The notes beneath the pieces were generated by a model, which was not told where the DNA came from, made no database searches, and saw only the letters and a program-made list of their open reading frames with translations. Of a DNA stretch of 64,000 nt, positions 1 through 64,000 are shown in pieces. Made by a program: the position numbers and the translations under genes. The stretch lies in NCBI RefSeq assembly GCF_034092375.1, contig NZ_CP139302.1, positions 310,001-374,000 of the forward strand, given 5' to 3'. Positions within the stretch are counted from its first letter, which is position 1. Every line of letters starts with the position of its first letter. The DNA is from Prochlorococcus sp. MIT 1300 (lineage in GTDB: Bacteria; Cyanobacteriota; Cyanobacteriia; PCC-6307; Cyanobiaceae).

Positions 1-839
1 GACTTACGTATAAGGATGCAGATGAGTTGATAGACTTTGCTCCAACTGAAGAAATAGATCTTGCAGTTCTATCCAAATTACTTAAAGTAAGATTAAACTG
101 GCGACTAAGTCAGTCTGCTATACAGCTTGAACAACCTATAGGTCGATTTCGGGCGAAAAATAATAAGCTAACAGTTGAAATTCTAGAACCATCAGTTGCA
201 AGAAGTCTGGTCTCAGAAGCGATGATTTTGTATGGAACAGTAGTTGCACAACATTGTATAGCTAATCAACTAACAGTGCCGTTTAGAAGTCAGAGCAGAT
301 TCGAATTACCTCCAAATTCCTCACTTATTAACTTGCCTGAAGGTCCAGTAAGAAATACAACCATAAGAACTAACATGACAAAGGGTATAAGTGGTATAAA
401 ACCCTCCCCACATTTTAGTATGGGTTTGGATGCTTATGTCCAGGCGACCTCCCCTATTCGACGCTACAGTGATTTAATTATACAGAGACAGATTATCTCA
501 TTCAGCACGGGTAGACCACAATATTCCGACGAAGATATACTATCACTGATAGACGAATTGTCTGCAGCTTCTAAGCAGTCCTTAGCCATAACAAGAGAAG
601 ACCAATATTATTCAAGATATTTATGGTTTAAGAATTCCTCTGCAAATCACTATAGTGCACAATTCCTTAGATGGCTTCGTCCAAACGAGGGAATCGCACT
701 AGTTCACATAACATCCCTTGCGATGGACCTGCCTTCTAAAATTAAAGGTGTACGAGATCTTCCGCCAGGTTCCCTACTTAAAATAAGAGTTGATTCTATT
801 GACGACAAGACCTTCAAAATCTATCTTGTTAATGAATAA
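1..839 (+). CDS. rnb: RNB-family exoribonuclease (RNase II/R type), C-terminal part
   Basis: The frame is already open at base 3, so the gene starts before the window and only its C-terminal ~279 codons are visible. It should degrade single-stranded RNA 3'-to-5' in the cytoplasm. The visible part carries the family signature TSPIRRYSDLIIQRQI (near base 450), with both arginines and the Y-S-D intact, so this copy looks catalytically competent. A short S1-like stretch (ALVHITS...LKIRVDSI) ends the protein. metG follows after 100 bases; an RNB gene before metG is a common order in marine picocyanobacteria. The N-terminal Asp cluster cannot be checked here. Contrast with the degenerate paralogue at 17.2 kb. 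Confidence 0.9.
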   Translation, partial: LTYKDADELIDFAPTEEIDLAVLSKLLKVRLNWRLSQSAIQLEQPIGRFRAKNNKLTVEILEPSVARSLVSEAMILYGTVVAQHCIANQLTVPFRSQSRFELPPNSSLINLPEGPVRNTTIRTNMTKGISGIKPSPHFSMGLDAYVQATSPIRRYSDLIIQRQIISFSTGRPQYSDEDILSLIDELSAASKQSLAITREDQYYSRYLWFKNSSANHYSAQFLRWLRPNEGIALVHITSLAMDLPSKIKGVRDLPPGSLLKIRVDSIDDKTFKIYLVNE

Positions 840-939
840 TTCTATAGGAAACACCACTAGCGATTTCTAATGCAGTTTTACTCCTTCAAGGAATATTCTC
901 AAGCCCTCGTCAGGTCCTCAGCCAAAAGTTCTAATTGAA

Positions 940-2484
940 ATGAAATTCACAATTACAACTCCACTCTACTATGTTAATGACAAGCCTCATTTAGGTAGTC
1001 TTTATACAACTCTCGCCTGTGACACCATTTCACGTTTTCATCGATTAGAAGGTAATGAAGTAATCTTTATAACCGGGGTCGATGAACATGGTCAGAAAAT
1101 ATTAAGAACAGCTGAATCAAAGAATCTTACGCCCAAGGAACATTGCGATATTATTTGTACAAAATATAAGGAATTATGGCATCTATGGGATATTTCCTAT
1201 GATAGATTTGTTCGAACCACTGACAATTTGCACAAGCCAATTGTAGAATCATTTTTCAAAATAGTAGAGGCATCAGGCGATATCTATATTGGAAGACAGC
1301 AGGGTTGGTATTGTGTTGGATGCGAAGAATACAAAGATGTGGAAAGTAATTCCGAAGAACCTATCTGTCCGATTCATAATAGGAAACTAGAATGGCGAGA
1401 CGAGGAGAACCTATTTTTTAGACTCTCTAAATATCAGTCACAAATCGAACAACTTATTAGTAAAGAAGGCTTTATTCTTCCCAAATCGCGAAAAAATGAA
1501 ATTGAAAACTTTGTAAAGAAAGGCTTAAGAGATTTTTCCATTTCAAGGGTAGATCTTCCATGGGGAATAGAGGTTCCTGGTTACAAGCAACATACATTCT
1601 ATGTATGGTTTGATGCATTAATAGGATATTTGTCAGCATTAAATCCGTCTGGTGAGAATATTACTTTGAATCAATTGAAAAGTCATGGCTGGCCAGCATC
1701 TGTGCATGTTATAGGTAAAGACATTCTGCGATTCCATGCCGTCTATTGGCCGGCAATGCTTATATCAGCTGGCTTACCTTTACCAGCACAGGTGTTTGGA
1801 CATGGTTTTTTAACCCGTGAAGGGCAAAAAATGGGTAAATCTCTTGGAAATGTTCTTGATCCGAATGAGCTTTACCATAAATATGGTCAAGATGCCGTGC
1901 GCTGGTATCTATTAAAAGACTTCCAATTCGGGCATGATGGAGACTTTCAGGAACAGCGATTTGTAGAGCTTATAAACAACGACCTTTCAAATACGATAGG
2001 AAATCTTCTTAACCGTACTATATCAATGTCAATAAAATGGTTCAATAATCAAACCCCAACTATCAACCATGAGGAAATAGCATATCATCCACTAAATGAA
2101 CAATTATCTAAGATTATTGATGAGTATAGAACAACTATGTCCACCCTCCAGATTTCAAGATCTGCTGAATTGATATTGAATATAGCTACTCTAGCAAATA
2201 TTTACCTTAATGAAAAAGAACCCTGGGCAAAAATAAAAGATAAGGCTAATGCTAACGAAGTCGCTAAAGATATATATTGTGTTTTAGAAGCTACTAGAAT
2301 CGTAGGAGTTATGCTTAATCCACTTTTACCTCAATTAAGCCATCGGATATTAGCTCAGCTTAATTTCGTTATTGACGACACCCATTGGACACAATCACTA
2401 AGATGGGGACTACTTAGGACTAAAGAGCAACTTTCCAAACCAATCCCAGTTATGCAGAAACTTGAATTGCAAAATGAATCCTGA
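940..2484 (+). CDS. metG: Methionyl-tRNA synthetase
   Basis: This enzyme charges tRNA-Met with methionine. It has 514 residues, the usual length for the short form lacking the C-terminal EMAP/tRNA-binding domain. The class I HIGH-type motif is PHLGS (residues 16-20), and the KMSKS loop is KMGKS near residue 297. A zinc-knuckle remnant CVGC...CPIH lies around residues 125-146. The ATG at 940 sits directly before the conserved FTITTPLYYVN start, so the start is secure. Its end overlaps lptC by 11 bases, suggesting co-transcription. Both its substrates' genes, elongator and initiator tRNA-Met, and the formyltransferase gene fmt occur elsewhere in this window. Confidence 0.97.
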   Translation: MKFTITTPLYYVNDKPHLGSLYTTLACDTISRFHRLEGNEVIFITGVDEHGQKILRTAESKNLTPKEHCDIICTKYKELWHLWDISYDRFVRTTDNLHKPIVESFFKIVEASGDIYIGRQQGWYCVGCEEYKDVESNSEEPICPIHNRKLEWRDEENLFFRLSKYQSQIEQLISKEGFILPKSRKNEIENFVKKGLRDFSISRVDLPWGIEVPGYKQHTFYVWFDALIGYLSALNPSGENITLNQLKSHGWPASVHVIGKDILRFHAVYWPAMLISAGLPLPAQVFGHGFLTREGQKMGKSLGNVLDPNELYHKYGQDAVRWYLLKDFQFGHDGDFQEQRFVELINNDLSNTIGNLLNRTISMSIKWFNNQTPTINHEEIAYHPLNEQLSKIIDEYRTTMSTLQISRSAELILNIATLANIYLNEKEPWAKIKDKANANEVAKDIYCVLEATRIVGVMLNPLLPQLSHRILAQLNFVIDDTHWTQSLRWGLLRTKEQLSKPIPVMQKLELQNES

Positions 2485-2917
2485 ATCGTTTTACAAATTC
2501 TTGCCATTGGTATTTTGCTTCCTACTAAGTTCGTGCCGATTTTCTCCAAATTCAAATCCAACCTCCAGCCCCCCTTTAGTATTCAATTCTCTTAATCTGA
2601 GGAGTCAAAAACAAAGTGGTGTTATGGACTGGTCGCTTAAAAGTCCAAAAGCAAGATATCAACATGGAATAAGATTGATAAAAGCAATAGATCCCTCAGG
2701 AATCATTTATCAGGATGACAAACCTTATATATCAATCAAGGCAAAACTCGCAACAATAATAAATGATGGAGAGATTCTATTGTTAGAGGGTGAAGTAAGA
2801 CTTAAACAGTTAACCAATAACAAAGCAGTAATATTGGGGAAAAGTATGAAATGGACACCAAGTAATTCGCTTATAGTTATAGAACACAGACCCACACTAC
2901 ATATACCTTATGAATAG
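2474..2917 (+). CDS. lptC: LptC-like lipopolysaccharide export lipoprotein
   Basis: Predicted 147-residue LptC/DUF1239-type protein, which bridges the inner-membrane LPS exporter to the periplasmic LptA. An N-terminal hydrophobic segment ends in a lipobox-like LLSSC (residues 17-21), so it is probably a lipoprotein or is membrane-tethered. The rest fits the beta-jellyroll repeats of the family (ARYQHG..., GEILLLEGEVRLKQ...). I chose the ATG at 2474 over an in-frame TTG at 2462. It overlaps the end of metG by 11 bases. Family assignment is by residue pattern and is good but not certain. Confidence 0.75.
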   Translation: MNPESFYKFLPLVFCFLLSSCRFSPNSNPTSSPPLVFNSLNLRSQKQSGVMDWSLKSPKARYQHGIRLIKAIDPSGIIYQDDKPYISIKAKLATIINDGEILLLEGEVRLKQLTNNKAVILGKSMKWTPSNSLIVIEHRPTLHIPYE

Positions 2918-2933
2918 TAAATTGTCCATTTAC

Positions 2934-3551
2934 CTAATCAATCAGTGTATCAACCAATTTTCGTGACCAACCTTCAATCCATGTCTCATCAGACTTAGAA
3001 AAACATCTCTTAGACCAGCCACCAACGATTAAGAATCCCGCTTTATCTAATGGACATACGATAATTGAGGGCAACCCCTTTGCCACAGAATCAAATTCAC
3101 TTTTACCAGGATATAATGCCGTATTTACTAGTGATATAAATTGCCCTTTTTTGCTGGCCAAAGAGCAAATCTCTCCTACTTCAAATTTACCATCACCCAA
3201 AATTCCTCTATGCAGAATTACTGATCCTTGCCAATACACCAATATTGAAGCAGCAGGTGTAGCTGTAAGGATCAGCTGACTCCCCCAGGCAAGTTCAGTC
3301 CTCTGATTAAGAGGTAGTGATTCAAGAATTTGAAAACCTTGATTGCCATCAATCTCCTCCGGTAATGATTTCTGAGGATTTACTTCACTCCAAAGTATCG
3401 ATACAAGCATTAGTCCAACTCCTGAAAGTCCCGCTAGGACTTCTGCACGCTGGAAGCCTGGGGTAATAGTCTCTCCGTCAAACCAATTAAATATTGCCAG
3501 CGCCAATACAACAATTCCTGAAACAAGTGTTATGCGAGCTGCTCCATTCAT
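2934..3551 (-). CDS. Cofactor assembly of complex C subunit B (CCB2/CCB4-like)
   Basis: This 205-residue protein resembles the cyanobacterial and chloroplast CCB2/CCB4 family, which helps attach the unusual haem c(n) (also called ci) to cytochrome b6 of the b6f complex at the thylakoid membrane. Two N-terminal hydrophobic helices (about residues 4-20 and 37-55) precede a soluble domain with the motif AWGSQLILTATPAASILVY. An in-frame TTG lies 12 bases upstream, but the ATG at 3551 reads MNGAARITLVSG and is preferred. The gene converges on lptC with a 16-base gap. Confidence 0.75.
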   Translation of the reverse strand: MNGAARITLVSGIVVLALAIFNWFDGETITPGFQRAEVLAGLSGVGLMLVSILWSEVNPQKSLPEEIDGNQGFQILESLPLNQRTELAWGSQLILTATPAASILVYWQGSVILHRGILGDGKFEVGEICSLASKKGQFISLVNTALYPGKSEFDSVAKGLPSIIVCPLDKAGFLIVGGWSKRCFSKSDETWIEGWSRKLVDTLID

Positions 3552-3596
3552 TGGCAAAATCAAGAAAGTAAGACTTCAATTATTTGTAAAACGCTA

Positions 3597-4016
3597 ATGG
3601 ATACCCCATCTAAACAGATTGAAGCCTTTGTAACAGTCTTACTAGCGGCTGTTGCTAGTGACGGCGTATTGACACCTGGGGAGGCTCATTCGCTACGTGA
3701 ACAGCTTGAACTGAGACACCCATTTTCTGAAATGACAAAACTTGAAATGGCAGCGTTGTTCGACAGCATTTTGTCAAGACTGAGGAGTACCGCTACAGAA
3801 GTATTAGTTGCCGAGGCGATAACTCGGCTTTCGTTTGATCAACAGGAGAGTGTTCTTGCTGTGTCAGCACACTTGTTGCATGCGGACGGTGTGGTCTCTC
3901 CACCAGAGGAGGAATTCCTTGAGCACTTGATAACCCAGGTTTCCTTGCCCAGAGAGCATGCAAATATGATTTTGCTATCGATTGTGGCACTAAACCGAGA
4001 CACTCTTTCCAGATGA
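3597..4016 (+). CDS. TerB-like tellurite-resistance family protein
   Basis: A 139-residue all-helical protein with two similar repeats containing the TerB signature: AAVASDGVLTPGEAHSLREQL (residues ~17-37) and AHLLHADGVVSPPEEEFLEHL (~91-111). The D-G-x-x-x-x-x-E acidic clusters are the metal-binding type of the TerB/DjlA-like family. In cyanobacteria the role is not established, and tellurite resistance is not implied. It overlaps the next gene by 4 bases (ATGA), so the two are probably translated together. Confidence 0.7.
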   Translation: MDTPSKQIEAFVTVLLAAVASDGVLTPGEAHSLREQLELRHPFSEMTKLEMAALFDSILSRLRSTATEVLVAEAITRLSFDQQESVLAVSAHLLHADGVVSPPEEEFLEHLITQVSLPREHANMILLSIVALNRDTLSR

Positions 4017-4723
4017 AGCAAACTAGAGGAAATTCCTTTGTTGAGATGAGGATCCAATCCCTATCAAAATTAACTACCACGGCTCTAGCCCTATTGATAA
4101 GCCTAGTGGTATTTATATTGCCTTCCTATGCTCTATCTCCAAACGACTTCCCTAGTGATAGGCCCGATAAACAGGTTTATGACTCGGCTAATGTCCTTAG
4201 TCGTTCGACTAAGGGAGAGATCGAAAAAAGACTTTTAGATTTAGGGGGTGATCGCCTAGATGCTCGACTCATAACCCTCAGAAGCCTTGACTATGGAACT
4301 ACGCTTTCAGGTTTTGGTGAGGGACTTATAAAAAATTGGACTTCAGGTTCATTACTTGAAAACAAACCTCTTTTGTTAATTCTAATTGATGCGCAAACAA
4401 ATCAAACAGCAGTCCTCTCTGACGAGCAGTTAAAGAAGCAACTACCCGATTCATTGCTCAGAAGTACAGCTAGAACAACGATTAGTACCCCGTTAAAAGA
4501 GGGCCAACGCTATAGAAAAGCCTCTGTAGATGGAATTAATAGGCTAGAAATCGTTCTCAATGGTGGAGAGGACCCTGGTCCCCCCAAAGAAGCCCAAGCA
4601 TTGCCCTCAAATGTACCCACTCGAAATCAGACCGAAAACAGCAACGCAATTATCTGGGTCGTAGGCTTACTTGTTATCGGAACTATTGTGCCAATGGCTA
4701 CATGGTGGTTTTTCTCACGATAG
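4013..4723 (+). CDS. TPM-domain protein, Psb32-like photosystem II repair factor
   Basis: This 236-residue protein has a signal or anchor helix (residues ~17-40), a TPM domain (QVYDSANVLSRSTKGEIEKRL onward, residues ~55-180) and a C-terminal transmembrane helix (~213-232). This layout matches Psb32/TLP18.3-type proteins that sit on the lumenal face of thylakoids and protect or repair photosystem II. The start is uncertain: ATG 4013 overlaps the previous stop (ATGA), while an internal ATG at 4046 (MRIQSLSKL) gives a tidier signal peptide. A family member named from motif pattern, not from a search. Confidence 0.75.
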   Translation: MKQTRGNSFVEMRIQSLSKLTTTALALLISLVVFILPSYALSPNDFPSDRPDKQVYDSANVLSRSTKGEIEKRLLDLGGDRLDARLITLRSLDYGTTLSGFGEGLIKNWTSGSLLENKPLLLILIDAQTNQTAVLSDEQLKKQLPDSLLRSTARTTISTPLKEGQRYRKASVDGINRLEIVLNGGEDPGPPKEAQALPSNVPTRNQTENSNAIIWVVGLLVIGTIVPMATWWFFSR

Positions 4724-4797
4724 CTTCTTCATGATTGATTATGAAATAAGCATGAAATTATCAGGTTAAGCGTACTATTCATCAATAAGCTCCAAAG

Positions 4798-5352
4798 GTG
4801 AACATTAAAAATGTCAGTCCTGATTTAATTTTAGTTACAGGACCCACCAGAGGGGGGAAGAGCTTATGGGCAGAGAAAATAGTATTAAAATCAAAGCAAA
4901 GATCTGTTCACTATCTAGCCACATTAGAAATTGATAAGAAAGACAGGGATATTTCCAAACGGATAAAAATCCATCAATCACGCCGCCCCAAAACATGGAC
5001 ATTGCATGAATGCAATATCAATCTCCCTTTAACTCTCGCGAATATTAGTTTATCCGAACCAATCATAATTGATTCCTTAGGTGGATTTGTGGCAAGCCAT
5101 ATTGAATCAAATGATTTTGAATGGTACACACAAAAAAGCTATTTACTAAAGCTCATAACTCAACGAACCGCTAAATCAGTAGTTGTTTCCGAAGAGACTG
5201 GTTGGGGAGTAAGCCCACCAACACATATTGGCAATTTATTCAGAGATAGACTCGGTTCCTTTTCACAGGAATTGAGTTCAATTGCATCTACAACATGGCT
5301 TGTTGTTCAGGGTAGAGCTATAAACTTAAATGATATAAGCATTAAAATTTAA
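4798..5352 (+). CDS. cobU: Adenosylcobinamide kinase / adenosylcobinamide-phosphate guanylyltransferase
   Basis: CobU (184 residues) phosphorylates adenosylcobinamide and transfers GMP to it, late in cobamide synthesis. The P-loop GPTRGGKS (residues ~16-23) is followed by the family motifs IIDSLGGFV and VVSEETGWGVSPP, and by the conserved end FRDRLGSFSQELSSIASTTWLVVQGRA. The start is GTG at 4798, the first start codon before the conserved region. trmL follows 17 bases later. Within this window cbiX (59.4 kb) belongs to the same broader pathway. Confidence 0.9.
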   Translation: MNIKNVSPDLILVTGPTRGGKSLWAEKIVLKSKQRSVHYLATLEIDKKDRDISKRIKIHQSRRPKTWTLHECNINLPLTLANISLSEPIIIDSLGGFVASHIESNDFEWYTQKSYLLKLITQRTAKSVVVSEETGWGVSPPTHIGNLFRDRLGSFSQELSSIASTTWLVVQGRAINLNDISIKI

Positions 5353-5369
5353 CTTATTAGACTAATGTT

Positions 5370-5858
5370 ATGGATCCTCTCTCAATTGTGCTTCATGAAC
5401 CACAAATTCCACCTAATACAGGAAATATAGCCAGAACCTGTGCAGCCTTCAGATTGCCGCTACATTTAATTAGGCCCCTTGGGTTTAGTCTCGATGACAA
5501 ATATCTAAAAAGGGCAGGTCTAGATTATTGGCACCTTGTCAATGTTATGGTCCACGAAAATATATCTACTTTTGAGAGAACACTTAACTCCAATCAAAGA
5601 GTACTGGGCACTAGTAAGTTTGGCGGCCTCTCCTTAAATGAGGTGAAATTTACTAAAGGAGATGTATTACTTTTTGGGAGAGAGGATACAGGTATTCCTC
5701 CAGTACTTAGAAAAAGATGTGATTTAATTATCTCAATACCAATGCCGGGGTCGATAGATGATTTGGGTAAATCAGGAGTAAGAAGCTTAAACCTTTCCGT
5801 AGCATGCGCTCTAGTTGCATATCAAGCATGTACTCAACTTGAGTTAATAAATAATTGA
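5370..5858 (+). CDS. trmL: tRNA (cytidine(34)-2'-O)-methyltransferase, SPOUT family
   Basis: This 162-residue SpoU/TrmL-type enzyme methylates the 2'-hydroxyl of the wobble base of certain leucine tRNAs. The family motifs are complete: PQIPPNTGNIARTCA (residues ~11-25), LLFGREDTGIPP (~103-114) and IPMPGSIDDLGKSGVRSLNLSVACALVAYQ at the end, which form the knotted AdoMet site. ATG at 5370 begins MDPLSIVLHEP, as usual for the family. It lies close downstream of cobU and may share its transcript. Confidence 0.9.
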   Translation: MDPLSIVLHEPQIPPNTGNIARTCAAFRLPLHLIRPLGFSLDDKYLKRAGLDYWHLVNVMVHENISTFERTLNSNQRVLGTSKFGGLSLNEVKFTKGDVLLFGREDTGIPPVLRKRCDLIISIPMPGSIDDLGKSGVRSLNLSVACALVAYQACTQLELINN

Positions 5859-6060
5859 GCATATTCTCTATTTTGTTCCTGTAACTGGTTCCACCTAATA
5901 AAAAAAGTGGAGGTGACCGATTTTTTAGATCTTTGATCCAACTATTTTTCTGATTAAATTTCTGACATACGGGTCGGTCCAAACCTCAAGCTTTAGCCAT
6001 ATAGGCCACTCCATATACCTGCCAAACCAGCAAAGCAAGTGGCTTTGGGAAGTGGGTTGT

Positions 6061-6066
6061 TATGAT
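6061..6066 (+). promoter_or_regulatory. Likely -10 box for tRNA-Met
   Basis: TATGAT ends ten bases before the tRNA 5' end, at the spacing expected for a sigma-70-type promoter. No convincing -35 hexamer is visible at the usual distance. Confidence 0.45.
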
Positions 6067-6075
6067 CCATGCATT

Positions 6076-6149
6076 GTCTCGGTAGCTCAGCTGGTTAGAG
6101 CACAGGATTCATAACCCTGAGGTCGGGAGTTCAAGTCTCCCCCGAGACA
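6076..6149 (+). tRNA. trnM: Elongator tRNA-Met (CAT anticodon)
   Basis: A full cloverleaf can be drawn. The acceptor GTCTCGG (6076-6082) pairs with CCGAGAC (6142-6148), with A discriminator at 6149. The D stem is GCTC/GAGC. The anticodon loop is TTCATAA. The T stem is GGGAG/CTCCC around TTCAAGT. CCA is not encoded. The 1:72 pair is a normal G:C and the anticodon stem lacks three consecutive G:C pairs, so this is the elongator. A CAT tRNA with lysidine (Ile2) is possible in principle but the body looks like Met. Confidence 0.93.
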
Positions 6150-6411
6150 TTTCCTAAACTATAGAAGGATAAAAGTTCAACTATTTCTATTAGCCATAAA
6201 ATTTTCCAAAACTCCCAACCAACCTCTACCACTAACTGCTATAAAGGGTCTATTAATATTTAATTAACCTGATAATAGGTGGCCGTACCATCCTTAAATT
6301 GAACTAAATTAATTAAACTATAAACAACTATAATGGCCAACCAAAAGCAATCTAATGTTTTTGATTAACTACCGATACTAAAAGAACTGTTTAATTTGCT
6401 GTTTAAATCAC

Positions 6412-6681
6412 TTAACACAATTCAATTGAATTGAGCCTATCTCGAAAGGAAGAAGGACCTTCCTCTTGCTGTAAATCCTCATTCTCTTTACCTTCTAGGG
6501 CATTAGGTCGTCTATTTACACGCATGGCGACTCCCTTAAAGGGTTTTACTTGCACTGTGAGCTTTTTTGTCTCTGGATCACGGCTAATTGGCTGAGCCTT
6601 AAGTTCAGTTCTCACTTGGTTTAACAAGCGAAAGTGTCCGGTACTACTGAACTTTCTTAGAAGAGCTTCATCCCATTTCAT
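6412..6681 (-). CDS. Conserved hypothetical protein
   Basis: An 89-residue, highly basic protein that I do not recognise. The N-terminal half (MKWDEALLRKFSSTGHFRLLNQVRTELKAQP) looks helical, followed by a motif KLTVQVKPFKGVAMRVNRR and an acidic tail. It has no membrane segment or signal peptide. It is transcribed divergently from the peroxiredoxin gene, with a 167-base spacer that holds two overlapping inverted repeats. Codon pattern and clean ATG start support a real gene. Confidence 0.65.
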   Translation of the reverse strand: MKWDEALLRKFSSTGHFRLLNQVRTELKAQPISRDPETKKLTVQVKPFKGVAMRVNRRPNALEGKENEDLQQEEGPSSFRDRLNSIELC

Positions 6682-6706
6682 CGGTCACCTTCGCTTAAGG
6701 GAGCAT

Positions 6707-6733
6707 GAGCTAGTGGCTAGCTCGTTAGCTCAT
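6707..6733. repeat. Overlapping inverted repeats in divergent promoter region
   Basis: GAGCTAG-TGG-CTAGCTC (6707-6723) is a perfect 7-bp hairpin. The overlapping ATGAGCTA (6705-6712) can instead pair with TAGCTCAT (6726-6733). The two structures are mutually exclusive. They lie in the spacer between the hypothetical gene and the peroxiredoxin gene, so they could be an operator or a switching leader. Function is unknown. Confidence 0.5.
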
Positions 6734-6848
6734 TCTAAAAGTTCACTCATAAAGCCATTGTCATGATAAGTTTTATGGTTAATGGGACTAATTGGCTTCT
6801 TGCTATTCAAGTCGTAATTATCACCATCCACTCCATCGCTCCCCTTTC

Positions 6849-7451
6849 ATGACCGCAAACGGCTGCCTTCGTGTGGGCCAACAGGCGCCCGATTTCACCG
6901 CCACTGCAGTAATTGATCAGGAATTTAAAGAAATTAGTTTGTCTCAATACAGAGGCAAATATGTAGTCCTTTTCTTCTACCCTCTCGACTTTACTTTTGT
7001 ATGTCCAACTGAGATCACAGCCTTTAGTGATCGTTATTCTGATTTCTCAAGCAAAAACACAGAGGTTATCGGTGTTTCGGTCGATAGTCAATTTAGCCAT
7101 CTAGCTTGGATACAGACCCCAAGGAACCAAGGTGGTATCGGAGATATTAACTATCCACTTGTTGCTGATTTGAAGAAAGAAATTTCAACAGCATATAATG
7201 TTTTAGAAGATCAAGAAGGAGTAGCACTTCGAGGGCTATTTATTATTGATAGAGAAGGATTAATTATGCACTCAACAATAAATAATCTGCCTGTTGGTAG
7301 AAATGTTGATGAAACGCTGAGAATCCTTCAAGCCTTTCAATATGTACAGTCTCATCCCGATGAGGTTTGTCCAGCAAACTGGACTCCAGGTGAACAAACA
7401 ATGAAACCAGATCCTGTTGGTAGTAAGGAGTTCTTCTCGAAGATAGATTAA
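6849..7451 (+). CDS. Typical 2-Cys peroxiredoxin (thioredoxin peroxidase)
   Basis: This 200-residue enzyme reduces hydrogen peroxide and alkyl hydroperoxides using thioredoxin-type donors. The peroxidatic cysteine is in [13 protein letters not shown] (Cys ~51) and the resolving cysteine in [14 protein letters not shown] (Cys ~173). The ATG at 6849 reads [16 protein letters not shown], matching family starts; an upstream TTG at 6792 only adds a non-conserved tail. A bidirectional terminator separates it from the convergent UPF0182 gene. Confidence 0.95.
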
Positions 7452-7484
7452 TTCAACGAAGATACAAAACAAAAAAAGATTCAA

Positions 7485-7516
7485 AAAGGGATAAGGCTAA
7501 TTAGTCTTATCCCTTT
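7485..7516. terminator. Bidirectional intrinsic terminator
   Basis: AAAGGGATAAG (7485-7495) pairs with CTTATCCCTTT (7506-7516). The 10-base loop is itself nearly palindromic. A-rich sequence lies before it and ATTGTTTTG after it, so it can stop transcription of both convergent genes. Confidence 0.8.
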
Positions 7517-10295
7517 ATTGTTTTGAGGATTCATTAAACGGCTTATTTAGCAAGGATTTTATACCTTCTGAAAGGCTTTTAGCCATCACAATCCTTTTGC
7601 CATCACTTACAACAATTCTTGTCAGTGTAGGTAAGCCTCCTTGGCTTGCCTTTAGATAAACTGGTTCAACATATAATAGTGATCGTCCTATTGGTAATAC
7701 AAGAAGATTACCTTGAATTACTTCTGAACCTGCTCTATCCCAAAGACTAAATTGCTGACTAATTTCTGGATTTTGATTAATAAGAGCCTGAATCTGCTCT
7801 GGTCCAAAGATTGTTGTTTGACTAGGGAACCTTAGTAAAACCAATTTCCCATAATTGTCTCCGTCATTCCTAGCGGCCAACCAGGCCGAAAGATTAGGTC
7901 TTGCTAGTGGAGAAAGGGGTTGCAGTAGCAAGAACTCCGACCCTTCATTTGGGCCAAGCTGGGCCGTAATGTGATAAGGCTCTACAGGAACTTGTTTTTT
8001 GCCATAAAGCTCTACTGGTACTTGCCAAATATCATCTCCGCTGTAAAAAGTTCTTGGATCCTTTACATGATATCGAAGAAGTTGCTGAACCTGTATATCA
8101 AACAATTCTGTCGGAACTTTTAGATGCTTTCTTATATTTTTTGGCATTTTACTAACAGGTAGAAACAATTCTGGGAAAATTTTGTTCCAACCCTTAATCA
8201 AAGGATCATCTGGTTCAGTTATATATAGATAAACTTTACCGCTATAGGCATCTACAACGGCCTTAACAGAATTCCGAATATACCTTAGAGGATTTCCATC
8301 AGGCAGACTAGATGAGTAGGGATAAGTTCGTGATGTAGTAAAACCTTCAACAATCCAATACTGATATTGTGAATCTTGATATCCTTGATTAGTTTTATCA
8401 ATTGATACTGATATAAGGTATGGGTCACCCATTATCGATATAAAAGGGGCTAAAGCCTTGATTCTTTGTCTAACTTCCCGTTTAATTAGTAATTTTGAGT
8501 CTTTATTTATAACGCCTGTAGTTAATATACGTGGTTCACTTAAATATATTGCTGCAGCAAACCTTGTTAAAGGTGATGATAAGGATACTCCCGCTGAACC
8601 TGCATAATGATTAAAAATATTCTTATCTCCTTCTGGGTAATCTAGCTCTTCTAAATTTGTAGGTGCTATAGCATAGGGGGAAGGCAGCATGCCAAAATAT
8701 AATGCAGCTCTTCCTATAGGAATGGAGTTTGAAACGTCCTCTTTCTCAATCTCCAGGGACTTACTGCCTTCTATGCGGGTGGATTCACCCAAATCACTTA
8801 TAAAATAATCAGGTAGCCCATCCTCTGCTTTAGTATTAACTGGGCTAAGTGTAAATCCATAACCGTGAGTGAATACAAAATGCCTATTTAGCCAGGTTCT
8901 TGAACTATCTGGAAGTATTTCCTGATCTAATTCTCTAGCTGTAATCATTACTTGCTGCAATTCATCTGAACCTTTCTTCAGCTTGTATCTATCTACTGCA
9001 GCATTTGAAAATTGATAATACACTCTTAATTGTTGAAGTTGTCTATTTGTAGCTAATAATGGCTGACTGTCCCATAGCCTTATGTTCTTCAATGTATTAG
9101 AGGCCTCTTCAACGTCTTTTTTAGTTAATCTAGGTTGAGGGTTAAGTAGTCTAGTTGAAATCGAATCCAGTTGGAAAGCTTTTCTAGTTGAACTAATTGC
9201 TCTTACAAAGTATGGTGTTTCTAATGTTAATTCTCTAGGCCTCACAAATATCCATTGTATAAACGGAGCGATAAATATTTCAACAACACCAAGAACCAAC
9301 AATAGAGCCGCCAGGAAAATACGAAGAATCCTTCTATATGGGAAGGATTTTATCGGAATCAATAATAATGCGACTAAAAATAAAGCTACGGAGGCAGAAG
9401 TTCTTACAGGGTGTATTAGATTTAAATCTAGCCAGCCAGCACCAGGAACAATTCCATCCTGGGCCCAAAGAAGTTGATGTCTAGAAAGCCATAGAAGTGA
9501 AGCAGAGCAAAAAATAATTATAATAACTAATGGCCTTAAATACATCTTCTGAGATGGAGTTAACATTGAAGAGTTCCATTCTGATAACCTAGGCCTTTTA
9601 GTAAGATGACTCCAATAGGCACAGCTTGCAGTCAATATTGAAACTATTAAAACTAAAAGTAGACCAAAGGTTATTGCTGGAAATTTACCTAGGGCAAAAC
9701 TTATGTCTGAATTGTTTACCGGTTCAACCAAACCTGATTGGGGAATGGCCAACGAAATAGACCACAAACCCCAAGACCTTGAAACAATAAAACTAAAAAG
9801 TAAAAAGCCAATTTGATTAACGATTCGAGATCCAATATCACTTCTAAATAAAAGATAAATGCTCAGGATTAGAAATGAGATAATAATATAGGTATTAAAG
9901 ACATTACCTAAGGGCCTGGAAAACCACGAGGTGACATTAAAAGGGTCATAAATGGCTGTTATCGAAAGTCTTGAAAGCAGGAATAGTTGTGTTGTAATTA
10001 TCAAGAGAAATAATACTAAGACCAAAGAATACTTCCAGCCTTTAAATGCTATTTCAGATAAATTAGGTTTTTTATAACGGTCAAGTTTGTTCCACCTTTT
10101 AAGCCAGTGGTAACTGACAAAAGAAAGTATTGCACCTAGAGAAAAACCAATAAGTTGGAAGGCTAAGGTTTTAATGTAAACAACCTCTAGGTTAAATTGA
10201 TGAAACCAAACCCATTCAATATGAGCTCTTGCCAAAAAGATTGTTAATACCAGGCCGAGAGCAAAATATATGATCCCAATAAGGCGTCTTTTCAT
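7515..10295 (-). CDS. UPF0182 family large membrane protein
   Basis: A 926-residue member of the UPF0182 family (COG1615). The N-terminal ~320 residues carry about seven transmembrane helices, starting with GIIYFALGLVLTIFLARAHIEWVWF. The large remaining domain is predicted extracytoplasmic, with family motifs such as FVFTHGYGFTLSPVN, GLPDYFISDL and IYYFG-type IGRAALYFG. The biochemical role is unknown. Length is full for the family. Its stop codon lies within the terminator stem shared with the peroxiredoxin gene. Confidence 0.92.
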   Translation of the reverse strand: MKRRLIGIIYFALGLVLTIFLARAHIEWVWFHQFNLEVVYIKTLAFQLIGFSLGAILSFVSYHWLKRWNKLDRYKKPNLSEIAFKGWKYSLVLVLFLLIITTQLFLLSRLSITAIYDPFNVTSWFSRPLGNVFNTYIIISFLILSIYLLFRSDIGSRIVNQIGFLLFSFIVSRSWGLWSISLAIPQSGLVEPVNNSDISFALGKFPAITFGLLLVLIVSILTASCAYWSHLTKRPRLSEWNSSMLTPSQKMYLRPLVIIIIFCSASLLWLSRHQLLWAQDGIVPGAGWLDLNLIHPVRTSASVALFLVALLLIPIKSFPYRRILRIFLAALLLVLGVVEIFIAPFIQWIFVRPRELTLETPYFVRAISSTRKAFQLDSISTRLLNPQPRLTKKDVEEASNTLKNIRLWDSQPLLATNRQLQQLRVYYQFSNAAVDRYKLKKGSDELQQVMITARELDQEILPDSSRTWLNRHFVFTHGYGFTLSPVNTKAEDGLPDYFISDLGESTRIEGSKSLEIEKEDVSNSIPIGRAALYFGMLPSPYAIAPTNLEELDYPEGDKNIFNHYAGSAGVSLSSPLTRFAAAIYLSEPRILTTGVINKDSKLLIKREVRQRIKALAPFISIMGDPYLISVSIDKTNQGYQDSQYQYWIVEGFTTSRTYPYSSSLPDGNPLRYIRNSVKAVVDAYSGKVYLYITEPDDPLIKGWNKIFPELFLPVSKMPKNIRKHLKVPTELFDIQVQQLLRYHVKDPRTFYSGDDIWQVPVELYGKKQVPVEPYHITAQLGPNEGSEFLLLQPLSPLARPNLSAWLAARNDGDNYGKLVLLRFPSQTTIFGPEQIQALINQNPEISQQFSLWDRAGSEVIQGNLLVLPIGRSLLYVEPVYLKASQGGLPTLTRIVVSDGKRIVMAKSLSEGIKSLLNKPFNESSKQ

Positions 10296-10363
10296 ATCTA
10301 TAATGAGGTTCTTTTTGAACGTTCAAGAAGGGGCATCCTGGCAAACGAATATGAGCTGTAAAC

Positions 10364-12097
10364 TTAATTCTGAGGCATATGCTCTAATTCTGCCAGTCTT
10401 CTGAACTGTTCCGCATTAAGTGTTTCCTCAACAATTAATACATCTACAAGTTTATCCATAACTTCTCGTTGGGATTCCAAAATCCCTACAGCTTTCAGCA
10501 TGGCTGTGTTGGCAAGGGTTCGGACTTGTTCATCAATGACCTTGCCAGTTGAATCGGCATATGTAGGTTTTGTCTGTATTAGGTTTTTCCCAAGGAATAC
10601 TTGTTTGTTCCCTGTTTCAAGGGCAATTGGCCCAAGGGGCGAAAATCCAAACTTTGTAACCATCTCTCTAGCAATTGAGGACACATTTTGTAGGTCACTA
10701 CTTGCACCTTGGGTAATTTCGTTAGGTCCAAAAACAATTAGTTCTGCAGCTCTCCCACCAAGGGCAACTACTAAACGAGCGAAGAGATAATTTTTAGAGA
10801 ACAAACCAGAATCTATTGCTTCCTCATCGGGCCAAAACCTTGTAAAGCCACCTATACCCCCAGTCCTTGGAAGAATTGAAACTTTATCTACTTTGTCAGC
10901 ATGAGGCATATGTGCCGCGACCAATGCATGGCCTATTTCATGATAAGCAATTAACCTCTTTTTTGAATCATCCTGCAGCGGTGGAGAAGCTAATCCCAGT
11001 GTGATCCTCTCTAGAGCAAACTCTATTTGCTTATTAGTTATCTGGGTTTTATTTTCTCTAGCAGTAAGTATTGCGGCCTCGTTAAGAAGGTTAGATAATT
11101 GAGCGCCGGAAAATCCTGGAGTCCGAAGTGCCCAATCACTTAGTCTTACTTCATCTGCTAAAGGTCTACTTCTAGCATGAACAGACAATATCCCTTCTCT
11201 ACCTTTTTTATCAGGAAGATTAACGAATATTGTTCGATCAAAACGACCTGGTCGCATTAATGCTGTATCTAGAACGTCAGCTCTATTAGTAGCTGCAAGA
11301 ACTATCACCCCGGAATTATCTGCAAAGCCATCCATTTCTGTAAGCAATTGATTCAGGGTTTGTTCACGCTCATCATTACCTCCTCCTATACCGGCTCCTC
11401 TTTGTCTACCAACAGAATCAATTTCATCAATAAATATAAGGCAAGGCGATTTTTCCTTAGCCTTCTTAAACATATCTCGAACTCTACTAGCTCCAACTCC
11501 TACAAATAATTCTACAAACTCTGAGCCTGCTATAGAAAAGAAAGGAACACCTGCTTCTCCAGCTATAGCTTTTGCTAAAAGTGTTTTTCCTGTACCTGGG
11601 AGTCCGACTAGAAGGACTCCTTTGGGTATTTTTGCGCCCAATTTCGTAAAAGTTTCAGGGTGTCGGAGAAAGGTTATTACCTCTTCCAATTCTAATTTGG
11701 CATCATCTATTCCCTCTACATCCTCAAACCTAATATCTATTGAAGTTAGGGGCTTTAATCTTGCGTCAGTTCTGGTAAAGCCCATCGCCCTATTAGCAGC
11801 TTGTGCAGACCTCCTAAGCAGGAAAGAAAGACCAAGAACAACAATGACAACCAACCCCAAATTTCCTAACATTCCTGCCATTGCTTCTTCTTCCCTGACA
11901 TCCTTAACTTCAAGCGGGACATTCGATATTTTTGCCACTTCAAGTATCTGTTGATCATCAGGCAGTATTGAAACTATTTCCTTACTTCCATTATTTAGTG
12001 TGACAATAACTTGTCTCCGTTTGGGGATTAGTAAAAGGGACTTAACTTCACCAGAGCTGATGTTTGAAATTAATTGGCTATAGCTCAGGGGATTCAT
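10364..12097 (-). CDS. ftsH: FtsH-family ATP-dependent zinc protease, N-terminally short form
   Basis: A 577-residue membrane AAA+ protease that unfolds and degrades membrane and soluble proteins. Walker A is GLPGTGKT (~164-171) and Walker B is [12 protein letters not shown]. The second region of homology RPGRFDRT and the zinc site HEIGH (386-390) are all present. The N-terminus is odd. It begins [21 protein letters not shown], which is where canonical FtsH proteins continue after their first membrane helix. Only one hydrophobic segment (~76-95) is left. No ATG, GTG or TTG lies between this ATG and the upstream in-frame stop. It may pair with a full-length FtsH in hetero-hexamers, as in cyanobacteria generally, but which paralogue this is cannot be told here. 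Confidence 0.9.
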
Positions 12098-12293
12098 TTT
12101 ATATAGAAAGAGATGTCTGTTTGGACTAGAAAGTTCTTATTTGAACAGAGCTCAAATTAATTTAAGGTAATCATCGCAGCAGGTTTATAGGAGATTCCTA
12201 TGACTGTAGTTGTTCATTTTAAAGACTAGCCATTTGACGATAGGCGTCATAAGGATGGATGATGGTATGGATATATTCAAAAACCCGCCTGAG

Positions 12294-12470
12294 ATGGCTG
12301 TACCGAAGAAAAAAACCTCAAAAAGCAAACGCAACCAGAGACACGCCGTATGGAAGGCCAAGGCTGCAACAGCTGCTCAAAAGGCTCTATCTATTGGGAA
12401 GTCTGTCCTAAGTGGAAGAGCACAGGGATTTGTATACCCAATGGATGAAGCCGAGGAAAGTGAGGACTAG
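12294..12470 (+). CDS. rpmF: 50S ribosomal protein L32
   Basis: A 58-residue basic ribosomal protein beginning [18 protein letters not shown], the diagnostic L32 start, so the ATG at 12294 is secure despite open frame upstream. It lacks the zinc-binding cysteines found in some L32 proteins and ends in an acidic tail (DEAEESED). It is divergent from ftsH. Confidence 0.96.
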
Positions 12471-12596
12471 GACTCCTGGGAGGCGCTTGCTTTAGGCTTT
12501 ACAAAGTGGATGTGATAAGCCTATTTGGAACTAGTTGGGGGAGGCTTTGTACCCAAAAAAACAAAAGTCCCTAAACCCAGCAACAAATTTGGATGT

Positions 12597-12926
12597 TTAA
12601 GAACCAAGCTTGAATGCTTCCAGAACTACAGCATATACAGCACCAATACGGAAATTATCCAAGGCGAGCCAGGACATAGGCCATGGCTGGGTACGTACCC
12701 TTGTCCTTAGCCTCACAAGAACCTCCACAGAAACGACCATAACTAATGAAATCAATGGCCTTCCGAGAATTTCTTTTCCTATCCCAAGTTCACTAGCAAC
12801 CAGAAAGCCGACTAGTAAAGAAATCAACCCGAGACTACGCTTCCTCCAGGACCCAAAAAAGGATTGGGAAAAATAGCCACCGGTATATTTCTGAAATTTA
12901 TCAAAACGAGTTTTTTGAAGACTCAT
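12597..12926 (-). CDS. ycf20: Ycf20-like membrane protein (DUF565)
   Basis: A 109-residue protein with two or three hydrophobic helices (LGLISLLVGFLVASELGIG and LISLVMVVSVEVLVRL) and the family end LDNFRIGAVYAVVLEAFKLGS. This matches the DUF565/Ycf20 proteins of cyanobacteria and plastids, which in algae and plants have been linked to photoprotective quenching. Its ATG overlaps the stop of the CbbY-like gene (ATGA), so both are likely co-translated. A perfect 12-bp palindrome within the gene (12689-12700) appears to be coding. Confidence 0.8.
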   Translation of the reverse strand: MSLQKTRFDKFQKYTGGYFSQSFFGSWRKRSLGLISLLVGFLVASELGIGKEILGRPLISLVMVVSVEVLVRLRTRVRTQPWPMSWLALDNFRIGAVYAVVLEAFKLGS

Positions 12927-13681
12927 TTTGGTGTCACTTCAAGTAATTGTCGTAAATACTCCAGCGTGATTTGCCCTCCATGGCAAGGGGGACCTTTCAA
13001 TACGGAACAAAGGTTGCTTTCCTGTCCTAGATGATTGACTATAGAGTTTGCCAATTCCAATTCCTTATAGGAGCCATTATTCCAAGCAGGCAATGTAATT
13101 AAACAAATTAAATTTGCCTCAATTGCCGCACACATTCCTATTCGTGAATCCTCAATAACTACTATGTCGGAAACTTTAGATTTACTTTTTTCTATTGCCA
13201 AAAGATAAGCTTCAGGTGATGGTTTTTTTAGCCTTACTTCATCACCACAGACAAAGCCATCAAAGGGATTCCTCGCTTTCCCAAAGTTTGTCTCCATAAA
13301 AGCTTGAACAGCTGTATTACTACTTGTAGTAACAATCCATTGGTTAACACCATTCTCGCAAAGTTCAGTAGTTAGTCTTTTAACTCCAGGCCTAAGTCTA
13401 ATTTGTCCATTAGATAAGATTTTAGTATATATGTCTTGCTTGCATAGATGTATCTCCAAAATTTCATTCTCACTTAAATCCACCAAGAGACTGCTTGCAA
13501 ACGCCCTTATACGATTCAGCCCGCCCCCGATTCCCAAGAGTTTGCAATAGGTGTCAGGATCCCAATGCCAATCCAGCCCAGCTTCCAAAAACGCTTTATT
13601 AAATGCCACTCGATGACCATGAATCTCTGTATCAGCGAGAGTCCCATCTAAGTCCCAAAAAACAGTTTTTAGCTCAGGCAT
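12923..13681 (-). CDS. HAD-superfamily phosphatase, CbbY-like
   Basis: A 252-residue HAD hydrolase. Motif I is FWDLDGTLADTE (residues ~8-19), motif II includes VTTSSN, and motif III/IV is KKPSPEAYLLA...VIEDSRIGMCAA. The cap-region phrase GHRVAFNKAFLEAGLDWHWD followed by LLGIGGGLNRI is typical of CbbY, which dephosphorylates xylulose-1,5-bisphosphate, a Rubisco inhibitor. This role is inferred from the family. It is divergent from recJ and coupled to ycf20. Confidence 0.85.
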   Translation of the reverse strand: MPELKTVFWDLDGTLADTEIHGHRVAFNKAFLEAGLDWHWDPDTYCKLLGIGGGLNRIRAFASSLLVDLSENEILEIHLCKQDIYTKILSNGQIRLRPGVKRLTTELCENGVNQWIVTTSSNTAVQAFMETNFGKARNPFDGFVCGDEVRLKKPSPEAYLLAIEKSKSKVSDIVVIEDSRIGMCAAIEANLICLITLPAWNNGSYKELELANSIVNHLGQESNLCSVLKGPPCHGGQITLEYLRQLLEVTPK

Positions 13682-13744
13682 AAAACACTAATAACTAGCA
13701 AAAGACCTTTAAATTCATATGAGGCTTTAGAGGAGGAAAACTAA

Positions 13745-15655
13745 ATGTCGCAACTAGCCTTCTCCAAATATATCCCTGCATCATGGTCTGTCCCTACCGA
13801 CGTAGGGACAGACCCGTTGCCAGAGCTAACCATCTCCCCTTGCCTTAGGGCTCTTTTAAGTCGTAGGGGCTTCAAGGATGAGCTTGAAGTCAAAAATTTC
13901 TTTAAATCCAAAGAACCAAGGGACCCTGTAAACGACTTTCCAGATCTAAAAGTTGCTCTAGAAAGAATACAGATAGCCTGTAAGGACAAGGAAAAAATCG
14001 CTATTTGTGGGGATTACGATGCCGACGGAATGACAAGTACATCATTACTACTTAATAGTTTGGGCGCTCTAGGGTGCGAACCAATACCTCTAATACCTAA
14101 TCGACTTGATGATGGCTATGGCCTCTCAGAAAGAATGGTAAGAGAAGTGGCTTCTAAAGATATTAAATTAATTATTACGGTAGACAATGGTGTTAGTGCA
14201 ATAGAAGCGATTCTTCTTGCAAGAGAACTATCAATAGAAATCATATTGTCTGATCATCATACTATCCCAAACTCACTTCCTCCTGTACTAGCGTTAATTC
14301 ATCCTTCTACAACACCTAAGGATTCACCTTATAGATCATTGGCCGGTGTAGGCCTAGCTTTTATCATTACCTTATCTCTCTATAAGTTTGTAAATAGCAA
14401 AGTATCCACCAACAGCTATAGAGATTTATTTTGCATTGGTACCATCGCTGATATGGCGCCTCTAATAGGAGCAAATAGGTATTACCTAAAGAAAGGCTTA
14501 GCTTCCATTAATAAAAGTCAGTGTATAGGCCTGCGATCACTGGTTGAAATTAGTGGATTAGACAAGAATTCAATACGAGCAAGTGATATTGGATTTAAAC
14601 TAGCACCAAGAATAAACGCAGTTGGGAGATTAGGTGAACCGAGCCTAATTATTGACCTGCTTACGGCTAAAAGTGAGAAAACAGCATACAATCTAGCCAG
14701 AGAGTGTGACAAGTTAAATAGACTTAGGAGAAATCTTTGCGAGGGTATAGAAGCTGAGGTACTAGCACTAATTGAAGCAGATCGAGAAGAAATTCCCTCC
14801 TTCATACTCATCGCTCAAAACCATTGGCACCAAGGTGTTATAGGTATTGTTGCATCAAGAATTATGGAACGCTTCGATCGGCCCACTGCAATTCTAACCG
14901 CGAATAGTAAAGGGATCTTTCAAGGGTCAGCAAGGGCTCCTGAGGGGTTTTCTCTACCGGATGCTCTTGACACATGTTCAACTGATCTTATAAAGTATGG
15001 CGGTCATCCAGCAGCTGCAGGTTTTAGTGTTAGCCCCTCTAAACTGGCTTCACTACATAAAGGTCTTATAAACTTTTCAGATAAACATTATAAGCGAGAA
15101 ATGAATCCCTCAAGATCTATTACACCAGAAGTTTTAATTAGACTAAAGGATATAGATTGGCCTCTTTGGAAAGAGATTGAAGATCTTGAGCCTTTTGGGA
15201 TCGGTAATCCGCAACCACTTTTTTGGGCCAGTAATTGTACTGTTGTTAAAAAGAAGTTATTTAGTTCAAGGCACTTAAGCTTAACTTTAAAGCAAGATAA
15301 CCATATTAAGACTGCGATTGAGTTTAACTCATCTCGTACTACAGTCATAGCAGATAATGTTGATATTGCTTTTAAGATAAATTTGAATAATTGGCAGGGC
15401 AGGTCAAGTTTTCAACTAGAAATTGTAGATCTTAGACCTCATCTAACGACATCAATAATTGCTAGAGGAGATAGATTATATAAATGCTGTCTTAAAGAAA
15501 AAAATATTATTTCAATCATAAATAAAAATGGTGAGGAAGCAAGGGCCAAGGTATCCAACCATGGTGATATAGGAAATATTGAATATAATAAACAGGGCTC
15601 ATATATCAGAAGCCTGTTTATTGATGCTTCAATAGCACTAGGTGTAAGGTTATAA
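13745..15655 (+). CDS. recJ: Single-stranded-DNA-specific exonuclease RecJ
   Basis: A 636-residue DHH-family 5'-to-3' exonuclease for recombination and mismatch repair. Motifs include CGDYDADGMTSTSLL (~90-104), LSDHHTIP, IGTIADMAPLIG, APRINAVGRL and the DHHA1 signature KYGGHPAAAGFSV. A strong Shine-Dalgarno (GAGGAGG, ~13731) precedes the ATG. Codons 14-24 form a perfect 13-bp hairpin, listed separately. The C-terminal ~70 residues after the DHHA1/OB part are less conserved. Confidence 0.95.
   Translation: MSQLAFSKYIPASWSVPTDVGTDPLPELTISPCLRALLSRRGFKDELEVKNFFKSKEPRDPVNDFPDLKVALERIQIACKDKEKIAICGDYDADGMTSTSLLLNSLGALGCEPIPLIPNRLDDGYGLSERMVREVASKDIKLIITVDNGVSAIEAILLARELSIEIILSDHHTIPNSLPPVLALIHPSTTPKDSPYRSLAGVGLAFIITLSLYKFVNSKVSTNSYRDLFCIGTIADMAPLIGANRYYLKKGLASINKSQCIGLRSLVEISGLDKNSIRASDIGFKLAPRINAVGRLGEPSLIIDLLTAKSEKTAYNLARECDKLNRLRRNLCEGIEAEVLALIEADREEIPSFILIAQNHWHQGVIGIVASRIMERFDRPTAILTANSKGIFQGSARAPEGFSLPDALDTCSTDLIKYGGHPAAAGFSVSPSKLASLHKGLINFSDKHYKREMNPSRSITPEVLIRLKDIDWPLWKEIEDLEPFGIGNPQPLFWASNCTVVKKKLFSSRHLSLTLKQDNHIKTAIEFNSSRTTVIADNVDIAFKINLNNWQGRSSFQLEIVDLRPHLTTSIIARGDRLYKCCLKEKNIISIINKNGEEARAKVSNHGDIGNIEYNKQGSYIRSLFIDASIALGVRL
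13785..13814 (+). repeat. Perfect 13-bp hairpin inside the 5' end of recJ
   Basis: GGTCTGTCCCTAC (13785-13797) and GTAGGGACAGACC (13802-13814) are exact inverted repeats with loop CGAC. It starts 40 bases after the recJ start codon and encodes the stretch SVPTDVGTD. It is GC-rich in an AT-rich gene, so it should fold well in mRNA, and could slow translation or be a factor-binding site. Confidence 0.85.
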
Positions 15656-15687
15656 ATTCAGTTGATTATTTACTACGAAATCAATCA

Positions 15688-15730
15688 TTAAAGCCCGAGT
15701 AGTGATTCGAAATCACTACTCGGGCTTTAA
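15688..15730. terminator. Strong bidirectional intrinsic terminator
   Basis: Two perfect 20-base arms (15688-15707 and 15711-15730) flank a CGA loop. The core is AAGCCCGAGTAGTGATT. Arms end in TTAAA/TTTAA and are followed by TAATT, so both the recJ transcript and the convergent small photosystem gene can end here. Confidence 0.9.
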
Positions 15731-15777
15731 TAATTGGTCTAGATGGAACTTTTTAGAAAAAGTTTGTAAGACGAGGA

Positions 15778-15897
15778 TTACTCCTTACCCATTAGAGCTA
15801 GATGATCTACTGCAGGAGTTCCAATTCTGTAGAAGATAAGAGCAATGATGGCTGGCCCTGCAAGCACAACGGCTGCAAGAGGTATGAGGTTGCCCAT
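15778..15897 (-). CDS. psb30: Small membrane protein, Psb30/Ycf12-like
   Basis: A 39-residue ORF, ATG at 15897 and TAA at 15778, with one transmembrane helix: MGNLIPLAAVVLAGPAIIAL then IFYRIGTPAVDHLALMGKE. The phrase LAGPAIIALIFYRIG closely fits the conserved AGPxxIxLLxxRxGN core of the photosystem II subunit Psb30 (Ycf12). The C-terminal ~13 residues extend beyond the usual end. It is isolated, with its own leader carrying a 6-bp hairpin (15930-15944), and is followed by the strong shared terminator. Identity is by short motif only; another one-helix photosystem or NDH subunit is possible. Confidence 0.6.
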   Translation of the reverse strand: MGNLIPLAAVVLAGPAIIALIFYRIGTPAVDHLALMGKE

Positions 15898-16032
15898 GAG
15901 TTGATTTGGATTAGTAAGTTGAGTTTACTAGTGTCTGCGACACTCCATTGCCTAAGCTAAAAGAACTTAGACAATAATTGTGAGGTTCATGCCCACCAAT
16001 GTGACGCGTTGTCACAGCTTTGGCCATATGCC

Positions 16033-16395
16033 ATGAAGAACCAGAACTGGAAATGCATTAAAGGATGCGGAGCCTGTTGCAGGATTGAACCTCTAGAACG
16101 CCATGAGGCACTAAAGGTCCTCTCAGAAACCCAACTTGCCAAATACCTAGATATGGTTGGTGAGGATGGGTGGTGCCGTCATTACAACCTCTCTACCAAA
16201 TCCTGTTCTATATATTCTGAGCGACCTGATTTTTGTAGGGTTTCGAATCTGTCAATTCTCTTTGATATACCAGAAGATTCCGCAGAGGCATTTGCTATCA
16301 AATGCTGCAGAGATCAAATAAATTCAGTCTATGGGGGAAGAAGCGTTATCAAAAAGCAATTCGAAAAAGCCCTCCGTTCCTCTAAGCCCAAATGA
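16033..16395 (+). CDS. YkgJ-family cysteine-cluster protein
   Basis: A 120-residue protein with the metal-binding cysteine pattern CIKGCGACCRIEP near the start, CRHYNLSTKSCSIYSERPDFCRV in the middle and a late CC. This is the YkgJ/UPF0153 family, predicted to bind zinc or an iron-sulfur cluster; the function is unknown. I chose ATG 16033 over an in-frame TTG at 16009. Its stop overlaps the next gene's ATG, so it is translationally coupled to the GDT1-type transporter pair, hinting at a metal-related role (inference). Confidence 0.8.
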   Translation: MKNQNWKCIKGCGACCRIEPLERHEALKVLSETQLAKYLDMVGEDGWCRHYNLSTKSCSIYSERPDFCRVSNLSILFDIPEDSAEAFAIKCCRDQINSVYGGRSVIKKQFEKALRSSKPK

Positions 16396-16757
16396 CTGAC
16401 AACCTTGATTCAAAAACAACTGCACAGAGCTCAGATGAAAATGATGATTCCAAGGGATTCCTTGTTGTCGCATTAACTACCTTTACAACAGTCTTCATTG
16501 CTGAAATCGGTGACAAGACTCAATTAGCAACTCTTCTTCTTTCGGCTCAGTCGGGAAAACCAGTTACAGTTTTTTGTGGAGCTGCATTAGCACTGATTTC
16601 ATCTAGTCTTGTGGGGGTCTTGTTGGGTCAGTGGTTAACAAAGATACTTGCTCCAGAAAGATTTGAAGCCATGGCTGGTCTAATGATGTTAGGACTTGGA
16701 CTATGGATAGGAATTGGATCTCTTAATTCACTATTCATACACTTTCAAACAGCCTGA
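16392..16757 (+). CDS. GDT1/TMEM165-family (UPF0016) cation exporter, half-size subunit 1
   Basis: A 121-residue protein with three transmembrane helices and one copy of the family motif AEIGDKTQLATLLLSA (residues ~35-50). In full-length GDT1/Mnx/PAM71 proteins two such halves are fused; these export manganese (or calcium) across thylakoid or plasma membranes. Here the halves are separate adjacent genes. The N-terminal ~25 residues are acidic and polar. It starts in ATGA overlap with the upstream cysteine-cluster gene. Confidence 0.85.
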   Translation: MTDNLDSKTTAQSSDENDDSKGFLVVALTTFTTVFIAEIGDKTQLATLLLSAQSGKPVTVFCGAALALISSSLVGVLLGQWLTKILAPERFEAMAGLMMLGLGLWIGIGSLNSLFIHFQTA

Positions 16758-16759
16758 TA

Positions 16760-17086
16760 ATGACTCTTTCACTACTAGTATCTACATTTTTTACAGTTTT
16801 TCTAGCTGAATTAGGAGACAAGACACAGCTTGCGACTGTTGCCCTCAGTGGAACATCTAATAGGCCTGGCGCAGTATTTTTTGGTTCAGCATCTGCCTTA
16901 GTCCTCGCGAGTTTATTAGGAGCCCTGGCAGGAGGGTCAATCGCAGAGTTGATTCCTACTGATTACCTAAAGCTATTGGCATCCTTAGGCTTTTTGACAA
17001 TTGGGGTGAGATTATTGCTCCCAACCTTCAAGATAAAAAGTTCTCTCCAGCAAGAAATTGATGGAAATGAGACTACTGACGCTTAA
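16760..17086 (+). CDS. GDT1/TMEM165-family (UPF0016) cation exporter, half-size subunit 2
   Basis: A 108-residue second half, with motif AELGDKTQLATVALSG (residues ~14-29) and three hydrophobic helices. It begins three bases after the stop of the first half. The two are likely made together and assemble as a hetero-oligomer in inverted topology, recreating the two-motif ion path of fused family members. Manganese export is the best-supported role for cyanobacterial members, but substrate is inferred here. Confidence 0.85.
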   Translation: MTLSLLVSTFFTVFLAELGDKTQLATVALSGTSNRPGAVFFGSASALVLASLLGALAGGSIAELIPTDYLKLLASLGFLTIGVRLLLPTFKIKSSLQQEIDGNETTDA

Positions 17087-17097
17087 ATTGGCTAGAA

Positions 17098-17158
17098 CAT
17101 CTGTATAAACACTGGTAGGAGGTAACCACAGAGACCTCCTGAACTAGTAGCACAGATG
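17098..17158 (+). promoter_or_regulatory. Long stem-loop in the leader of the RNase R-like gene
   Basis: Three nested helices form one extended hairpin. CATCTGT (17098-17104) pairs with ACAGATG (17152-17158). ACTGGT (17111-17116) pairs with ACTAGT (17143-17148) with one G-U. AGGAGGT (17117-17123) pairs with ACCTCCT (17134-17140). That is about 20 pairs. No T-run follows, so it is not a standard terminator. It ends 20 bases before the ATG of the RNase R-like gene. Confidence 0.75.
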
Positions 17159-17178
17159 CCTCAGACCCCTCCATTTCA

Positions 17179-19530
17179 ATGATGCTTTTTACAGTTTCCA
17201 GTCTTATAGAACATATAAGACCTCAGGGTGAGATAGAGGTAAAGAAACTTGAAAAGATCCTCAAACTAACGAAAAAGGCAGATCGTCAAAAATTAGAAAT
17301 AGCAATAAATGCTCTATCAAGACTAGGTTTATTAAAGCAGTTAGATAACGGAATAATTCAGTTAAATGATACGGATAGTTTTGTTGAGGGTAAACTTAGG
17401 TGCAGTAGTAAAGGATATTGTTTTGCCTTGAGAGATGACGAAGGAGAAGATATCTACATCAGAGATCAATATTTAAACCATGCATGGAATGGAGACCGCG
17501 TATTAGTAAAAGTCACTAGAGAGGGTATAAGAAGGAGGTCCCCAGAGGGCACCATTCAATGTATTTTAGAGAGGTCTACTACTAACCTTCTAGGTGTTGT
17601 AGATAAACAAGAAGATGAATTATATGCTCTACCTCTAGATGACAGGTTACTAACAATAATAAAGCTGCCTGAAGCAGATAGTTGTTATTTCCAAGAAAAC
17701 CCTGAATTAAGCCTTGTTGAAGTAAAGATTGATAAGTACCCTTTAGCACAATTTCCAGCTGAAGGTCATGTCGCTAGGCCATTAACCCTAAAGGGTGGAT
17801 TATCTGGTGATAGAGATATCTTGTTAACGAAAGCAAGCCTTCAAGATCTTCCGAAGCCTCCTAGGTGTTCTCTCAAAGCAACAAATTCAGCTAATAGACT
17901 TGACCTTACAAAGCAACCATCAATCCTCTTAAGAAGTTGGACTTCTGAGAGCAGTCCAACGTTACCTGCTGTACATGTACAACCTCACAATGGAGGATTT
18001 CATCTTTGGGTTCATTCACCAGCTATAGCAGAGAGAGTAACAATAGGCAATACACTTGAGAGTTGGTTAAGAGAAAGAAACCAAGCACACTGTCTAGGGG
18101 ATATATGGATCCCACTATTAAATAAAACGTTAGAAGCCAGAACTAATTTCAAGCTCAATGAAGTACAGGAATCTGTAAGCGTTAAACTAGAAATTGATTC
18201 AGAAGGGGATCTAAAAGATTGGGAGTTTGCATTAAGTTCAATTAAACCTGTTGCGGAAGTAAACCAGCAACATCTAGAAGCTATTTCCACGAGAAAGCCA
18301 AAAGCTAGAACTATTCCCTCTACATTAAAATCCATAAAGGAAGAGTTGGATCAAATCAATGATTTGATCCACTGCTCAAGAGCATTAAAACGATCTGAAA
18401 TACAAGCTGGATTAATTGAGCTTGACCTTCCGACACCTGATATAAAACATATTGGTGATTTACGCTTTGTTGATCCTACAAAGATTTTTAACCAATGGAC
18501 TCTTCCCCTTAATGAACAAGATCCTAATTCATTATTAGCCCCTGTTATAAGGGCTGCATCAAAGGCACTAGGGATTCATCTTAATAGATTAAACATACAA
18601 CATCTTGCAGTTAACTATGAAGAATTAGCAATTAATAGCCTCAATGAAGTTGCTAAAACCGCACTTGCACTCGATTTGGAATTAGAGTTGACGGATGATG
18701 GCAATCCAACGCCAAATGAACTTGCTAGCGCTTTTTCCCAAACTGAATGCAAACGTGTCTTACAAAAACAACTACGTCATGCCCTTCCTGAATTGAAAGT
18801 ATTTACACACAAACAAAATGACCAAGATACTAATTTAAACGAAATAGGTGAGACTGAAACCAACCAAGAAACAACAATTCATTATGCTAACTGGACTTGC
18901 CCAGCGAATCACTACCTTGATATTACAAATCAACAGATACTCGTTAATTTATTAGCCAATGGAAAATCAAGAGCAACTGCAAGGCACAAAATCCAAGTTA
19001 ACTTAGGGAAAAAGGAATGTTGGTCCGATATTACCTGGGATATATTAAGCCAATCCGTCCAAAGCAACATAGAGTTATTGACTCAAGAAAAATACGTTAA
19101 TAACATTAACCTAGGAAGAAAACAGGCTGCTGATTTAAATAAGGATATGGTATCAATGTTGCAAGCAAGGTCAGCGGAACATATGGTTGGCCAAATCCAA
19201 AAAGCGACTATTAGTGGTGTTCAAAGCTATGGTTTCTTTGCTGAAATCTCCCCTTCTATGTTTGAAGGACTTGTTCACGTAAGTTCTTTAAACGATGACT
19301 GGTATGAATATCGATCAAGGCATAATAAACTTGTTGGACGAAAAAGTCGAAAGGTCTATCAAATTGGAGACATTCTAGATGTAAGAGTGTTAAAGGTCGA
19401 TGTCCTAAGAAATCAAATAGACCTTGAAGTAGCTTCATTACAGGATTCAGATGAGCACCCAAGCGATGAGATTGATGACAGAAATATTGAATCCATAGCC
19501 ACATCTTCGTCAGATGAAAATGACCAATAG
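17179..19530 (+). CDS. RNase R-like protein with degenerate RNB catalytic centre
   Basis: A 783-residue protein with the layout of RNase R: N-terminal winged-helix (~1-60), cold-shock-type RNA-binding domain (SFVEGKLRCSSKGYCFAL..., ~65-115), RNB domain (~235-640) and a well-kept C-terminal S1 domain (~669-745). The RNB active site is lost. Where active enzymes have the D-x5-D-x-DD aspartates, this reads SILL...SSPTLPAV (248-265), with none of them. The SPIRRYSDL motif has become CPANHYLDI (574-582), losing both arginines. It probably binds RNA without degrading it. An active family member starts the window. Its end overlaps ubiX by 17 bases. Confidence 0.85.
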   Translation: MMLFTVSSLIEHIRPQGEIEVKKLEKILKLTKKADRQKLEIAINALSRLGLLKQLDNGIIQLNDTDSFVEGKLRCSSKGYCFALRDDEGEDIYIRDQYLNHAWNGDRVLVKVTREGIRRRSPEGTIQCILERSTTNLLGVVDKQEDELYALPLDDRLLTIIKLPEADSCYFQENPELSLVEVKIDKYPLAQFPAEGHVARPLTLKGGLSGDRDILLTKASLQDLPKPPRCSLKATNSANRLDLTKQPSILLRSWTSESSPTLPAVHVQPHNGGFHLWVHSPAIAERVTIGNTLESWLRERNQAHCLGDIWIPLLNKTLEARTNFKLNEVQESVSVKLEIDSEGDLKDWEFALSSIKPVAEVNQQHLEAISTRKPKARTIPSTLKSIKEELDQINDLIHCSRALKRSEIQAGLIELDLPTPDIKHIGDLRFVDPTKIFNQWTLPLNEQDPNSLLAPVIRAASKALGIHLNRLNIQHLAVNYEELAINSLNEVAKTALALDLELELTDDGNPTPNELASAFSQTECKRVLQKQLRHALPELKVFTHKQNDQDTNLNEIGETETNQETTIHYANWTCPANHYLDITNQQILVNLLANGKSRATARHKIQVNLGKKECWSDITWDILSQSVQSNIELLTQEKYVNNINLGRKQAADLNKDMVSMLQARSAEHMVGQIQKATISGVQSYGFFAEISPSMFEGLVHVSSLNDDWYEYRSRHNKLVGRKSRKVYQIGDILDVRVLKVDVLRNQIDLEVASLQDSDEHPSDEIDDRNIESIATSSSDENDQ

Positions 19531-20134
19531 TAAGCCATATGTGTTAGCTATTACAGGAGCATCTGCTCAACAAGTTGCAGAAAGGTGTTTATATTTATTA
19601 TTAGAGAGTCAATTAACCATTCATCTGGTCCTAAGCAAAGGTGCGCACATAGTATGGCAATCAGAAATTGGCGTAAATGTACCAGTAGACTCTGGGTTAC
19701 AAGAAAAATTTTGGCGAGAAAGACTTGGAACTTCTAAAGGAAAACTTATTTGCCACAAATGGAATGATCATTCTGCTTCTATTGCAAGTGGAAGTTTTCG
19801 AACAAAAGGTATGATTGTTCTTCCATGTACTATGGGCACTATAGGAAGAATAGCCTCAGGGATTTCTTCTGATTTAATAGAACGTTGTGCCGATGTACAT
19901 TTGAAAGAAAATAGACCATTAATACTTGCTCCTAGAGAAACTCCTTTAAGTCTGGTTCATCTTCGTAATCTAACTAGCCTTACTGAAGCTGGAGCAAAGA
20001 TATACCCGCTTATACCTTCCTGGTATTCGAAGCCCGAGACATTAGAGGACATTATAGACTTTCTAGTTATTAGATTATTTGATCATTTTGATGAAGAACT
20101 AAAGAACATACAACGTTGGCAAGGAGGAATTTAA
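19514..20134 (+). CDS. ubiX: UbiX-family flavin prenyltransferase
   Basis: A 206-residue flavoprotein that makes prenylated FMN, the cofactor of UbiD-type decarboxylases used in quinone synthesis. The N-terminal AITGASAQQVAER takes the FMN-phosphate loop position; the later ILPCTMGTIGRIASGISSDLIERCADVHLKE and LAPRETPLS are the diagnostic UbiX motifs. An alternative ATG lies at 19520. It begins inside the end of the RNase R-like gene and overlaps the next gene by one base. Confidence 0.9.
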   Translation: MKMTNSKPYVLAITGASAQQVAERCLYLLLESQLTIHLVLSKGAHIVWQSEIGVNVPVDSGLQEKFWRERLGTSKGKLICHKWNDHSASIASGSFRTKGMIVLPCTMGTIGRIASGISSDLIERCADVHLKENRPLILAPRETPLSLVHLRNLTSLTEAGAKIYPLIPSWYSKPETLEDIIDFLVIRLFDHFDEELKNIQRWQGGI

Positions 20135-20709
20135 TGAATCGTTTACAAAAAATATTAATCATCCCAATTGTCATTCCAATTTGTACCGTTATTTTTGTCG
20201 GTGTACTCAACCTCAATAAGCCTGTAACTTTTAGGCTTTTAGCTTGGAGGACACCAGCCACAAGTATGGGTCTTTGGATGGCTATTGGGGCTTCCTCAGG
20301 TGGACTTCTGGGCCTCTTATCATCATTACCATCAAGTTATGAAACATTAGCCCTTAAACGCAAAGTTCGAAAAAGAATAGACATTAATAATAATCCATTT
20401 TTCACGGAGGAGGATGAGGTCTCAGACGATTTAGAAGAAACTATAAATTCTAAGGAAGAAAGCTTACCTATAACCGAGTTTCCACCAGAGAGAGATTTAA
20501 GAGATCCTGCACCTACAGTTTCTGTTCCATATCGAGTTATACAAAACAAAAAGAGAGTTGCTTCCGTGGAATATGCCAATATTGAGGCAGAAGATAGTTA
20601 CCACGAAAAAGTAGACTATTACGATGAAGATATCCCTCAAATAAACAACATGGAAATGTCAGAAGAAGAAAAATTGGACTGGCAAGATCAGGATTTTGAG
20701 CATTGGTAG
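20134..20709 (+). CDS. Conserved membrane protein, LapA-like N-terminus
   Basis: A 191-residue protein with two N-terminal transmembrane helices (residues ~6-26 and ~43-65), the hairpin layout of LapA-domain proteins. A long acidic, disordered cytoplasmic tail follows (EEDEVSDDLEETINSKEE..., ending KLDWQDQDFEHW). A clear AAGGAGG (20121-20127) precedes ATG 20134, which overlaps the ubiX stop as TAATG. Function unknown; the overlaps suggest one operon from the RNase R-like gene through this one. Confidence 0.7.
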   Translation: MNRLQKILIIPIVIPICTVIFVGVLNLNKPVTFRLLAWRTPATSMGLWMAIGASSGGLLGLLSSLPSSYETLALKRKVRKRIDINNNPFFTEEDEVSDDLEETINSKEESLPITEFPPERDLRDPAPTVSVPYRVIQNKKRVASVEYANIEAEDSYHEKVDYYDEDIPQINNMEMSEEEKLDWQDQDFEHW

Positions 20710-20800
20710 CCCTTATATTCCCAAAAGGTCAACTATTGTTTTAATCTGTCTAATGAAAAGCACCGTCTAAAGTAAGTACATTTTTATAAAAGGGCTTCTT

Positions 20801-21256
20801 ATGGTGATCGAATCCCAAGCAAATTCAGAACCAGATCACAATTCAAACTCCGAAAAGCAGTCAAATACAACCCAACAGACTCCACCACCTAAGCCCAAGC
20901 CGGAGGAAAAGCCTTTTAAGGACTTTATTCGTGAGGATTTCTTCCAAGCAATAAAAGAGCAACTCAGAAAGGAACAGATAGGCATGAGCTCGCTTGAGCT
21001 TGTTGAGGGAGATAGGCCTGTAGTCGGTGGTAAATGCTTTATGGTTCAAGGATGCTTGCTATCAGGTAGGCGGTTTTGGCTGTGTTTTGATGCTGACTCG
21101 ATCAAGTCAGGAAAAACAATTGCCTTGGCTGAATCCGGAGCAGAGCCTAGTCTTCTGGAATCATTCCTTATAGATGAGAAGCGCATTACGTTGGCCCTTC
21201 TAGTTTCTAGACTCCTTCAAAGGCTTAATGGGCAAAAGTGGCTAGGCAGCAACTAA
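20801..21256 (+). CDS. DUF2996 family protein
   Basis: A 151-residue soluble protein restricted to cyanobacteria and plants. A disordered Pro/Lys/Glu-rich N-terminus (residues 1-40) precedes the conserved domain with MSSLELVEGDRPVVGGKCFMVQG (~62-84), RRFWLCFDADSIKSGKTIALAESG and EPSLLESFLIDEKRITLALLVSRLLQRLN. No enzymatic motif is visible. A short AT-rich inverted repeat (21256-21273) just after the stop may act as a weak terminator. Confidence 0.75.
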   Translation: MVIESQANSEPDHNSNSEKQSNTTQQTPPPKPKPEEKPFKDFIREDFFQAIKEQLRKEQIGMSSLELVEGDRPVVGGKCFMVQGCLLSGRRFWLCFDADSIKSGKTIALAESGAEPSLLESFLIDEKRITLALLVSRLLQRLNGQKWLGSN

Positions 21257-21405
21257 AAGATTTTCAAATCTTTAAATTAGTTTCATTAAGTTGGGTGCAT
21301 CCAACATGAATCTCACAATTAAAGAACTTAAAAGGCTATATTTGGTCTAGTGAGCCTTATAGCCAAAAGACGGCTAAGCCTTATGACTTTTAGTTAATCC
21401 TTCTC

Positions 21406-21434
21406 TTAGTCCCTACGTAAAAAGTAGCGACTAA
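21406..21434 (+). promoter_or_regulatory. Hairpin in tldD leader
   Basis: TTAGTC (21406-21411) pairs with GACTAA (21429-21434) and CTAC (21413-21416) with GTAG (21424-21427), separated by one C-C mismatch, around loop GTAAAAA. It lies 35 bases before the TTG start of tldD, within a 213-base spacer that also has GGCTATA/TATAGCC arms further upstream. Possible leader control element. Confidence 0.5.
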
Positions 21435-21469
21435 AGATACTAAAAGTAATTAAACTTGCCTTAAATTAT

Positions 21470-22915
21470 TTGCAAACATCTAAAAAAGCCAACGATCGCC
21501 CACAAAAGGATTCTAGATCTATTGATCTAGAATGGCGCAGTAAACTTGAAGACCTTATAAACAAAGGAATATCAGCAGGAGCGGATTTCGTTGAAATATT
21601 TATTGAACAAACAGATAATATAGGAGTCTTAGCTGAAGAGGATTGCGTAACAAGTGTCAGTCCTTCATATGGAATAGGTGCAGGAATAAGAGTCTTTAGA
21701 GATCTAAAGGATGGTTTTTATAGTACTAACGACCTTAGCCAGAATGGGTTAACTAGAGCACTCTGCCAGGCCCTCGAAATGCTGGGGTTAGACCCAACAA
21801 CTAATTCGAACCTACAATTCAATGGTTTAAAAAATATCAGTGATTACGCTAAAGAAAAGAAATTGTACTTAACCAGCTGCCCTGTAATCTCTGAAGCTAG
21901 TGATAGATTGCTATTAGGGACAAATCTGCTTCTAAAATATAGTAAACATGCAAATGTTCGTAGAGCTAGTTACTCGCGTAATTTTCAACAAGTTCTTATA
22001 GCATCGAGTGATGGAACTTTTGCTAGGGATTTTAGGCTAAGTCAATCATCTGGCCTGAATATTATTGTTTCAGATGGTGATCATCGAGCTTCTATAGGAA
22101 GAAGGTATGGGTCTTCCTCAAACCCTCAAGATTTATGTAATTGGAATATAGATAGCAGTGCAAGAGATGTCTGTGAAAGTGCTGGTAAAATGTTATATGC
22201 AGAATATGTAAATGCCTCTCAAATGCCAGCTATTCTAGCCAATAAGTTTGGAGGAGTTATTTTTCATGAGGCTTGCGGACATCTTTTAGAAACTACACAG
22301 ATTGAAAGAGGTACATCTCCATTCTCAGAAATGATAGATTGCAAGATTGCTAACACCGCAGTAACTGCAATTGACGAAGGAAGAACCAAAGAAGCCTTTG
22401 GGTCAATATCAATAGACGACGAAGGAATGGAGTCACAGAAAACGGTTCTAATAGAGAATGGAATTCTTAAGAACTTCATTAGTGATAGAGCTGGTGAACT
22501 GCGGACGGGACACAAACGAACCGGCAGCGGAAGAAGACAAAGTCATAGCTTTGCTGCAGCAAGTAGGATGCGTAATACCTACATTGCAGCTGGAAGCTAT
22601 ACACCCCAGCAATTGATTGCATCCGTAGATGAAGGCCTTTATTGCAAATCTATGGGTGGAGGTAGTGTCGGCCCTACAGGGCAGTTTAATTTCTCAGTAG
22701 AAGAGGGATATCTAATTAAAAATGGCCAGCTTGATAAGCCCGTTAAAGGAGCTACATTAATAGGAGAGGCTAAGGAAATAATGCCCAGGATATCAATGTG
22801 CGCAAATGATTTAGATCTTGCAGCAGGATTCTGTGGATCTATAAGCGGGAACATCAATGTAACTGTTGGCCAACCACATATAAAGGTGGATTCTATAACT
22901 GTAGGAGGTCGATAA
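21470..22915 (+). CDS. tldD: TldD metalloprotease subunit
   Basis: A 481-residue subunit of the TldD/TldE heterodimeric zinc protease, which cleaves unfolded or modified peptides. The HExxxH zinc motif is present as FHEACGHLLE (~residue 265), with further family motifs GSGRRQSHSFAAASRMRNTYI and GGGSVGPTGQFNFSV. It starts at TTG 21470; no ATG occurs before the conserved region. The stop is immediately followed by the TTG start of tldE. Confidence 0.93.
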   Translation: MQTSKKANDRPQKDSRSIDLEWRSKLEDLINKGISAGADFVEIFIEQTDNIGVLAEEDCVTSVSPSYGIGAGIRVFRDLKDGFYSTNDLSQNGLTRALCQALEMLGLDPTTNSNLQFNGLKNISDYAKEKKLYLTSCPVISEASDRLLLGTNLLLKYSKHANVRRASYSRNFQQVLIASSDGTFARDFRLSQSSGLNIIVSDGDHRASIGRRYGSSSNPQDLCNWNIDSSARDVCESAGKMLYAEYVNASQMPAILANKFGGVIFHEACGHLLETTQIERGTSPFSEMIDCKIANTAVTAIDEGRTKEAFGSISIDDEGMESQKTVLIENGILKNFISDRAGELRTGHKRTGSGRRQSHSFAAASRMRNTYIAAGSYTPQQLIASVDEGLYCKSMGGGSVGPTGQFNFSVEEGYLIKNGQLDKPVKGATLIGEAKEIMPRISMCANDLDLAAGFCGSISGNINVTVGQPHIKVDSITVGGR

Positions 22916-24313
22916 TTGACGTTATCCAACCACTCCCAACCTTATTCTTTAAATGATGGGCTCAATGTTGAAATTATTAGTCAATTATTTGAAGCTCATG
23001 CCGCCAAAGAAGGAATAATAAAGTGGGATTTGGGAGCTTCACAAAGTAGTGATAGTTCTGTTCAAGTTGACAAAGGACAAGCAAAGCAGATGAAAGCTGC
23101 TGAAAGGTATTCACTAACAGTGAGGGTATGGAACCATGATGGACTTGTAGGAATTACCAGTACTTCTGATGTTTCTGAAGACGGATTGAGAAATGCCTTT
23201 TGTGGAGCAAAAGAAGCTAGCTATTTTGGTAATCCGAATGAGCCACCAGACTTTTCACCTCTTTCTAAAGCACCTTTACCCAAACTAGATAGGCCACTAA
23301 AACAATCACAAGGGATTGGATATTTATTCCATAAACTAAAAGATGCAGAAGCTAGTTTATTGGATAGTCACCCCGCGATTAAAACTATACCCTATAACGG
23401 CTTAGCAGAGGCATGTACACATAGGCTTTATGTAAATAGTGAAGGAGCTTGTAGACAACAGACTCGAACATACGGAAGCCTTTATTTGTATGCTAGGGCA
23501 GAAGAAGCTGGAAGAAAACCACGAAGTGCTGGCGCTATACGTGTAGCATCCGGAAGCCAAGACCTAGATATCCTTGGTTGTGTTGAGGAAGCCTCAATAA
23601 GAACAATTAGTCATCTTAATTACTACCCTATTCAAACAGGTAAATACTTAATTTGCTTTTCCCCAGAAGCATTCCTGGACTTAATAGGTTCATTTACCAG
23701 CATGTTCAATGCGAGATCTATACTTGATGGAGTAAGCCTAACTAAAAGAGATGCAATCGGCAGTAAAATAGCAGTACCTAAACTTACTATTAATGACAAC
23801 GCAATTCATATCGGAAATATTGCTGCATCAAGCTTTGATGGTGAAGGAACACCTACAAGAGACCTATGTATAGTAAATGGAGGAATTATTGAAAACTTCC
23901 TCCATTCCGAAGCTACTGCTAGAGAATTTGGGGTTAACCCTACTGGACATGCGGGTATAGGATCTAAGGTCTCAGTTGGCCCAGACTGGTTAGATATAAA
24001 AAGATCCACTACATCTAGTTCATTGCCAGAAGAACTAAACCATACCAATTACGACAATCCTTTTATATTGGTTGAAAGCCTTAATGCACTACATGCAGGT
24101 GTTAAGGCAAGTCAAGGTTCTTTTTCCCTTCCTTTTGATGGTTGGCTAGTTAAGGGTGGCGAGCGGATATCAATTGAAGCAGCAACAATCGCAGGAGATA
24201 TTAGAAATGTTCTTAGTACGATTGTCGAAATCGAAAAGAACCAGAGCATTACACCATCCGGAGCTTGTCCACATGTTTGGGTTGAAGAACTGTCAATTAC
24301 TGGTGAAGCGTGA
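22916..24313 (+). CDS. pmbA: TldE/PmbA protease subunit
   Basis: A 465-residue partner of TldD. As in all TldE proteins the zinc motif is absent. Family motifs include GSASFDGEGTPT-type AASSFDGEGTPTRDLCIVNGG, NPTGHAGIGSK and a C-terminal SITGEA. TTG 22916 follows the tldD stop directly, with GGAGG at 22904-22908 inside tldD serving as ribosome site. Its stop overlaps the GTG of fmt. Confidence 0.93.
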   Translation: MTLSNHSQPYSLNDGLNVEIISQLFEAHAAKEGIIKWDLGASQSSDSSVQVDKGQAKQMKAAERYSLTVRVWNHDGLVGITSTSDVSEDGLRNAFCGAKEASYFGNPNEPPDFSPLSKAPLPKLDRPLKQSQGIGYLFHKLKDAEASLLDSHPAIKTIPYNGLAEACTHRLYVNSEGACRQQTRTYGSLYLYARAEEAGRKPRSAGAIRVASGSQDLDILGCVEEASIRTISHLNYYPIQTGKYLICFSPEAFLDLIGSFTSMFNARSILDGVSLTKRDAIGSKIAVPKLTINDNAIHIGNIAASSFDGEGTPTRDLCIVNGGIIENFLHSEATAREFGVNPTGHAGIGSKVSVGPDWLDIKRSTTSSSLPEELNHTNYDNPFILVESLNALHAGVKASQGSFSLPFDGWLVKGGERISIEAATIAGDIRNVLSTIVEIEKNQSITPSGACPHVWVEELSITGEA

Positions 24314-25311
24314 AAATAGTCTTTTGGGGAACACCAGAATTTGCAGTTCCGACGCTTGAGGCTTTGGCCTCTAGTAAACATGAAGTTTTAGCTGTAGTTA
24401 CTCAACCAGATAGAAAACGAGGTAGGGGAGGAAACCTGCAACCATCTCCTGTCAAGAAAACTGCTAAGCAACACGAAATCGATGTTTTATCTCCAGCAAA
24501 AATAAAATCAGATACAGAAACAAAAGATAAACTTAATAAGCTTAAAGCTGATATGTACATAGTAGTAGCTTATGGACAGATACTTTCAAAAGATTTACTT
24601 AGTCAACCAAGATTTGGATGTTGGAATGGACATGCTTCCTTGCTGCCAAGGTGGAGGGGTGCTGCCCCAATCCAATGGAGTCTAATTTCGGGAGATCCAT
24701 ATACAGGAGTAGGAATTATGCAAATGGAAGAAACACTTGATACAGGTCCATTACTTCTCCAAGAAGAAATAAAGATAGGTACATTAGACAATTCAGAAAT
24801 TCTATCAAAGAAGTTAAGCAATTCGACTGCTAGGCTTTTTATAAATGCTCTTTCAATAATTGAAGATTATATTTTATTCAATAAAATCGATAGTCTTCCA
24901 TTAACTTCACAAGATTCTATAGGCAAAGAAGTTACATACGCAAGATGTATATCAAAAGGTGATCTAGTAATAAACTGGAAATCATCGGCATCAGATATCC
25001 ATAGAAAAGTCATGGGACTCTACCCCAATTGTTATACTACATTTAATCAAAAAAGAATCAAGATATTAGATTCAGAGCCGATGACCAAAGCTTCATCAAA
25101 AAGAATGACAAATCAAGAGAATTCAATGTTTGGTCCCGGAAGTCTTAAAGAAGTAATTAATGGAAACTCAATAGTTGTATCTACATCAACAGAGGACCTG
25201 CTGATTAAACAAGCTCAAGTTGAAGGTAAAAAGCCTGTTAGCGGTGATGTTGCGGCTAAACAACTTAAGATGAAGGCCTCAGATAGTTTCGACAGCAAGA
25301 CTGATGTCTAG
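24310..25311 (+). CDS. fmt: Methionyl-tRNA formyltransferase
   Basis: A 333-residue enzyme that formylates Met on initiator tRNA. The start MKIVFWGTPEFAVPTLEAL is diagnostic and fixes a GTG start at 24310, overlapping the tldE stop. The catalytic region NGHASLLPRWRGAAPIQWSLISGD (folate-binding Asn-His and SLLP loop, ~109-132) and LDTGPLL are intact. The C-terminal tRNA-binding OB-like domain follows. Together with metG and tRNA-fMet, the window holds most of the initiation set. Confidence 0.97.
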   Translation: MKIVFWGTPEFAVPTLEALASSKHEVLAVVTQPDRKRGRGGNLQPSPVKKTAKQHEIDVLSPAKIKSDTETKDKLNKLKADMYIVVAYGQILSKDLLSQPRFGCWNGHASLLPRWRGAAPIQWSLISGDPYTGVGIMQMEETLDTGPLLLQEEIKIGTLDNSEILSKKLSNSTARLFINALSIIEDYILFNKIDSLPLTSQDSIGKEVTYARCISKGDLVINWKSSASDIHRKVMGLYPNCYTTFNQKRIKILDSEPMTKASSKRMTNQENSMFGPGSLKEVINGNSIVVSTSTEDLLIKQAQVEGKKPVSGDVAAKQLKMKASDSFDSKTDV

Positions 25312-25991
25312 TCAACATATAGCTCATATGACTTTTGACAGGCCTCATCAATTTCTGCTTCTGATAAATAATTTGCCTCAATACAGATATTAGCAATTCT
25401 TCTTTTAAGAGAAAGATCGTTATCAGTCTCAAAAAAAAGATTCCCGGCTGATAGTATTCTAAACTTTAATGCTTCTATTAACTTTGCTCTGATAACTTGC
25501 TTTGACAAAGCGTAGTATGAATCAGTTGATATTCCTAGTCTAACTGGAAACGAAGTATCTATACTTGAAATGTAGGGAGCGAGAATCTCCAATACATATG
25601 GAGATTGATGGTGAATAGTTTTAGTAGATCGATGGGGCAGATATATAAAGGATTCCTTTAAAGTAACTCCCAAAGATGTTTGCACTTCTAAAAAAGTTTT
25701 CCAAAATGAAAAGTCCTCTGGAGGTACAGTATCAGTCCAGTTGATATTTTTAAATGAATAATTAGGATTTTGCAAATGTATTATTGTAGGTTCAAATGAT
25801 ACATTTATAGTCCCTGGCCAATAAGAGCTGATATCCAACCCATTTTTCTGAAAATAGGGTGTTTGTAATTTAATAGAACCTTCCGGATAAGGTGTTTTTT
25901 TAGAACAACCAGAAGCGACCCCATATCCGCTTACTATGTGACCCTCCAGCCAATCAAAACCCTTATCGGAGTAATAAGTGAGCGCAGGCAT
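25308..25991 (-). CDS. Uncharacterised protein with CTP-dependent riboflavin-kinase-like fold
   Basis: A 227-residue protein not named in any bacterial pathway I know. Residues 15-145 carry, in order, the elements of archaeal RibK (MJ0056 type): LEGHIVSGYG (15-24), a tight YWPGTINVSF (57-66) where RibK has PYEGTLNLKL, and HHQSPYVLEILAP (127-139), where RibK has YHSSEIIEIIAP. A helical C-terminal extension (150-227) is extra. It lies convergent to fmt (4-base overlap) and its start lies inside the DUF6464 gene, so it is translationally coupled. A sugar- or flavin-kinase role is inference. Confidence 0.6.
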   Translation of the reverse strand: MPALTYYSDKGFDWLEGHIVSGYGVASGCSKKTPYPEGSIKLQTPYFQKNGLDISSYWPGTINVSFEPTIIHLQNPNYSFKNINWTDTVPPEDFSFWKTFLEVQTSLGVTLKESFIYLPHRSTKTIHHQSPYVLEILAPYISSIDTSFPVRLGISTDSYYALSKQVIRAKLIEALKFRILSAGNLFFETDNDLSLKRRIANICIEANYLSEAEIDEACQKSYELYVD

Positions 25992-26313
25992 TACAATCTC
26001 CTTGCGGGTTTATAGCGCATCTTAAGAGTGGACTTCTAGCATTATATTTGCAATCTGGATTGCCTATAACCCAATAATCATCATAGAGTGTTGCATCTTT
26101 TGGTACAGATTGTTCCTTTACTAAAAGCTTAACAGTAGAAAGAGTATATTTACCATTTAACAAGGTGTACAAGTGTCTTTGTTCAAGTATAAGGTAAGAT
26201 TTGCCGTTGTTCTGGATCCAACAGCCGGGATAAGGAGTATTCTCTAAAAAGATCTTGTCAATAAGAACCTCAGAGCTGGAATTAACTAAATACAGAAGTT
26301 TCCTTGTCTTCAT
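25963..26313 (-). CDS. DUF6464 family protein
   Basis: A 116-residue protein whose C-terminal part, WVIGNPDCKYNARSPLLRCAINPQGDCNACAHLLLR, is the signature of cyanobacterial DUF6464: four cysteines in C-x(9)-C-x(7)-C-x(2)-C spacing, likely a small metal site. The N-terminal part is a short beta-rich domain with no recognised motif. ATG 26313 overlaps the TerC stop (ATGA), and its 3' end overlaps the riboflavin-kinase-like gene by 29 bases. Confidence 0.7.
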   Translation of the reverse strand: MKTRKLLYLVNSSSEVLIDKIFLENTPYPGCWIQNNGKSYLILEQRHLYTLLNGKYTLSTVKLLVKEQSVPKDATLYDDYWVIGNPDCKYNARSPLLRCAINPQGDCNACAHLLLR

Positions 26314-27032
26314 GGTAAAGTGTAATCAGTACGTTTAGAGAAACCCCAAGCAAACAATAATATAATAATTGTCATAACCAACCATTGGGGTATAGTTATG
26401 CCGGTAAATAAAAGTAGCACAATCAATTTAAAACCTACAAAACCTACAGCTAGATATCCCGCCATCTCCAATCTTGTAAATTCCTCTAACCAACCCACGA
26501 AGAGTCCAGAAGTGAACCTCAAAGCTAATACACCTATAATTGCGCCAGTTATAACAAGAAGAAGTTGATCACTTATCGCAACAGCTGCCGCAACACTATC
26601 TATAGAAAATGCTAAGTCTGTAAGTGCCAAAAGTATTACTGTTTTAAGCATGGATACTGATGTGTTTCGAGGTTCGTCGCCATCATTTTCCTTCGAGATT
26701 TCACTATTTTCCGTAGATATTAGCTTCCTGACAAAAATGGAGGTGAGATATAACCCTGCGACAAGTTGAATAATTGGGTACTTAAGCACAAGATTAGCAG
26801 TTAGGATCAATATGATCCTGAGGACTAAAGCCAAAAGAATTCCTATATTTAAAGCCCAACGTTGACTTTCGAGAGATCCTTGTGATCTAGCTATAGCGGC
26901 TAAGGCAATAGCATTATCTGCAGACAAGACAATCTCTAGTGAAACCAATACTGGCAACAAGGGTGCAAGCTCAGCCCACTTATCAACACCATCGAGAAGT
27001 GGGCCTAGTGATTCCAACGCTGCAGAATCCAT
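26310..27032 (-). CDS. TerC-family integral membrane protein
   Basis: A 240-residue protein with about seven transmembrane helices and the TerC motifs VSLEIVLSADNAIALAAIA (~30-48, with the conserved Asp-Asn) and LTDLAFSIDSVAAAVAI (~135-151). Bacterial relatives (Alx, TerC, MeeY) export manganese or help metalate exported proteins; plant TERC is needed for thylakoid biogenesis. It is first of a three-gene overlapping reverse-strand cassette with DUF6464 and the riboflavin-kinase-like protein. Confidence 0.9.
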   Translation of the reverse strand: MDSAALESLGPLLDGVDKWAELAPLLPVLVSLEIVLSADNAIALAAIARSQGSLESQRWALNIGILLALVLRIILILTANLVLKYPIIQLVAGLYLTSIFVRKLISTENSEISKENDGDEPRNTSVSMLKTVILLALTDLAFSIDSVAAAVAISDQLLLVITGAIIGVLALRFTSGLFVGWLEEFTRLEMAGYLAVGFVGFKLIVLLLFTGITIPQWLVMTIIILLFAWGFSKRTDYTLP

Positions 27033-27127
27033 CAGTCAAAGCTTATACATGTGAATTTCAGCATTAACCATCAGGTGTTGGTAAAGTCCTACCATTAAGA
27101 CTAGAAAAAATCAGATTGATACTCAAT

Positions 27128-27871
27128 ATGCGCATCCAGTCAGATCTTTGCCACATTGATCAAAGTCGCTGTGTAGTGAAGGTTTCTGCATTCGAAAATG
27201 ATGGGGAAAATCTAATTGGAAGCGCATTAGGTGAAGCCAACGGCGCAGAGGATGCCGAATCAAGAGCCCTAAAGCGACTAATGGAAAGGGTCAGCACCGA
27301 AAGTTCACTCAACACATCTGACAAAGAGAATCAAGCACACATATTATCCAAGCAAATAGATAAACCCAAACATATAGCGGAAGAATCAAAAAAAGGCGCA
27401 TCATTTAAGACAAAAGAAGTGATACCCAGTTCAAGTGCAATTCATAATCAAATTCCAAGTGAAGACCCAGAAGACTGGACTGAAGAGCTAGCTCAAGTTG
27501 AGCTTGAAATCAAAAGAATAGGCTGGTCAAGAATAGATGAATCTAAATATTTAGATCGTGCTATGGGTTATAGTAGTAGACAGTTAATTACCCAATATAG
27601 CGAGCTAATTAGTTATCTTAATCAACTTAAGAAGTTCGTTAAAGATGAGTCACCTGAATCAGCCGATATCCCTTTAAAAAGAGGTGATTTAATAACAGAA
27701 TCAAACAGTATTCTCAAGGAACTGAACTGGGACATAGCAAAAAGTAGAGCCTATCTCCTTGAATCCATGAAAGTAAAGAGTAGGCAAGACTTATCTGATG
27801 AGAAGCTAATGCAATTTAATAATATACTGTTGGAGAAATTAAAATTAAAATTAAATAAGGATTTGAGTTAG
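27128..27871 (+). CDS. Conserved cyanobacterial hypothetical protein
   Basis: A 247-residue protein I do not recognise by function. Residues ~1-55 form a small compact domain (CVVKVSAFENDGENLIGSALGEANGAEDAESRALKRLMERV), followed by a disordered Ser/Lys/Glu-rich linker (~60-115) and a helical C-terminal domain (EEIKRIGWSR-type, YLDRAMGYSSRQLITQYSEL and ILKELNWDIAKSRAYLLESM). I use ATG 27128 rather than the TTG at 27116. It precedes mfd, so a DNA-repair link is possible but unproven. Confidence 0.65.
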   Translation: MRIQSDLCHIDQSRCVVKVSAFENDGENLIGSALGEANGAEDAESRALKRLMERVSTESSLNTSDKENQAHILSKQIDKPKHIAEESKKGASFKTKEVIPSSSAIHNQIPSEDPEDWTEELAQVELEIKRIGWSRIDESKYLDRAMGYSSRQLITQYSELISYLNQLKKFVKDESPESADIPLKRGDLITESNSILKELNWDIAKSRAYLLESMKVKSRQDLSDEKLMQFNNILLEKLKLKLNKDLS

Positions 27872-27919
27872 GAATTGTATAAATAATATCTTGTTATAGG
27901 GAGAAAATATCGTGTTAAC

Positions 27920-27944
27920 AAATCAAGAGGCGATATCTTGATTT
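27920..27944 (+). terminator. Probable weak terminator
   Basis: AAATCAAGA (27920-27928) pairs with TCTTGATTT (27936-27944), followed by two more T residues. AT-rich and short of a full U tract, so termination may be partial. It lies between the hypothetical gene and mfd. Confidence 0.5.
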
Positions 27945-28000
27945 TTAGGCTAACCTTACTGAATAACTAAAATTCTACCTTAAGGGCATTTTTAACAATT

Positions 28001-31000
28001 ATGGTATTGGACTCAATAATTGAACAAATAGAAGGAAGCACACTAACAGAAAGTCTTCTTAAACGAGTCAAGGGTAAAGATAGGCTAACTCTTTCGGGGG
28101 CTTCAAGATCAATTAGAGCAATCACTACAACTGCATTTTCTAGAAGGGAAAAAAGGCCTTTGCTTGTTGTAGTACCCACTTTAGAAGAAGCTGGGAGATG
28201 GATTTCATTGCTGGAAATAATGTCGTGGCGCTCAGTACAACTATATCCAACAAGTGAATGTTCACCTTATGATGAATTTGAACCTACTACTGAAATAATA
28301 TGGGGACAATTACAAGTTTTAGGAGAGCTACTAAACAATCAAAACAACTCAGATTTAGCGATTGTAACAACAGAAAGAGCTCTTCAACCACATCTTCCGC
28401 CAAAAAGTATATTCGAACAAAATTGTAGGTCCATTAAGCAAGGAGACAATATTGATATTAAACTTTTGTCCAATGAGTTAGCAAACCTGGGCTACAAGAA
28501 AGTTCCAACAACAGAACAAGAGGGGACATGGAGTAGAAGAGGAGACATAGTTGATATATACCCTGTAAGTAATGAATTACCGATTAGGCTAGAATTATTT
28601 GACGAAGAATTAGAAAAGCTAAGAGAGTTTGATCCTACGACCCAACGATCACTAGACCCAATAAAAAGTGTGACTTTAACACCTACTAGCTTTAACCCGT
28701 TAATAGAAAATATCTTAAAAGTAAATGATTATTTAGAGCAGATTATCTCGAAACAATTGAAGTCGAAGAACAACCTAAACAATGGCAACCTAAGTCTCCG
28801 TAGATACCTAGGTCTAGCATGGAATGAACCGTCCTCCCTTCTTGATTACATACACCCAGAATCCTTTGTGGTAATTGATGAGCGTAAGCATTGCATTGCA
28901 CATGCAAAACAATGGCTAGAACACGTTGAACAACAATATAAAGATTTGACCAAAGATCATATTGATGATATTACAGACTGCAAAACGCTTATACCAAGTT
29001 ACCACTCTTCAATAAGCAAATGTTTTAATCAAGTAGACTCTTTATCTGGCTTTGACACAGCTGAATTATTCGAGGAACTCCAAACCCTAAATCAATTTGA
29101 TTTAGCAGGTCGTCCTATCGAATGTTTCCCTAATCAATTTGGTAAAATTTCAGAGCATATAAAGAAGCTTAACCAAGAAAACTATCTAACATGGCTTGTA
29201 TCAATTCAACCGAGCCGGGCTGTTGCTCTTCTAGAAGAGCATGACTGCATAACTAAATTTGTAGCTAATGATTTAGATAAAACTTCCATTAATAGATTGA
29301 TTAAGCAAAAAACCCCCGTAGCTCTGAAACTTAAGAAGAACAGTGAAATAGAAGGTTTCAAGTTACCAGCCTGGAAAATAGCTTTAGTAACTGACAAGGA
29401 ATTCTTTGGGCAACATACTCTAGCTTCTTCGAGTTATGTAAGGAGACGAAGTAGAGCATCTAGTAAAACCGTAGATCCCAACAAGATGCAAAGGGGAGAC
29501 TATGTCGTTCATCGCAATCATGGAATAGGTCGTTTCCTAGGAATGGATAAAATGGCGATCTCAGGTAAAGCAAGAGACTATCTTGTTGTTGAGTATCTTG
29601 ATGGAACTTTAAGAGTTGCTGCAGATCAACTTGGAACTCTGGGGCGATTTAGAGCTAACACTGATACCCCACCTAAACTAAACAAAATGGGCGGAACTGT
29701 CTGGGATAAAACAAAAGAGAAGGCACGGAAATCAATACAGAAGGTGGCAATTGATCTAGTGAAGTTGTACGCAGAAAGAACCAATTCGGTTGGTTTCTCC
29801 TATCCACCAGATGGGCCATGGCAAATCGAACTAGAAGACTCATTCCCATACGAAGCAACGCCAGATCAAGTAAGAGCAGTTGCAGATGTAAAGAAAGATA
29901 TGGAGCATGAAAGGCCTATGGATAGGTTGATATGTGGCGATGTTGGATTCGGAAAAACAGAGGTCGCTATTAGGGCAATATTTAAGGCAATTACAGCTGG
30001 AAAGCAAGCAATTGTACTAGCCCCAACCACGGTATTAGCCCAGCAACATTGGAGAACAATCGCGGAAAGGTATTCTCCTTATCCAATAAAAGTTGCATTA
30101 TTAAATAGATTTAAAACCACATTAGAAAAAAATAATATCATTCAGCAACTCCAAAATGGCAATATTGACTTAGTTGTAGGTACACATATTCTACTAAATA
30201 AAAAGATAACCTATGACAAGCTTGGTTTATTAGTTATTGATGAAGAACAGCGTTTTGGAGTAAAGCAAAAGGAGAAAATCAAAGACCTGAAAAAACAAGT
30301 TGATGTTCTTACTCTTTCTGCAACTCCCATTCCCAGAACCCTTTATATGAGCCTATCTGGAGTTAGAGAAATGAGTCTTATTACTACGCCACCCCCTTTA
30401 AGAAGGGCAATCAAAACTCATCTCGCCGAAATGGATAACGACGCAGTTAGAAGTGCTATAAAGCAAGAAATTGATCGCGGAGGTCAAGTATTTTACGTCG
30501 TCCCTAGAATTGAGGGTATTGATAATGTTGCTATTAGGCTAAAACAAATGCTGCCTTCAATTAAGTTGATAGTAGCCCATGGTCAAATGCCTGAGGGTGA
30601 ATTAGAGAGTGCCATGGTTGCATTTAATGCTGGAGAATACGATGTAATGTTGTGTACTACTATTATAGAGAGTGGTCTAGATATTCCAAGAGTTAACACT
30701 ATATTGATTGAGGATTCCCAGAAATTTGGTTTATCACAGCTGTACCAATTAAGAGGAAGAGTAGGAAGAAGTGGTGTTCAAGCTCATGCTTGGTTGTTCT
30801 ATCCAAATGACTCCTTGCTAAGTGACGCTGCAAGAAAAAGGCTCAGAGCAATAAAAGAATTCACGCAATTAGGCAGTGGATATCAACTAGCAATGAGAGA
30901 TATGGAGATAAGAGGCGTTGGCAATCTTTTAGGGGTTGAACAAAGTGGACAAATGGAAATTATAGGTTTCGACCTCTATATGGAGATGTTGCAAGAGTGC

Positions 31001-31570
31001 ATGGCAGAAATTAATGGACAGTCTATACCTCAAGTTGATGAAGTTCAAATAGATTTACCGGTCACTGCCTTTATCCCAGGTGACTGGATAACAGAACCCG
31101 ATGAAAAAATTGCTGCCTATCGTTCTGCATCTAATTGCAAAAACAATAAAGAACTAGTTGAGCTAACAGCGTCATGGACAGATCGTTATGGCAACTTACC
31201 AGGATCAGTACAAGCTCTTATAGAAATAATGCAATTGAAGTTAGTGGCGAAAAAATGTGGTTTTTCACGAATAAGGCAAGAAAAACAGAATGTGGTACTG
31301 GAAACTCCAATGGAAGAACCTGGATTTCGCCTAATACGAAAGGGGATCCCTGAACATCTACATACCAGATTCGTTTACCAAGCTGCTACAGGTCGGTCGG
31401 CTAAAGTCACTGTTAGAGGTATTGGTGTTTTGCCAATAGAGAAACTGATCGACCAGCTTAAGGATTGGCTATTACTTATGAGTAAACAAATACCTGATGA
31501 AATTCAAGACCGTATATTCCAAGAAGAAGAGCTAACCACCAAAAAGAACGAAACTGTTCTATCGATTTAG
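28001..31570 (+). CDS. mfd: Transcription-repair coupling factor Mfd
   Basis: A 1189-residue DNA translocase that removes RNA polymerase stalled at lesions and recruits UvrA. It has the UvrB-like N-terminal region (PTSECSPYDEFEPT), the RNA-polymerase interaction domain (KMQRGDYVVHRNHGIGRF, ~495-515) and a RecG-type helicase core: GDVGFGKTEVAIRA (Walker A, ~645), DEEQRFG, LSATPIPRTLYMSL, VTTIIESGLDIPRVNT-type CTTIIESGLDIPR and QLRGRVGRS. The TRCF C-terminal domain follows. Full length; ATG 28001. Confidence 0.97.
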   Translation: MVLDSIIEQIEGSTLTESLLKRVKGKDRLTLSGASRSIRAITTTAFSRREKRPLLVVVPTLEEAGRWISLLEIMSWRSVQLYPTSECSPYDEFEPTTEIIWGQLQVLGELLNNQNNSDLAIVTTERALQPHLPPKSIFEQNCRSIKQGDNIDIKLLSNELANLGYKKVPTTEQEGTWSRRGDIVDIYPVSNELPIRLELFDEELEKLREFDPTTQRSLDPIKSVTLTPTSFNPLIENILKVNDYLEQIISKQLKSKNNLNNGNLSLRRYLGLAWNEPSSLLDYIHPESFVVIDERKHCIAHAKQWLEHVEQQYKDLTKDHIDDITDCKTLIPSYHSSISKCFNQVDSLSGFDTAELFEELQTLNQFDLAGRPIECFPNQFGKISEHIKKLNQENYLTWLVSIQPSRAVALLEEHDCITKFVANDLDKTSINRLIKQKTPVALKLKKNSEIEGFKLPAWKIALVTDKEFFGQHTLASSSYVRRRSRASSKTVDPNKMQRGDYVVHRNHGIGRFLGMDKMAISGKARDYLVVEYLDGTLRVAADQLGTLGRFRANTDTPPKLNKMGGTVWDKTKEKARKSIQKVAIDLVKLYAERTNSVGFSYPPDGPWQIELEDSFPYEATPDQVRAVADVKKDMEHERPMDRLICGDVGFGKTEVAIRAIFKAITAGKQAIVLAPTTVLAQQHWRTIAERYSPYPIKVALLNRFKTTLEKNNIIQQLQNGNIDLVVGTHILLNKKITYDKLGLLVIDEEQRFGVKQKEKIKDLKKQVDVLTLSATPIPRTLYMSLSGVREMSLITTPPPLRRAIKTHLAEMDNDAVRSAIKQEIDRGGQVFYVVPRIEGIDNVAIRLKQMLPSIKLIVAHGQMPEGELESAMVAFNAGEYDVMLCTTIIESGLDIPRVNTILIEDSQKFGLSQLYQLRGRVGRSGVQAHAWLFYPNDSLLSDAARKRLRAIKEFTQLGSGYQLAMRDMEIRGVGNLLGVEQSGQMEIIGFDLYMEMLQECMAEINGQSIPQVDEVQIDLPVTAFIPGDWITEPDEKIAAYRSASNCKNNKELVELTASWTDRYGNLPGSVQALIEIMQLKLVAKKCGFSRIRQEKQNVVLETPMEEPGFRLIRKGIPEHLHTRFVYQAATGRSAKVTVRGIGVLPIEKLIDQLKDWLLLMSKQIPDEIQDRIFQEEELTTKKNETVLSI

Positions 31571-31594
31571 GGAGGACGATTACCTAAATGGTCA

Positions 31595-31819
31595 GTGAAT
31601 CCACAGTTTCCGAAGAAATTAGGTAAATTTCTTCGAATTGCGTTTTCGAAATTGGGCGAATATCTAGATATTGGAACAAGTCAGGCCCCTTTTGCATATA
31701 TGGGTACCCTTGTAAGTCTTGTTGCAGTGGCAATTTACCTTCTTTCAGCTCGAGATGCAGGGAATGACGACGATGACTCTGATTCTGGCAGTGGAGGTCT
31801 TATGCAGCCTATCTCCTAA
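31595..31819 (+). CDS. Small one-helix membrane protein, start uncertain
   Basis: A 74-residue protein beginning at GTG 31595. It has an amphipathic segment (KFLRIAFSKLGEYLDIG), a transmembrane helix (FAYMGTLVSLVAVAIYLLSAR, ~33-53) and an acidic glycine-rich tail (DDDDSDSGSGG). It is not a family I can name. A good ribosome site GGAGG (31571-31575) and ATG 31588 lie just upstream but in another frame, which runs 12 codons to a stop. Either the GTG is used, or there has been a frame change here. Confidence 0.55.
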   Translation: MNPQFPKKLGKFLRIAFSKLGEYLDIGTSQAPFAYMGTLVSLVAVAIYLLSARDAGNDDDDSDSGSGGLMQPIS

Positions 31820-31847
31820 CAGTAGAAAACTAATGGCGATGTAGTTA

Positions 31848-32162
31848 TTAGGTAGTAGTTAACAAGGATTTTAATTTCTCACGAAATTCACCCTTTTGCA
31901 TCCCACCCTTTAACTCTCCATGAACTTCAAACTCTGAGTCAGGATTACTTACCAACAAATAGGTAGGCCATCCCATTCCTTCCTTTTTTGGATATTTAGA
32001 GAGCAATATCTTGCGATATTTTCTATAGACTTCGGCGTCTTGCAGTTTAACACTTACAAAATTTAATTCAAGTTCTTCGCATACTTTTTGATCATAGTGA
32101 CTCATCCTATGACATGTTCCACAATCCTCGGAGCTAAATTTAATCATCGTAAGATCATTCAT
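31848..32162 (-). CDS. Thioredoxin-fold protein
   Basis: A 104-residue small thioredoxin-like protein. MIKFSSEDCGTCHRMSHYD puts a CGTC redox motif at residues ~14-17, and GMGWPTYLLVSN supplies the structural cis-proline region. The usual WCGPC is absent. It has no signal peptide, so it is probably cytoplasmic. The fold and two-cysteine site support disulfide or thiol-redox work, but partners are unknown. Confidence 0.8.
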   Translation of the reverse strand: MNDLTMIKFSSEDCGTCHRMSHYDQKVCEELELNFVSVKLQDAEVYRKYRKILLSKYPKKEGMGWPTYLLVSNPDSEFEVHGELKGGMQKGEFREKLKSLLTTT

Positions 32163-32279
32163 TTCAATAAGGTCTGTTTTCTTTTTAAATTAACCGCTTT
32201 TCAATAGAAAAGCAAGAAAAGTTGATCAGTCTTCATAACAAACTAAACTACAGCTTATATATTTTATCACAGAAAATTC

Positions 32280-32930
32280 TTAGGTATTATTTCTAGCTAT
32301 AACAGCAAAGAAAGGGTCTCCATTACTAGACCAAAGCTGCTTTAAGCCTAAAGGCTGTGTATTTTCCGCTATTGTTCTTACAACGGTCCATCTCTGAGCT
32401 TCCAAAATACTACTAATACACTTAATTCTTTCTTCATCGCTCGATTCCGTCCAAATTCTTGGAGCTTTATTCCAAAATGCACGATTACTAAATGATATTA
32501 TTAGCTTGCCACCTGGCCTAGTAATTCGTAAAAGTTCTTCCGCAATTGGCTCTGGATACTGTAAGTATTGCCACCCAGCTACTATTAAAACCATATCAAT
32601 GCTGTTAGATTCTAATGGAATTTCATAGTCTCTATTTAAGTTCTGTACCCAGAAGTGATTCAAGTCTTGATTTGCTTCCAACTCCTCCTTATTAAGGCCA
32701 TGACCTATAACCTCATTACAAGAATGCTCTTGGGGAAGGTGGCTTACCCAACTACTCATCAAATCTAAAACATCAATAGTCGGTTCAAAAACTTCTGAAT
32801 ATAGAGAGGTTAGTCTGGAACGAAACCCGGAGTCTAAGTGATGCACGTATCGAGGCTGAGAGTAGAAATCTTCGTCGGGACTATTGTCTAGTTTTAATCT
32901 ATCATTCTCATTTAAAACAACTACTGTCAT
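32280..32930 (-). CDS. Class I SAM-dependent methyltransferase-like protein
   Basis: A 216-residue methyltransferase-type protein. Recognisable parts are VLDLMSSWVSHLP (~54-66, motif I position), EVIGHGLNKEEL, IDMVLIVAGWQYLQYPEPIAEELLRITRPGGKLIISFSNRAFW (motifs II-III, ~110-153). The glycine-rich motif I (GxGxG) is replaced by D-L-M-S-S-W, as in a cyanobacterial subgroup of type 11 methyltransferases. Substrate unknown. It sits in a small accessory patch with the thioredoxin-like gene. Confidence 0.75.
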   Translation of the reverse strand: MTVVVLNENDRLKLDNSPDEDFYSQPRYVHHLDSGFRSRLTSLYSEVFEPTIDVLDLMSSWVSHLPQEHSCNEVIGHGLNKEELEANQDLNHFWVQNLNRDYEIPLESNSIDMVLIVAGWQYLQYPEPIAEELLRITRPGGKLIISFSNRAFWNKAPRIWTESSDEERIKCISSILEAQRWTVVRTIAENTQPLGLKQLWSSNGDPFFAVIARNNT

Positions 32931-32976
32931 GATGATGAATATAATGGTCTAACAACTTTATCTTAAGGTATAGCAA

Positions 32977-33348
32977 TTAGTTTGTTTTGTCGTTAACCAA
33001 TGAAATTAGAGAACCTGACACAAATACCATAAAAATTAAAATTGGCATAAAAAAATAACTTTTATCCGAAAAGGAGATACTAGAGACAAAGTAGATGGAG
33101 CCAAAAACAGAAGAGAGCCAAAACAAAAATAAAACAATGAAAGAATGAATTTTAAAAAGCTTAGACTTATTAATGCTTTTGGGAAGTCTTAAATTCTTAT
33201 TAAAGATACCAATATGAATATAAACGTAAAATACGGAATAGAGTGAAACCATCCAAAAAGAATATCCTTCTCTGGCAAAGTGGTACACAGAAAATAAAGA
33301 AAGAATACTTGCTATAAAAACGATTAGAGAGTCAAGTGTTGATTTCAT
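32977..33348 (-). CDS. Orphan membrane protein
   Basis: A 123-residue, very hydrophobic protein with four predicted helices (about residues 7-24, 30-48, 68-88 and 94-115). It has no recognised motif. Lys/Asn-rich loops and extreme AT content set it apart from the core genes around it. Start ATG 33348 is clean. Possibly strain-specific; no function can be suggested from sequence alone. Confidence 0.55.
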   Translation of the reverse strand: MKSTLDSLIVFIASILSLFSVYHFAREGYSFWMVSLYSVFYVYIHIGIFNKNLRLPKSINKSKLFKIHSFIVLFLFWLSSVFGSIYFVSSISFSDKSYFFMPILIFMVFVSGSLISLVNDKTN

Positions 33349-33393
33349 CTACATATATTAGGTTAAATGAATAGAGTTATCTGTCTTATACTA

Positions 33394-33792
33394 TTATCTA
33401 AATCTTCTGGAACCAGAATACTGATATCGCTTATTGATCTTCTTACAAATTAATGAAATCACTTTTACGAGCCTCCATAAGCCTCCAAAGAGAATGAAGG
33501 TTGACAACACAGCAAATGCAAGCAAGGTCATAACGAAAAGAAGATTAACAAAAGCGATTATAAATTGATATAGACCAACAACTAGTTCTTTAAAAGACTC
33601 ATTGGTAATAAGGATCCAATCAAAATTTACTAATAATGTATATAATATTATTAGAGCGCCTAGACCGAAAAGGGAAATTAATATTCCCTCAAGAGATTGC
33701 CTAATAATAGATTTCTTTTGTTGTTTATCTTTTGTACTAAAAACCTTCCTTGAACGTTCTTTCTGCCTGGGGAATCGTTTATTTATAAGCAT
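33394..33792 (-). CDS. Orphan membrane protein
   Basis: A 132-residue protein with a basic N-terminus (RFPRQKERSRKVFSTKDKQQKK), two long hydrophobic segments (~35-56 and ~70-105) and a basic C-terminus (KKINKRYQYSGSRRFR). The basic-hydrophobic-basic layout suggests a small inner-membrane protein with cytosolic ends. No family recognised. It is 45 bases from the neighbouring orphan membrane gene in the same direction, so the two could be one unit. Confidence 0.5.
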   Translation of the reverse strand: MLINKRFPRQKERSRKVFSTKDKQQKKSIIRQSLEGILISLFGLGALIILYTLLVNFDWILITNESFKELVVGLYQFIIAFVNLLFVMTLLAFAVLSTFILFGGLWRLVKVISLICKKINKRYQYSGSRRFR

Positions 33793-33914
33793 AAGACTAA
33801 TATTTGTTGGTGCCCATAAAGATCTCGACCAGGGAGAGTTTACCGTTAATTAAATAGTTAAAGTAACTTCCTGAAATGGAATTATTACGGGTTTCCTGTT
33901 TACGGAATGAACTA

Positions 33915-33942
33915 TTGACTATATAAAAAAGAGATTTATAAA
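33915..33942 (+). promoter_or_regulatory. Promoter-like sequence with no downstream gene
   Basis: TTGACT (33915-33920) and TATAAA (33937-33942) are 16 bases apart, as in sigma-70 promoters. Going right, only a 7-codon ORF and then the antisense side of the DUF4335 gene follow. In AT-rich DNA such matches occur by chance, so support is weak. Confidence 0.3.
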
Positions 33943-34002
33943 CCATGGCAAAATCTGGATATGTGTAAAAGCTCCCTAATTTTGACTAAAAGTTTATATA
34001 AG

Positions 34003-34617
34003 TCAATTGTTTACCTGGGACATCTCTGGCCTGATTTCACTAGTTTCATTCAGAAGGTCAATTTCACTTGTGGGAGTAGGCACAACAAAAGCTACAAAGG
34101 CTGCTGCTATTAGAGACAAGCAACCCACGAAAGGCGCTGCAAGTCTCTGGCCAAATGGAATACGCTCAGCCAGGTCTCTTTTCCTTAGAGGGTTATCAGA
34201 AGGCAAATGCCAATCAATTGAAACCCGAGGGTCGTTCCTGAGTTCATCTATACAACGGACAATGTCAGCTAGTTCTGAATCATCAATGAGAAAAGCCAAT
34301 GGTTCAATACCAGGTTGACTACTGCGCAGTGTTAAAAGGTGTTTGTCTTCCTTAGGCTCTATAACAACAAATCCATCTTTCCTCCCAAATGGCTTAGCCA
34401 AACCGGACAAACGGTAGCGTGCATAAGGTAAGACCACACTCATCAGTGAATGTAGATGGTCGCGCTTGCCTTCCATTTCAGTAGAGCCCACAACCATAAG
34501 CTTCCAAGAAGAAAGAATCCCAATCACACCATCGTCTTGTCCTACTGAAAAGTCTGGAACACCTTCTATTTCAAGAAGCGTAGATGATTGTTGATATTTA
34601 AAAGTGAGCTTAAACAT
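34003..34617 (-). CDS. DUF4335 family protein
   Basis: A 204-residue cyanobacterial protein. The N-terminal part (MFKLTFKYQQSSTLLEIEGVPDFS, residues 1-24) through HLHSLMSVVLPYARYRLSG and the DPRVSIDWHLPSD stretch match the DUF4335 family. A transmembrane helix lies near residues 165-188. I prefer ATG 34617 to the GTG at 34644, which would overlap the upstream gene. It follows DUF3038, its constant genomic partner in cyanobacteria; neither has a known function. Confidence 0.8.
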   Translation of the reverse strand: MFKLTFKYQQSSTLLEIEGVPDFSVGQDDGVIGILSSWKLMVVGSTEMEGKRDHLHSLMSVVLPYARYRLSGLAKPFGRKDGFVVIEPKEDKHLLTLRSSQPGIEPLAFLIDDSELADIVRCIDELRNDPRVSIDWHLPSDNPLRKRDLAERIPFGQRLAAPFVGCLSLIAAAFVAFVVPTPTSEIDLLNETSEIRPEMSQVNN

Positions 34618-34627
34618 TTGAAAGTTC

Positions 34628-35227
34628 TCAGGGTGTTGGATCACAGAGACTTGCTCTTAACCGACTTGGGCCTCCACAACCAGCACTAAGGGCAAGTGTA
34701 AAGACCAACTGTCTCAGAGTTGATTGAGTTTGCTCAATAGGTTGAAGAAGTCTTTGAACAGCTCCTCGCCTTGAATTCATTCTTTCAGCTACTAATTCCT
34801 TTAGTCGTTGATCAAGTAAAATCCATCTTTGCTGATTTAACTTCTCTGGCTCCCTTGAAGAAAGAAGTTGATGAATTACTGGATATAAGCGCTCTGCCAT
34901 AAAACATAAAAGCGAAATCATCGCTTGTGAATCAGAAACTTTTAGTTGTCCCCTTTGTGTCACACGCCTTAAGGGATTATGACAGCGCCTCTTCCAAAGC
35001 TCTACACGATTTGGAAAATATGAGTCCAAACCAAGCTCCTTAGAAGCCCATAACATGGCTTCTCCACCGTTTAGGTCCAATGATTCAACTACCAATAGTA
35101 GGAGGTCCAATCTTTCTAAGCCCCTTCTTGCAAGTGGTTTCAAGCGAGTTTCAGAATCGCTTTGAAAGGAATTTAATTTTTTCCATTTTGTAGTGGCAGG
35201 AAAGGAACCGTTATTTAAATTTGGCAT
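34628..35227 (-). CDS. DUF3038 family protein
   Basis: A 199-residue helical protein with the DUF3038 core ARRGLERLDLLLLVVESLDLNGGEAMLW (~33-60), NRVELWKRRCHNPLRRVTQRGQLK and LLDQRLKELVAERMNSRRGAVQRLLQ. It is soluble and basic, with no catalytic motif. The gene lies 10 bases upstream of the DUF4335 gene, a conserved pairing that suggests a shared complex (inference). Confidence 0.82.
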   Translation of the reverse strand: MPNLNNGSFPATTKWKKLNSFQSDSETRLKPLARRGLERLDLLLLVVESLDLNGGEAMLWASKELGLDSYFPNRVELWKRRCHNPLRRVTQRGQLKVSDSQAMISLLCFMAERLYPVIHQLLSSREPEKLNQQRWILLDQRLKELVAERMNSRRGAVQRLLQPIEQTQSTLRQLVFTLALSAGCGGPSRLRASLCDPTP

Positions 35228-35323
35228 GCATGAGATGATGACAGGACTATGGTTCTTGAAACATCATGACTCTGACAACAAATTGGCTGAACCACACACA
35301 AGTCCATTAATTGCATCAGACAC

Positions 35324-35842
35324 TTGAATTTAAGGGATTTTATTGGGCAGACACCAGATTTTCCTAAAAAGGGAATTAATTTTCTTGATATCTGTCCATT
35401 GCTACAAGATCCTGATGCCTGGAAAGAGGTTTTAAACCTATTTAGTAAATATTGTGATGAGCTACAACCAGATCTAATCGTCGGAATCGAATCACGAGGC
35501 TTCATACTGGGCTCTGCTGTTGCTAGTTACAATGGCCTTGGTTTTATTCCCATACGTAAAGCGGGAAAACTTCCAGGGGATGTAATCAGTCAGGCTTATG
35601 CACTTGAATATGGCAATGACAGAATAGAAATTCAAAAAAACAGATTTAAGTCCAAGTCAAAAGTCTTGCTAGTTGATGATCTTCTCGCAACCGGAGGTAC
35701 AGCATCGGCAGCTTCTAAGCTACTGCAAAAAGCAGGGGCACTAATAATTGGTTATGGCTTTATTATAGAACTATGTGCGATGAATGGTAGAGACAGGTTA
35801 AACAAGAACACACCGACAAAATCATTATTGACCTACTACTGA
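35324..35842 (+). CDS. apt: Adenine phosphoribosyltransferase
   Basis: A 172-residue purine-salvage enzyme converting adenine and PRPP to AMP. The start NLRDFIGQTPDFPKKGINFLDICPLL and the PRPP loop VLLVDDLLATGGTA (~122-135) are diagnostic, with GIESRGFILGSAVA (~55-68) binding adenine. No ATG is available. TTG 35324 gives exactly the usual family start and the frame has a stop at 35288. The 3' end overlaps the convergent DUF2949 gene by 7 bases. Confidence 0.93.
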   Translation: MNLRDFIGQTPDFPKKGINFLDICPLLQDPDAWKEVLNLFSKYCDELQPDLIVGIESRGFILGSAVASYNGLGFIPIRKAGKLPGDVISQAYALEYGNDRIEIQKNRFKSKSKVLLVDDLLATGGTASAASKLLQKAGALIIGYGFIIELCAMNGRDRLNKNTPTKSLLTYY

Positions 35843-36045
35843 CTGTCTTGCCAATCAAATACGTCTTCTAGCTGTTTAAGAGTAAGTAGGCCAAAACTCC
35901 AAAGTACAATTGGTAAAGGGGATTGTTCTAATTCAGATTGTCTTTGTCCTAGCTTGAGTGCATTATCGCTAATTCCAAGTTTGTCAGTTAGAAAAGCTAT
36001 TAATTTTTCGGATGCTTTTGATTGTGAATGACTGGTAAAAATCAT
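35836..36045 (-). CDS. DUF2949 family protein
   Basis: A 69-residue cyanobacterial protein with the DUF2949 pattern KLIAFLTDKLGISDNALKLG followed by SPLPIVLWSFGLLTLKQLEDVFDWQ. It is soluble and helical. Function unknown. It overlaps the end of the UbiH-type gene (ATGA), suggesting co-translation. Confidence 0.78.
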   Translation of the reverse strand: MIFTSHSQSKASEKLIAFLTDKLGISDNALKLGQRQSELEQSPLPIVLWSFGLLTLKQLEDVFDWQDSQ

Positions 36046-37226
36046 AAATTCCTTCGATTAGGCTTCATACTTCTCAGAGAATAGCTTACAAAACCGGGAA
36101 ACCCCTCTGTCATTAAGCCTAATATAAGCTTTCTGGTATAAGAGGAGCACTTGATTACATGAAAGACCAACTTCCTTGAAAGCATAAATAAAGGATTCCT
36201 GTTAGAGAAGATTCTAATAATTAAATCTGTAATGATGTTAATCGACAATACATCTAAGATTCTATTTCTAGTATATCGGCAAGGAATATGCGATTTAACA
36301 ATAGTACCTCTATTATATTGCAAAAATAAATTACTAATCTCCATTACATCTCTCCAGCAAACATTTAGACCCTGACCTCCAACAGGGTGACATCTATGGG
36401 CAGATTCTCCAAGCAACAGGAATTTTTCCTTATCAAATTTTGGACAAATTGAAAAGCCTAGAGGAAACGCAGCAGGATTATCAATAACAACATCTGGCTC
36501 AAAACCATTTGGTAAAACTCTTGCCAAAGAGTCTAAAAAGGATGAATGATTTAATTTAGACCTGGCTTGACATGAATTGAAAGGGCCAGACCAAATAACT
36601 TGAAACAAATCACCACCCATCGGGAGTAGAGCCAAAGGTCCCTCCTCACGAAAAATTTCATAAGCTGTCCCTGGTGAGACTCCTCTGATCAAAACTTTGG
36701 TTGTTAAACAACCCTGTCTATACGGAAAAAATAAAGGTTTGATTTTTAAATCCTTTCTTGTTCGTGAAAAAGGTCCATCAGCAGCAAAGACAAAATCATA
36801 ATCTTTTAAATTAGCGGAAATGTCTGACCCAAGGTTTAAACTTATAGATGTACTTTGATCTAACCGGGGCAAAACAACTTCCATAAACCTTTTATGGTCT
36901 AGCACCCATCCTATTGCCCCATACTTATTATTTCTTTCCGGCAGATCAGATAGTCTGAGATTTAAACGAGTTGAGGTTTCTCTATCCTCAATAGATAATT
37001 GATCAAACAAAGTTATATGACTATTCAAATCATTCCAGATATCAATGTTCTGAAAAAGTCTTCTAGTTGAATGGGTTATTGCATATGCTCGACTTTTATT
37101 AATAAGTTGAGTTCTATTTTTCGGATCAAAAAGGCAGACGTGAGCTCCGTGTTTCGCAAGAGCTAATGCCAAAATGCTACCTGTAGGCCCTCCTCCTTTT
37201 ATTAATACTTTTAGGGGGCAGTGCAT
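36042..37226 (-). CDS. FAD-dependent monooxygenase, UbiH/UbiF type
   Basis: A 394-residue flavoprotein hydroxylase. The N-terminal dinucleotide site is GGGPTGSILALALAKHGAHVCLFD (~11-34). Later motifs are FAADGPFSRTR (the DG motif) and LLGESAHRCHPVGGQGLNVCWRD (the GD motif, ~278-300, with S replacing A/D). Family members hydroxylate aromatic rings, notably in quinone synthesis. In this lineage the exact substrate is not set, and a plastoquinone-independent role is possible. Coupled with DUF2949 downstream. Confidence 0.85.
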   Translation of the reverse strand: MHCPLKVLIKGGGPTGSILALALAKHGAHVCLFDPKNRTQLINKSRAYAITHSTRRLFQNIDIWNDLNSHITLFDQLSIEDRETSTRLNLRLSDLPERNNKYGAIGWVLDHKRFMEVVLPRLDQSTSISLNLGSDISANLKDYDFVFAADGPFSRTRKDLKIKPLFFPYRQGCLTTKVLIRGVSPGTAYEIFREEGPLALLPMGGDLFQVIWSGPFNSCQARSKLNHSSFLDSLARVLPNGFEPDVVIDNPAAFPLGFSICPKFDKEKFLLLGESAHRCHPVGGQGLNVCWRDVMEISNLFLQYNRGTIVKSHIPCRYTRNRILDVLSINIITDLIIRIFSNRNPLFMLSRKLVFHVIKCSSYTRKLILGLMTEGFPGFVSYSLRSMKPNRRNL

Positions 37227-37286
37227 TAGATAAAACCTTTCAAGAATTTTATAGGGACTGGAATAATAGATGAAATGTTATTTCTA

Positions 37287-37943
37287 TCAAGATCGCCTTT
37301 TTGACAAGCGTAAGATGCATAATTCCTCAAATGCAGGTCTTAGTAAAAAAGGATATTCACCCACCCACAATCTCTGAGCTGGTATCCAAGCGTCGGTTAA
37401 AGCTGAAATTCGTCGAAAATCCTTATTTTCACTAAGAACAACACATCGAATACAAAGACCTTGGCGAATAGAGTTGTGTTTTTTATCCATTGGGAATCTC
37501 AACTCTCCTAAATAGCCATCTTCATCTTCTATATGGAGAATCATCCACAATCTACGATTTTCCACAAGTTCTAATTCGCCACGACTGTTTGCTTGTTCAT
37601 GACGATTTTCGACCAATTCACGAGTAAAGACATCTCCTATCTCACCTTCGAACATAGCCGCAAATGGAATTCTTCTCAATCGAGAATTCATACGGCCTGC
37701 TTCCAAGATTGGTCCCCAAAGTAAATAAGTAAAGAAGACAACACAGACTACGAGCCAAACAGAAGAAAACTGATTACCAGTCTGACTAGCACTAAAAAGA
37801 AAGCTTATAACCCCACCGATGGTTGCAATCAGTACTCTTTGAAGGATTTTTTGTGGATCCCCTAAAGCCGAAGAAAATTGATTGCCAGAGGCAACAGCAG
37901 GAATAAGTCTTTCTAATTCACCAGGGCGGAGAGGTAACAACAT
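37287..37943 (-). CDS. Conserved cyanobacterial membrane protein
   Basis: A 218-residue protein with two transmembrane helices (VLIATIGGVISFLFSA and VWLVVCVVFFTYLLWGPIL, ~38-78) and a soluble C-terminal domain containing AMFEGEIGDVFTRELV (~95-110) and LWMILHIEDEDGYLGELRFPM. The pattern is widespread in cyanobacteria but I know no function. It lies 15 bases downstream of dapB on the same strand and may share its transcript. Confidence 0.7.
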   Translation of the reverse strand: MLLPLRPGELERLIPAVASGNQFSSALGDPQKILQRVLIATIGGVISFLFSASQTGNQFSSVWLVVCVVFFTYLLWGPILEAGRMNSRLRRIPFAAMFEGEIGDVFTRELVENRHEQANSRGELELVENRRLWMILHIEDEDGYLGELRFPMDKKHNSIRQGLCIRCVVLSENKDFRRISALTDAWIPAQRLWVGEYPFLLRPAFEELCILRLSKRRS

Positions 37944-37958
37944 TAGATAAAACCCATT

Positions 37959-38810
37959 TTATATAAGTCTTTCTAACCCATATACAAGGCCAGGTAATGA
38001 CCTCACTTTCCTAATAGCAAGTAATACTCCTGGCATATATGCAGAGCGATTAATTGTGTTGTGCTTAAGGGTATATGTTTCTCCATTAGCTCCAAACATT
38101 ACCTCTTGATGAGCAACCAAACCGGGGAGTCGTATGGAATGTAGACGTAAGCCGCTACTCCGAAGTCCTCCCCGACTGCCAGCAAGGGACTCATGTTCTT
38201 CAACATCTGTGCTATTGAAGTTTTTTCCTAGTTCTTCCATTAGCTCTGCTGTCTTAATACAAGTTCCACTCGGTGCGTCAGCTTTCTGATTGTGGTGTAG
38301 TTCAGTTAATTCAGCATGATCATAAAATCGGGCTGCTGCGGCTGCGGCTTGTTGCAACAAAACCATTCCGACAGAAAAATTAGGAATGACTGCGGACCCA
38401 ATAGAAGCCTTTTCAGCAAATATTGCCAATTCATTTATCTGACTTGGGGATAGCCCTGTAGTACCAATTACAGGATGGACTCCGTATGCGATAGCAGTTC
38501 TAGTGTGCTCAAAAACTGCAGATGGATGTGTGAAGTCGACAATTACAGCTCCATTCGGTGGTTGATCATTCCGGACTGATTGACTAATTAGACATAAAGA
38601 ACCCTCTAAATCAGAAGTAACCGTAATGTCTGTCTCCCCGAGTCCCAATTCCAAACCAATATCTTTGCCTTCTGACCCGGGTGAAGTATCCACAGCAGCA
38701 ACAAGTTTGCAGTCTGCTGTTGTGAAAATGGCTTTTATAACTTCTCGCCCCATGCGACCTAAGGCTCCTGAAACTAAGACTGGGATTGGTTTTGCGGCGG
38801 AGAAAGGCAT
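37959..38810 (-). CDS. dapB: 4-hydroxy-tetrahydrodipicolinate reductase
   Basis: A 283-residue enzyme of lysine/diaminopimelate synthesis. Motifs: [18 protein letters not shown] (nucleotide site), [21 protein letters not shown], and the catalytic [23 protein letters not shown] 38810 ([11 protein letters not shown]) is preferred; an in-frame TTG at 38831 adds seven residues. It is divergent from chlH across a 115-base spacer. Confidence 0.95.
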
Positions 38811-38925
38811 TTTTAACGGATTTTGGTACAAAAACTATGTGACTTCGGATGTAACACCGAGAAAAGGAGACTCGCAAAGGAAGCCCTCATCCCCGTAGGC
38901 TTAGCGAAAATACTTAAAGCAAGCA

Positions 38926-41900
38926 ATGTTTACGCAGGTCCGCTCCGCCAATCGCCGAGTTTCTCCTGCAGAAAATCATGGCCACAAAGCCGTGATGAAA
39001 GCTGTCTACCTTGTGCTTGAACCTCAATACCAAAACGCCTTAACTCAAGCTGCCAATTCAATTAATTCCCAAAATGGTTCTCTAGGTGTGGAGCTAAGCG
39101 GCTACCTAATCGAAGAGTTACGAGATCCGAAAAATCTGGCTGATTTTCAAAAGGACATTGAAAGTGCGGATGTTTTTATTGCATCGCTGATATTCATAGA
39201 AGACTTGGCCCAAAAAGTGGTCGAGGTTGTAGGACCCCATAGAGACCGTCTAAAAGCAGCGGTCATATTTCCTTCAATGCCAGAAGTAATGCGCTTGAAC
39301 AAGCTTGGGACCTTTTCTATGTCCCAGCTAGGTCAAAGCAGTAGTGCTATAGCCAATTTTATGAAGAAGCGGAAAGAGGCAGGTGGTACTGGCTTTCAAG
39401 ACGCAATGCTCAAACTTTTAAATACTCTTCCCTCAATACTTAAATATCTACCAGTTGACAAAGCTCAAGATGCACGAAGCTTCATGCTGAGCTTCCAGTA
39501 TTGGCTTGGAGGGACTTCAGAGAATCTCAAGAACCTCCTCCTAATGCTTGCAGATAAGTATGTTTTTACTGATACAGAAAGCGAGCAAAGACCATCTCTT
39601 GAAGTTGCTGAACCAGAGGTATTTCCAGATCTTGGGATATGGCATCCACTCGCTCCAAATATGTTTGAAGATATAAAAGAATATCTAAATTGGACATCTA
39701 GTAGATCTGATCTTTCTGAGAAATCAAGAAGAGGCCCATTAATTGGTCTTGTTTTACAAAGAAGCCATATCGTGACGGGCGATGAAGCGCATTATGTTGC
39801 TGTTATACAAGAGCTCGAATACAGAGGTGCAAGAGTTATACCTGTTTTCTGCGGTGGACTTGACTTCTCCAAACCTGTTAACTCTTTCTTTTTCGATCCT
39901 TCAAAAAACGATATACCCCTAGTAGATGGTGTTGTCTCCCTCACAGGCTTTGCCCTAGTAGGCGGACCAGCCAGACAAGATCATCCAAAAGCAATTGCAT
40001 CATTAAAAAAACTGAATAGACCTTATATGGTGGCTCTCCCACTTGTTTTTCAAACAACTCAAGAATGGGAAGGGAGCGATCTCGGATTACACCCGGTCCA
40101 GGTAGCATTGCAAATTGCAATACCAGAATTAGATGGAGCCATTGAACCAATAGTTTTATCTGGTCGTGATGATGCAACTGGTAAGGCACATACCCTTCAA
40201 GACAGAGTCGACGCAATTGCAGAACGTGCAATTAGATGGTCTTCACTAAGAATTAAACCAAGAGCTGAGAAGAAGCTTGCTATTACTGTTTTCAGCTTTC
40301 CACCTGACAAAGGTAATGTTGGGACAGCAGCCTATTTAGATGTATTCGGTTCAATTCATAGGGTCCTTGAAGAACTAAAAGCACAAGGGTACAAAGTAGA
40401 AAATTTACCCAAAGACTCGAAAGCCCTAATGGAAGAGTTAATAAACGACCCGGAAGCATTAGAAGGAGCCCCAGAACTATCAATCGCCCACAGAATGAGT
40501 GTTGGAGAATATGAAAAACTGACTCCCTACTCTGAAAGATTAGAAGAGAACTGGGGGAAGCCTCCTGGAAATCTAAATAGCGATGGCCAAAACTTACTTA
40601 TTTACGGTAGGCATTTTGGGAATGTGTTTATAGGTGTCCAGCCAACATTTGGCTATGAAGGTGATCCCATGAGACTTCTCTATTCAAGAAGTGCGAGTCC
40701 TCATCATGGATTCGCCGCCTATTACACCTACTTAGAAAAGGTATGGGAAGCAGATGCTGTTCTTCATTTTGGAACACATGGCTCACTAGAGTTTATGCCT
40801 GGAAAACAAATGGGAATGAGTGAAACATGTTATCCAGATTCTCTAATTGGCGGTCTTCCAAATCTTTATTATTACGCAGCAAACAATCCTTCTGAGGCAA
40901 CAATAGCTAAAAGGCGGGGATATGCATCAACGATTAGTTATCTAACTCCACCAGCTGAAAATGCAGGTCTTTATAAGGGGCTAAAAGAACTTGGTGAGTT
41001 GGTTGGTTCCTATCAACAACTGCGTGAAGGTGGTAGAGGAGTGCAAATAGTAAATGCAATAATAGAAACAGCAAGGCAGTGTAATCTCGACCAAGATGTA
41101 AACCTGCCAGAAAAAGATGCCTCAGAAATAGATCTAGAAGATAGGGATGCAGTCGTAGGTTCTGTATATAGCCAGCTAATGGAGATTGAAAGCCGGTTAC
41201 TTCCTTGTGGTTTACATACAATAGGCAAGCCACCTACAGCTGAAGAGGCTATTGCAACTCTTGTAAGTATTGCTGCATTAGAAAGAGAAGATGATGGGCT
41301 TCGATCTTTACCGGGTCTATTAGCAGAAGCGAGAGGAAGAAAGATTGAAGACATATATAAAGGTAATGATGAAGGTGTACTAAAAGATGTAGAGTTAAAT
41401 CGTACAATTACAGAAACATCTAGGAAATCAATTGCGGGTATGGTAAACCTGCTAACAGGAAAAGATGGAAGAGTAACACTAGAAACAGGATTAATTGGGA
41501 AGATAAACAACTTAGTAAATCAGTTTGGGTTTAATAATGAGCCAACTTATTTGAAAATATGTAAGCGAGCTGGCTTTAATGATATTGATTCAGTTGCACT
41601 TGAAAAACTTTTTGAATACCTACGTTTTTGCCTTGATCAAATTTGTGCTGATAAAGAGATGGAAAGCCTCCTTAAAGCCCTAGAAGGTGATTATGTTTTA
41701 CCAGGACCTGGAGGAGATCCAATAAGAAATCCAGGAGTACTTCCTAGCGGAAAAAACATACATGCACTTGACCCACAATCTATTCCAACTATTGCAGCCG
41801 TTGCAGCAGCAAAAGGTGTAGTCGATAAACTTATTGAGCGTCAACGAAGAGAAGAAGGCGCATGGCCGGAAACAATTGCCTGTGTTTTATGGGGTACAGA

Positions 41901-42942
41901 CAATATAAAGACTTATGGTGAATCATTAGCTCAAATCCTTTGGTTTATAGGAGTAAGACCTAAACCTGATTCAGTAGGCAGAGTAAATAAGCTCGAGCTG
42001 ATCCCTTTAGAGGAACTAGGCCGCCCAAGAATCGATGTAGTTGTTAATTGCTCGGGAGTATTCCGTGACTTATTTATAAACCAGATGGCATTAATTGACC
42101 AAGGTGTAAAGATGGCAGCTGAAGCAGATGAACCTCTTGATCAAAATTTTGTTAGAAAGCACGCTACTGAGCAAGCTAAAGAACAAGGAACTTCAATAAG
42201 AGATGCTGCTTGTAGAGTTTTCTCAAACTCAAGTGGTAGTTATAGCTCCAATGTAAATCTAGCTGTAGAAAACTCTACATGGGAAGAAGAAGGTGAACTT
42301 CAGGAAATGTACTTGTCCCGCAAAACCTTTGCATTTAATGCAGATAACCCCGGTGAAATGAATCAAAAAAGAGAAATCTTTGAATCCGTTATTAAAACTG
42401 CTGACGTAACCTTCCAAAACCTTGATTCAGCTGAAATATCTTTAACCGACGTTAGTCATTATTTCGACTCGGATCCAACTAACCTAATCAAAGGATTACG
42501 AGAAGATGGCAAAGCACCAAACAGCTTTATCGCTGATACAACTACTGCAAATGCACAAGTCAGATCTCTAAGCGAAACGATAAGATTAGATTCTCGAACC
42601 AAACTACTTAACCCCAAGTGGTACGAAGGTATGCTCAACTCAGGCTACGAAGGCGTAAGAGAGGTATCAAATCGCTTAAATTACACACTTGGATGGAGCG
42701 CAACAAGCGGACAAGTAGATAACTTTGTTTATGAAGAATCTAATGAGACATTTATTAATGACCCTGAAATGAGAAAAAGATTGATGGAATTAAACCCTCA
42801 CAGCTTTAGACGAATAGTAGGAACACTTTTGGAAGTGAATGGTAGGGGTTATTGGGACACCTCAGAAGAAAATATTGATAGACTTAAGGAGCTCTACCAA
42901 GAAGTTGAAGACAGAATTGAGGGTGTAAACCAAGAAGACTAA
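38926..42942 (+). CDS. chlH: Magnesium chelatase subunit H
   Basis: A 1338-residue porphyrin-binding subunit of magnesium chelatase, which inserts Mg into protoporphyrin IX with ChlI and ChlD at the first committed step of chlorophyll synthesis. Length and order fit ChlH: the N-terminal domain from [16 protein letters not shown], then [41 protein letters not shown] and [30 protein letters not shown] 38926 gives the usual N-terminal extension [11 protein letters not shown]; an internal ATG at 38995 is less likely. Confidence 0.98.
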
Positions 42943-43001
42943 ATATAAAGGTTAAATAGAAATAATTTAAAAATTTAAACCCTATTCAAAATCATTTATT
43001 G

Positions 43002-43844
43002 CTACCATAATTTATTAGCAATTGTAAGTGTCTTTGCTGTTCTACCTACGTTATGAACTCTTACCATAGAGACTTTAGCCTGCGTGCATCTACAGACAAC
43101 AATTTCAGTACCTAAATCTCTGGAATCTAAATCCTCATTACCAAGTATTTCCGCAATAAACCTTTTCCTAGACGGTCCAATTAGTAAAGGGAATCCCTTA
43201 TTGCAAAGACTTTCCAATCCATACAGAATCTGTATGTTTTGCTCAGTATTTTTGGCGAAGCCTATTCCTGGATCCCAAATTATATTTTCATGTTTAATTC
43301 CTGCCTTAAGAGCCTCTTCAGTTCTTTCAGATAACTCTCGATCAACATCATCAATTACATCTCTGTAAGTATTGAGTGTTTTCATATTACGGCTATTGCC
43401 ACGGCTATGCATTAATACATAAGGACAACCAGCATCAGCAACCACCCTAAAAATATCAGGATCTATTTTGCCTGCTGAAACATCGTTTATCCAATTCGCT
43501 CCATTTTCTAAGGCGGCATAAGCAACCCTAGAGAGGAAGGTATCTACAGAAATTAGGGTATTTTTATGTTCATGGCGTATTGTTCGTAAAGCAGGCAATA
43601 GTCTTCTTAACTCCTCTTCTGAGCCTACTTCTTCCGCTCCAGGCCGAGTACTTTGTGCACCCAAATCAAGAACATCTGCGCCTTCAGAAATACATTTAGA
43701 AGCATGTATCAATGCTTTATTAGGCTGAAGGTATTGACCTCCATCAGAAAAGGAATCTGGGGTAATATTTACTATTGCCATTAAACATACTTTTTCCCCC
43801 CAACCAGATGGCCAAGGTAATTTAGGCGACTTTATAGTTGACAA
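43002..43844 (-). CDS. folP: Dihydropteroate synthase
   Basis: A TIM-barrel enzyme joining pterin and p-aminobenzoate in folate synthesis. Diagnostic stretches are [57 protein letters not shown] and [10 protein letters not shown]. The start is uncertain. The longest frame begins at ATG 43898, overlapping tpiA by 77 bases. I use TTG 43844 (23-base overlap), which still covers the [18 protein letters not shown] entry. An ATG at 43781 would cut into the first strand. Confidence 0.9.
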
Positions 43845-44556
43845 TTCTTGCAAAGTTTCTTGGATCAAGAGATGCTCCTCCAACCAAAACACCATCAATA
43901 TCGTTCATTCCCATAAGTTCATCAATATTTTCTGGTTTAACAGAACCTCCATACTGAATTATTACATCAGATTTACCAATCCATTTTCTGATTAAACCAC
44001 AGATCCTATTAGCTTCTGAAGATTCACACGTTTTTCCGGTTCCAATAGCCCATATGGGTTCATAAGCGACTATTAGACTCTCAGAGTCTAAATCTTCCAA
44101 ACCTTGCTCAACTTGACGTCTTATGACTCTTTCGGCCTCTCCTCTATCACGTTGTATATCTGTTTCTCCAACACAAACAATTGGAATTAACCCATGAGTT
44201 TGTGCTGACTTAGCTCTTCGATTGATCTGTTCATCGCTCTCGCTGAAATATTTTCGGGGCTCACTGTGGCCAACAATTGCGTATCTAACATCATGCTCAA
44301 GCAACATGACGGGAGAGACTTCTGCTGTAAATGCTCCTTTGTCTTCCCAATGAACATTTTGACTTGCCAACTGAACTGCACTTGATTGAGTTATCTGAGC
44401 AACGGAAGATATGGCAGTAAAAGGAGGAGCTATGACAAGACTTCTGTCTTTCTCCATTTGCGCTACCAGCGGCAAAAAAATGGCCATGTATTCATTGGCT
44501 TCTGCACATGTCATGTGCATCTTCCAGTTGCCAGCAATGACCGCTTTACGCACCAT
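43822..44556 (-). CDS. tpiA: Triose-phosphate isomerase
   Basis: A 244-residue glycolytic/Calvin-cycle enzyme interconverting dihydroxyacetone phosphate and glyceraldehyde 3-phosphate. It has VIAGNWKMH (catalytic Lys), [13 protein letters not shown] (catalytic His), [14 protein letters not shown] (catalytic Glu) and [16 protein letters not shown] 44556 has GGAGGT just upstream as ribosome site; ATG 44571 would add five residues. Downstream overlap with folP suggests an operon. Confidence 0.97.
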
Positions 44557-44579
44557 TAGACCTCCGTTCATAAACCAAC

Positions 44580-44780
44580 CTAAGACCCCTTGGCCCCACC
44601 TGTCTCCTTCACTATGGCCCTATTAAGACCGGAAACAACGAGATCTCCAACGATAAGCTTTCTACCACGCCGCAGTTCCACCGAATTATTCACAAAAACC
44701 AATCCCGACTGAATAAGCTGCTTAGCTTCTCCTCCTGTAGAGACGAATCCTTGGTATTTGAGGAACTGATCAAGTTTCAT
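44580..44780 (-). CDS. S4-domain RNA-binding protein
   Basis: A 66-residue protein that is essentially one S4 domain: [32 protein letters not shown]...[12 protein letters not shown]. It resembles the YbcJ/RqcP-like group of stand-alone S4 proteins that bind rRNA or tRNA, some acting in ribosome rescue. It is 23 bases upstream of tpiA on the same strand. Confidence 0.85.
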
Positions 44781-44821
44781 TTTGTAGATGGTCTTTTTGC
44801 CTGAATTGGTATTGTTACGCG

Positions 44822-46567
44822 ATGTTTACTAACTCAAAGGCAAACTTTCGCAGCTTACTGCCATTCCTTCGGCCACATTTACGTAGCTTGTCATGCGGTT
44901 TTATCTGTATGTTCATCTATGTAAGTTGCTGGCCTATTTTGGCTGCTCTTGCCGGAAAGCTTATACCAGCAATTGGAGGAGGTGAACTAGAAAGGGTTCT
45001 AAAGGTTATGGCTCAGGCTTTAGCGGTCTTTTTAATTCAAAAGATTGCCCAATTCGGGCAAGACACATTCCTCGCAGGTCCAGCTCTTCAAGTTGGCAAA
45101 GATCTGAGATCAAATTTATTTCGAGAATTACAACAAACTCAACTTCTTTCTTTAAAGAAATTATCAACTGGAGACATAACATATCGATTAACTGAAGATG
45201 CCGACAGGGTAGCTGAAGTGATTTACAAGACAATACAAGATACAACTCCAAGTATTCTTCAGCTCACGGCAGTATTTGTTTATATGTGTTGGCTTGATTG
45301 GCAACTATCTCTTGCAACAATATTACTGGCTCCAATTGTTGCCACTCTTGTTAGTCGATTTGGGGCAAGGGTAATGATAGCGGCAGAAAATAGTCAACAA
45401 GAAGTAAGCAATTTAGCTGCATTATTAAGCGAATCCATACATGGATTGCCACTAGTACGTGCTTTTGCAGCCGAAGATTGGCTGCAAAATAGGTTTGATT
45501 CAAAGGTCGAAAAGCATCGCCAATCTCGCTACAAAACGCTGAAATTACTTGCACTTCAGCACCCTGTAGTTGGATTTATAGAAGCTTTGGGAATCCTTAC
45601 AGTATTTGGCTATGGAGCACTTAGGATACAAGCAGGAGGATTAAGTGGAGAAGGCTTCAGTAGTTACGTAGCAGGATTACTAATGCTTATCGACCCTATA
45701 AGTCACTTGACAATAAATTTCAACGAACTTAGGCAAGGCCAGGCATCACTTAAACGACTATTTCAGATAGGACAGCAGCCAAAAGAATTAGAAGATAAAG
45801 CGAATGCAATCAGTCTAGAAAAGCCAAAAGGTCATATTAGTTTTGCCGATATTAGCTTTAGATATCAAAACCAAACTTCAACAATTTCTAACTTCTCTTT
45901 GAATGTAGAGCCAGGGAAGATAGTTGCCTTAGTAGGGCCATCGGGGGCAGGCAAAAGTACACTTTTCTCTTTGTTATTGAGATTTAATAGGGTTCAAAAA
46001 GGTTATATATTACTAGATGGTATAGACATATCAAACCTAAAGTCTAACGAAATCAGAAAACAAATAGCTATAGTTCCCCAAGTAGTAAATATCTTTTCTG
46101 GAAGTATTGCTGAAGCAATCAGTTTTGGTAGGAATGCTTCTGAAAACCAAATCATTAAAGCAGCAAAATTAGCTAATGCTCATGACTTCATCATGTCGAT
46201 GCCTGAAGGCTACTCGACAACCCTCGATGAACGAGGAACAAATCTTTCGGGCGGTCAACTACAACGCTTAGCAATAGCTAGAGCGGTTTTAGGCAACCCC
46301 GCAGTTCTTCTCCTTGACGAGGCAACGAGTGCTTTAGATGCAGAAGCTGAAGAAGCTGTACAGCAAGGAATCCAACAAGCCATGGCGCAAAGAACAGTGC
46401 TAGTTATTGCCCATAGACTGTCAACAGTTCAAGAAGCCGACCAAATTGTTGTTATTGAAAATGGTGTCAAGTGTGATTCAGGCACCCATGATGAACTAAT
46501 GAGTAGAGCAGGTAGATACAGAGATTTATGCGAGAGGCAACTCATAAGAAGTAATACAGAGGAATAG
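44822..46567 (+). CDS. ABC exporter, fused permease and ATPase (MsbA/MDR-like)
   Basis: A 581-residue half-transporter: six transmembrane helices (~15-310), then a nucleotide-binding domain with Walker A GPSGAGKST (~373-381), Q-loop IVPQVVNIFSG, signature LSGGQ (~474), Walker B AVLLLDEATSALD and H-loop VIAHRLST. It works as a dimer that exports lipids, peptides or drugs; lipid-A-type lipids or glycolipids are plausible but the substrate cannot be read from sequence. Confidence 0.92.
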   Translation: MFTNSKANFRSLLPFLRPHLRSLSCGFICMFIYVSCWPILAALAGKLIPAIGGGELERVLKVMAQALAVFLIQKIAQFGQDTFLAGPALQVGKDLRSNLFRELQQTQLLSLKKLSTGDITYRLTEDADRVAEVIYKTIQDTTPSILQLTAVFVYMCWLDWQLSLATILLAPIVATLVSRFGARVMIAAENSQQEVSNLAALLSESIHGLPLVRAFAAEDWLQNRFDSKVEKHRQSRYKTLKLLALQHPVVGFIEALGILTVFGYGALRIQAGGLSGEGFSSYVAGLLMLIDPISHLTINFNELRQGQASLKRLFQIGQQPKELEDKANAISLEKPKGHISFADISFRYQNQTSTISNFSLNVEPGKIVALVGPSGAGKSTLFSLLLRFNRVQKGYILLDGIDISNLKSNEIRKQIAIVPQVVNIFSGSIAEAISFGRNASENQIIKAAKLANAHDFIMSMPEGYSTTLDERGTNLSGGQLQRLAIARAVLGNPAVLLLDEATSALDAEAEEAVQQGIQQAMAQRTVLVIAHRLSTVQEADQIVVIENGVKCDSGTHDELMSRAGRYRDLCERQLIRSNTEE

Positions 46568-46668
46568 TTCTAACGAGATAAGATCCCATACTGAAAATCC
46601 TTAAAATGTTTTAACGGCATTTCAAGGACAAAGCATTATCAATTTTGTGAGCTTTTTGCGACAAACCA

Positions 46669-46899
46669 ATGACTCAATCATCTACAAGCAGACCTGATCC
46701 TGTCCTTACCTTTGAAGGTAAGCGATATGACCTCAATTCCTTACCCAAAGAATTGAAAGAGCTTGTCAGAGGTATGCAAGTAGCAGATACACAATTGAAG
46801 ATGCATGAGGATACACTTAGGGTATTAGCAATAGGTCGTCAGACTATGGCTAGGGAACTTAACGAAAAGCTAAAGGATGTTAAGCCCCTTGAGCAATAA
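46669..46899 (+). CDS. DUF6447 family small protein
   Basis: A 76-residue soluble protein: LTFEGKRYDLNSLPKELKELVRGMQVADTQLKMHEDTLRVLAIGRQTMARELNEKLK. This matches the DUF6447 family, whose members begin with a short beta hairpin and continue as a long helix, probably a coiled coil. Function unknown. It stands alone between the ABC exporter and a convergent symporter. Confidence 0.7.
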   Translation: MTQSSTSRPDPVLTFEGKRYDLNSLPKELKELVRGMQVADTQLKMHEDTLRVLAIGRQTMARELNEKLKDVKPLEQ

Positions 46900-46916
46900 C
46901 CTAGGAATAACAATGG

Positions 46917-48272
46917 CTAAGCTTCATCAAATCGATATGACCTAGTTAATCTAAAAACAGTGCCCGATAGAAGTAATAGTGCTACTAGGTTTGGTAAAGC
47001 CATTAAACCATTTAATGTATCAGCTATTCCCCAAACAATATTTCTATTAGGATCACCAGCAATTGCACCAAATACAGCAACAGCTACCCAAGTTAATCTA
47101 AAAGGTAAAATTGATTTTATACCAAAAAGATATTCAGTACACCTTTCACCATAGTAACTCCAACCCAAAACTGTTGTGAATGCAAATACTGCCAAAGCAA
47201 TAGTTACTAAAGCTCCAGATCCAGCAATAGATGAATTAAAAGCTTCAATAGAAAGTGTGGCCCCACTGGGCCCATTAACGCCACTTAGAATAATGACTAG
47301 AGCGGTCATAGTGCATATAATTATGGTATCTATAAAAGTACCTAACATCGCTATTGATCCTTGACGAACTGCATCATTAGTATTAGCTGATGCATGTGCA
47401 ATGGGAGCACTACCAAGGCCTGCCTCATTGGAGAAAATTCCTCGCTTAAAACCTTCAAAAAGTACTTTTGTAAATACACCACCAGCTACAGCTCTTCCTG
47501 TAAAGGCATCAGTAAATATTGCAGCAAAAGCCGAAGGTATCCTTTCTACATTTAATAGGATTATTGAAAAGCAAGCAAGGATATATAAAACTGACATTAA
47601 AGGGACAATTGCGGAAGCTGCTCTTGCTATACGGCTTATACCTCCAATAATTACTATAAAAACAAGTACTCCAATTATCGCTGCTGTTATTTCCTTTGGG
47701 ACATTAAATGTTTGCAATGCACTGGAAACTTCGAAACACTGAACACCATTTCCAATTCCAAAACTAGCAAGCATACCGAAGAGAGCAAACAGACCTCCAA
47801 GCCAATACCAACTTGGTCCAAGACCATTTTTTATATAATACATAGGACCACCGACAAATTTACCGATTGAATCCTTCTCACGAAAGTGAACAGCGAGAAC
47901 TGCCTCCGAATACTTAGTTGCAATACCAACTAAAGCGATAATCCACATCCAAAAAACTGCACCAGGACCACCCATTGCTATTGCTGTGGCCACACCGACA
48001 ATATTACCTATTCCTATGGTTGCAGATAAAGACGTCATCAAAGCCTGAAAGGGAGATATTTCTCCTTGACTTGAAGGATCAGGCTCTTTAAAGATTATTT
48101 TTAAACCGTAGACAAGGCGACGAAGAGGCATAAGCCTCAAGCCGAACATCAAAACCAATCCAGTTGCTGAAATAAGGGTTACTGTGGGCCAACCCCAGGC
48201 AATAGAATTAAGAGCGGAGTTAATTGTCTTGAGGGAATTAATTGCCTCCGATGAGACAGTTGAAAAGTTCAT
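46917..48272 (-). CDS. Sodium:alanine symporter (AGCS family)
   Basis: A 451-residue transporter with about ten transmembrane helices. Family motifs are SATIGIGNIVGVATAIAMGGPGAVFWMW (~85-112), FVGGPMYYIKNGLG and EGFKRGIFSNEAGLGSAPIAHA. It imports alanine or glycine with sodium. ATG 48272 (MNFSTVSSEAIN) is preferred to a TTG at 48302. Confidence 0.92.
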   Translation of the reverse strand: MNFSTVSSEAINSLKTINSALNSIAWGWPTVTLISATGLVLMFGLRLMPLRRLVYGLKIIFKEPDPSSQGEISPFQALMTSLSATIGIGNIVGVATAIAMGGPGAVFWMWIIALVGIATKYSEAVLAVHFREKDSIGKFVGGPMYYIKNGLGPSWYWLGGLFALFGMLASFGIGNGVQCFEVSSALQTFNVPKEITAAIIGVLVFIVIIGGISRIARAASAIVPLMSVLYILACFSIILLNVERIPSAFAAIFTDAFTGRAVAGGVFTKVLFEGFKRGIFSNEAGLGSAPIAHASANTNDAVRQGSIAMLGTFIDTIIICTMTALVIILSGVNGPSGATLSIEAFNSSIAGSGALVTIALAVFAFTTVLGWSYYGERCTEYLFGIKSILPFRLTWVAVAVFGAIAGDPNRNIVWGIADTLNGLMALPNLVALLLLSGTVFRLTRSYRFDEA

Positions 48273-48364
48273 TGAGTAATCAACAAGCCTGAGAAGTGAC
48301 AAAGTTTAATTCCAATTTTCCTGATTTATATTCTCATAAGCTTCTCTATGTTGCAAGAATCTAT

Positions 48365-49039
48365 TTATTGAGCCTTTAGGTCTAGAAACTTAAAGCATTC
48401 AAAACTGTTAGCCTCATTCCCAAAAGATTCTGTTTGAACACTTCTTTCTGTGAGGACCCAAGGACCGTTATTGTAAAGAGGAACAAAAATATCCTTAAAT
48501 TTGCTTAACCCTCGAATAGGTTCTCCTTTTATCGGATCACTATATTGACTAGTATATTCTTTACTTAAATAGCCTTTCATTGTATTAGTAACACTCTTAG
48601 TATTAATTGTAATCAATTGTCCATGAATATGTCGATTTACCATCGTAACCACGTTATCCTTTATTCGATATTTATCGCCTGTATTTTTTCCGCCAACTAT
48701 CACTTCCATGCCAATATGGTTAACATCTCCAGCAGTAAATGTATTTTCACCGTGTATTTTTGCGAAGCTTCTTCTTACTCTATGAATTGCGACTTCCCAA
48801 AGCTGTGATGAGATTGATTTGTGTACTTTTTCATCATCAATATCAAAAACCTCAGCTTTTAAATCGCTATTTAATTTGAAACAGCCTTCTATACTTCGCG
48901 CATCCGTCTCCCAGACGCAACGACCCAAATAACCTGAGAAATCAGGATCCCAGGTATAACGATTTTCATATGCAGCCTTAAATTCTTTAGAGCAATCAGT
49001 GCCAGGGACTGGTATAGGGTTAGAAACAGGGGAGACCAC
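48365..49039 (-). CDS. DUF3386 family protein
   Basis: A 224-residue cyanobacterial protein. Characteristic segments are AAYENRYTWDPDFSGYLGRCVWE (~24-46), SSQLWEVAIHRVRRSFAKIHGENTFTAGD (~78-106), VGGKNTGDKYRIKDNVVTMVNRHIHG and FVPLYNNGPWVLTERSVQTESF. The start is GTG 49039, the only start before the conserved region. No signal peptide. Function unknown. Confidence 0.85.
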   Translation of the reverse strand: MVSPVSNPIPVPGTDCSKEFKAAYENRYTWDPDFSGYLGRCVWETDARSIEGCFKLNSDLKAEVFDIDDEKVHKSISSQLWEVAIHRVRRSFAKIHGENTFTAGDVNHIGMEVIVGGKNTGDKYRIKDNVVTMVNRHIHGQLITINTKSVTNTMKGYLSKEYTSQYSDPIKGEPIRGLSKFKDIFVPLYNNGPWVLTERSVQTESFGNEANSFECFKFLDLKAQ

Positions 49040-49078
49040 TAGTTAGTAAGCGAGAGTTGATGCAGACTAAGTTATCTA

Positions 49079-52000
49079 CTAGGAATGTATGTCCTGTAAT
49101 GCGGCAATTGAAGGTGATTGATCTTGCAATGCAGCAATGCCTTCAACGGCAGCCCTTGCTCCAGCCAGTGTGGTAACTGTTGGGACTGAATAGTCCAAGG
49201 CAGCCCGTCGGAGGTACTTATCATCATGTGCTGCCTGACGTCCAATAGGTGTATTAATAACTAATTGGATCTGACCAGATCGAATGAGGTCTTCAATATT
49301 CGGTCTCCCCTCATGAACCTTTAAAACTGAATCGACTGCAAGACCACCACTAGAAAGGACTTTTGCTGTCCCAGAAGTTGCTATCAACTTAAAACCTAAG
49401 GAAATTAATTTACTAGCAACTGGTATCAAATCAAGCTTGTCACGATCATGTGTAGAAAGAAATACTGTTCCTTTGATAGGCAAAGCTTCACCAGCGGCTA
49501 GTTCAGACTTGGCATATGCCATACCAAATCCTGGCGCAGACCCCATAACTTCTCCTGTTGAACGCATTTCAGGTCCTAAAACACTATCTGCACCAGGAAA
49601 ACGACGGAATGGAAGAACAGCCTCCTTAATAGCTTGAAGTGGCGGTCGTGGCTCAGATGTAATTCCAACATCACTTAGTAATTCCCCATTCATCAATCTT
49701 GTGGCAATTGCTGCAAGAGGCACACCTGTGGCCTTAGAGACAAAGGGTACGGTTCTAGAAGCCCTGGGATTTGCCTCAATAATAAAAACTTGTTCATCTC
49801 CATCCTCCGTCTTTTGTACAGCAAACTGCAAATTAATCAAACCCTCTACCTTTAGCTCCTTTGCCAAGTCCTTGCTCCATTTGCGGATTAATTTAAGAGC
49901 AGGTTGCCCCAAAGAAATAGAGGGCAAACAACAAGCAGAATCGCCTGAATGAATACCTGCAGGCTCAATATGTTCCATCAAACCACCTATTACAACATTG
50001 CCTTTTCGATCACACAAAGCATCAACATCAACCTCAATAGCATTTTCTAGGTATTGATCAATAAGAACAGGATGTTGTGGTTGAACTTTAACTGCCTCTC
50101 TCATATAGGTATCGAGTTCAGTCTCGTCAAAGACTACTTCCATTGCCCTTCCCCCAAGAACATATGAAGGCCTAACGACAACTGGATAATTAATTCTTGA
50201 AGCTATAGATATTGCTTCTTCTTCAGTACGAGCGATTCCATTAAGGGGTTGCCTGATTCCTAAGGCTCTTAACGTGGCTTCAAATTGCTCGCGATCTTCA
50301 GCTTTATCAATAGATCTAGGGGATGTTCCAAGGATTCTTGTATTAATACTTTGGTTATTTTCTGATTCAAGCCATTGCAAGAGAGGCAACGCTAACTTCA
50401 ATGGTGTCTGACCTCCAAACTGAACAATGATACCCTGAGGATTTTCAACTTGAATAATATTTAGGACATCTTCTAATGTGAGAGGTTCAAAATAAAGTCG
50501 ATCGCTAGTGTCATAATCAGTTGAAACAGTTTCAGGGTTACTATTGACCATTATTGTGGTAATTCCTGATTTCTGAGATGAGAATGAAGCGTGACAACAA
50601 CAATAATCAAACTCAATACCTTGTCCTATTCGGTTAGGGCCTCCGCCAAGAATCATTAATTTTCTTGAGTTACTAGGTTTTACTTCTGTCTGAGATTCAC
50701 ATTCATGAACAGTGCCTCCGACAGAAATAGTAAACAGTGTTTTTTCATATGTTGAATAGTAGTAAGGTGTGGAGGAGTTAAACTCGGCGGCACATGTATC
50801 TACTGTTTTAAAGATTGGGAGAACATTAAGTTCCTCTCTTCTAGATCTGACTAATAACTCCTCACTATTTGTAGCCCATGCTATTTGAAAGTCAGAAAAA
50901 CCAAGTTTCTTTAATTTTAGAAAATCATCAGTCTCTATTCTAGATAATTTTCCATGATCAAGATAAGTTTTTTGAGCATTAATTATATTTCTAAATTTAG
51001 ACAGGAACCAAAGATCAATATTTGTCAATGAATTAATTTCAAAATCAGACTTACCATCCAACATTGCCGTTCTTATATACATTATTCTTTCAGGTGATGG
51101 CGTCCTAAGTAAACGTTCTAATTCTTTATCATTTGTTTTTACTAAAGAGTCTGATCCATCACAACCCCAGCCCAAAAGTCCGGTTTCTAAAGACCTAATA
51201 GCCTTTTGAAAAGATTCCTCAAAACACCTACCGATTGCCATTGCTTCCCCTACAGACTTCATAGAAGTGGTTAATGTTGAGGAGCTTCCTTTAAATTTCT
51301 CAAAAGCAAATCTAGGAATCTTTGTTACAACATAATCAATAGTTGGTTCAAAACAAGCCGGAGTTTTACCAGTAATATCATTTGTAATTTCATCAAGGTT
51401 GTAACCAACAGCTAGAAGTGCTGCAATTTTCGCAATAGGAAATCCTGTAGCTTTACTTGCCAATGCAGAGGATCTACTTACTCTAGGATTCATTTCAATT
51501 ACAACAACATCGCCATTAGAGGGATTTACTGCAAATTGAATATTGCTACCACCAGTTGCTACTCCTATTTCACGAATTATAGCGATAGACTGATCTCTAA
51601 GCCTTTGATATTCACGGTCAGTAAGTGTCTGAGCAGGTGCAACTGTTATAGAGTCTCCGGTATGCACACCCATAGGATCTATGTTCTCTATACTACAAAT
51701 AATTACAACATTATCAACTTGATCTCTCATAACTTCTAACTCGAATTCCTTCCAACCAAGAAGAGATTTCTCTATTAATATTTGAGAAACAGGGCTTACA
51801 TCTAGACCTGACTTGCAAAGCTCATCAAACTCCTCGGGGTTATAAGCAATTCCACCACCACTGCCTCCAAGAGTAAATGCTGGCCTAATAATTCTGGGGA
51901 AACTGGAAATTATTTCTCCCACTTCATGAGCCTCTTGTATGTTTGAAGCTATCCCTGAAGGGCAAACTTTCACTCCTATATTTTCCATTGAAGATTTGAA

Positions 52001-52393
52001 CAGTTTCCTATCTTCAGCTTTTCGAATCGCAGAAATATCAGCTCCTATTAGCTCAACTCCGTATTTCTCAAGAATCCCTTGTTCGTAAAGTGAAACTGCC
52101 AGATTTAAAGCTGTTTGCCCACCCATCGTTGGCAATAATGCATCTGGACGTTCTTTTTCAATGACCTTGCTTACAACATCCAAAGTTAATGGCTCTACAT
52201 AGGTTCTATCTGCCATCTCAGGATCAGTCATAATGGAGGCTGGATTGGAATTAACCAAGACGACTTCAAATCCCTCACCTCGCAGTGCTTTGCAAGCCTG
52301 CGTACCCGAATAGTCAAATTCACAAGCCTGTCCGATGACAATCGGTCCAGACCCAAGGAGAAGTATTCGACGTAGATCCTTCCGCCGTGGCAT
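49079..52393 (-). CDS. carB: Carbamoyl-phosphate synthase large subunit
   Basis: A 1104-residue ATP-grasp enzyme that makes carbamoyl phosphate for arginine and pyrimidines, with CarA supplying ammonia. Two homologous halves are visible: [25 protein letters not shown] in the first and [23 protein letters not shown] in the second, each with ATP-grasp motifs ([26 protein letters not shown] and [22 protein letters not shown]). The C-terminal MGS-like regulatory domain starts near [13 protein letters not shown] 52393 ([11 protein letters not shown]) is preferred to TTG 52414. Confidence 0.97.
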
Positions 52394-52513
52394 TTGGCTT
52401 ATCCTGGTTACCAATCCAACTAGCTTCCCACGCAGGAGCTTTTAACCCAAAACTATTTAAAATTTGGGATCCAAATTACTAGCTAACTTTGTTGACGAGG
52501 AAAGAACAAGCTT

Positions 52514-53149
52514 ATGAGTGAACTCCAGCGACTAAAGGGGCTTTTGCCACCGGAGAATCAAAGCTGGGTGTTCGTGGAGGCAGCCGCAGCCGTTGATCCC
52601 CCTCTGATTACCCTTGAAGAGATTGGAAGAGATGAGGTCGAAATTCAAGTCGATCTTGACCCCTGGGACAATCTTGCTATTGATCACCGAAACCTACTTT
52701 TCTGGCATGAAGTAGGTCGAATTCAAAATGACACAATTCCTCGGGACGGTTGGGAGATGGCAGCCTTAGCGATTGGATTAGGTGGGGCAATTGGAGAATT
52801 ATGGGTACAGGATGGCCTCCTGTTGCTTATGGCTTTAGGACTTTCCGGTTTTGCGGGATATCGGCTTTACCTTAAAAACAACTCAGAAAAACGATTACAG
52901 GATGCAATCGCAGCAGATGAACGTGCCATAGATTTAGCTTGCCGCTTTGGCTATAGCGTTCCAAACGCCTATAAAAGCCTTGGTGGTGCTTTAAAGGAAC
53001 TTGTTGAGCAAAGCCGTAAAAAGAAAAAACGGAGCTTCTATGAAGACCGGTTAGAAGCACTCCGCAAGAGCGCAGGAAAAGCCCGAGCCGAAATGGCCCA
53101 ACAAGAGGGCTCTAGCCAATCCTTAACAAGTGAAAATGTATATGGATAG
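52514..53149 (+). CDS. DUF3318 family protein
   Basis: A 211-residue cyanobacterial protein: an N-terminal domain (ELQRLKGLLPPENQSWVFVEAAAAVDPPLI), an HExxR-like LLFWHEVGRIQNDT (~73-86), a membrane hairpin (WEMAALAIGLGGAIGELW...GLLLLMALGLSGFAGYRLY, ~91-131) and a helical basic C-terminus. The HEVGR element resembles half of a zinc protease motif but no third ligand is clear, so no activity is claimed. It is first in a tight four-gene run. Confidence 0.78.
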   Translation: MSELQRLKGLLPPENQSWVFVEAAAAVDPPLITLEEIGRDEVEIQVDLDPWDNLAIDHRNLLFWHEVGRIQNDTIPRDGWEMAALAIGLGGAIGELWVQDGLLLLMALGLSGFAGYRLYLKNNSEKRLQDAIAADERAIDLACRFGYSVPNAYKSLGGALKELVEQSRKKKKRSFYEDRLEALRKSAGKARAEMAQQEGSSQSLTSENVYG

Positions 53150-53504
53150 TCATCAGCTTGCTGAACTTGCAGCAGAAGCCTGTGATGACCGCAAAGCAAC
53201 TGATATTGAACTAATACGAATAGAAGAAGTTTCTTGCTTAGCTGAATGGATTGTAATTGCAGGTGGTTTTTCTGATGTACAAGTACGAGCGATAGCAAAA
53301 TCAGTTGAGGACAAATTAAAAACTCAGGCCGAAAGATTGCCCTTAAGGTCTGAAGGCGTCAATGAAGCAAAGTGGGCATTACTAGATTATGGGGAACTTA
53401 TTGTTCATGTTCTTCAACCTAATGAAAGAAAATACTATGACCTTGAGTCATTTTGGAGCACTGGAGAACGTAAGTTTTTCTCGAGCACATATAAAGACAT
53501 ATAA
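53136..53504 (+). CDS. rsfS: Ribosomal silencing factor RsfS (Iojap family)
   Basis: A 122-residue protein that binds L14 on the large subunit and blocks subunit joining under starvation. Family sequence: LAELAAEACDDRKATDIELIRIEEVSCLAEWIVIAGGFSDVQVRAIAKSVEDKL, then WALLDYGELIVHVLQPNERKYYDLESFW. Nearby starts GTG 53130, ATG 53136 and ATG 53142 are all possible; all overlap the upstream gene's end. Confidence 0.93.
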   Translation: MYMDSHQLAELAAEACDDRKATDIELIRIEEVSCLAEWIVIAGGFSDVQVRAIAKSVEDKLKTQAERLPLRSEGVNEAKWALLDYGELIVHVLQPNERKYYDLESFWSTGERKFFSSTYKDI

Positions 53505-54002
53505 ATGATTGCGCCCTCATCAACATGTCCTGTTCCTAAAGATCAAATTCCACTAGAAGAATATCTTCAGCTAAAAAGGTCATGGTTCTTCTCATGGCCT
53601 ACGGAAGCAAAGAAACAACTTAATCAAAACCTAATAATAAGCTGGCTCTTGATTCTTCCATTGTCCTTTATTGTTTCAAATGGCAGTTACAACCTAAAAG
53701 GAGATATAAATTCACTAATCTTAACCTCTATTTCCTATAGCTTTTTATTGCCTATTCTGCTGCTATTAAGACAACTACTTGGATGGAGACACCTATACAA
53801 TAGGCTGAGAGAAGAAACAATTAGTTACGAGGAATCAGGCTGGTATGATGGTCAAATTTGGGAAAAACCACAATCATGGATAGAGAAGGACTCTATGATT
53901 GCAGAATACGAAATAAAGCCAATTCTTGACAAACTTAAGTACAGCATGACGTACTTTATACTGTCTTTGATAACAAGTATATTTTTCACTAATTACACCT
54001 AG
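53505..54002 (+). CDS. CGLD27 family membrane protein (Ycf36-like)
   Basis: A 165-residue protein of the CGLD27/DUF1230 (Ycf36) family found in cyanobacteria and plastids. It has CPVPKDQIPLEEYLQLKRSWFFSWP (~8-32), two or more hydrophobic helices (~45-60, ~74-90 and 145-163), and LYNRLREETISYEESGWYDGQIWEKP. It sits directly after rsfS with no gap (stop, then ATG). In green algae the family is linked to photosynthesis; the mechanism is unknown. Confidence 0.85.
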   Translation: MIAPSSTCPVPKDQIPLEEYLQLKRSWFFSWPTEAKKQLNQNLIISWLLILPLSFIVSNGSYNLKGDINSLILTSISYSFLLPILLLLRQLLGWRHLYNRLREETISYEESGWYDGQIWEKPQSWIEKDSMIAEYEIKPILDKLKYSMTYFILSLITSIFFTNYT

Positions 54003-54024
54003 GAATTTACTCAAAGCTTTATCA

Positions 54025-55002
54025 ATGAATATTCAAGCAGGTCTAGACATTTCTAAGCGTAATATCATTGCGCCATTAAAAGTAGTCCTAAAAAGAAGTG
54101 GCTCTATTGAATCAGTCCATAGAGTTCATGCGGTAGTTTCTGACGAAAAAGGAAGAATCCTTATGAGAGCAGGTAATGCCCATCTGGAAACCTTTATAAG
54201 ATCCTCCCTTAAACCTTTTCAAGTATTACCACTAATAAGTAGTGGAGCCTCTGAAAAGTTTAATTATGGGGAAAAAGCAATTGCTATCTGTTGTGCCTCA
54301 CATAACGGGAGTCCCTTACATGCGAGAGAGGCCTTCAAGGTTTTATGGAATGCCGACATCGATGTGGACTTTTTGCAATGCCCTACTCCGGTAGGCAGGA
54401 AAAGTCCTTTAGAACATAACTGTTCTGGAAAACACGCTGGCTTCCTAGCTACCTGCAAGAAAATGAATTGGCCTTTAGAAACTTATCTAAAAGGCAATCA
54501 CCCACTGCAAGTTGAGGTATTTAGGAGAGTAGCTGAGCTACTTGGATTGCCGCCTGAAGAATTGTTAGCCGCTAGAGACGATTGCGGAGCACCAACACTT
54601 CGACTTGAGTTATCGCAAATGGCCATGCTTTATGCGCATCTTGGGAGTTCTAAGCAAGCTCAAATAGAAGCAATATCGCGCGCAATGGTCTCTAATCCTG
54701 AATTGATTGCAGGTATTAAAAGGTTTGACACTGAATTAATGCTTCGTGCACACCGCCAGGTTGTTAGCAAAGGAGGGGCTGAAGGTATTCAATGTATATC
54801 TAGGCTTTCTGACGGAATTGGCCTAGCTATTAAGGTTGAAGATGGATCAGCAAGAGCCAAGAGAGCAGTAGCATTGCATCTACTAAGACAGCTGGAATGG
54901 CTAACACCAACAGGTCTTCAAGAGCTAGAAGAACAAGTTCTTGTAATCAACCCAGGAGTAGAGCTTGAAGTACAGGGGGAATTAAAATTCCTTGAATCAT
55001 AG
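54025..55002 (+). CDS. Asparaginase (PF06089-type, AsnII-like)
   Basis: A 325-residue protein of the thermolabile/Rhizobium-type L-asparaginase family, distinct from the AnsA/B fold. Diagnostic parts are FIRSSLKPFQVLPLISSG (with the Ser-x-x-Lys pair, ~52-69), CCASHNGSPLHA (~89-100), HNCSGKHAGFLATCKKMNW (~132-150) and DDCGAPT. It hydrolyses asparagine to aspartate and ammonia. It ends the DUF3318-rsfS-CGLD27 run and is followed by tRNA-fMet. Confidence 0.9.
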   Translation: MNIQAGLDISKRNIIAPLKVVLKRSGSIESVHRVHAVVSDEKGRILMRAGNAHLETFIRSSLKPFQVLPLISSGASEKFNYGEKAIAICCASHNGSPLHAREAFKVLWNADIDVDFLQCPTPVGRKSPLEHNCSGKHAGFLATCKKMNWPLETYLKGNHPLQVEVFRRVAELLGLPPEELLAARDDCGAPTLRLELSQMAMLYAHLGSSKQAQIEAISRAMVSNPELIAGIKRFDTELMLRAHRQVVSKGGAEGIQCISRLSDGIGLAIKVEDGSARAKRAVALHLLRQLEWLTPTGLQELEEQVLVINPGVELEVQGELKFLES

Positions 55003-55048
55003 AAATTGTGGTGCCAAAGCAGCTTGGACATGTATGCTTATTCCAAAT

Positions 55049-55125
<77 letters not shown>

Positions 55126-55130
55126 AATCG

Positions 55131-55152
55131 CCCCCCAAATGGGGGGTATTTT
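55131..55152 (+). terminator. Intrinsic terminator after tRNA-fMet
   Basis: CCCCCC (55131-55136), loop AAAT, GGGGGG (55141-55146), followed by TATTTT. It begins five bases after the tRNA CCA end. Confidence 0.85.
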
Positions 55153-55499
55153 AATGAACGAACTAATCCCATACAAAGTCGATTCTCAAACATCACAAAA
55201 CAGCTGAGTACCTTTAGACAATTAAATATACATTAATTTAAAATAGTTACTTAAAACTATTAGGCAAATGATTAAAGCCAATACCAAATTACTGTAAGAC
55301 CTCAAAGCACTTAGAGACTAGGTTTGAAAAACCACATTACATAGAGTAATTACGATAAAAGAAATAATTTAAATGTAGGTTTATCCCTTAGGTGGTGGTC
55401 CTTCACTAACAATTAAGTTCTGTCTCTAAAAGACGCTAATTAGACAAGTTATAAAATTAATGATATCTTCTTATGATTGTTGTCATGTTGATCTAGCAA
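55153..55499. other. AT-rich intergenic stretch
   Basis: About 350 bases with no ORF above 20 codons. The only structure I see is a small hairpin GGTTT-GAA-AAACC near 55320. Upstream promoter elements for the secreted-protein gene at 55500 probably lie here, but no clear -35/-10 pair stands out. Confidence 0.6.
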
Positions 55500-55970
55500 A
55501 TGATTGAAAATTCAGCAAACCAAAGAAGATTTCGTTTTCTCTATAAGTCAATAATGTTCGCCATCACATCATTTACCACTCTAAGTATTCTTTTTTATTC
55601 GAATTTTACAAGCAAGGTCTCTGCAACGACGATATTTATGAAAACAGAACCCAACAAACTGGTAGAAAAAGTTGCAAACGGTTATTCAAATAAGTTTTGC
55701 AATGCTATAGGAATTGGGGTATCTCAAGATGGTGCACTAAAAATGACAATAGCAGAAAATAAAAGCGCTACATATAATCCATCTTTATGGTTAGACATAG
55801 CTATTTCTGGGAAGGACTCAATCGATAAAGTTGACCAAAATATACTATTAGAACTAGTAGCTAAGAATGTTGTAAACAAATGCGGATATCCAATTGGACT
55901 TGAAGGAAGCGAAGGAGTAGAGGATTTTAGATTAAGATTGGAAGAAGCATTATCAGACATAGAAGAGTAA
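55500..55970 (+). CDS. Hypothetical exported protein
   Basis: A 156-residue protein with a basic start (NQRRFRFLYKS), a hydrophobic signal or anchor helix (~18-35) and a likely cleavage region TSKVSATTI. The mature part is soluble and mixed: NKLVEKVANGYSNKFCNAIGIGVSQDGALKMTIAEN...NKCGYPIGLEGSEGVEDFRLRLEEAL, with two cysteines that could form a disulfide. I recognise no characterised family. Very AT-rich, likely confined to Prochlorococcus relatives. Confidence 0.65.
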   Translation: MIENSANQRRFRFLYKSIMFAITSFTTLSILFYSNFTSKVSATTIFMKTEPNKLVEKVANGYSNKFCNAIGIGVSQDGALKMTIAENKSATYNPSLWLDIAISGKDSIDKVDQNILLELVAKNVVNKCGYPIGLEGSEGVEDFRLRLEEALSDIEE

Positions 55971-55996
55971 TTTAATCATCTATTTCAAATCAACAA

Positions 55997-56515
55997 TTAA
56001 CACTCCAAAGTTGCTCTTGTTTCTCTTCCGGTAATTGGGTTGATGCCCTCTGCCGCATCGCACAGTTGCCTCAATTCATCTGACCTTATCTGAACATTCG
56101 TAAAATCTGCTCCTGTAATTATTACATCCTTAAAATGTGTGTTAAATGCAAATGCATCTTCCAAAATAGCGTTAGTCAAGTTTGTACCCTCCAAGACAGC
56201 TGAGTCTAAAGTAGCGTCACGGAGATTCGTATTGCTTAAGTCTGCCTCCTGAAGTTTCGCTCCGAACAAGCTTGCACCTTGGAGGTCACTGCCGGCGAGA
56301 GAAGATCTTCTTAGGTTTGTTAAGTTAAAGGTGACACCCTTTAAGTCTCTATTAGAAAAATCTGTTTCAATAAGTACTTGTTTTGCATAATCCATCGCTG
56401 AAAAAGCAGGGAGTGGCACGAGGAATAAGTAACAAATCAGTAGGGGAAAGACATGCCTGTTTAGATAGTTCATTATTTTAGAGATTGGAGTTTGCCCTGC
56501 TTTAAGTTTTTCCAT
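55997..56515 (-). CDS. Exported pentapeptide-repeat protein
   Basis: A 172-residue protein. After a hydrophobic signal helix ending near LPAFSA (~33-40) comes a run of A(D/N)LxX pentapeptides (DFSNRDLKGVTFNLTNLRRSSLAGSDLQGASLFGAKLQEADLSNTNLRDATL..., ~52-140) that should fold as a right-handed beta helix. The C-terminus, LRQLCDAAEGINPITGRETRATLEC, has two cysteines typical of lumenal members. Probably in the thylakoid lumen or periplasm. ATG 56473 is a possible shorter start. Confidence 0.85.
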   Translation of the reverse strand: MEKLKAGQTPISKIMNYLNRHVFPLLICYLFLVPLPAFSAMDYAKQVLIETDFSNRDLKGVTFNLTNLRRSSLAGSDLQGASLFGAKLQEADLSNTNLRDATLDSAVLEGTNLTNAILEDAFAFNTHFKDVIITGADFTNVQIRSDELRQLCDAAEGINPITGRETRATLEC

Positions 56516-56752
56516 AGGCTTTAGTTCGTTCCTCTAAAAACCAAGCAACAATCAAAGCATAAATGATTGACTCTTTAAATATGGCGCAAAGTAAGACATT
56601 TATACCAATATGGATTAATGGACAGCCAAGCTTTTTGGTTTAAATCAAATTGATAGCGCTTGAAATGGCTTTCTTGCTGGTGCAACGCTTTGTGGCAACC
56701 TGATAGCAGAGATGAAATTAGTAGCTATTACAAAAGTAATAAGGTTAAAGGC

Positions 56753-57055
56753 ATGTTGACCAATTCAACAAAAAAGCGCATACAGGAAATCCTGAATCGA
56801 ATTTCAAATGACCAAGTGATTTCAATTGAAGAGCGCCTTTATCTGCAGAGACTGGCGGATAAGGACCAAACTGTTGCTTCATGGCTACATAAGGCCAGAA
56901 GGAAACAACAATATCCACAGAACAATTCTGGTATTGACCAATTGTTGGATGATTTAAGTCTGGGCGCTATTGACCAAGACGATTCCTATCTGCCTGGCAA
57001 AGATGATTTAGGCGATTGGTTTAGAGGTGCTCCATCCTGGTTGGGACGAAGCTGA
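56753..57055 (+). CDS. Conserved small hypothetical protein upstream of GMC oxidoreductase
   Basis: A 100-residue soluble protein: MLTNSTKKRIQEILNRISNDQVISIEERLYLQRLADKDQTVASWLHKARRKQQ, an acidic middle, and the end YLPGKDDLGDWFRGAPSWLGRS. The frame is open further up to a TTG at 56660 but that extension looks non-coding. It precedes the GMC oxidoreductase by 26 bases in the same direction. Some flavin oxidases have a small partner subunit, so a paired role is possible; this is inference only. Confidence 0.65.
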   Translation: MLTNSTKKRIQEILNRISNDQVISIEERLYLQRLADKDQTVASWLHKARRKQQYPQNNSGIDQLLDDLSLGAIDQDDSYLPGKDDLGDWFRGAPSWLGRS

Positions 57056-57081
57056 AGACAAATGTATATATAGGCAAGGTT

Positions 57082-58734
57082 GTGAACAATCATCCCTTTG
57101 AAGCAGTTGTAGTCGGCTCAGGAGCTACTGGAGGTATTGCCGCTATGACATTGGCGCAATCTGGAATAAGGACCCTAGTCATCGAAGCAGGGCCTCAATT
57201 AAAGGTGGAAAAAGCTTTAGGGTCTGAGCCCACAAATACCTTTAGGAGACTAATTGGACTAGCAAGTGGTGAACAAAAAGTACAAGCGCAACACCCTGGC
57301 TACTGGAAATCAAACCCTCTTTTATATACAAATGAAAAATTTAATCCATACACCTATCCACTTAATAAACCTTTTATGTGGACTCAAGGTCGACAAGTAG
57401 GAGGAAGAAGCTTGACATGGGGAGGTATTACATTGCGAATTTCTGATCATGATCTAAAAGCACCAATTCAGGATGGGTATGGTTCCGAATGGCCTATTTC
57501 CTACAATGATCTATCACCACATTATTCATTTATTGAAAAGTCCCTACTGGTTCATGGAAATAAGGATGGATTAGATTACTTACCAGACGGCGAGTTCCTT
57601 AATCCATTACCCTTAACAGAAAGTGAAAAGATCTTTTTTGAAAAGGTTCAAAGCCAACTAAATTACCAATGCATTCATTCCAGAGGGTTTGCACATCACG
57701 ATTCCGCCGACAAAAATGTATGGCCAAATTCAAGCAGTTTAGGTAGTAGTTTAAAAAATGCTTTAGCAACAGGCAAAGTAGAAATATTACCCAATAAAAT
57801 GGTAGATCATTTAATATTTAATAAAGATTGTACAAGAGCCAGTGGACTAATACTTGTTGATCAAACTAATGGCAAAAGAGAAAAACTCGATGCCAATCTA
57901 GTTGTGCTTTGTGCATCAACAATTCAAACACTAAGGATCCTATTAGAGTCCAAAGAACAAAATTTATCTAATGGCTTTATAGACCCATCTGGCAAGCTAG
58001 GACAATGCTTAATGGATCATGTCTCTACTTGTCGATTTTTCTCTCTACCCAACAGAAGTTTAAAAGACAAAGATACACAAAATAAAGAGAAGCATATCCT
58101 TTCAGGAGCTGGTAGCTTTTTTATGCCTAATTGCTCTAATAGTGAACATAGCTTAAGAAAAAATTTTCTTAGAGGATATGGATTGTGGGGTGGAATAGAG
58201 AGGTTTGAACCTCCAGGTTGTTTAAAGCGGAGAGGAGATTCCTCAATCGGTTTCTTAATAGGTCATGGGGAGGTTCTTCCAAGAAGTGATAACAAAGTAA
58301 CTCTCTCTCACAAAACCGATAGATGGGGTATTAAAGCCCCACATATCGAATGTTCTTGGGGTGAGAATGAAAAGAAAATGGTCACTCATATGAACAAAAC
58401 AATCGAAGACTCAGTTGAAGCTTCTGGTGGAACAATTAGCCCTCTTAAAGAACTAGTAAAGATGCCTTTTATAGAGCCCTTTGTTGATAGCGCAATTGCA
58501 TTGCAAACAAGCTCGCCGCCACCTGGGTATTACATACACGAAGTAGGAGGCGCTCCTATGGGTGTAAACGAGAAGACTAGTGTCGTTGATTCATTCAATA
58601 GATTATGGAGATGTCCAAATGTGCTTGTTGTGGACGGAGCTTGTTGGCCAACTTCAGCCTGGCAAAGCCCAACCCTGACAATGATGGCAATCACTAGACG
58701 AGCATGCCTAGAAGCTATTAAACCTCAGTCCTAG
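57082..58734 (+). CDS. GMC-family flavin oxidoreductase
   Basis: A 550-residue FAD enzyme of the glucose-methanol-choline family. The FAD site is VVGSGATGGIAAMTLAQSGIRTLVIEAG (~10-37), then GRQVGGRSLTWGG (~109-121). The C-terminal motif is HEVGGAPMGVNEKTSVVDSFNRLWRCPNVLVVDGACWPTSAWQSPTLTMMAI. It oxidises an alcohol or sugar; the substrate is unknown. It starts at GTG 57082 and overlaps the convergent DUF2811 gene by 17 bases. Confidence 0.88.
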   Translation: MNNHPFEAVVVGSGATGGIAAMTLAQSGIRTLVIEAGPQLKVEKALGSEPTNTFRRLIGLASGEQKVQAQHPGYWKSNPLLYTNEKFNPYTYPLNKPFMWTQGRQVGGRSLTWGGITLRISDHDLKAPIQDGYGSEWPISYNDLSPHYSFIEKSLLVHGNKDGLDYLPDGEFLNPLPLTESEKIFFEKVQSQLNYQCIHSRGFAHHDSADKNVWPNSSSLGSSLKNALATGKVEILPNKMVDHLIFNKDCTRASGLILVDQTNGKREKLDANLVVLCASTIQTLRILLESKEQNLSNGFIDPSGKLGQCLMDHVSTCRFFSLPNRSLKDKDTQNKEKHILSGAGSFFMPNCSNSEHSLRKNFLRGYGLWGGIERFEPPGCLKRRGDSSIGFLIGHGEVLPRSDNKVTLSHKTDRWGIKAPHIECSWGENEKKMVTHMNKTIEDSVEASGGTISPLKELVKMPFIEPFVDSAIALQTSSPPPGYYIHEVGGAPMGVNEKTSVVDSFNRLWRCPNVLVVDGACWPTSAWQSPTLTMMAITRRACLEAIKPQS

Positions 58735-59002
58735 TGAAGAGTTCATTTAAATAACACTCTCTGACCACCCTATCTTCGCAACCATTCTGGAAAAGGAAAT
58801 TAGCCAAAGCGGAACTCATAACTCTGTATTGATCCCAATTTGGGTTTGTAGCAATAAATTGCCTCATGCCTCGATATAGGGCCTCTGGGATCTCAGTTTC
58901 CAAACTGACGTAACTAGAAGAACTAGAAAGGCAAGAAGAGTCGTCCTGCAATCGTGTAGCAACGTTCTCTTTGACGCAACGCTCTAATTGATTTCGGTCC
59001 AT
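58718..59002 (-). CDS. DUF2811 family protein
   Basis: A 94-residue protein. The conserved part is VSLETEIPEALYRGMRQFIATNPNWDQYRVMSSALANFLFQNGCEDRVVRECYLNELF (~32-88), the DUF2811 pattern, resembling a small helical DNA- or protein-binding domain. The first ~30 residues are variable and serine-rich. Function unknown. Confidence 0.8.
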   Translation of the reverse strand: MDRNQLERCVKENVATRLQDDSSCLSSSSSYVSLETEIPEALYRGMRQFIATNPNWDQYRVMSSALANFLFQNGCEDRVVRECYLNELFTRTEV

Positions 59003-59099
59003 TCAGTGCTCCAAGCATTTTGTTTCTGCAGTCCAGGAAGCCACAAACTTTCTGAGACGTCAAAGGACACTTTCAATAATGAGCTGATCACGAGATCAC

Positions 59100-59264
59100 T
59101 CAAGACTCATGTCGTAGCAAGCCTTTTATAGTCCGCTCTGGAAATTTACCCTCTACAAAAACCAACTCACCAGTCCTGTCAAGCATCATTCGCCACCAAA
59201 ACCTAAAACCACAAAAAACAAGGAAATTCAAACCCCCTTTCATATTCACAGTGGAAAAAGGCAT
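59100..59264 (-). CDS. Unlisted 54-residue ORF, possibly a real small gene
   Basis: ATG 59264 to TGA 59100 encodes 54 residues starting MPFSTVNMKGGLNFLVFCG, then FRFWWRMMLDRTG, then ELVFVEGKFPERTIKGLLRHES. The aromatic-rich turn and the amphipathic ending look like a folded small protein, not random frame. An internal ATG at 59243 is a possible start. An AGGA lies just before ATG 59264. It fills most of an otherwise empty 380-base gap between DUF2811 and cbiX, all on the same strand. I recognise no family. Confidence 0.5.
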   Translation of the reverse strand: MPFSTVNMKGGLNFLVFCGFRFWWRMMLDRTGELVFVEGKFPERTIKGLLRHES

Positions 59265-59334
59265 TAATCCTGTGGAAAAAGCCGGGGAAAATAGAAACCT
59301 GAACTCACATAAGTCCTGCTAATACCTAGGGAGT

Positions 59335-59367
59335 CTCATAAGTCTCTACCTAGAAGAGACTTATGAG
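59335..59367. repeat. Perfect 13-bp inverted repeat downstream of cbiX
   Basis: CTCATAAGTCTCT (59335-59347) and AGAGACTTATGAG (59355-59367) flank the loop ACCTAGA. It starts 15 bases after the cbiX stop. On that strand no T-run follows, so it may be a processed 3' end or an operator. A partial copy, CTCACATAAGTC, lies at about 59314. Confidence 0.75.
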
Positions 59368-59381
59368 CCTGGGCGTTTCAA

Positions 59382-60467
59382 CTAATTTTCTTTATTTTTC
59401 GCCTCTAAAGATTGGTGCTTGCTAACTGGACCTAAAGGGTGGTTCGCATGCGGGTAAACAATATGGTCATGATCATGGGTGTGAGTGTGACCATGATCAT
59501 GGTCATGGGTATAAAAGGAATCACATGCTCCAGTGCACTCGCTTTCGCAAAGATCGCAGGTTTTATCCAAGCCTTCAACATGACTATGATGACTTCTCTG
59601 AACAAGTCCAACTTCATTTTCAAAGCCAAGAACTTGTGATCTGTATTTGCATAATGCACAGTTCATAGCGGTATTTCCTTCCAAGGTGTCAATAATTCTT
59701 TCCACAAATGTTTTAACGACCAAAGGTTGATTACCTAGATAGGAAGCTGAAACAAATTCAACCATTGGAAATTCAGCAGAGACTTTCTTTGTATGTTCAC
59801 GGATCCGGCTAACTAGTACACCAGAAAACAAAAAATATGGAAAGACAATAATCCTCTTAAAGCCAAGTTTAACAAGGTGTCGTAAGCCAGGTTCAACCAA
59901 AGGGAAAGTTACCCCAGAGAAAACTGTTTCACCCCAGCCAAAGCCAAATCCCTCTACAAGCATTCTAGTTATCTTAGATACATTTGAATTCGCATCTGGA
60001 TCTGAAGAACCACGACCAACTACTACTAATAGTGTTTCTGATAGGGGCATTGAATTTAATGGTGATAAGGCCTGCTCGATTCGAAAACCAGCGGCACCTA
60101 TCATGTGATTACATATACCAAGCTCACGCCCGTATTCAATAGTTAGACCATTTTCGGCTGAATATCTATTAAGAGTGGAGGGAATGTCATTCTTTGCATG
60201 ACCTGCAGCGAAAAGCATTGCGGGTATAGCAAGGACTCTATTAACTGAAAGGGACTTAAGACGATCTAAGCCTTCCTTCAGGGTTGGTCTAGCAAACTCT
60301 AAGTAACCATACTCAACGGGTATACCTGGCAATACCTTGCGAATACCATCTACTAGTTGGGCAAATTCCTCTACAGCCAAACGATTTCTGCTCCCATGCC
60401 CACAGACCAGAATGCCCAGATCTAAAGCGTTCTTACCAAAAAGCTCAGGATTCAACGGGTTAACCAC
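59382..60467 (-). CDS. cbiX: Sirohydrochlorin cobaltochelatase, CbiX long form
   Basis: A 361-residue two-domain chelatase that inserts cobalt (or iron) into sirohydrochlorin. Domain 1 has LGILVCGHGSRN (~18-29) and AIPAMLFAAGHAKNDIP; domain 2 has LLVVVGRGSSDPDAN (~148-162) and FPYFLFSGVLVSRIREH. The C-terminus has the MxCxxC motif MNCALC (268-273), more cysteines (CDLCESECTGAC) and a His/Asp-rich run (HDHDHGHTHTHDHDH). In long-form CbiX such features bind a 4Fe-4S cluster and may hold metal. Starts at GTG 60467. Divergent from the FAD-linked oxidase. Confidence 0.92.
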   Translation of the reverse strand: MVNPLNPELFGKNALDLGILVCGHGSRNRLAVEEFAQLVDGIRKVLPGIPVEYGYLEFARPTLKEGLDRLKSLSVNRVLAIPAMLFAAGHAKNDIPSTLNRYSAENGLTIEYGRELGICNHMIGAAGFRIEQALSPLNSMPLSETLLVVVGRGSSDPDANSNVSKITRMLVEGFGFGWGETVFSGVTFPLVEPGLRHLVKLGFKRIIVFPYFLFSGVLVSRIREHTKKVSAEFPMVEFVSASYLGNQPLVVKTFVERIIDTLEGNTAMNCALCKYRSQVLGFENEVGLVQRSHHSHVEGLDKTCDLCESECTGACDSFYTHDHDHGHTHTHDHDHIVYPHANHPLGPVSKHQSLEAKNKEN

Positions 60468-60654
60468 TTAGTTTTCCATCAAGTCGAAGTAAGGTGTAAG
60501 ACCATCCACCTTAGGTACGCTAAAGAGTGAGAATTAAAGGCCCATTATTCAGCATTCTCTAAAAGTACCAAACTCTTTAGCAAACGATGCTCGAGTTACA
60601 GGGATTCTTGAAGCAAATCCAGACAACCTTCAAGAATTTCTCTGCAAAGCGAAT

Positions 60655-61824
60655 TTGTCGCTCGAACCGTTTCTTGTATGTAGTGGAGGCACTACAAGTA
60701 GATGTGCTGCTAATGGTTGTTTGACAATAGACATGCGTCATGGCTTCAATGAATTTCTCTTAGAAGAGGGTACAAATAATTTAAAAATGGGCTCTAGTCA
60801 TAACATGATTAGTGTTTTAATAGAGCTAGCGAAGAAGGGAAGGGCATTTCCTGCAGGTTTATCAGGTTTACCTGGAATTGGTTATATCATTACAGGAGGT
60901 GTAAGCCCTCTAAGTAGATCCCAAGGGTTAGCAATAGATCAAATACTTAAATTGGAAGGTTTCTGGGGTAACGGAAAAAGATTTTGCTTAACAAAACCCA
61001 CTTCAAATACAGATAAAAATAAAAAGATCATGTGGAAAGGACTTTGTGGAGCTGCTCCTTTCCTGGGAGTTATTACATCTCTAAAACTAGAAACGACATC
61101 TATTCCATCAATACAAGTTATTAAAATAAGACCTAGCACGAAACAACTATCCAATCTAATAAGGGAAGCAGAGAAATGGCCTAACACTATTAGCTTGCAA
61201 TGGTTCTGGAAAGATAGAATCACAGCATATATAGTAATTTTATTACAGTCAAAGAGTAGGAACCAACAAACAATTGAAATACGAAAGAATTTGCTTAGTA
61301 ATTATGATGCACAAGCCTTTTTCTATACAGGATTAAATAGTTTCTATAGCCTACTTCAGGAGGAGCAACCAACACAAAGGAAAGTGAAGGTTCACTCAGA
61401 GGTAATAAGTTTACTTTCTCCTGGATGGGGAACTAATTCAGAAGATTTGACTCAAAAAATTAAAATGCTTTTAGAAAAGAGACCCCACCCAGAATGCTCT
61501 ATTGCATCCCAACAGTTAGGTGGAAACACAAAGATAAATTGCGATAATTTAACATCATTCATTCATCGAGAAGCAATCTGGAAGCCATGGATAACTGGAA
61601 GCTGGAATGCCGGAGACGCTAGTGGAAAAAAATCAAGTCTCAGATGGGTACTTGAGACATGGGAAGCTCTAGAGCCTTTTTGCCCATGGATTCATATGGC
61701 ACAGCTTCATTCGCATCTCCCTTGGCACCAAAGAGAAATTGATTGTGCCTTTGGAGATTGGTTACCTGGGCTTAAGCAACTAAAAGACAAATGCGACCCA
61801 AACAACCTAATGGCCCCCCTGTGA
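60655..61824 (+). CDS. FAD-linked oxidase (glycolate-oxidase/GlcE-like), N-terminus uncertain
   Basis: A 389-residue protein from TTG 60655, with the FAD-binding type 4 domain: LVCSGGTTSRCAANGCLTIDM, FPAGLSGLPGIGYIITGGVSPLSRSQG, and LCGAAPFLGVITSLKLE. The frame stays open upstream to a stop at 60535. It reads VTGILEANPDNLQEFLCKAN, which looks like the normal start of this domain, yet it holds no ATG, GTG or TTG. An unusual start (ATT 60544 or 60547) or a damaged start is possible. The SulP gene follows 33 bases later. Confidence 0.75.
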   Translation: MSLEPFLVCSGGTTSRCAANGCLTIDMRHGFNEFLLEEGTNNLKMGSSHNMISVLIELAKKGRAFPAGLSGLPGIGYIITGGVSPLSRSQGLAIDQILKLEGFWGNGKRFCLTKPTSNTDKNKKIMWKGLCGAAPFLGVITSLKLETTSIPSIQVIKIRPSTKQLSNLIREAEKWPNTISLQWFWKDRITAYIVILLQSKSRNQQTIEIRKNLLSNYDAQAFFYTGLNSFYSLLQEEQPTQRKVKVHSEVISLLSPGWGTNSEDLTQKIKMLLEKRPHPECSIASQQLGGNTKINCDNLTSFIHREAIWKPWITGSWNAGDASGKKSSLRWVLETWEALEPFCPWIHMAQLHSHLPWHQREIDCAFGDWLPGLKQLKDKCDPNNLMAPL

Positions 61825-61857
61825 GATACGGTCAACAAAGAAGAGAGCAAAGCTTTT

Positions 61858-63420
61858 ATGACAAAACGATCGAAAACATCACTAAAACAAGATTGGTTTG
61901 GAAGTCCTAGAAAAGACATCCTCTCAGGTCTGGTAGTTGCATTCGCAATGATTCCTGAAGCGATTGCCTTCTCTGGAATAGCTGGTGTAGATCCAAAAGT
62001 CGGACTGTTTGGAGCGTTTTGCCTTTCAATCACTATCGCTTTTGTGGGTGGAAGAAATGCGATGATCACATCCGCTACTGGTTCAACAGCCCTACTTATG
62101 ACAGGGGTAGTTGTAACTGGTGATGCTCAAGGGCCTGGAGTTGGACTTTCTTATTTAATAGCTGCTGGACTTTTAACAGGAGTATTTCAAATCCTATGGG
62201 GATATCTCAGGTTGGCTTACCAAATGAGATTTGTGCCCCAAGCTGTACTTAGTGGTTTTGTAAATGCTCTCGCACTTCTTATATTTCAGGCGCAACTACC
62301 TCAACTTGGAATTGACTTACTTCACGGGGAGGGATCTGGTGGGTCAATTTTGCCATTCAGCCAAATTCCAATTGTCTGGTTGCTTGTGGGTTTGGGCCTT
62401 TTAATTATCTACGGCTTACCAAAGCTAACAAGAGTTCTTCCATCACAATTAGTAGCCATTGCAATACTTACGATTATCACAGTTTCCTTTGATATCAACA
62501 TTCCAACAGTACAAAGCCTGGGCGAACTTCCTGAGGGGCTTCCAAGCCTGTCGTTACCTTTTGGTTCCATTGAGCAGGGCAAAGTACCATTCAATATGGA
62601 GACATTGGGCATCATTCTTCCTACAGCGTTGGCAATATCGCTGGTGGGATTAATGGAAACTTTTCTGACTCAAGATATACTTGATGACATTACATTAACG
62701 AGTTCAGATAAGAACACAGAAGCCAAGGGTCAGGGCATAGCTAATTTAGTATCCTCATTCTTTGGAGGTATGGCTGGCTGTGCATTAGTGGGTCAATCAG
62801 TTATGAATATAGAGAATGGTGCAAGAACAAAACTCTCTACTTTATTTTCTGGCTTAAGCTTATTACTAATGATCCTCATTGGAAAAGCCTGGCTATATAA
62901 AATTCCAATGGCTGCTTTAGTAGCTGTAATGATTGCAATTTCAATAAGTACAGCTGATTTAGTTGGTTTAAGGAATATTAGAAAAATTCCAAGAAGTGAC
63001 ACAGCCGTAATGCTTATGACCTTTGCCGTAACGATGCTTACGACACCGCACAACCTTGCATTAGGAGTACTTGCTGGAGTTGCTCTAGCTGGAATACTTT
63101 TCAGCAGAAAAGTAGCAAAGGTAATAAAAGTACAGAAACATGAGATCAATCAAAATGAAATAACCTATGAAGTAATAGGTCAATTATTTTTTGTAAGTAA
63201 AATATATTTCTTACAAGGATTTGAATTTGGAGACCCAGGACAAAAAATAACAATTGACATGAGTCAAGCGCATGTCTGGGACCAAAGCGGAGTTGCAGCA
63301 CTAGATCAGGTAATAAGAAAATTAAGTAAAGCGGGCTCAGACGTTAAAGTCGAAGGGCTCAACAAAGAAAGCCTGGATCTATTCGAGCGGCTAGGAGGCC
63401 AGGAACCCATTCATGCCTAA
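61858..63420 (+). CDS. SulP-family anion transporter with STAS domain
   Basis: A 520-residue permease with about 10-12 transmembrane helices and a C-terminal STAS domain (~430-515; ITIDMSQAHVWDQSGVAALDQVIRKLS). Family motifs include DILSGLVVAFAMIPEAIAFSGIAGVDPKVGLF (~19-50) and GGMAGCALVGQSVMNIENGARTKLSTLFSG. Marine picocyanobacterial members are annotated as sulfate permeases, or as candidate low-affinity sodium-bicarbonate (BicA-like) importers; sequence alone does not decide. Confidence 0.9.
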   Translation: MTKRSKTSLKQDWFGSPRKDILSGLVVAFAMIPEAIAFSGIAGVDPKVGLFGAFCLSITIAFVGGRNAMITSATGSTALLMTGVVVTGDAQGPGVGLSYLIAAGLLTGVFQILWGYLRLAYQMRFVPQAVLSGFVNALALLIFQAQLPQLGIDLLHGEGSGGSILPFSQIPIVWLLVGLGLLIIYGLPKLTRVLPSQLVAIAILTIITVSFDINIPTVQSLGELPEGLPSLSLPFGSIEQGKVPFNMETLGIILPTALAISLVGLMETFLTQDILDDITLTSSDKNTEAKGQGIANLVSSFFGGMAGCALVGQSVMNIENGARTKLSTLFSGLSLLLMILIGKAWLYKIPMAALVAVMIAISISTADLVGLRNIRKIPRSDTAVMLMTFAVTMLTTPHNLALGVLAGVALAGILFSRKVAKVIKVQKHEINQNEITYEVIGQLFFVSKIYFLQGFEFGDPGQKITIDMSQAHVWDQSGVAALDQVIRKLSKAGSDVKVEGLNKESLDLFERLGGQEPIHA

Positions 63421-63526
63421 GATCAACCTTAGAGCTGTATAAAAACTTCCAATATTATTAAATTTAATTTAACCCATAATACATAATTCCTAAAAGTAGT
63501 AAAATAATATAAGTCTTTAACAACTA

Positions 63527-64000
63527 ATGAATATAAAACTATTCTCTTTGCTTGTAGGCCTTCTTTTCACAGGTACGGGTTGTGCGACTTTAGAAGCTGG
63601 TAGAACATCACGCCTAGATATTATTCAAAGGCGTGGCGAATTAAATTGTGGAATTAGCGGCAAAATAAGCGGATTTAGTTATTTACATAAAGACGGATCA
63701 TACAAAGGCTTTGATGTTGATATATGTAAGGCTATGGCAGCAGCATTTCTAGGAAATAGTGCCCTAGTTAATTTTCGTCCGTTAACAGCACCAGAAAGAT
63801 TCACTGCACTAAGAACAGGTGAAGTCGACTTACTCTCTAGGAATACAACTATAAACCTTAGTAGAGATTCAAAAGGTGGTAATGGAGTTACATTTGCACC
63901 TATTGTTTTTCACGATGGCCAGGGCCTAATGGTAAGAAAATCCTCAGGAATAAGAACAATAGGCCAGCTAAGGAATAGTTTCATTTGTGTAGGTTCAGGT
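63527..64000 (+). CDS. Polar amino-acid ABC transporter substrate-binding lipoprotein, N-terminal part
   Basis: The gene runs off the window; 158 codons are seen. ATG 63527 begins a lipoprotein signal (LFSLLVGLLFTGTGCA; Cys ~19). It is followed by RRGELNCGISGKISGFSYLHKDGSYKGFDVDICKAMAAAFLG and VDLLSRNTTINLSRDSKGGNGVTFAPIVFHDGQGLMV, typical of the AapJ/NatF type of periplasmic binding protein for general amino acids. The spacer before it is very AT-rich. Confidence 0.85.
   Translation, partial: MNIKLFSLLVGLLFTGTGCATLEAGRTSRLDIIQRRGELNCGISGKISGFSYLHKDGSYKGFDVDICKAMAAAFLGNSALVNFRPLTAPERFTALRTGEVDLLSRNTTINLSRDSKGGNGVTFAPIVFHDGQGLMVRKSSGIRTIGQLRNSFICVGSG

Follow-up and report, generated by a model that had tools for sequence, protein, structure and literature searches.

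The window, that is the whole 64,000-nucleotide stretch of DNA that was analysed, comes from a Prochlorococcus genome which consists of a single 1.86-Mb contig and which contains exactly two RNB-family genes, zam and rnb. The first of these occupies positions 17179..19530 of the forward strand, where a reading frame with an ATG start runs for 783 codons with zero internal stops, unbroken as the original prediction had described it. From the reading frame, profile matches, a structure model, gene order and the published description of the family (Thomas et al. 2022, PMC9145284), the 783-amino-acid product is Zam, the acetazolamide-resistance protein, an RNB-family pseudonuclease. The same study describes Zam as a separate RNB clade found across the cyanobacteria, in which the active site is degenerate and the OB-fold domains are conserved. 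In other words, the interpretation of this protein as a dead nuclease was largely published already in 2022; what is new here is the graded nature of the catalytic loss, the assignment of Alr1240 by gene order and the shortened form of Rnb.

The protein is laid out as an N-terminal helical, winged-helix-like segment, two cold-shock domains (CSD1 and CSD2), a degenerate RNB domain, an S1 domain and a disordered tail (residues 755-783). Pfam matches cover the RNB domain (132 bits, residues 240-593, spanning the entire model; 17896..18957, forward strand), the first cold-shock domain, as OB_RNB, which is the best conserved part of the protein (60.7 bits, residues 71-127; 17389..17559, forward strand), and the S1 domain (45.4 bits, residues 667-751; feature drawn at residues 667-752, 19177..19434, forward strand). 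No Pfam match was obtained for CSD2 at its own position, which alignment and the structure model place at approximately residues 128-205, such that the RNase R-like order CSD1-CSD2-RNB-S1 depends for its second element on the model and alignment only. The earlier description of the cold-shock and S1 domains as intact therefore stands for CSD1 and S1 and, among the cold-shock domains, is fully true for CSD1 only, since CSD2 goes unrecognised by Pfam in place. The structure model (mean pLDDT 86, and above 90 for most of the RNB region; pTM 0.84) has RNase R chains as its top structural matches, with a Z score of 33.4 and rmsd of 3.5 over 595 residues for 5xgu, and 35.1 and 4.9 over 597 residues for 8cdu; the structure prediction that had been proposed as a check thus recovers the RNase R fold.

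Several further features identify the protein as Zam. It is cyanobacterial, occurs as a single copy beside an intact Rnb, has ubiX as its neighbour and carries two cysteines six residues apart in the L12 loop of CSD1. The latter, C75 and C81, lie in a CSSKGYC motif (17401..17421, forward strand) and correspond to C73 and C79 of Synechococcus PCC 7002 Zam (PMC9145284); across the whole class, among 96 Zam proteins from 22 families, the two positions are Cys in 94/96 and 95/96 cases. Domain order, a degenerate RNB site and the spacing of the cysteine pair are all shared with the known Zam proteins of Synechocystis (sll1910) and PCC 7002 (A1543), as is the class-wide zam-ubiX gene order.

Immediately downstream, ubiX (19514..20134, forward strand), which encodes flavin prenyltransferase according to profile matches and gene order, shares 17 bases with the 3' end of zam, stop codon included. 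An adjacent, co-directional ubiX downstream of zam is found in 76 of 81 Zam loci across the class, and in many loci a LapA-like gene and a DUF2996 gene lie beyond the pair. UbiX is linked to plastoquinone synthesis in cyanobacteria; at the level of a guess, this link would fit the redox theme of Zam considered below. Just upstream of zam (16392-17086 of the window), two adjacent short genes each encode a single GDT1 domain, a pair in which a cation/proton antiporter is divided into two half-size proteins.

Catalytic residues of Zam and selection on the protein

The aspartate cluster of the RNB domain was originally predicted to be lost at residues 248-265, and the signature SPIRRYSDL to have become CPANHYLDI, and both changes are confirmed. 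In the former Asp loop (residues 250-265; 17926..17973, forward strand) alignment places LLRSWTSESSPTLPAV where TIDxxxxxDxDDAV would be expected, and residues 248-265 as a whole (ILLRSWTSESSPTLPAV and its edges) contain zero Asp where four normally sit. The former SPIRR(Y/K)xDL signature now reads CPANHYLDI (residues 574-582; 18898..18924, forward strand), contains zero Arg and has Asn577 at the equivalent of Arg500, while C305 (18091..18093, forward strand) replaces Tyr253, the RNA-stacking residue of RNase II. All of the RNB catalytic residues are therefore replaced in this protein, including the Mg-binding aspartates D201, D209 and D210, along with D207 and Arg500, that mark active RNase R. 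This verdict is independent of the alignment, because the loop is without Asp and the CPANHYLDI segment is without Arg; the possibility that the aspartates are merely shifted, which the comparison with RNase R was intended to reveal, is ruled out under any alignment. Compared with RNase R from E. coli and B. subtilis, then, Zam has the fold and the domain order in common but is without any catalytic residue, and its score against the NCBIfam RNase R model TIGR02063 is 186.9 bits, far below the equivalog cut-off of 597.85 bits. The fold, as modelled, is predicted to be intact, with the chemistry gone.

This pattern recurs within the Cyanobiaceae. Of the 43 proteins in a first set from this family, 42 are devoid of acidic residues at the four positions and none carries R500; in a second set (n = 48) the loop contains no Asp in 26 and one Asp in 22, and the SPIRR-equivalent segment is without Arg in 47/48. 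The consistency across the latter 48 proteins means that the loss is due neither to chance nor to a sequencing error in a single strain. A search for an alternative conserved acidic cluster in the Cyanobiaceae Zam proteins found none. Relative to the published Zam proteins, those of the picocyanobacteria are indeed the most eroded.

Beyond this family the site is retained to varying degrees. In trees calculated with and without the catalytic columns, in which the placement of long-branched rows beside the Cyanobiaceae is unsure, the site is largely preserved in four Zam lineages: G227 and G211, with D-A-D-D, Tyr or Phe and Arg-Arg, and loops longer than that of E. coli; G254, with E-T-D-D; and G208, with K-T-D-D. 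Most other lineages carry variations on E-x-E-N, and in picocyanobacteria the site is wholly gone. In the RNase II family the first, third and fourth aspartates are Mg ligands, and the second makes contact with the 3' OH (PMC8097288), from which it follows that G227 and G211 retain the metal-binding set. As judged from the sequences, catalysis was lost stepwise; to say that the site is absent from every Zam is right when all four aspartates are meant, but too strong if it is to declare each lineage inactive. The survey also points to orthologues that are worth activity tests. Two unusual loci were encountered in its course. One (L084; G279, family f18) encodes a Zam of 699 amino acids from which both CSD1 cysteines and a large part of the Asp-loop region are missing, and which is the most aberrant member outside the picocyanobacteria; at the other (L120; G236, family f10), a cyanobacterium that possesses both Zam and Rnb encodes an additional, third RNB protein whose D-D-D-D site is complete.

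Notwithstanding its eroded site, Zam is retained with great regularity. Of 167 good Cyanobiaceae genomes, 165 carry an intact orthologue, as do 190/190 Nostocaceae genomes, and Zam is found generally in the sampled Cyanobacteriia; in a phylum-wide search, the no-match genomes listed (20 of 84) all belong outside this class. For close pairs of other Cyanobiaceae, the nearest available relative of the present Zam being 55% identical, dN/dS is 0.08-0.17 for the whole gene and 0.10-0.22 for the RNB domain, with mostly lower values in CSD1 and S1. Such purifying selection in the picocyanobacterial pairs excludes a pseudogene, and a frameshifted or broken gene, the outcome that would have overturned the original prediction, is ruled out by the unbroken frame, the intact orthologues and these ratios. 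No relative turned up in the set of viral contigs searched (viral_contigs), and on this ground a viral origin or phage copies are set aside. Mean identities within the Cyanobiaceae follow the same order (CSD1 0.76, S1 0.71, RNB 0.39-0.50), the reverse of what is seen in the active paralogue Rnb, where the RNB domain is the better conserved (0.72-0.74 vs 0.62). The CSD1 and S1 motifs of Zam are invariant. The RNB domain is thus less constrained than CSD1 and S1, yet it is not free. Indeed, since it is under purifying selection and has invariant residues specific to the family, among them W277, E285, R286, W310 and K387, it cannot be dismissed as ballast and may be where the real function resides.

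The shortened paralogue Rnb

The active-looking RNB protein that had been noted at positions 1-839 of the window (forward strand) proves to be the 3' part of rnb, an intact but N-terminally shortened gene which encodes 438 amino acids from a GTG start (309523-310839 of the contig; L156:4524-5840). In the full frame its catalytic residues, D-E-D-D, Y, Y, R and R, are all in place. The Asp loop lies 58 residues into the open frame here and 58-65 residues in short Rnb proteins overall, as opposed to approximately 280-350 in others, and other cyanobacterial Rnb proteins have approximately 230-280 additional N-terminal residues. In two distant cyanobacteria Pfam resolves this extra region into a CSD-like barrel, a winged helix and a double HTH; in a Synechococcus-type Rnb the region is present and goes unrecognised by Pfam.

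Among the Cyanobiaceae genomes with a readable frame length, Rnb is either short, with 398-466 amino acids in 20 genomes of 1.6-2.2 Mb, or long, with 676-737 amino acids in 39 genomes of 2.1-3.9 Mb, and none is intermediate. A search of 12 genomes with a short frame failed to locate the missing N-terminal part at any other position, the sole weak match (G000, E 9e-4) falling within a stop-containing stretch, whereas the same search recovered it in 5/5 control genomes at 33-86% identity. On the sequence evidence, Rnb of the small-genome Cyanobiaceae, which are read as Prochlorococcus, has lost its whole N-terminal domain set. A limited search of the literature returned no report of a shortened Rnb in Prochlorococcus. 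One genus among the short-Rnb genomes (g8) may have lost the N-terminus independently. With Zam dead but domain-bearing and Rnb active but shortened, the two paralogues carry complementary losses.

Function of Zam and competing explanations

What is known of Zam function comes principally from PCC 7002 (PMC9145284). There, C73 and C79 of CSD1 are redox-active and the protein shows redox-dependent mobility, and mutants in which the cysteines are changed to serine resemble the deletion. CSD1 retains the types of residue with which RNase II contacts RNA; when purified, the protein neither degraded nor bound the RNA substrates with which it was tried, subject to the caveat of aggregation. The published zam phenotypes concern phycocyanin and phycobilisomes. 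The setting in the present organism is different, in that it has only two phycobiliprotein genes, which are adjacent. It follows that phycocyanin or phycobilisome output cannot be the function of Zam here and, because organisms with two phycobiliprotein genes keep Zam, that phycocyanin synthesis is ruled out as its basic role.

A conflicting picture is presented by Alr1240 of Anabaena PCC 7120, for which RNase II activity on unstructured RNA has been reported, together with binding and stimulation of RNase E (review PMC10989914), and which Thomas et al. call Zam (PMC9145284). The gene order in Nostocaceae is zam, a same-strand ubiX and then a gene for a protein of 221-233 amino acids; in PCC 7120, alr1240-alr1241-alr1242 form one transcription unit (PMC10287535), and alr1242 encodes 221 amino acids (PMC2823733). 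In the one related genome where the flank of rnb is visible, by comparison, the downstream genes are on the opposite strand. From this gene order, Alr1240 is very probably the Zam orthologue. In that case the published reports conflict, an 'active RNase II' being orthologous to a protein described elsewhere as inactive, and either a Zam with an E-V-E-N-like site is active or the Alr1240 preparation was contaminated. Close relatives of Alr1240 carry x-V-E-N, often E-V-E-N, and keep both arginines, whereas the site of the Zam in the window is far more eroded; the conflict accordingly leaves the latter untouched and matters for the use of Alr1240 as a model.

Our preferred reading, which we consider probable though by no means secure, is that Zam descends from an RNase R-type 3'-5' exonuclease, lost catalysis in steps and was kept as a non-catalytic regulator acting through CSD1, S1 and the redox cysteines. 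The body of the protein would keep the RNase R shape; CSD1 and S1 would contact RNA, the RNA-decay machinery (RNase E) or both; and a C75-C81 disulfide in CSD1 would open and close with the photosynthetic redox state, such that RNA turnover would track light and electron flow. The published data indicate redox control and perhaps an involvement of RNase E, which this genome encodes; by analogy the redox switch may work alike in this organism, and contact of this Zam with RNA or RNase E is presumed. Against the regulator stand the failure of purified PCC 7002 Zam to bind RNA and the reported activity of Alr1240 (PMC9145284, PMC10989914), as well as the constraint on the RNB domain and the small number of phycobiliprotein genes in this genome. 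Of the original prediction, therefore, the part that has a dead RNB protein kept under selection holds, and the proposed role as an RNA-binding chaperone or decoy finds no support in the PCC 7002 experiments. Zam is found throughout the cyanobacteria and is under strong selection.

Other readings of the same evidence carry different weights. Zam could be a protein scaffold without RNA binding, its OB domains serving as protein-contact surfaces through which it binds a decay factor, RNase E or a different one, and alters its activity. This would account for the lack of RNA binding by the purified protein and has RNase E available in the genome, but CSD1 has kept RNA-contact residue types (PMC9145284) and the RNase E interaction was tested in a single species, Anabaena, whose Zam is approximately 33% identical to the present one; we regard the scaffold as a credible yet distinctly less probable reading than the regulator. 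A residual or non-canonical nuclease with an altered metal site might be entertained from the activity reported for Alr1240, despite E-V-E-N or similar for D-D-D-D in its close relatives, and from those Zam lineages which retain D201, D209, D210, Tyr and Arg. The Zam of the window, however, has lost the loop aspartates, Arg500 and Tyr253, no substitute acidic cluster is conserved in the Cyanobiaceae, and in PCC 7002 zam can be deleted and rnb cannot (PMC9145284), all of which makes residual catalysis very improbable here. Lower still is the standing of a decaying, functionless pseudogene: divergence of the RNB domain is fast, and strongest in the most reduced genomes (RNB 52-59 bits in four), but the frame is open in nearly all Cyanobiaceae and Nostocaceae genomes, dN/dS is far below 1 even in RNB, the CSD1 and S1 motifs are invariant and deletion has phenotypes in other cyanobacteria, such that decay can be regarded as refuted.

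The shortened Rnb raises another reading, in which Zam is a complementary partner that supplies RNA-binding modules in trans to a minimal Rnb. In Prochlorococcus a single enzyme would then have been split, with Rnb as the bare catalytic domain and Zam as a dead, redox-sensitive protein that bears CSD1, CSD2 and S1, and they would act jointly in trans; if so, RNA decay by Rnb would be steered by Zam. The two discrete size classes of Rnb, the proximity of its Asp loop to the frame start and the absence of the missing part from the 12 genomes, given its recovery in all controls, are in keeping with this. According to the trees, however, the loss of catalysis in Zam preceded the shortening of Rnb; conservation of the Zam domains, that of CSD1 too, is lower in short-Rnb genomes than in other Cyanobiaceae (0.66 vs 0.90); and streamlining alone could account for the shortened Rnb. 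Compensation by Zam is speculation, we think partnership in trans unlikely, and the split enzyme that it implies is similarly doubtful. The shortened Rnb does offer a testable reason for the keeping of a dead nuclease in the most abundant photosynthetic organisms.

A parallel to the preferred, non-catalytic regulator exists in the fungi. Ssd1 and other fungal pseudonucleases are RNase II-family proteins, derived from Dis3L2, which have lost the Asp cluster, and they represent an independent case of retention for the N-terminal cold-shock domains (PMC8934651, PMC8097288). The Zam model matches the structure of yeast Ssd1 with a Z score of 28.6, and Zam has the same combination of an RNase II-family fold, a dead site and a conserved N-terminal cold-shock domain. 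The likeness is one of functional analogy only, as the best sequence matches of Zam are to bacterial RNase R and its family is cyanobacterial, not descended from fungal Dis3L2; moreover, RNA binding is demonstrated for Ssd1, whereas it is presumed for Zam. To our knowledge, Ssd1 has no redox cysteine pair.

Apart from the CSD1 pair, the picocyanobacterial Zam proteins differ from the published ones in having new conserved cysteines, specific to the Cyanobiaceae, at positions 128, 305 and often 574 (17560-18903 of the window). C128, upstream of the RNB domain, is invariant (43/43 in the first Cyanobiaceae set and 48/48 in the second); C305, at the RNA-stacking Tyr site, is present in 41/43 and 43/48, and C574, at the Ser of the signature, in 38/43 and 31/48, respectively. 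Together they form a possible second thiol site in the region of the dead active site.
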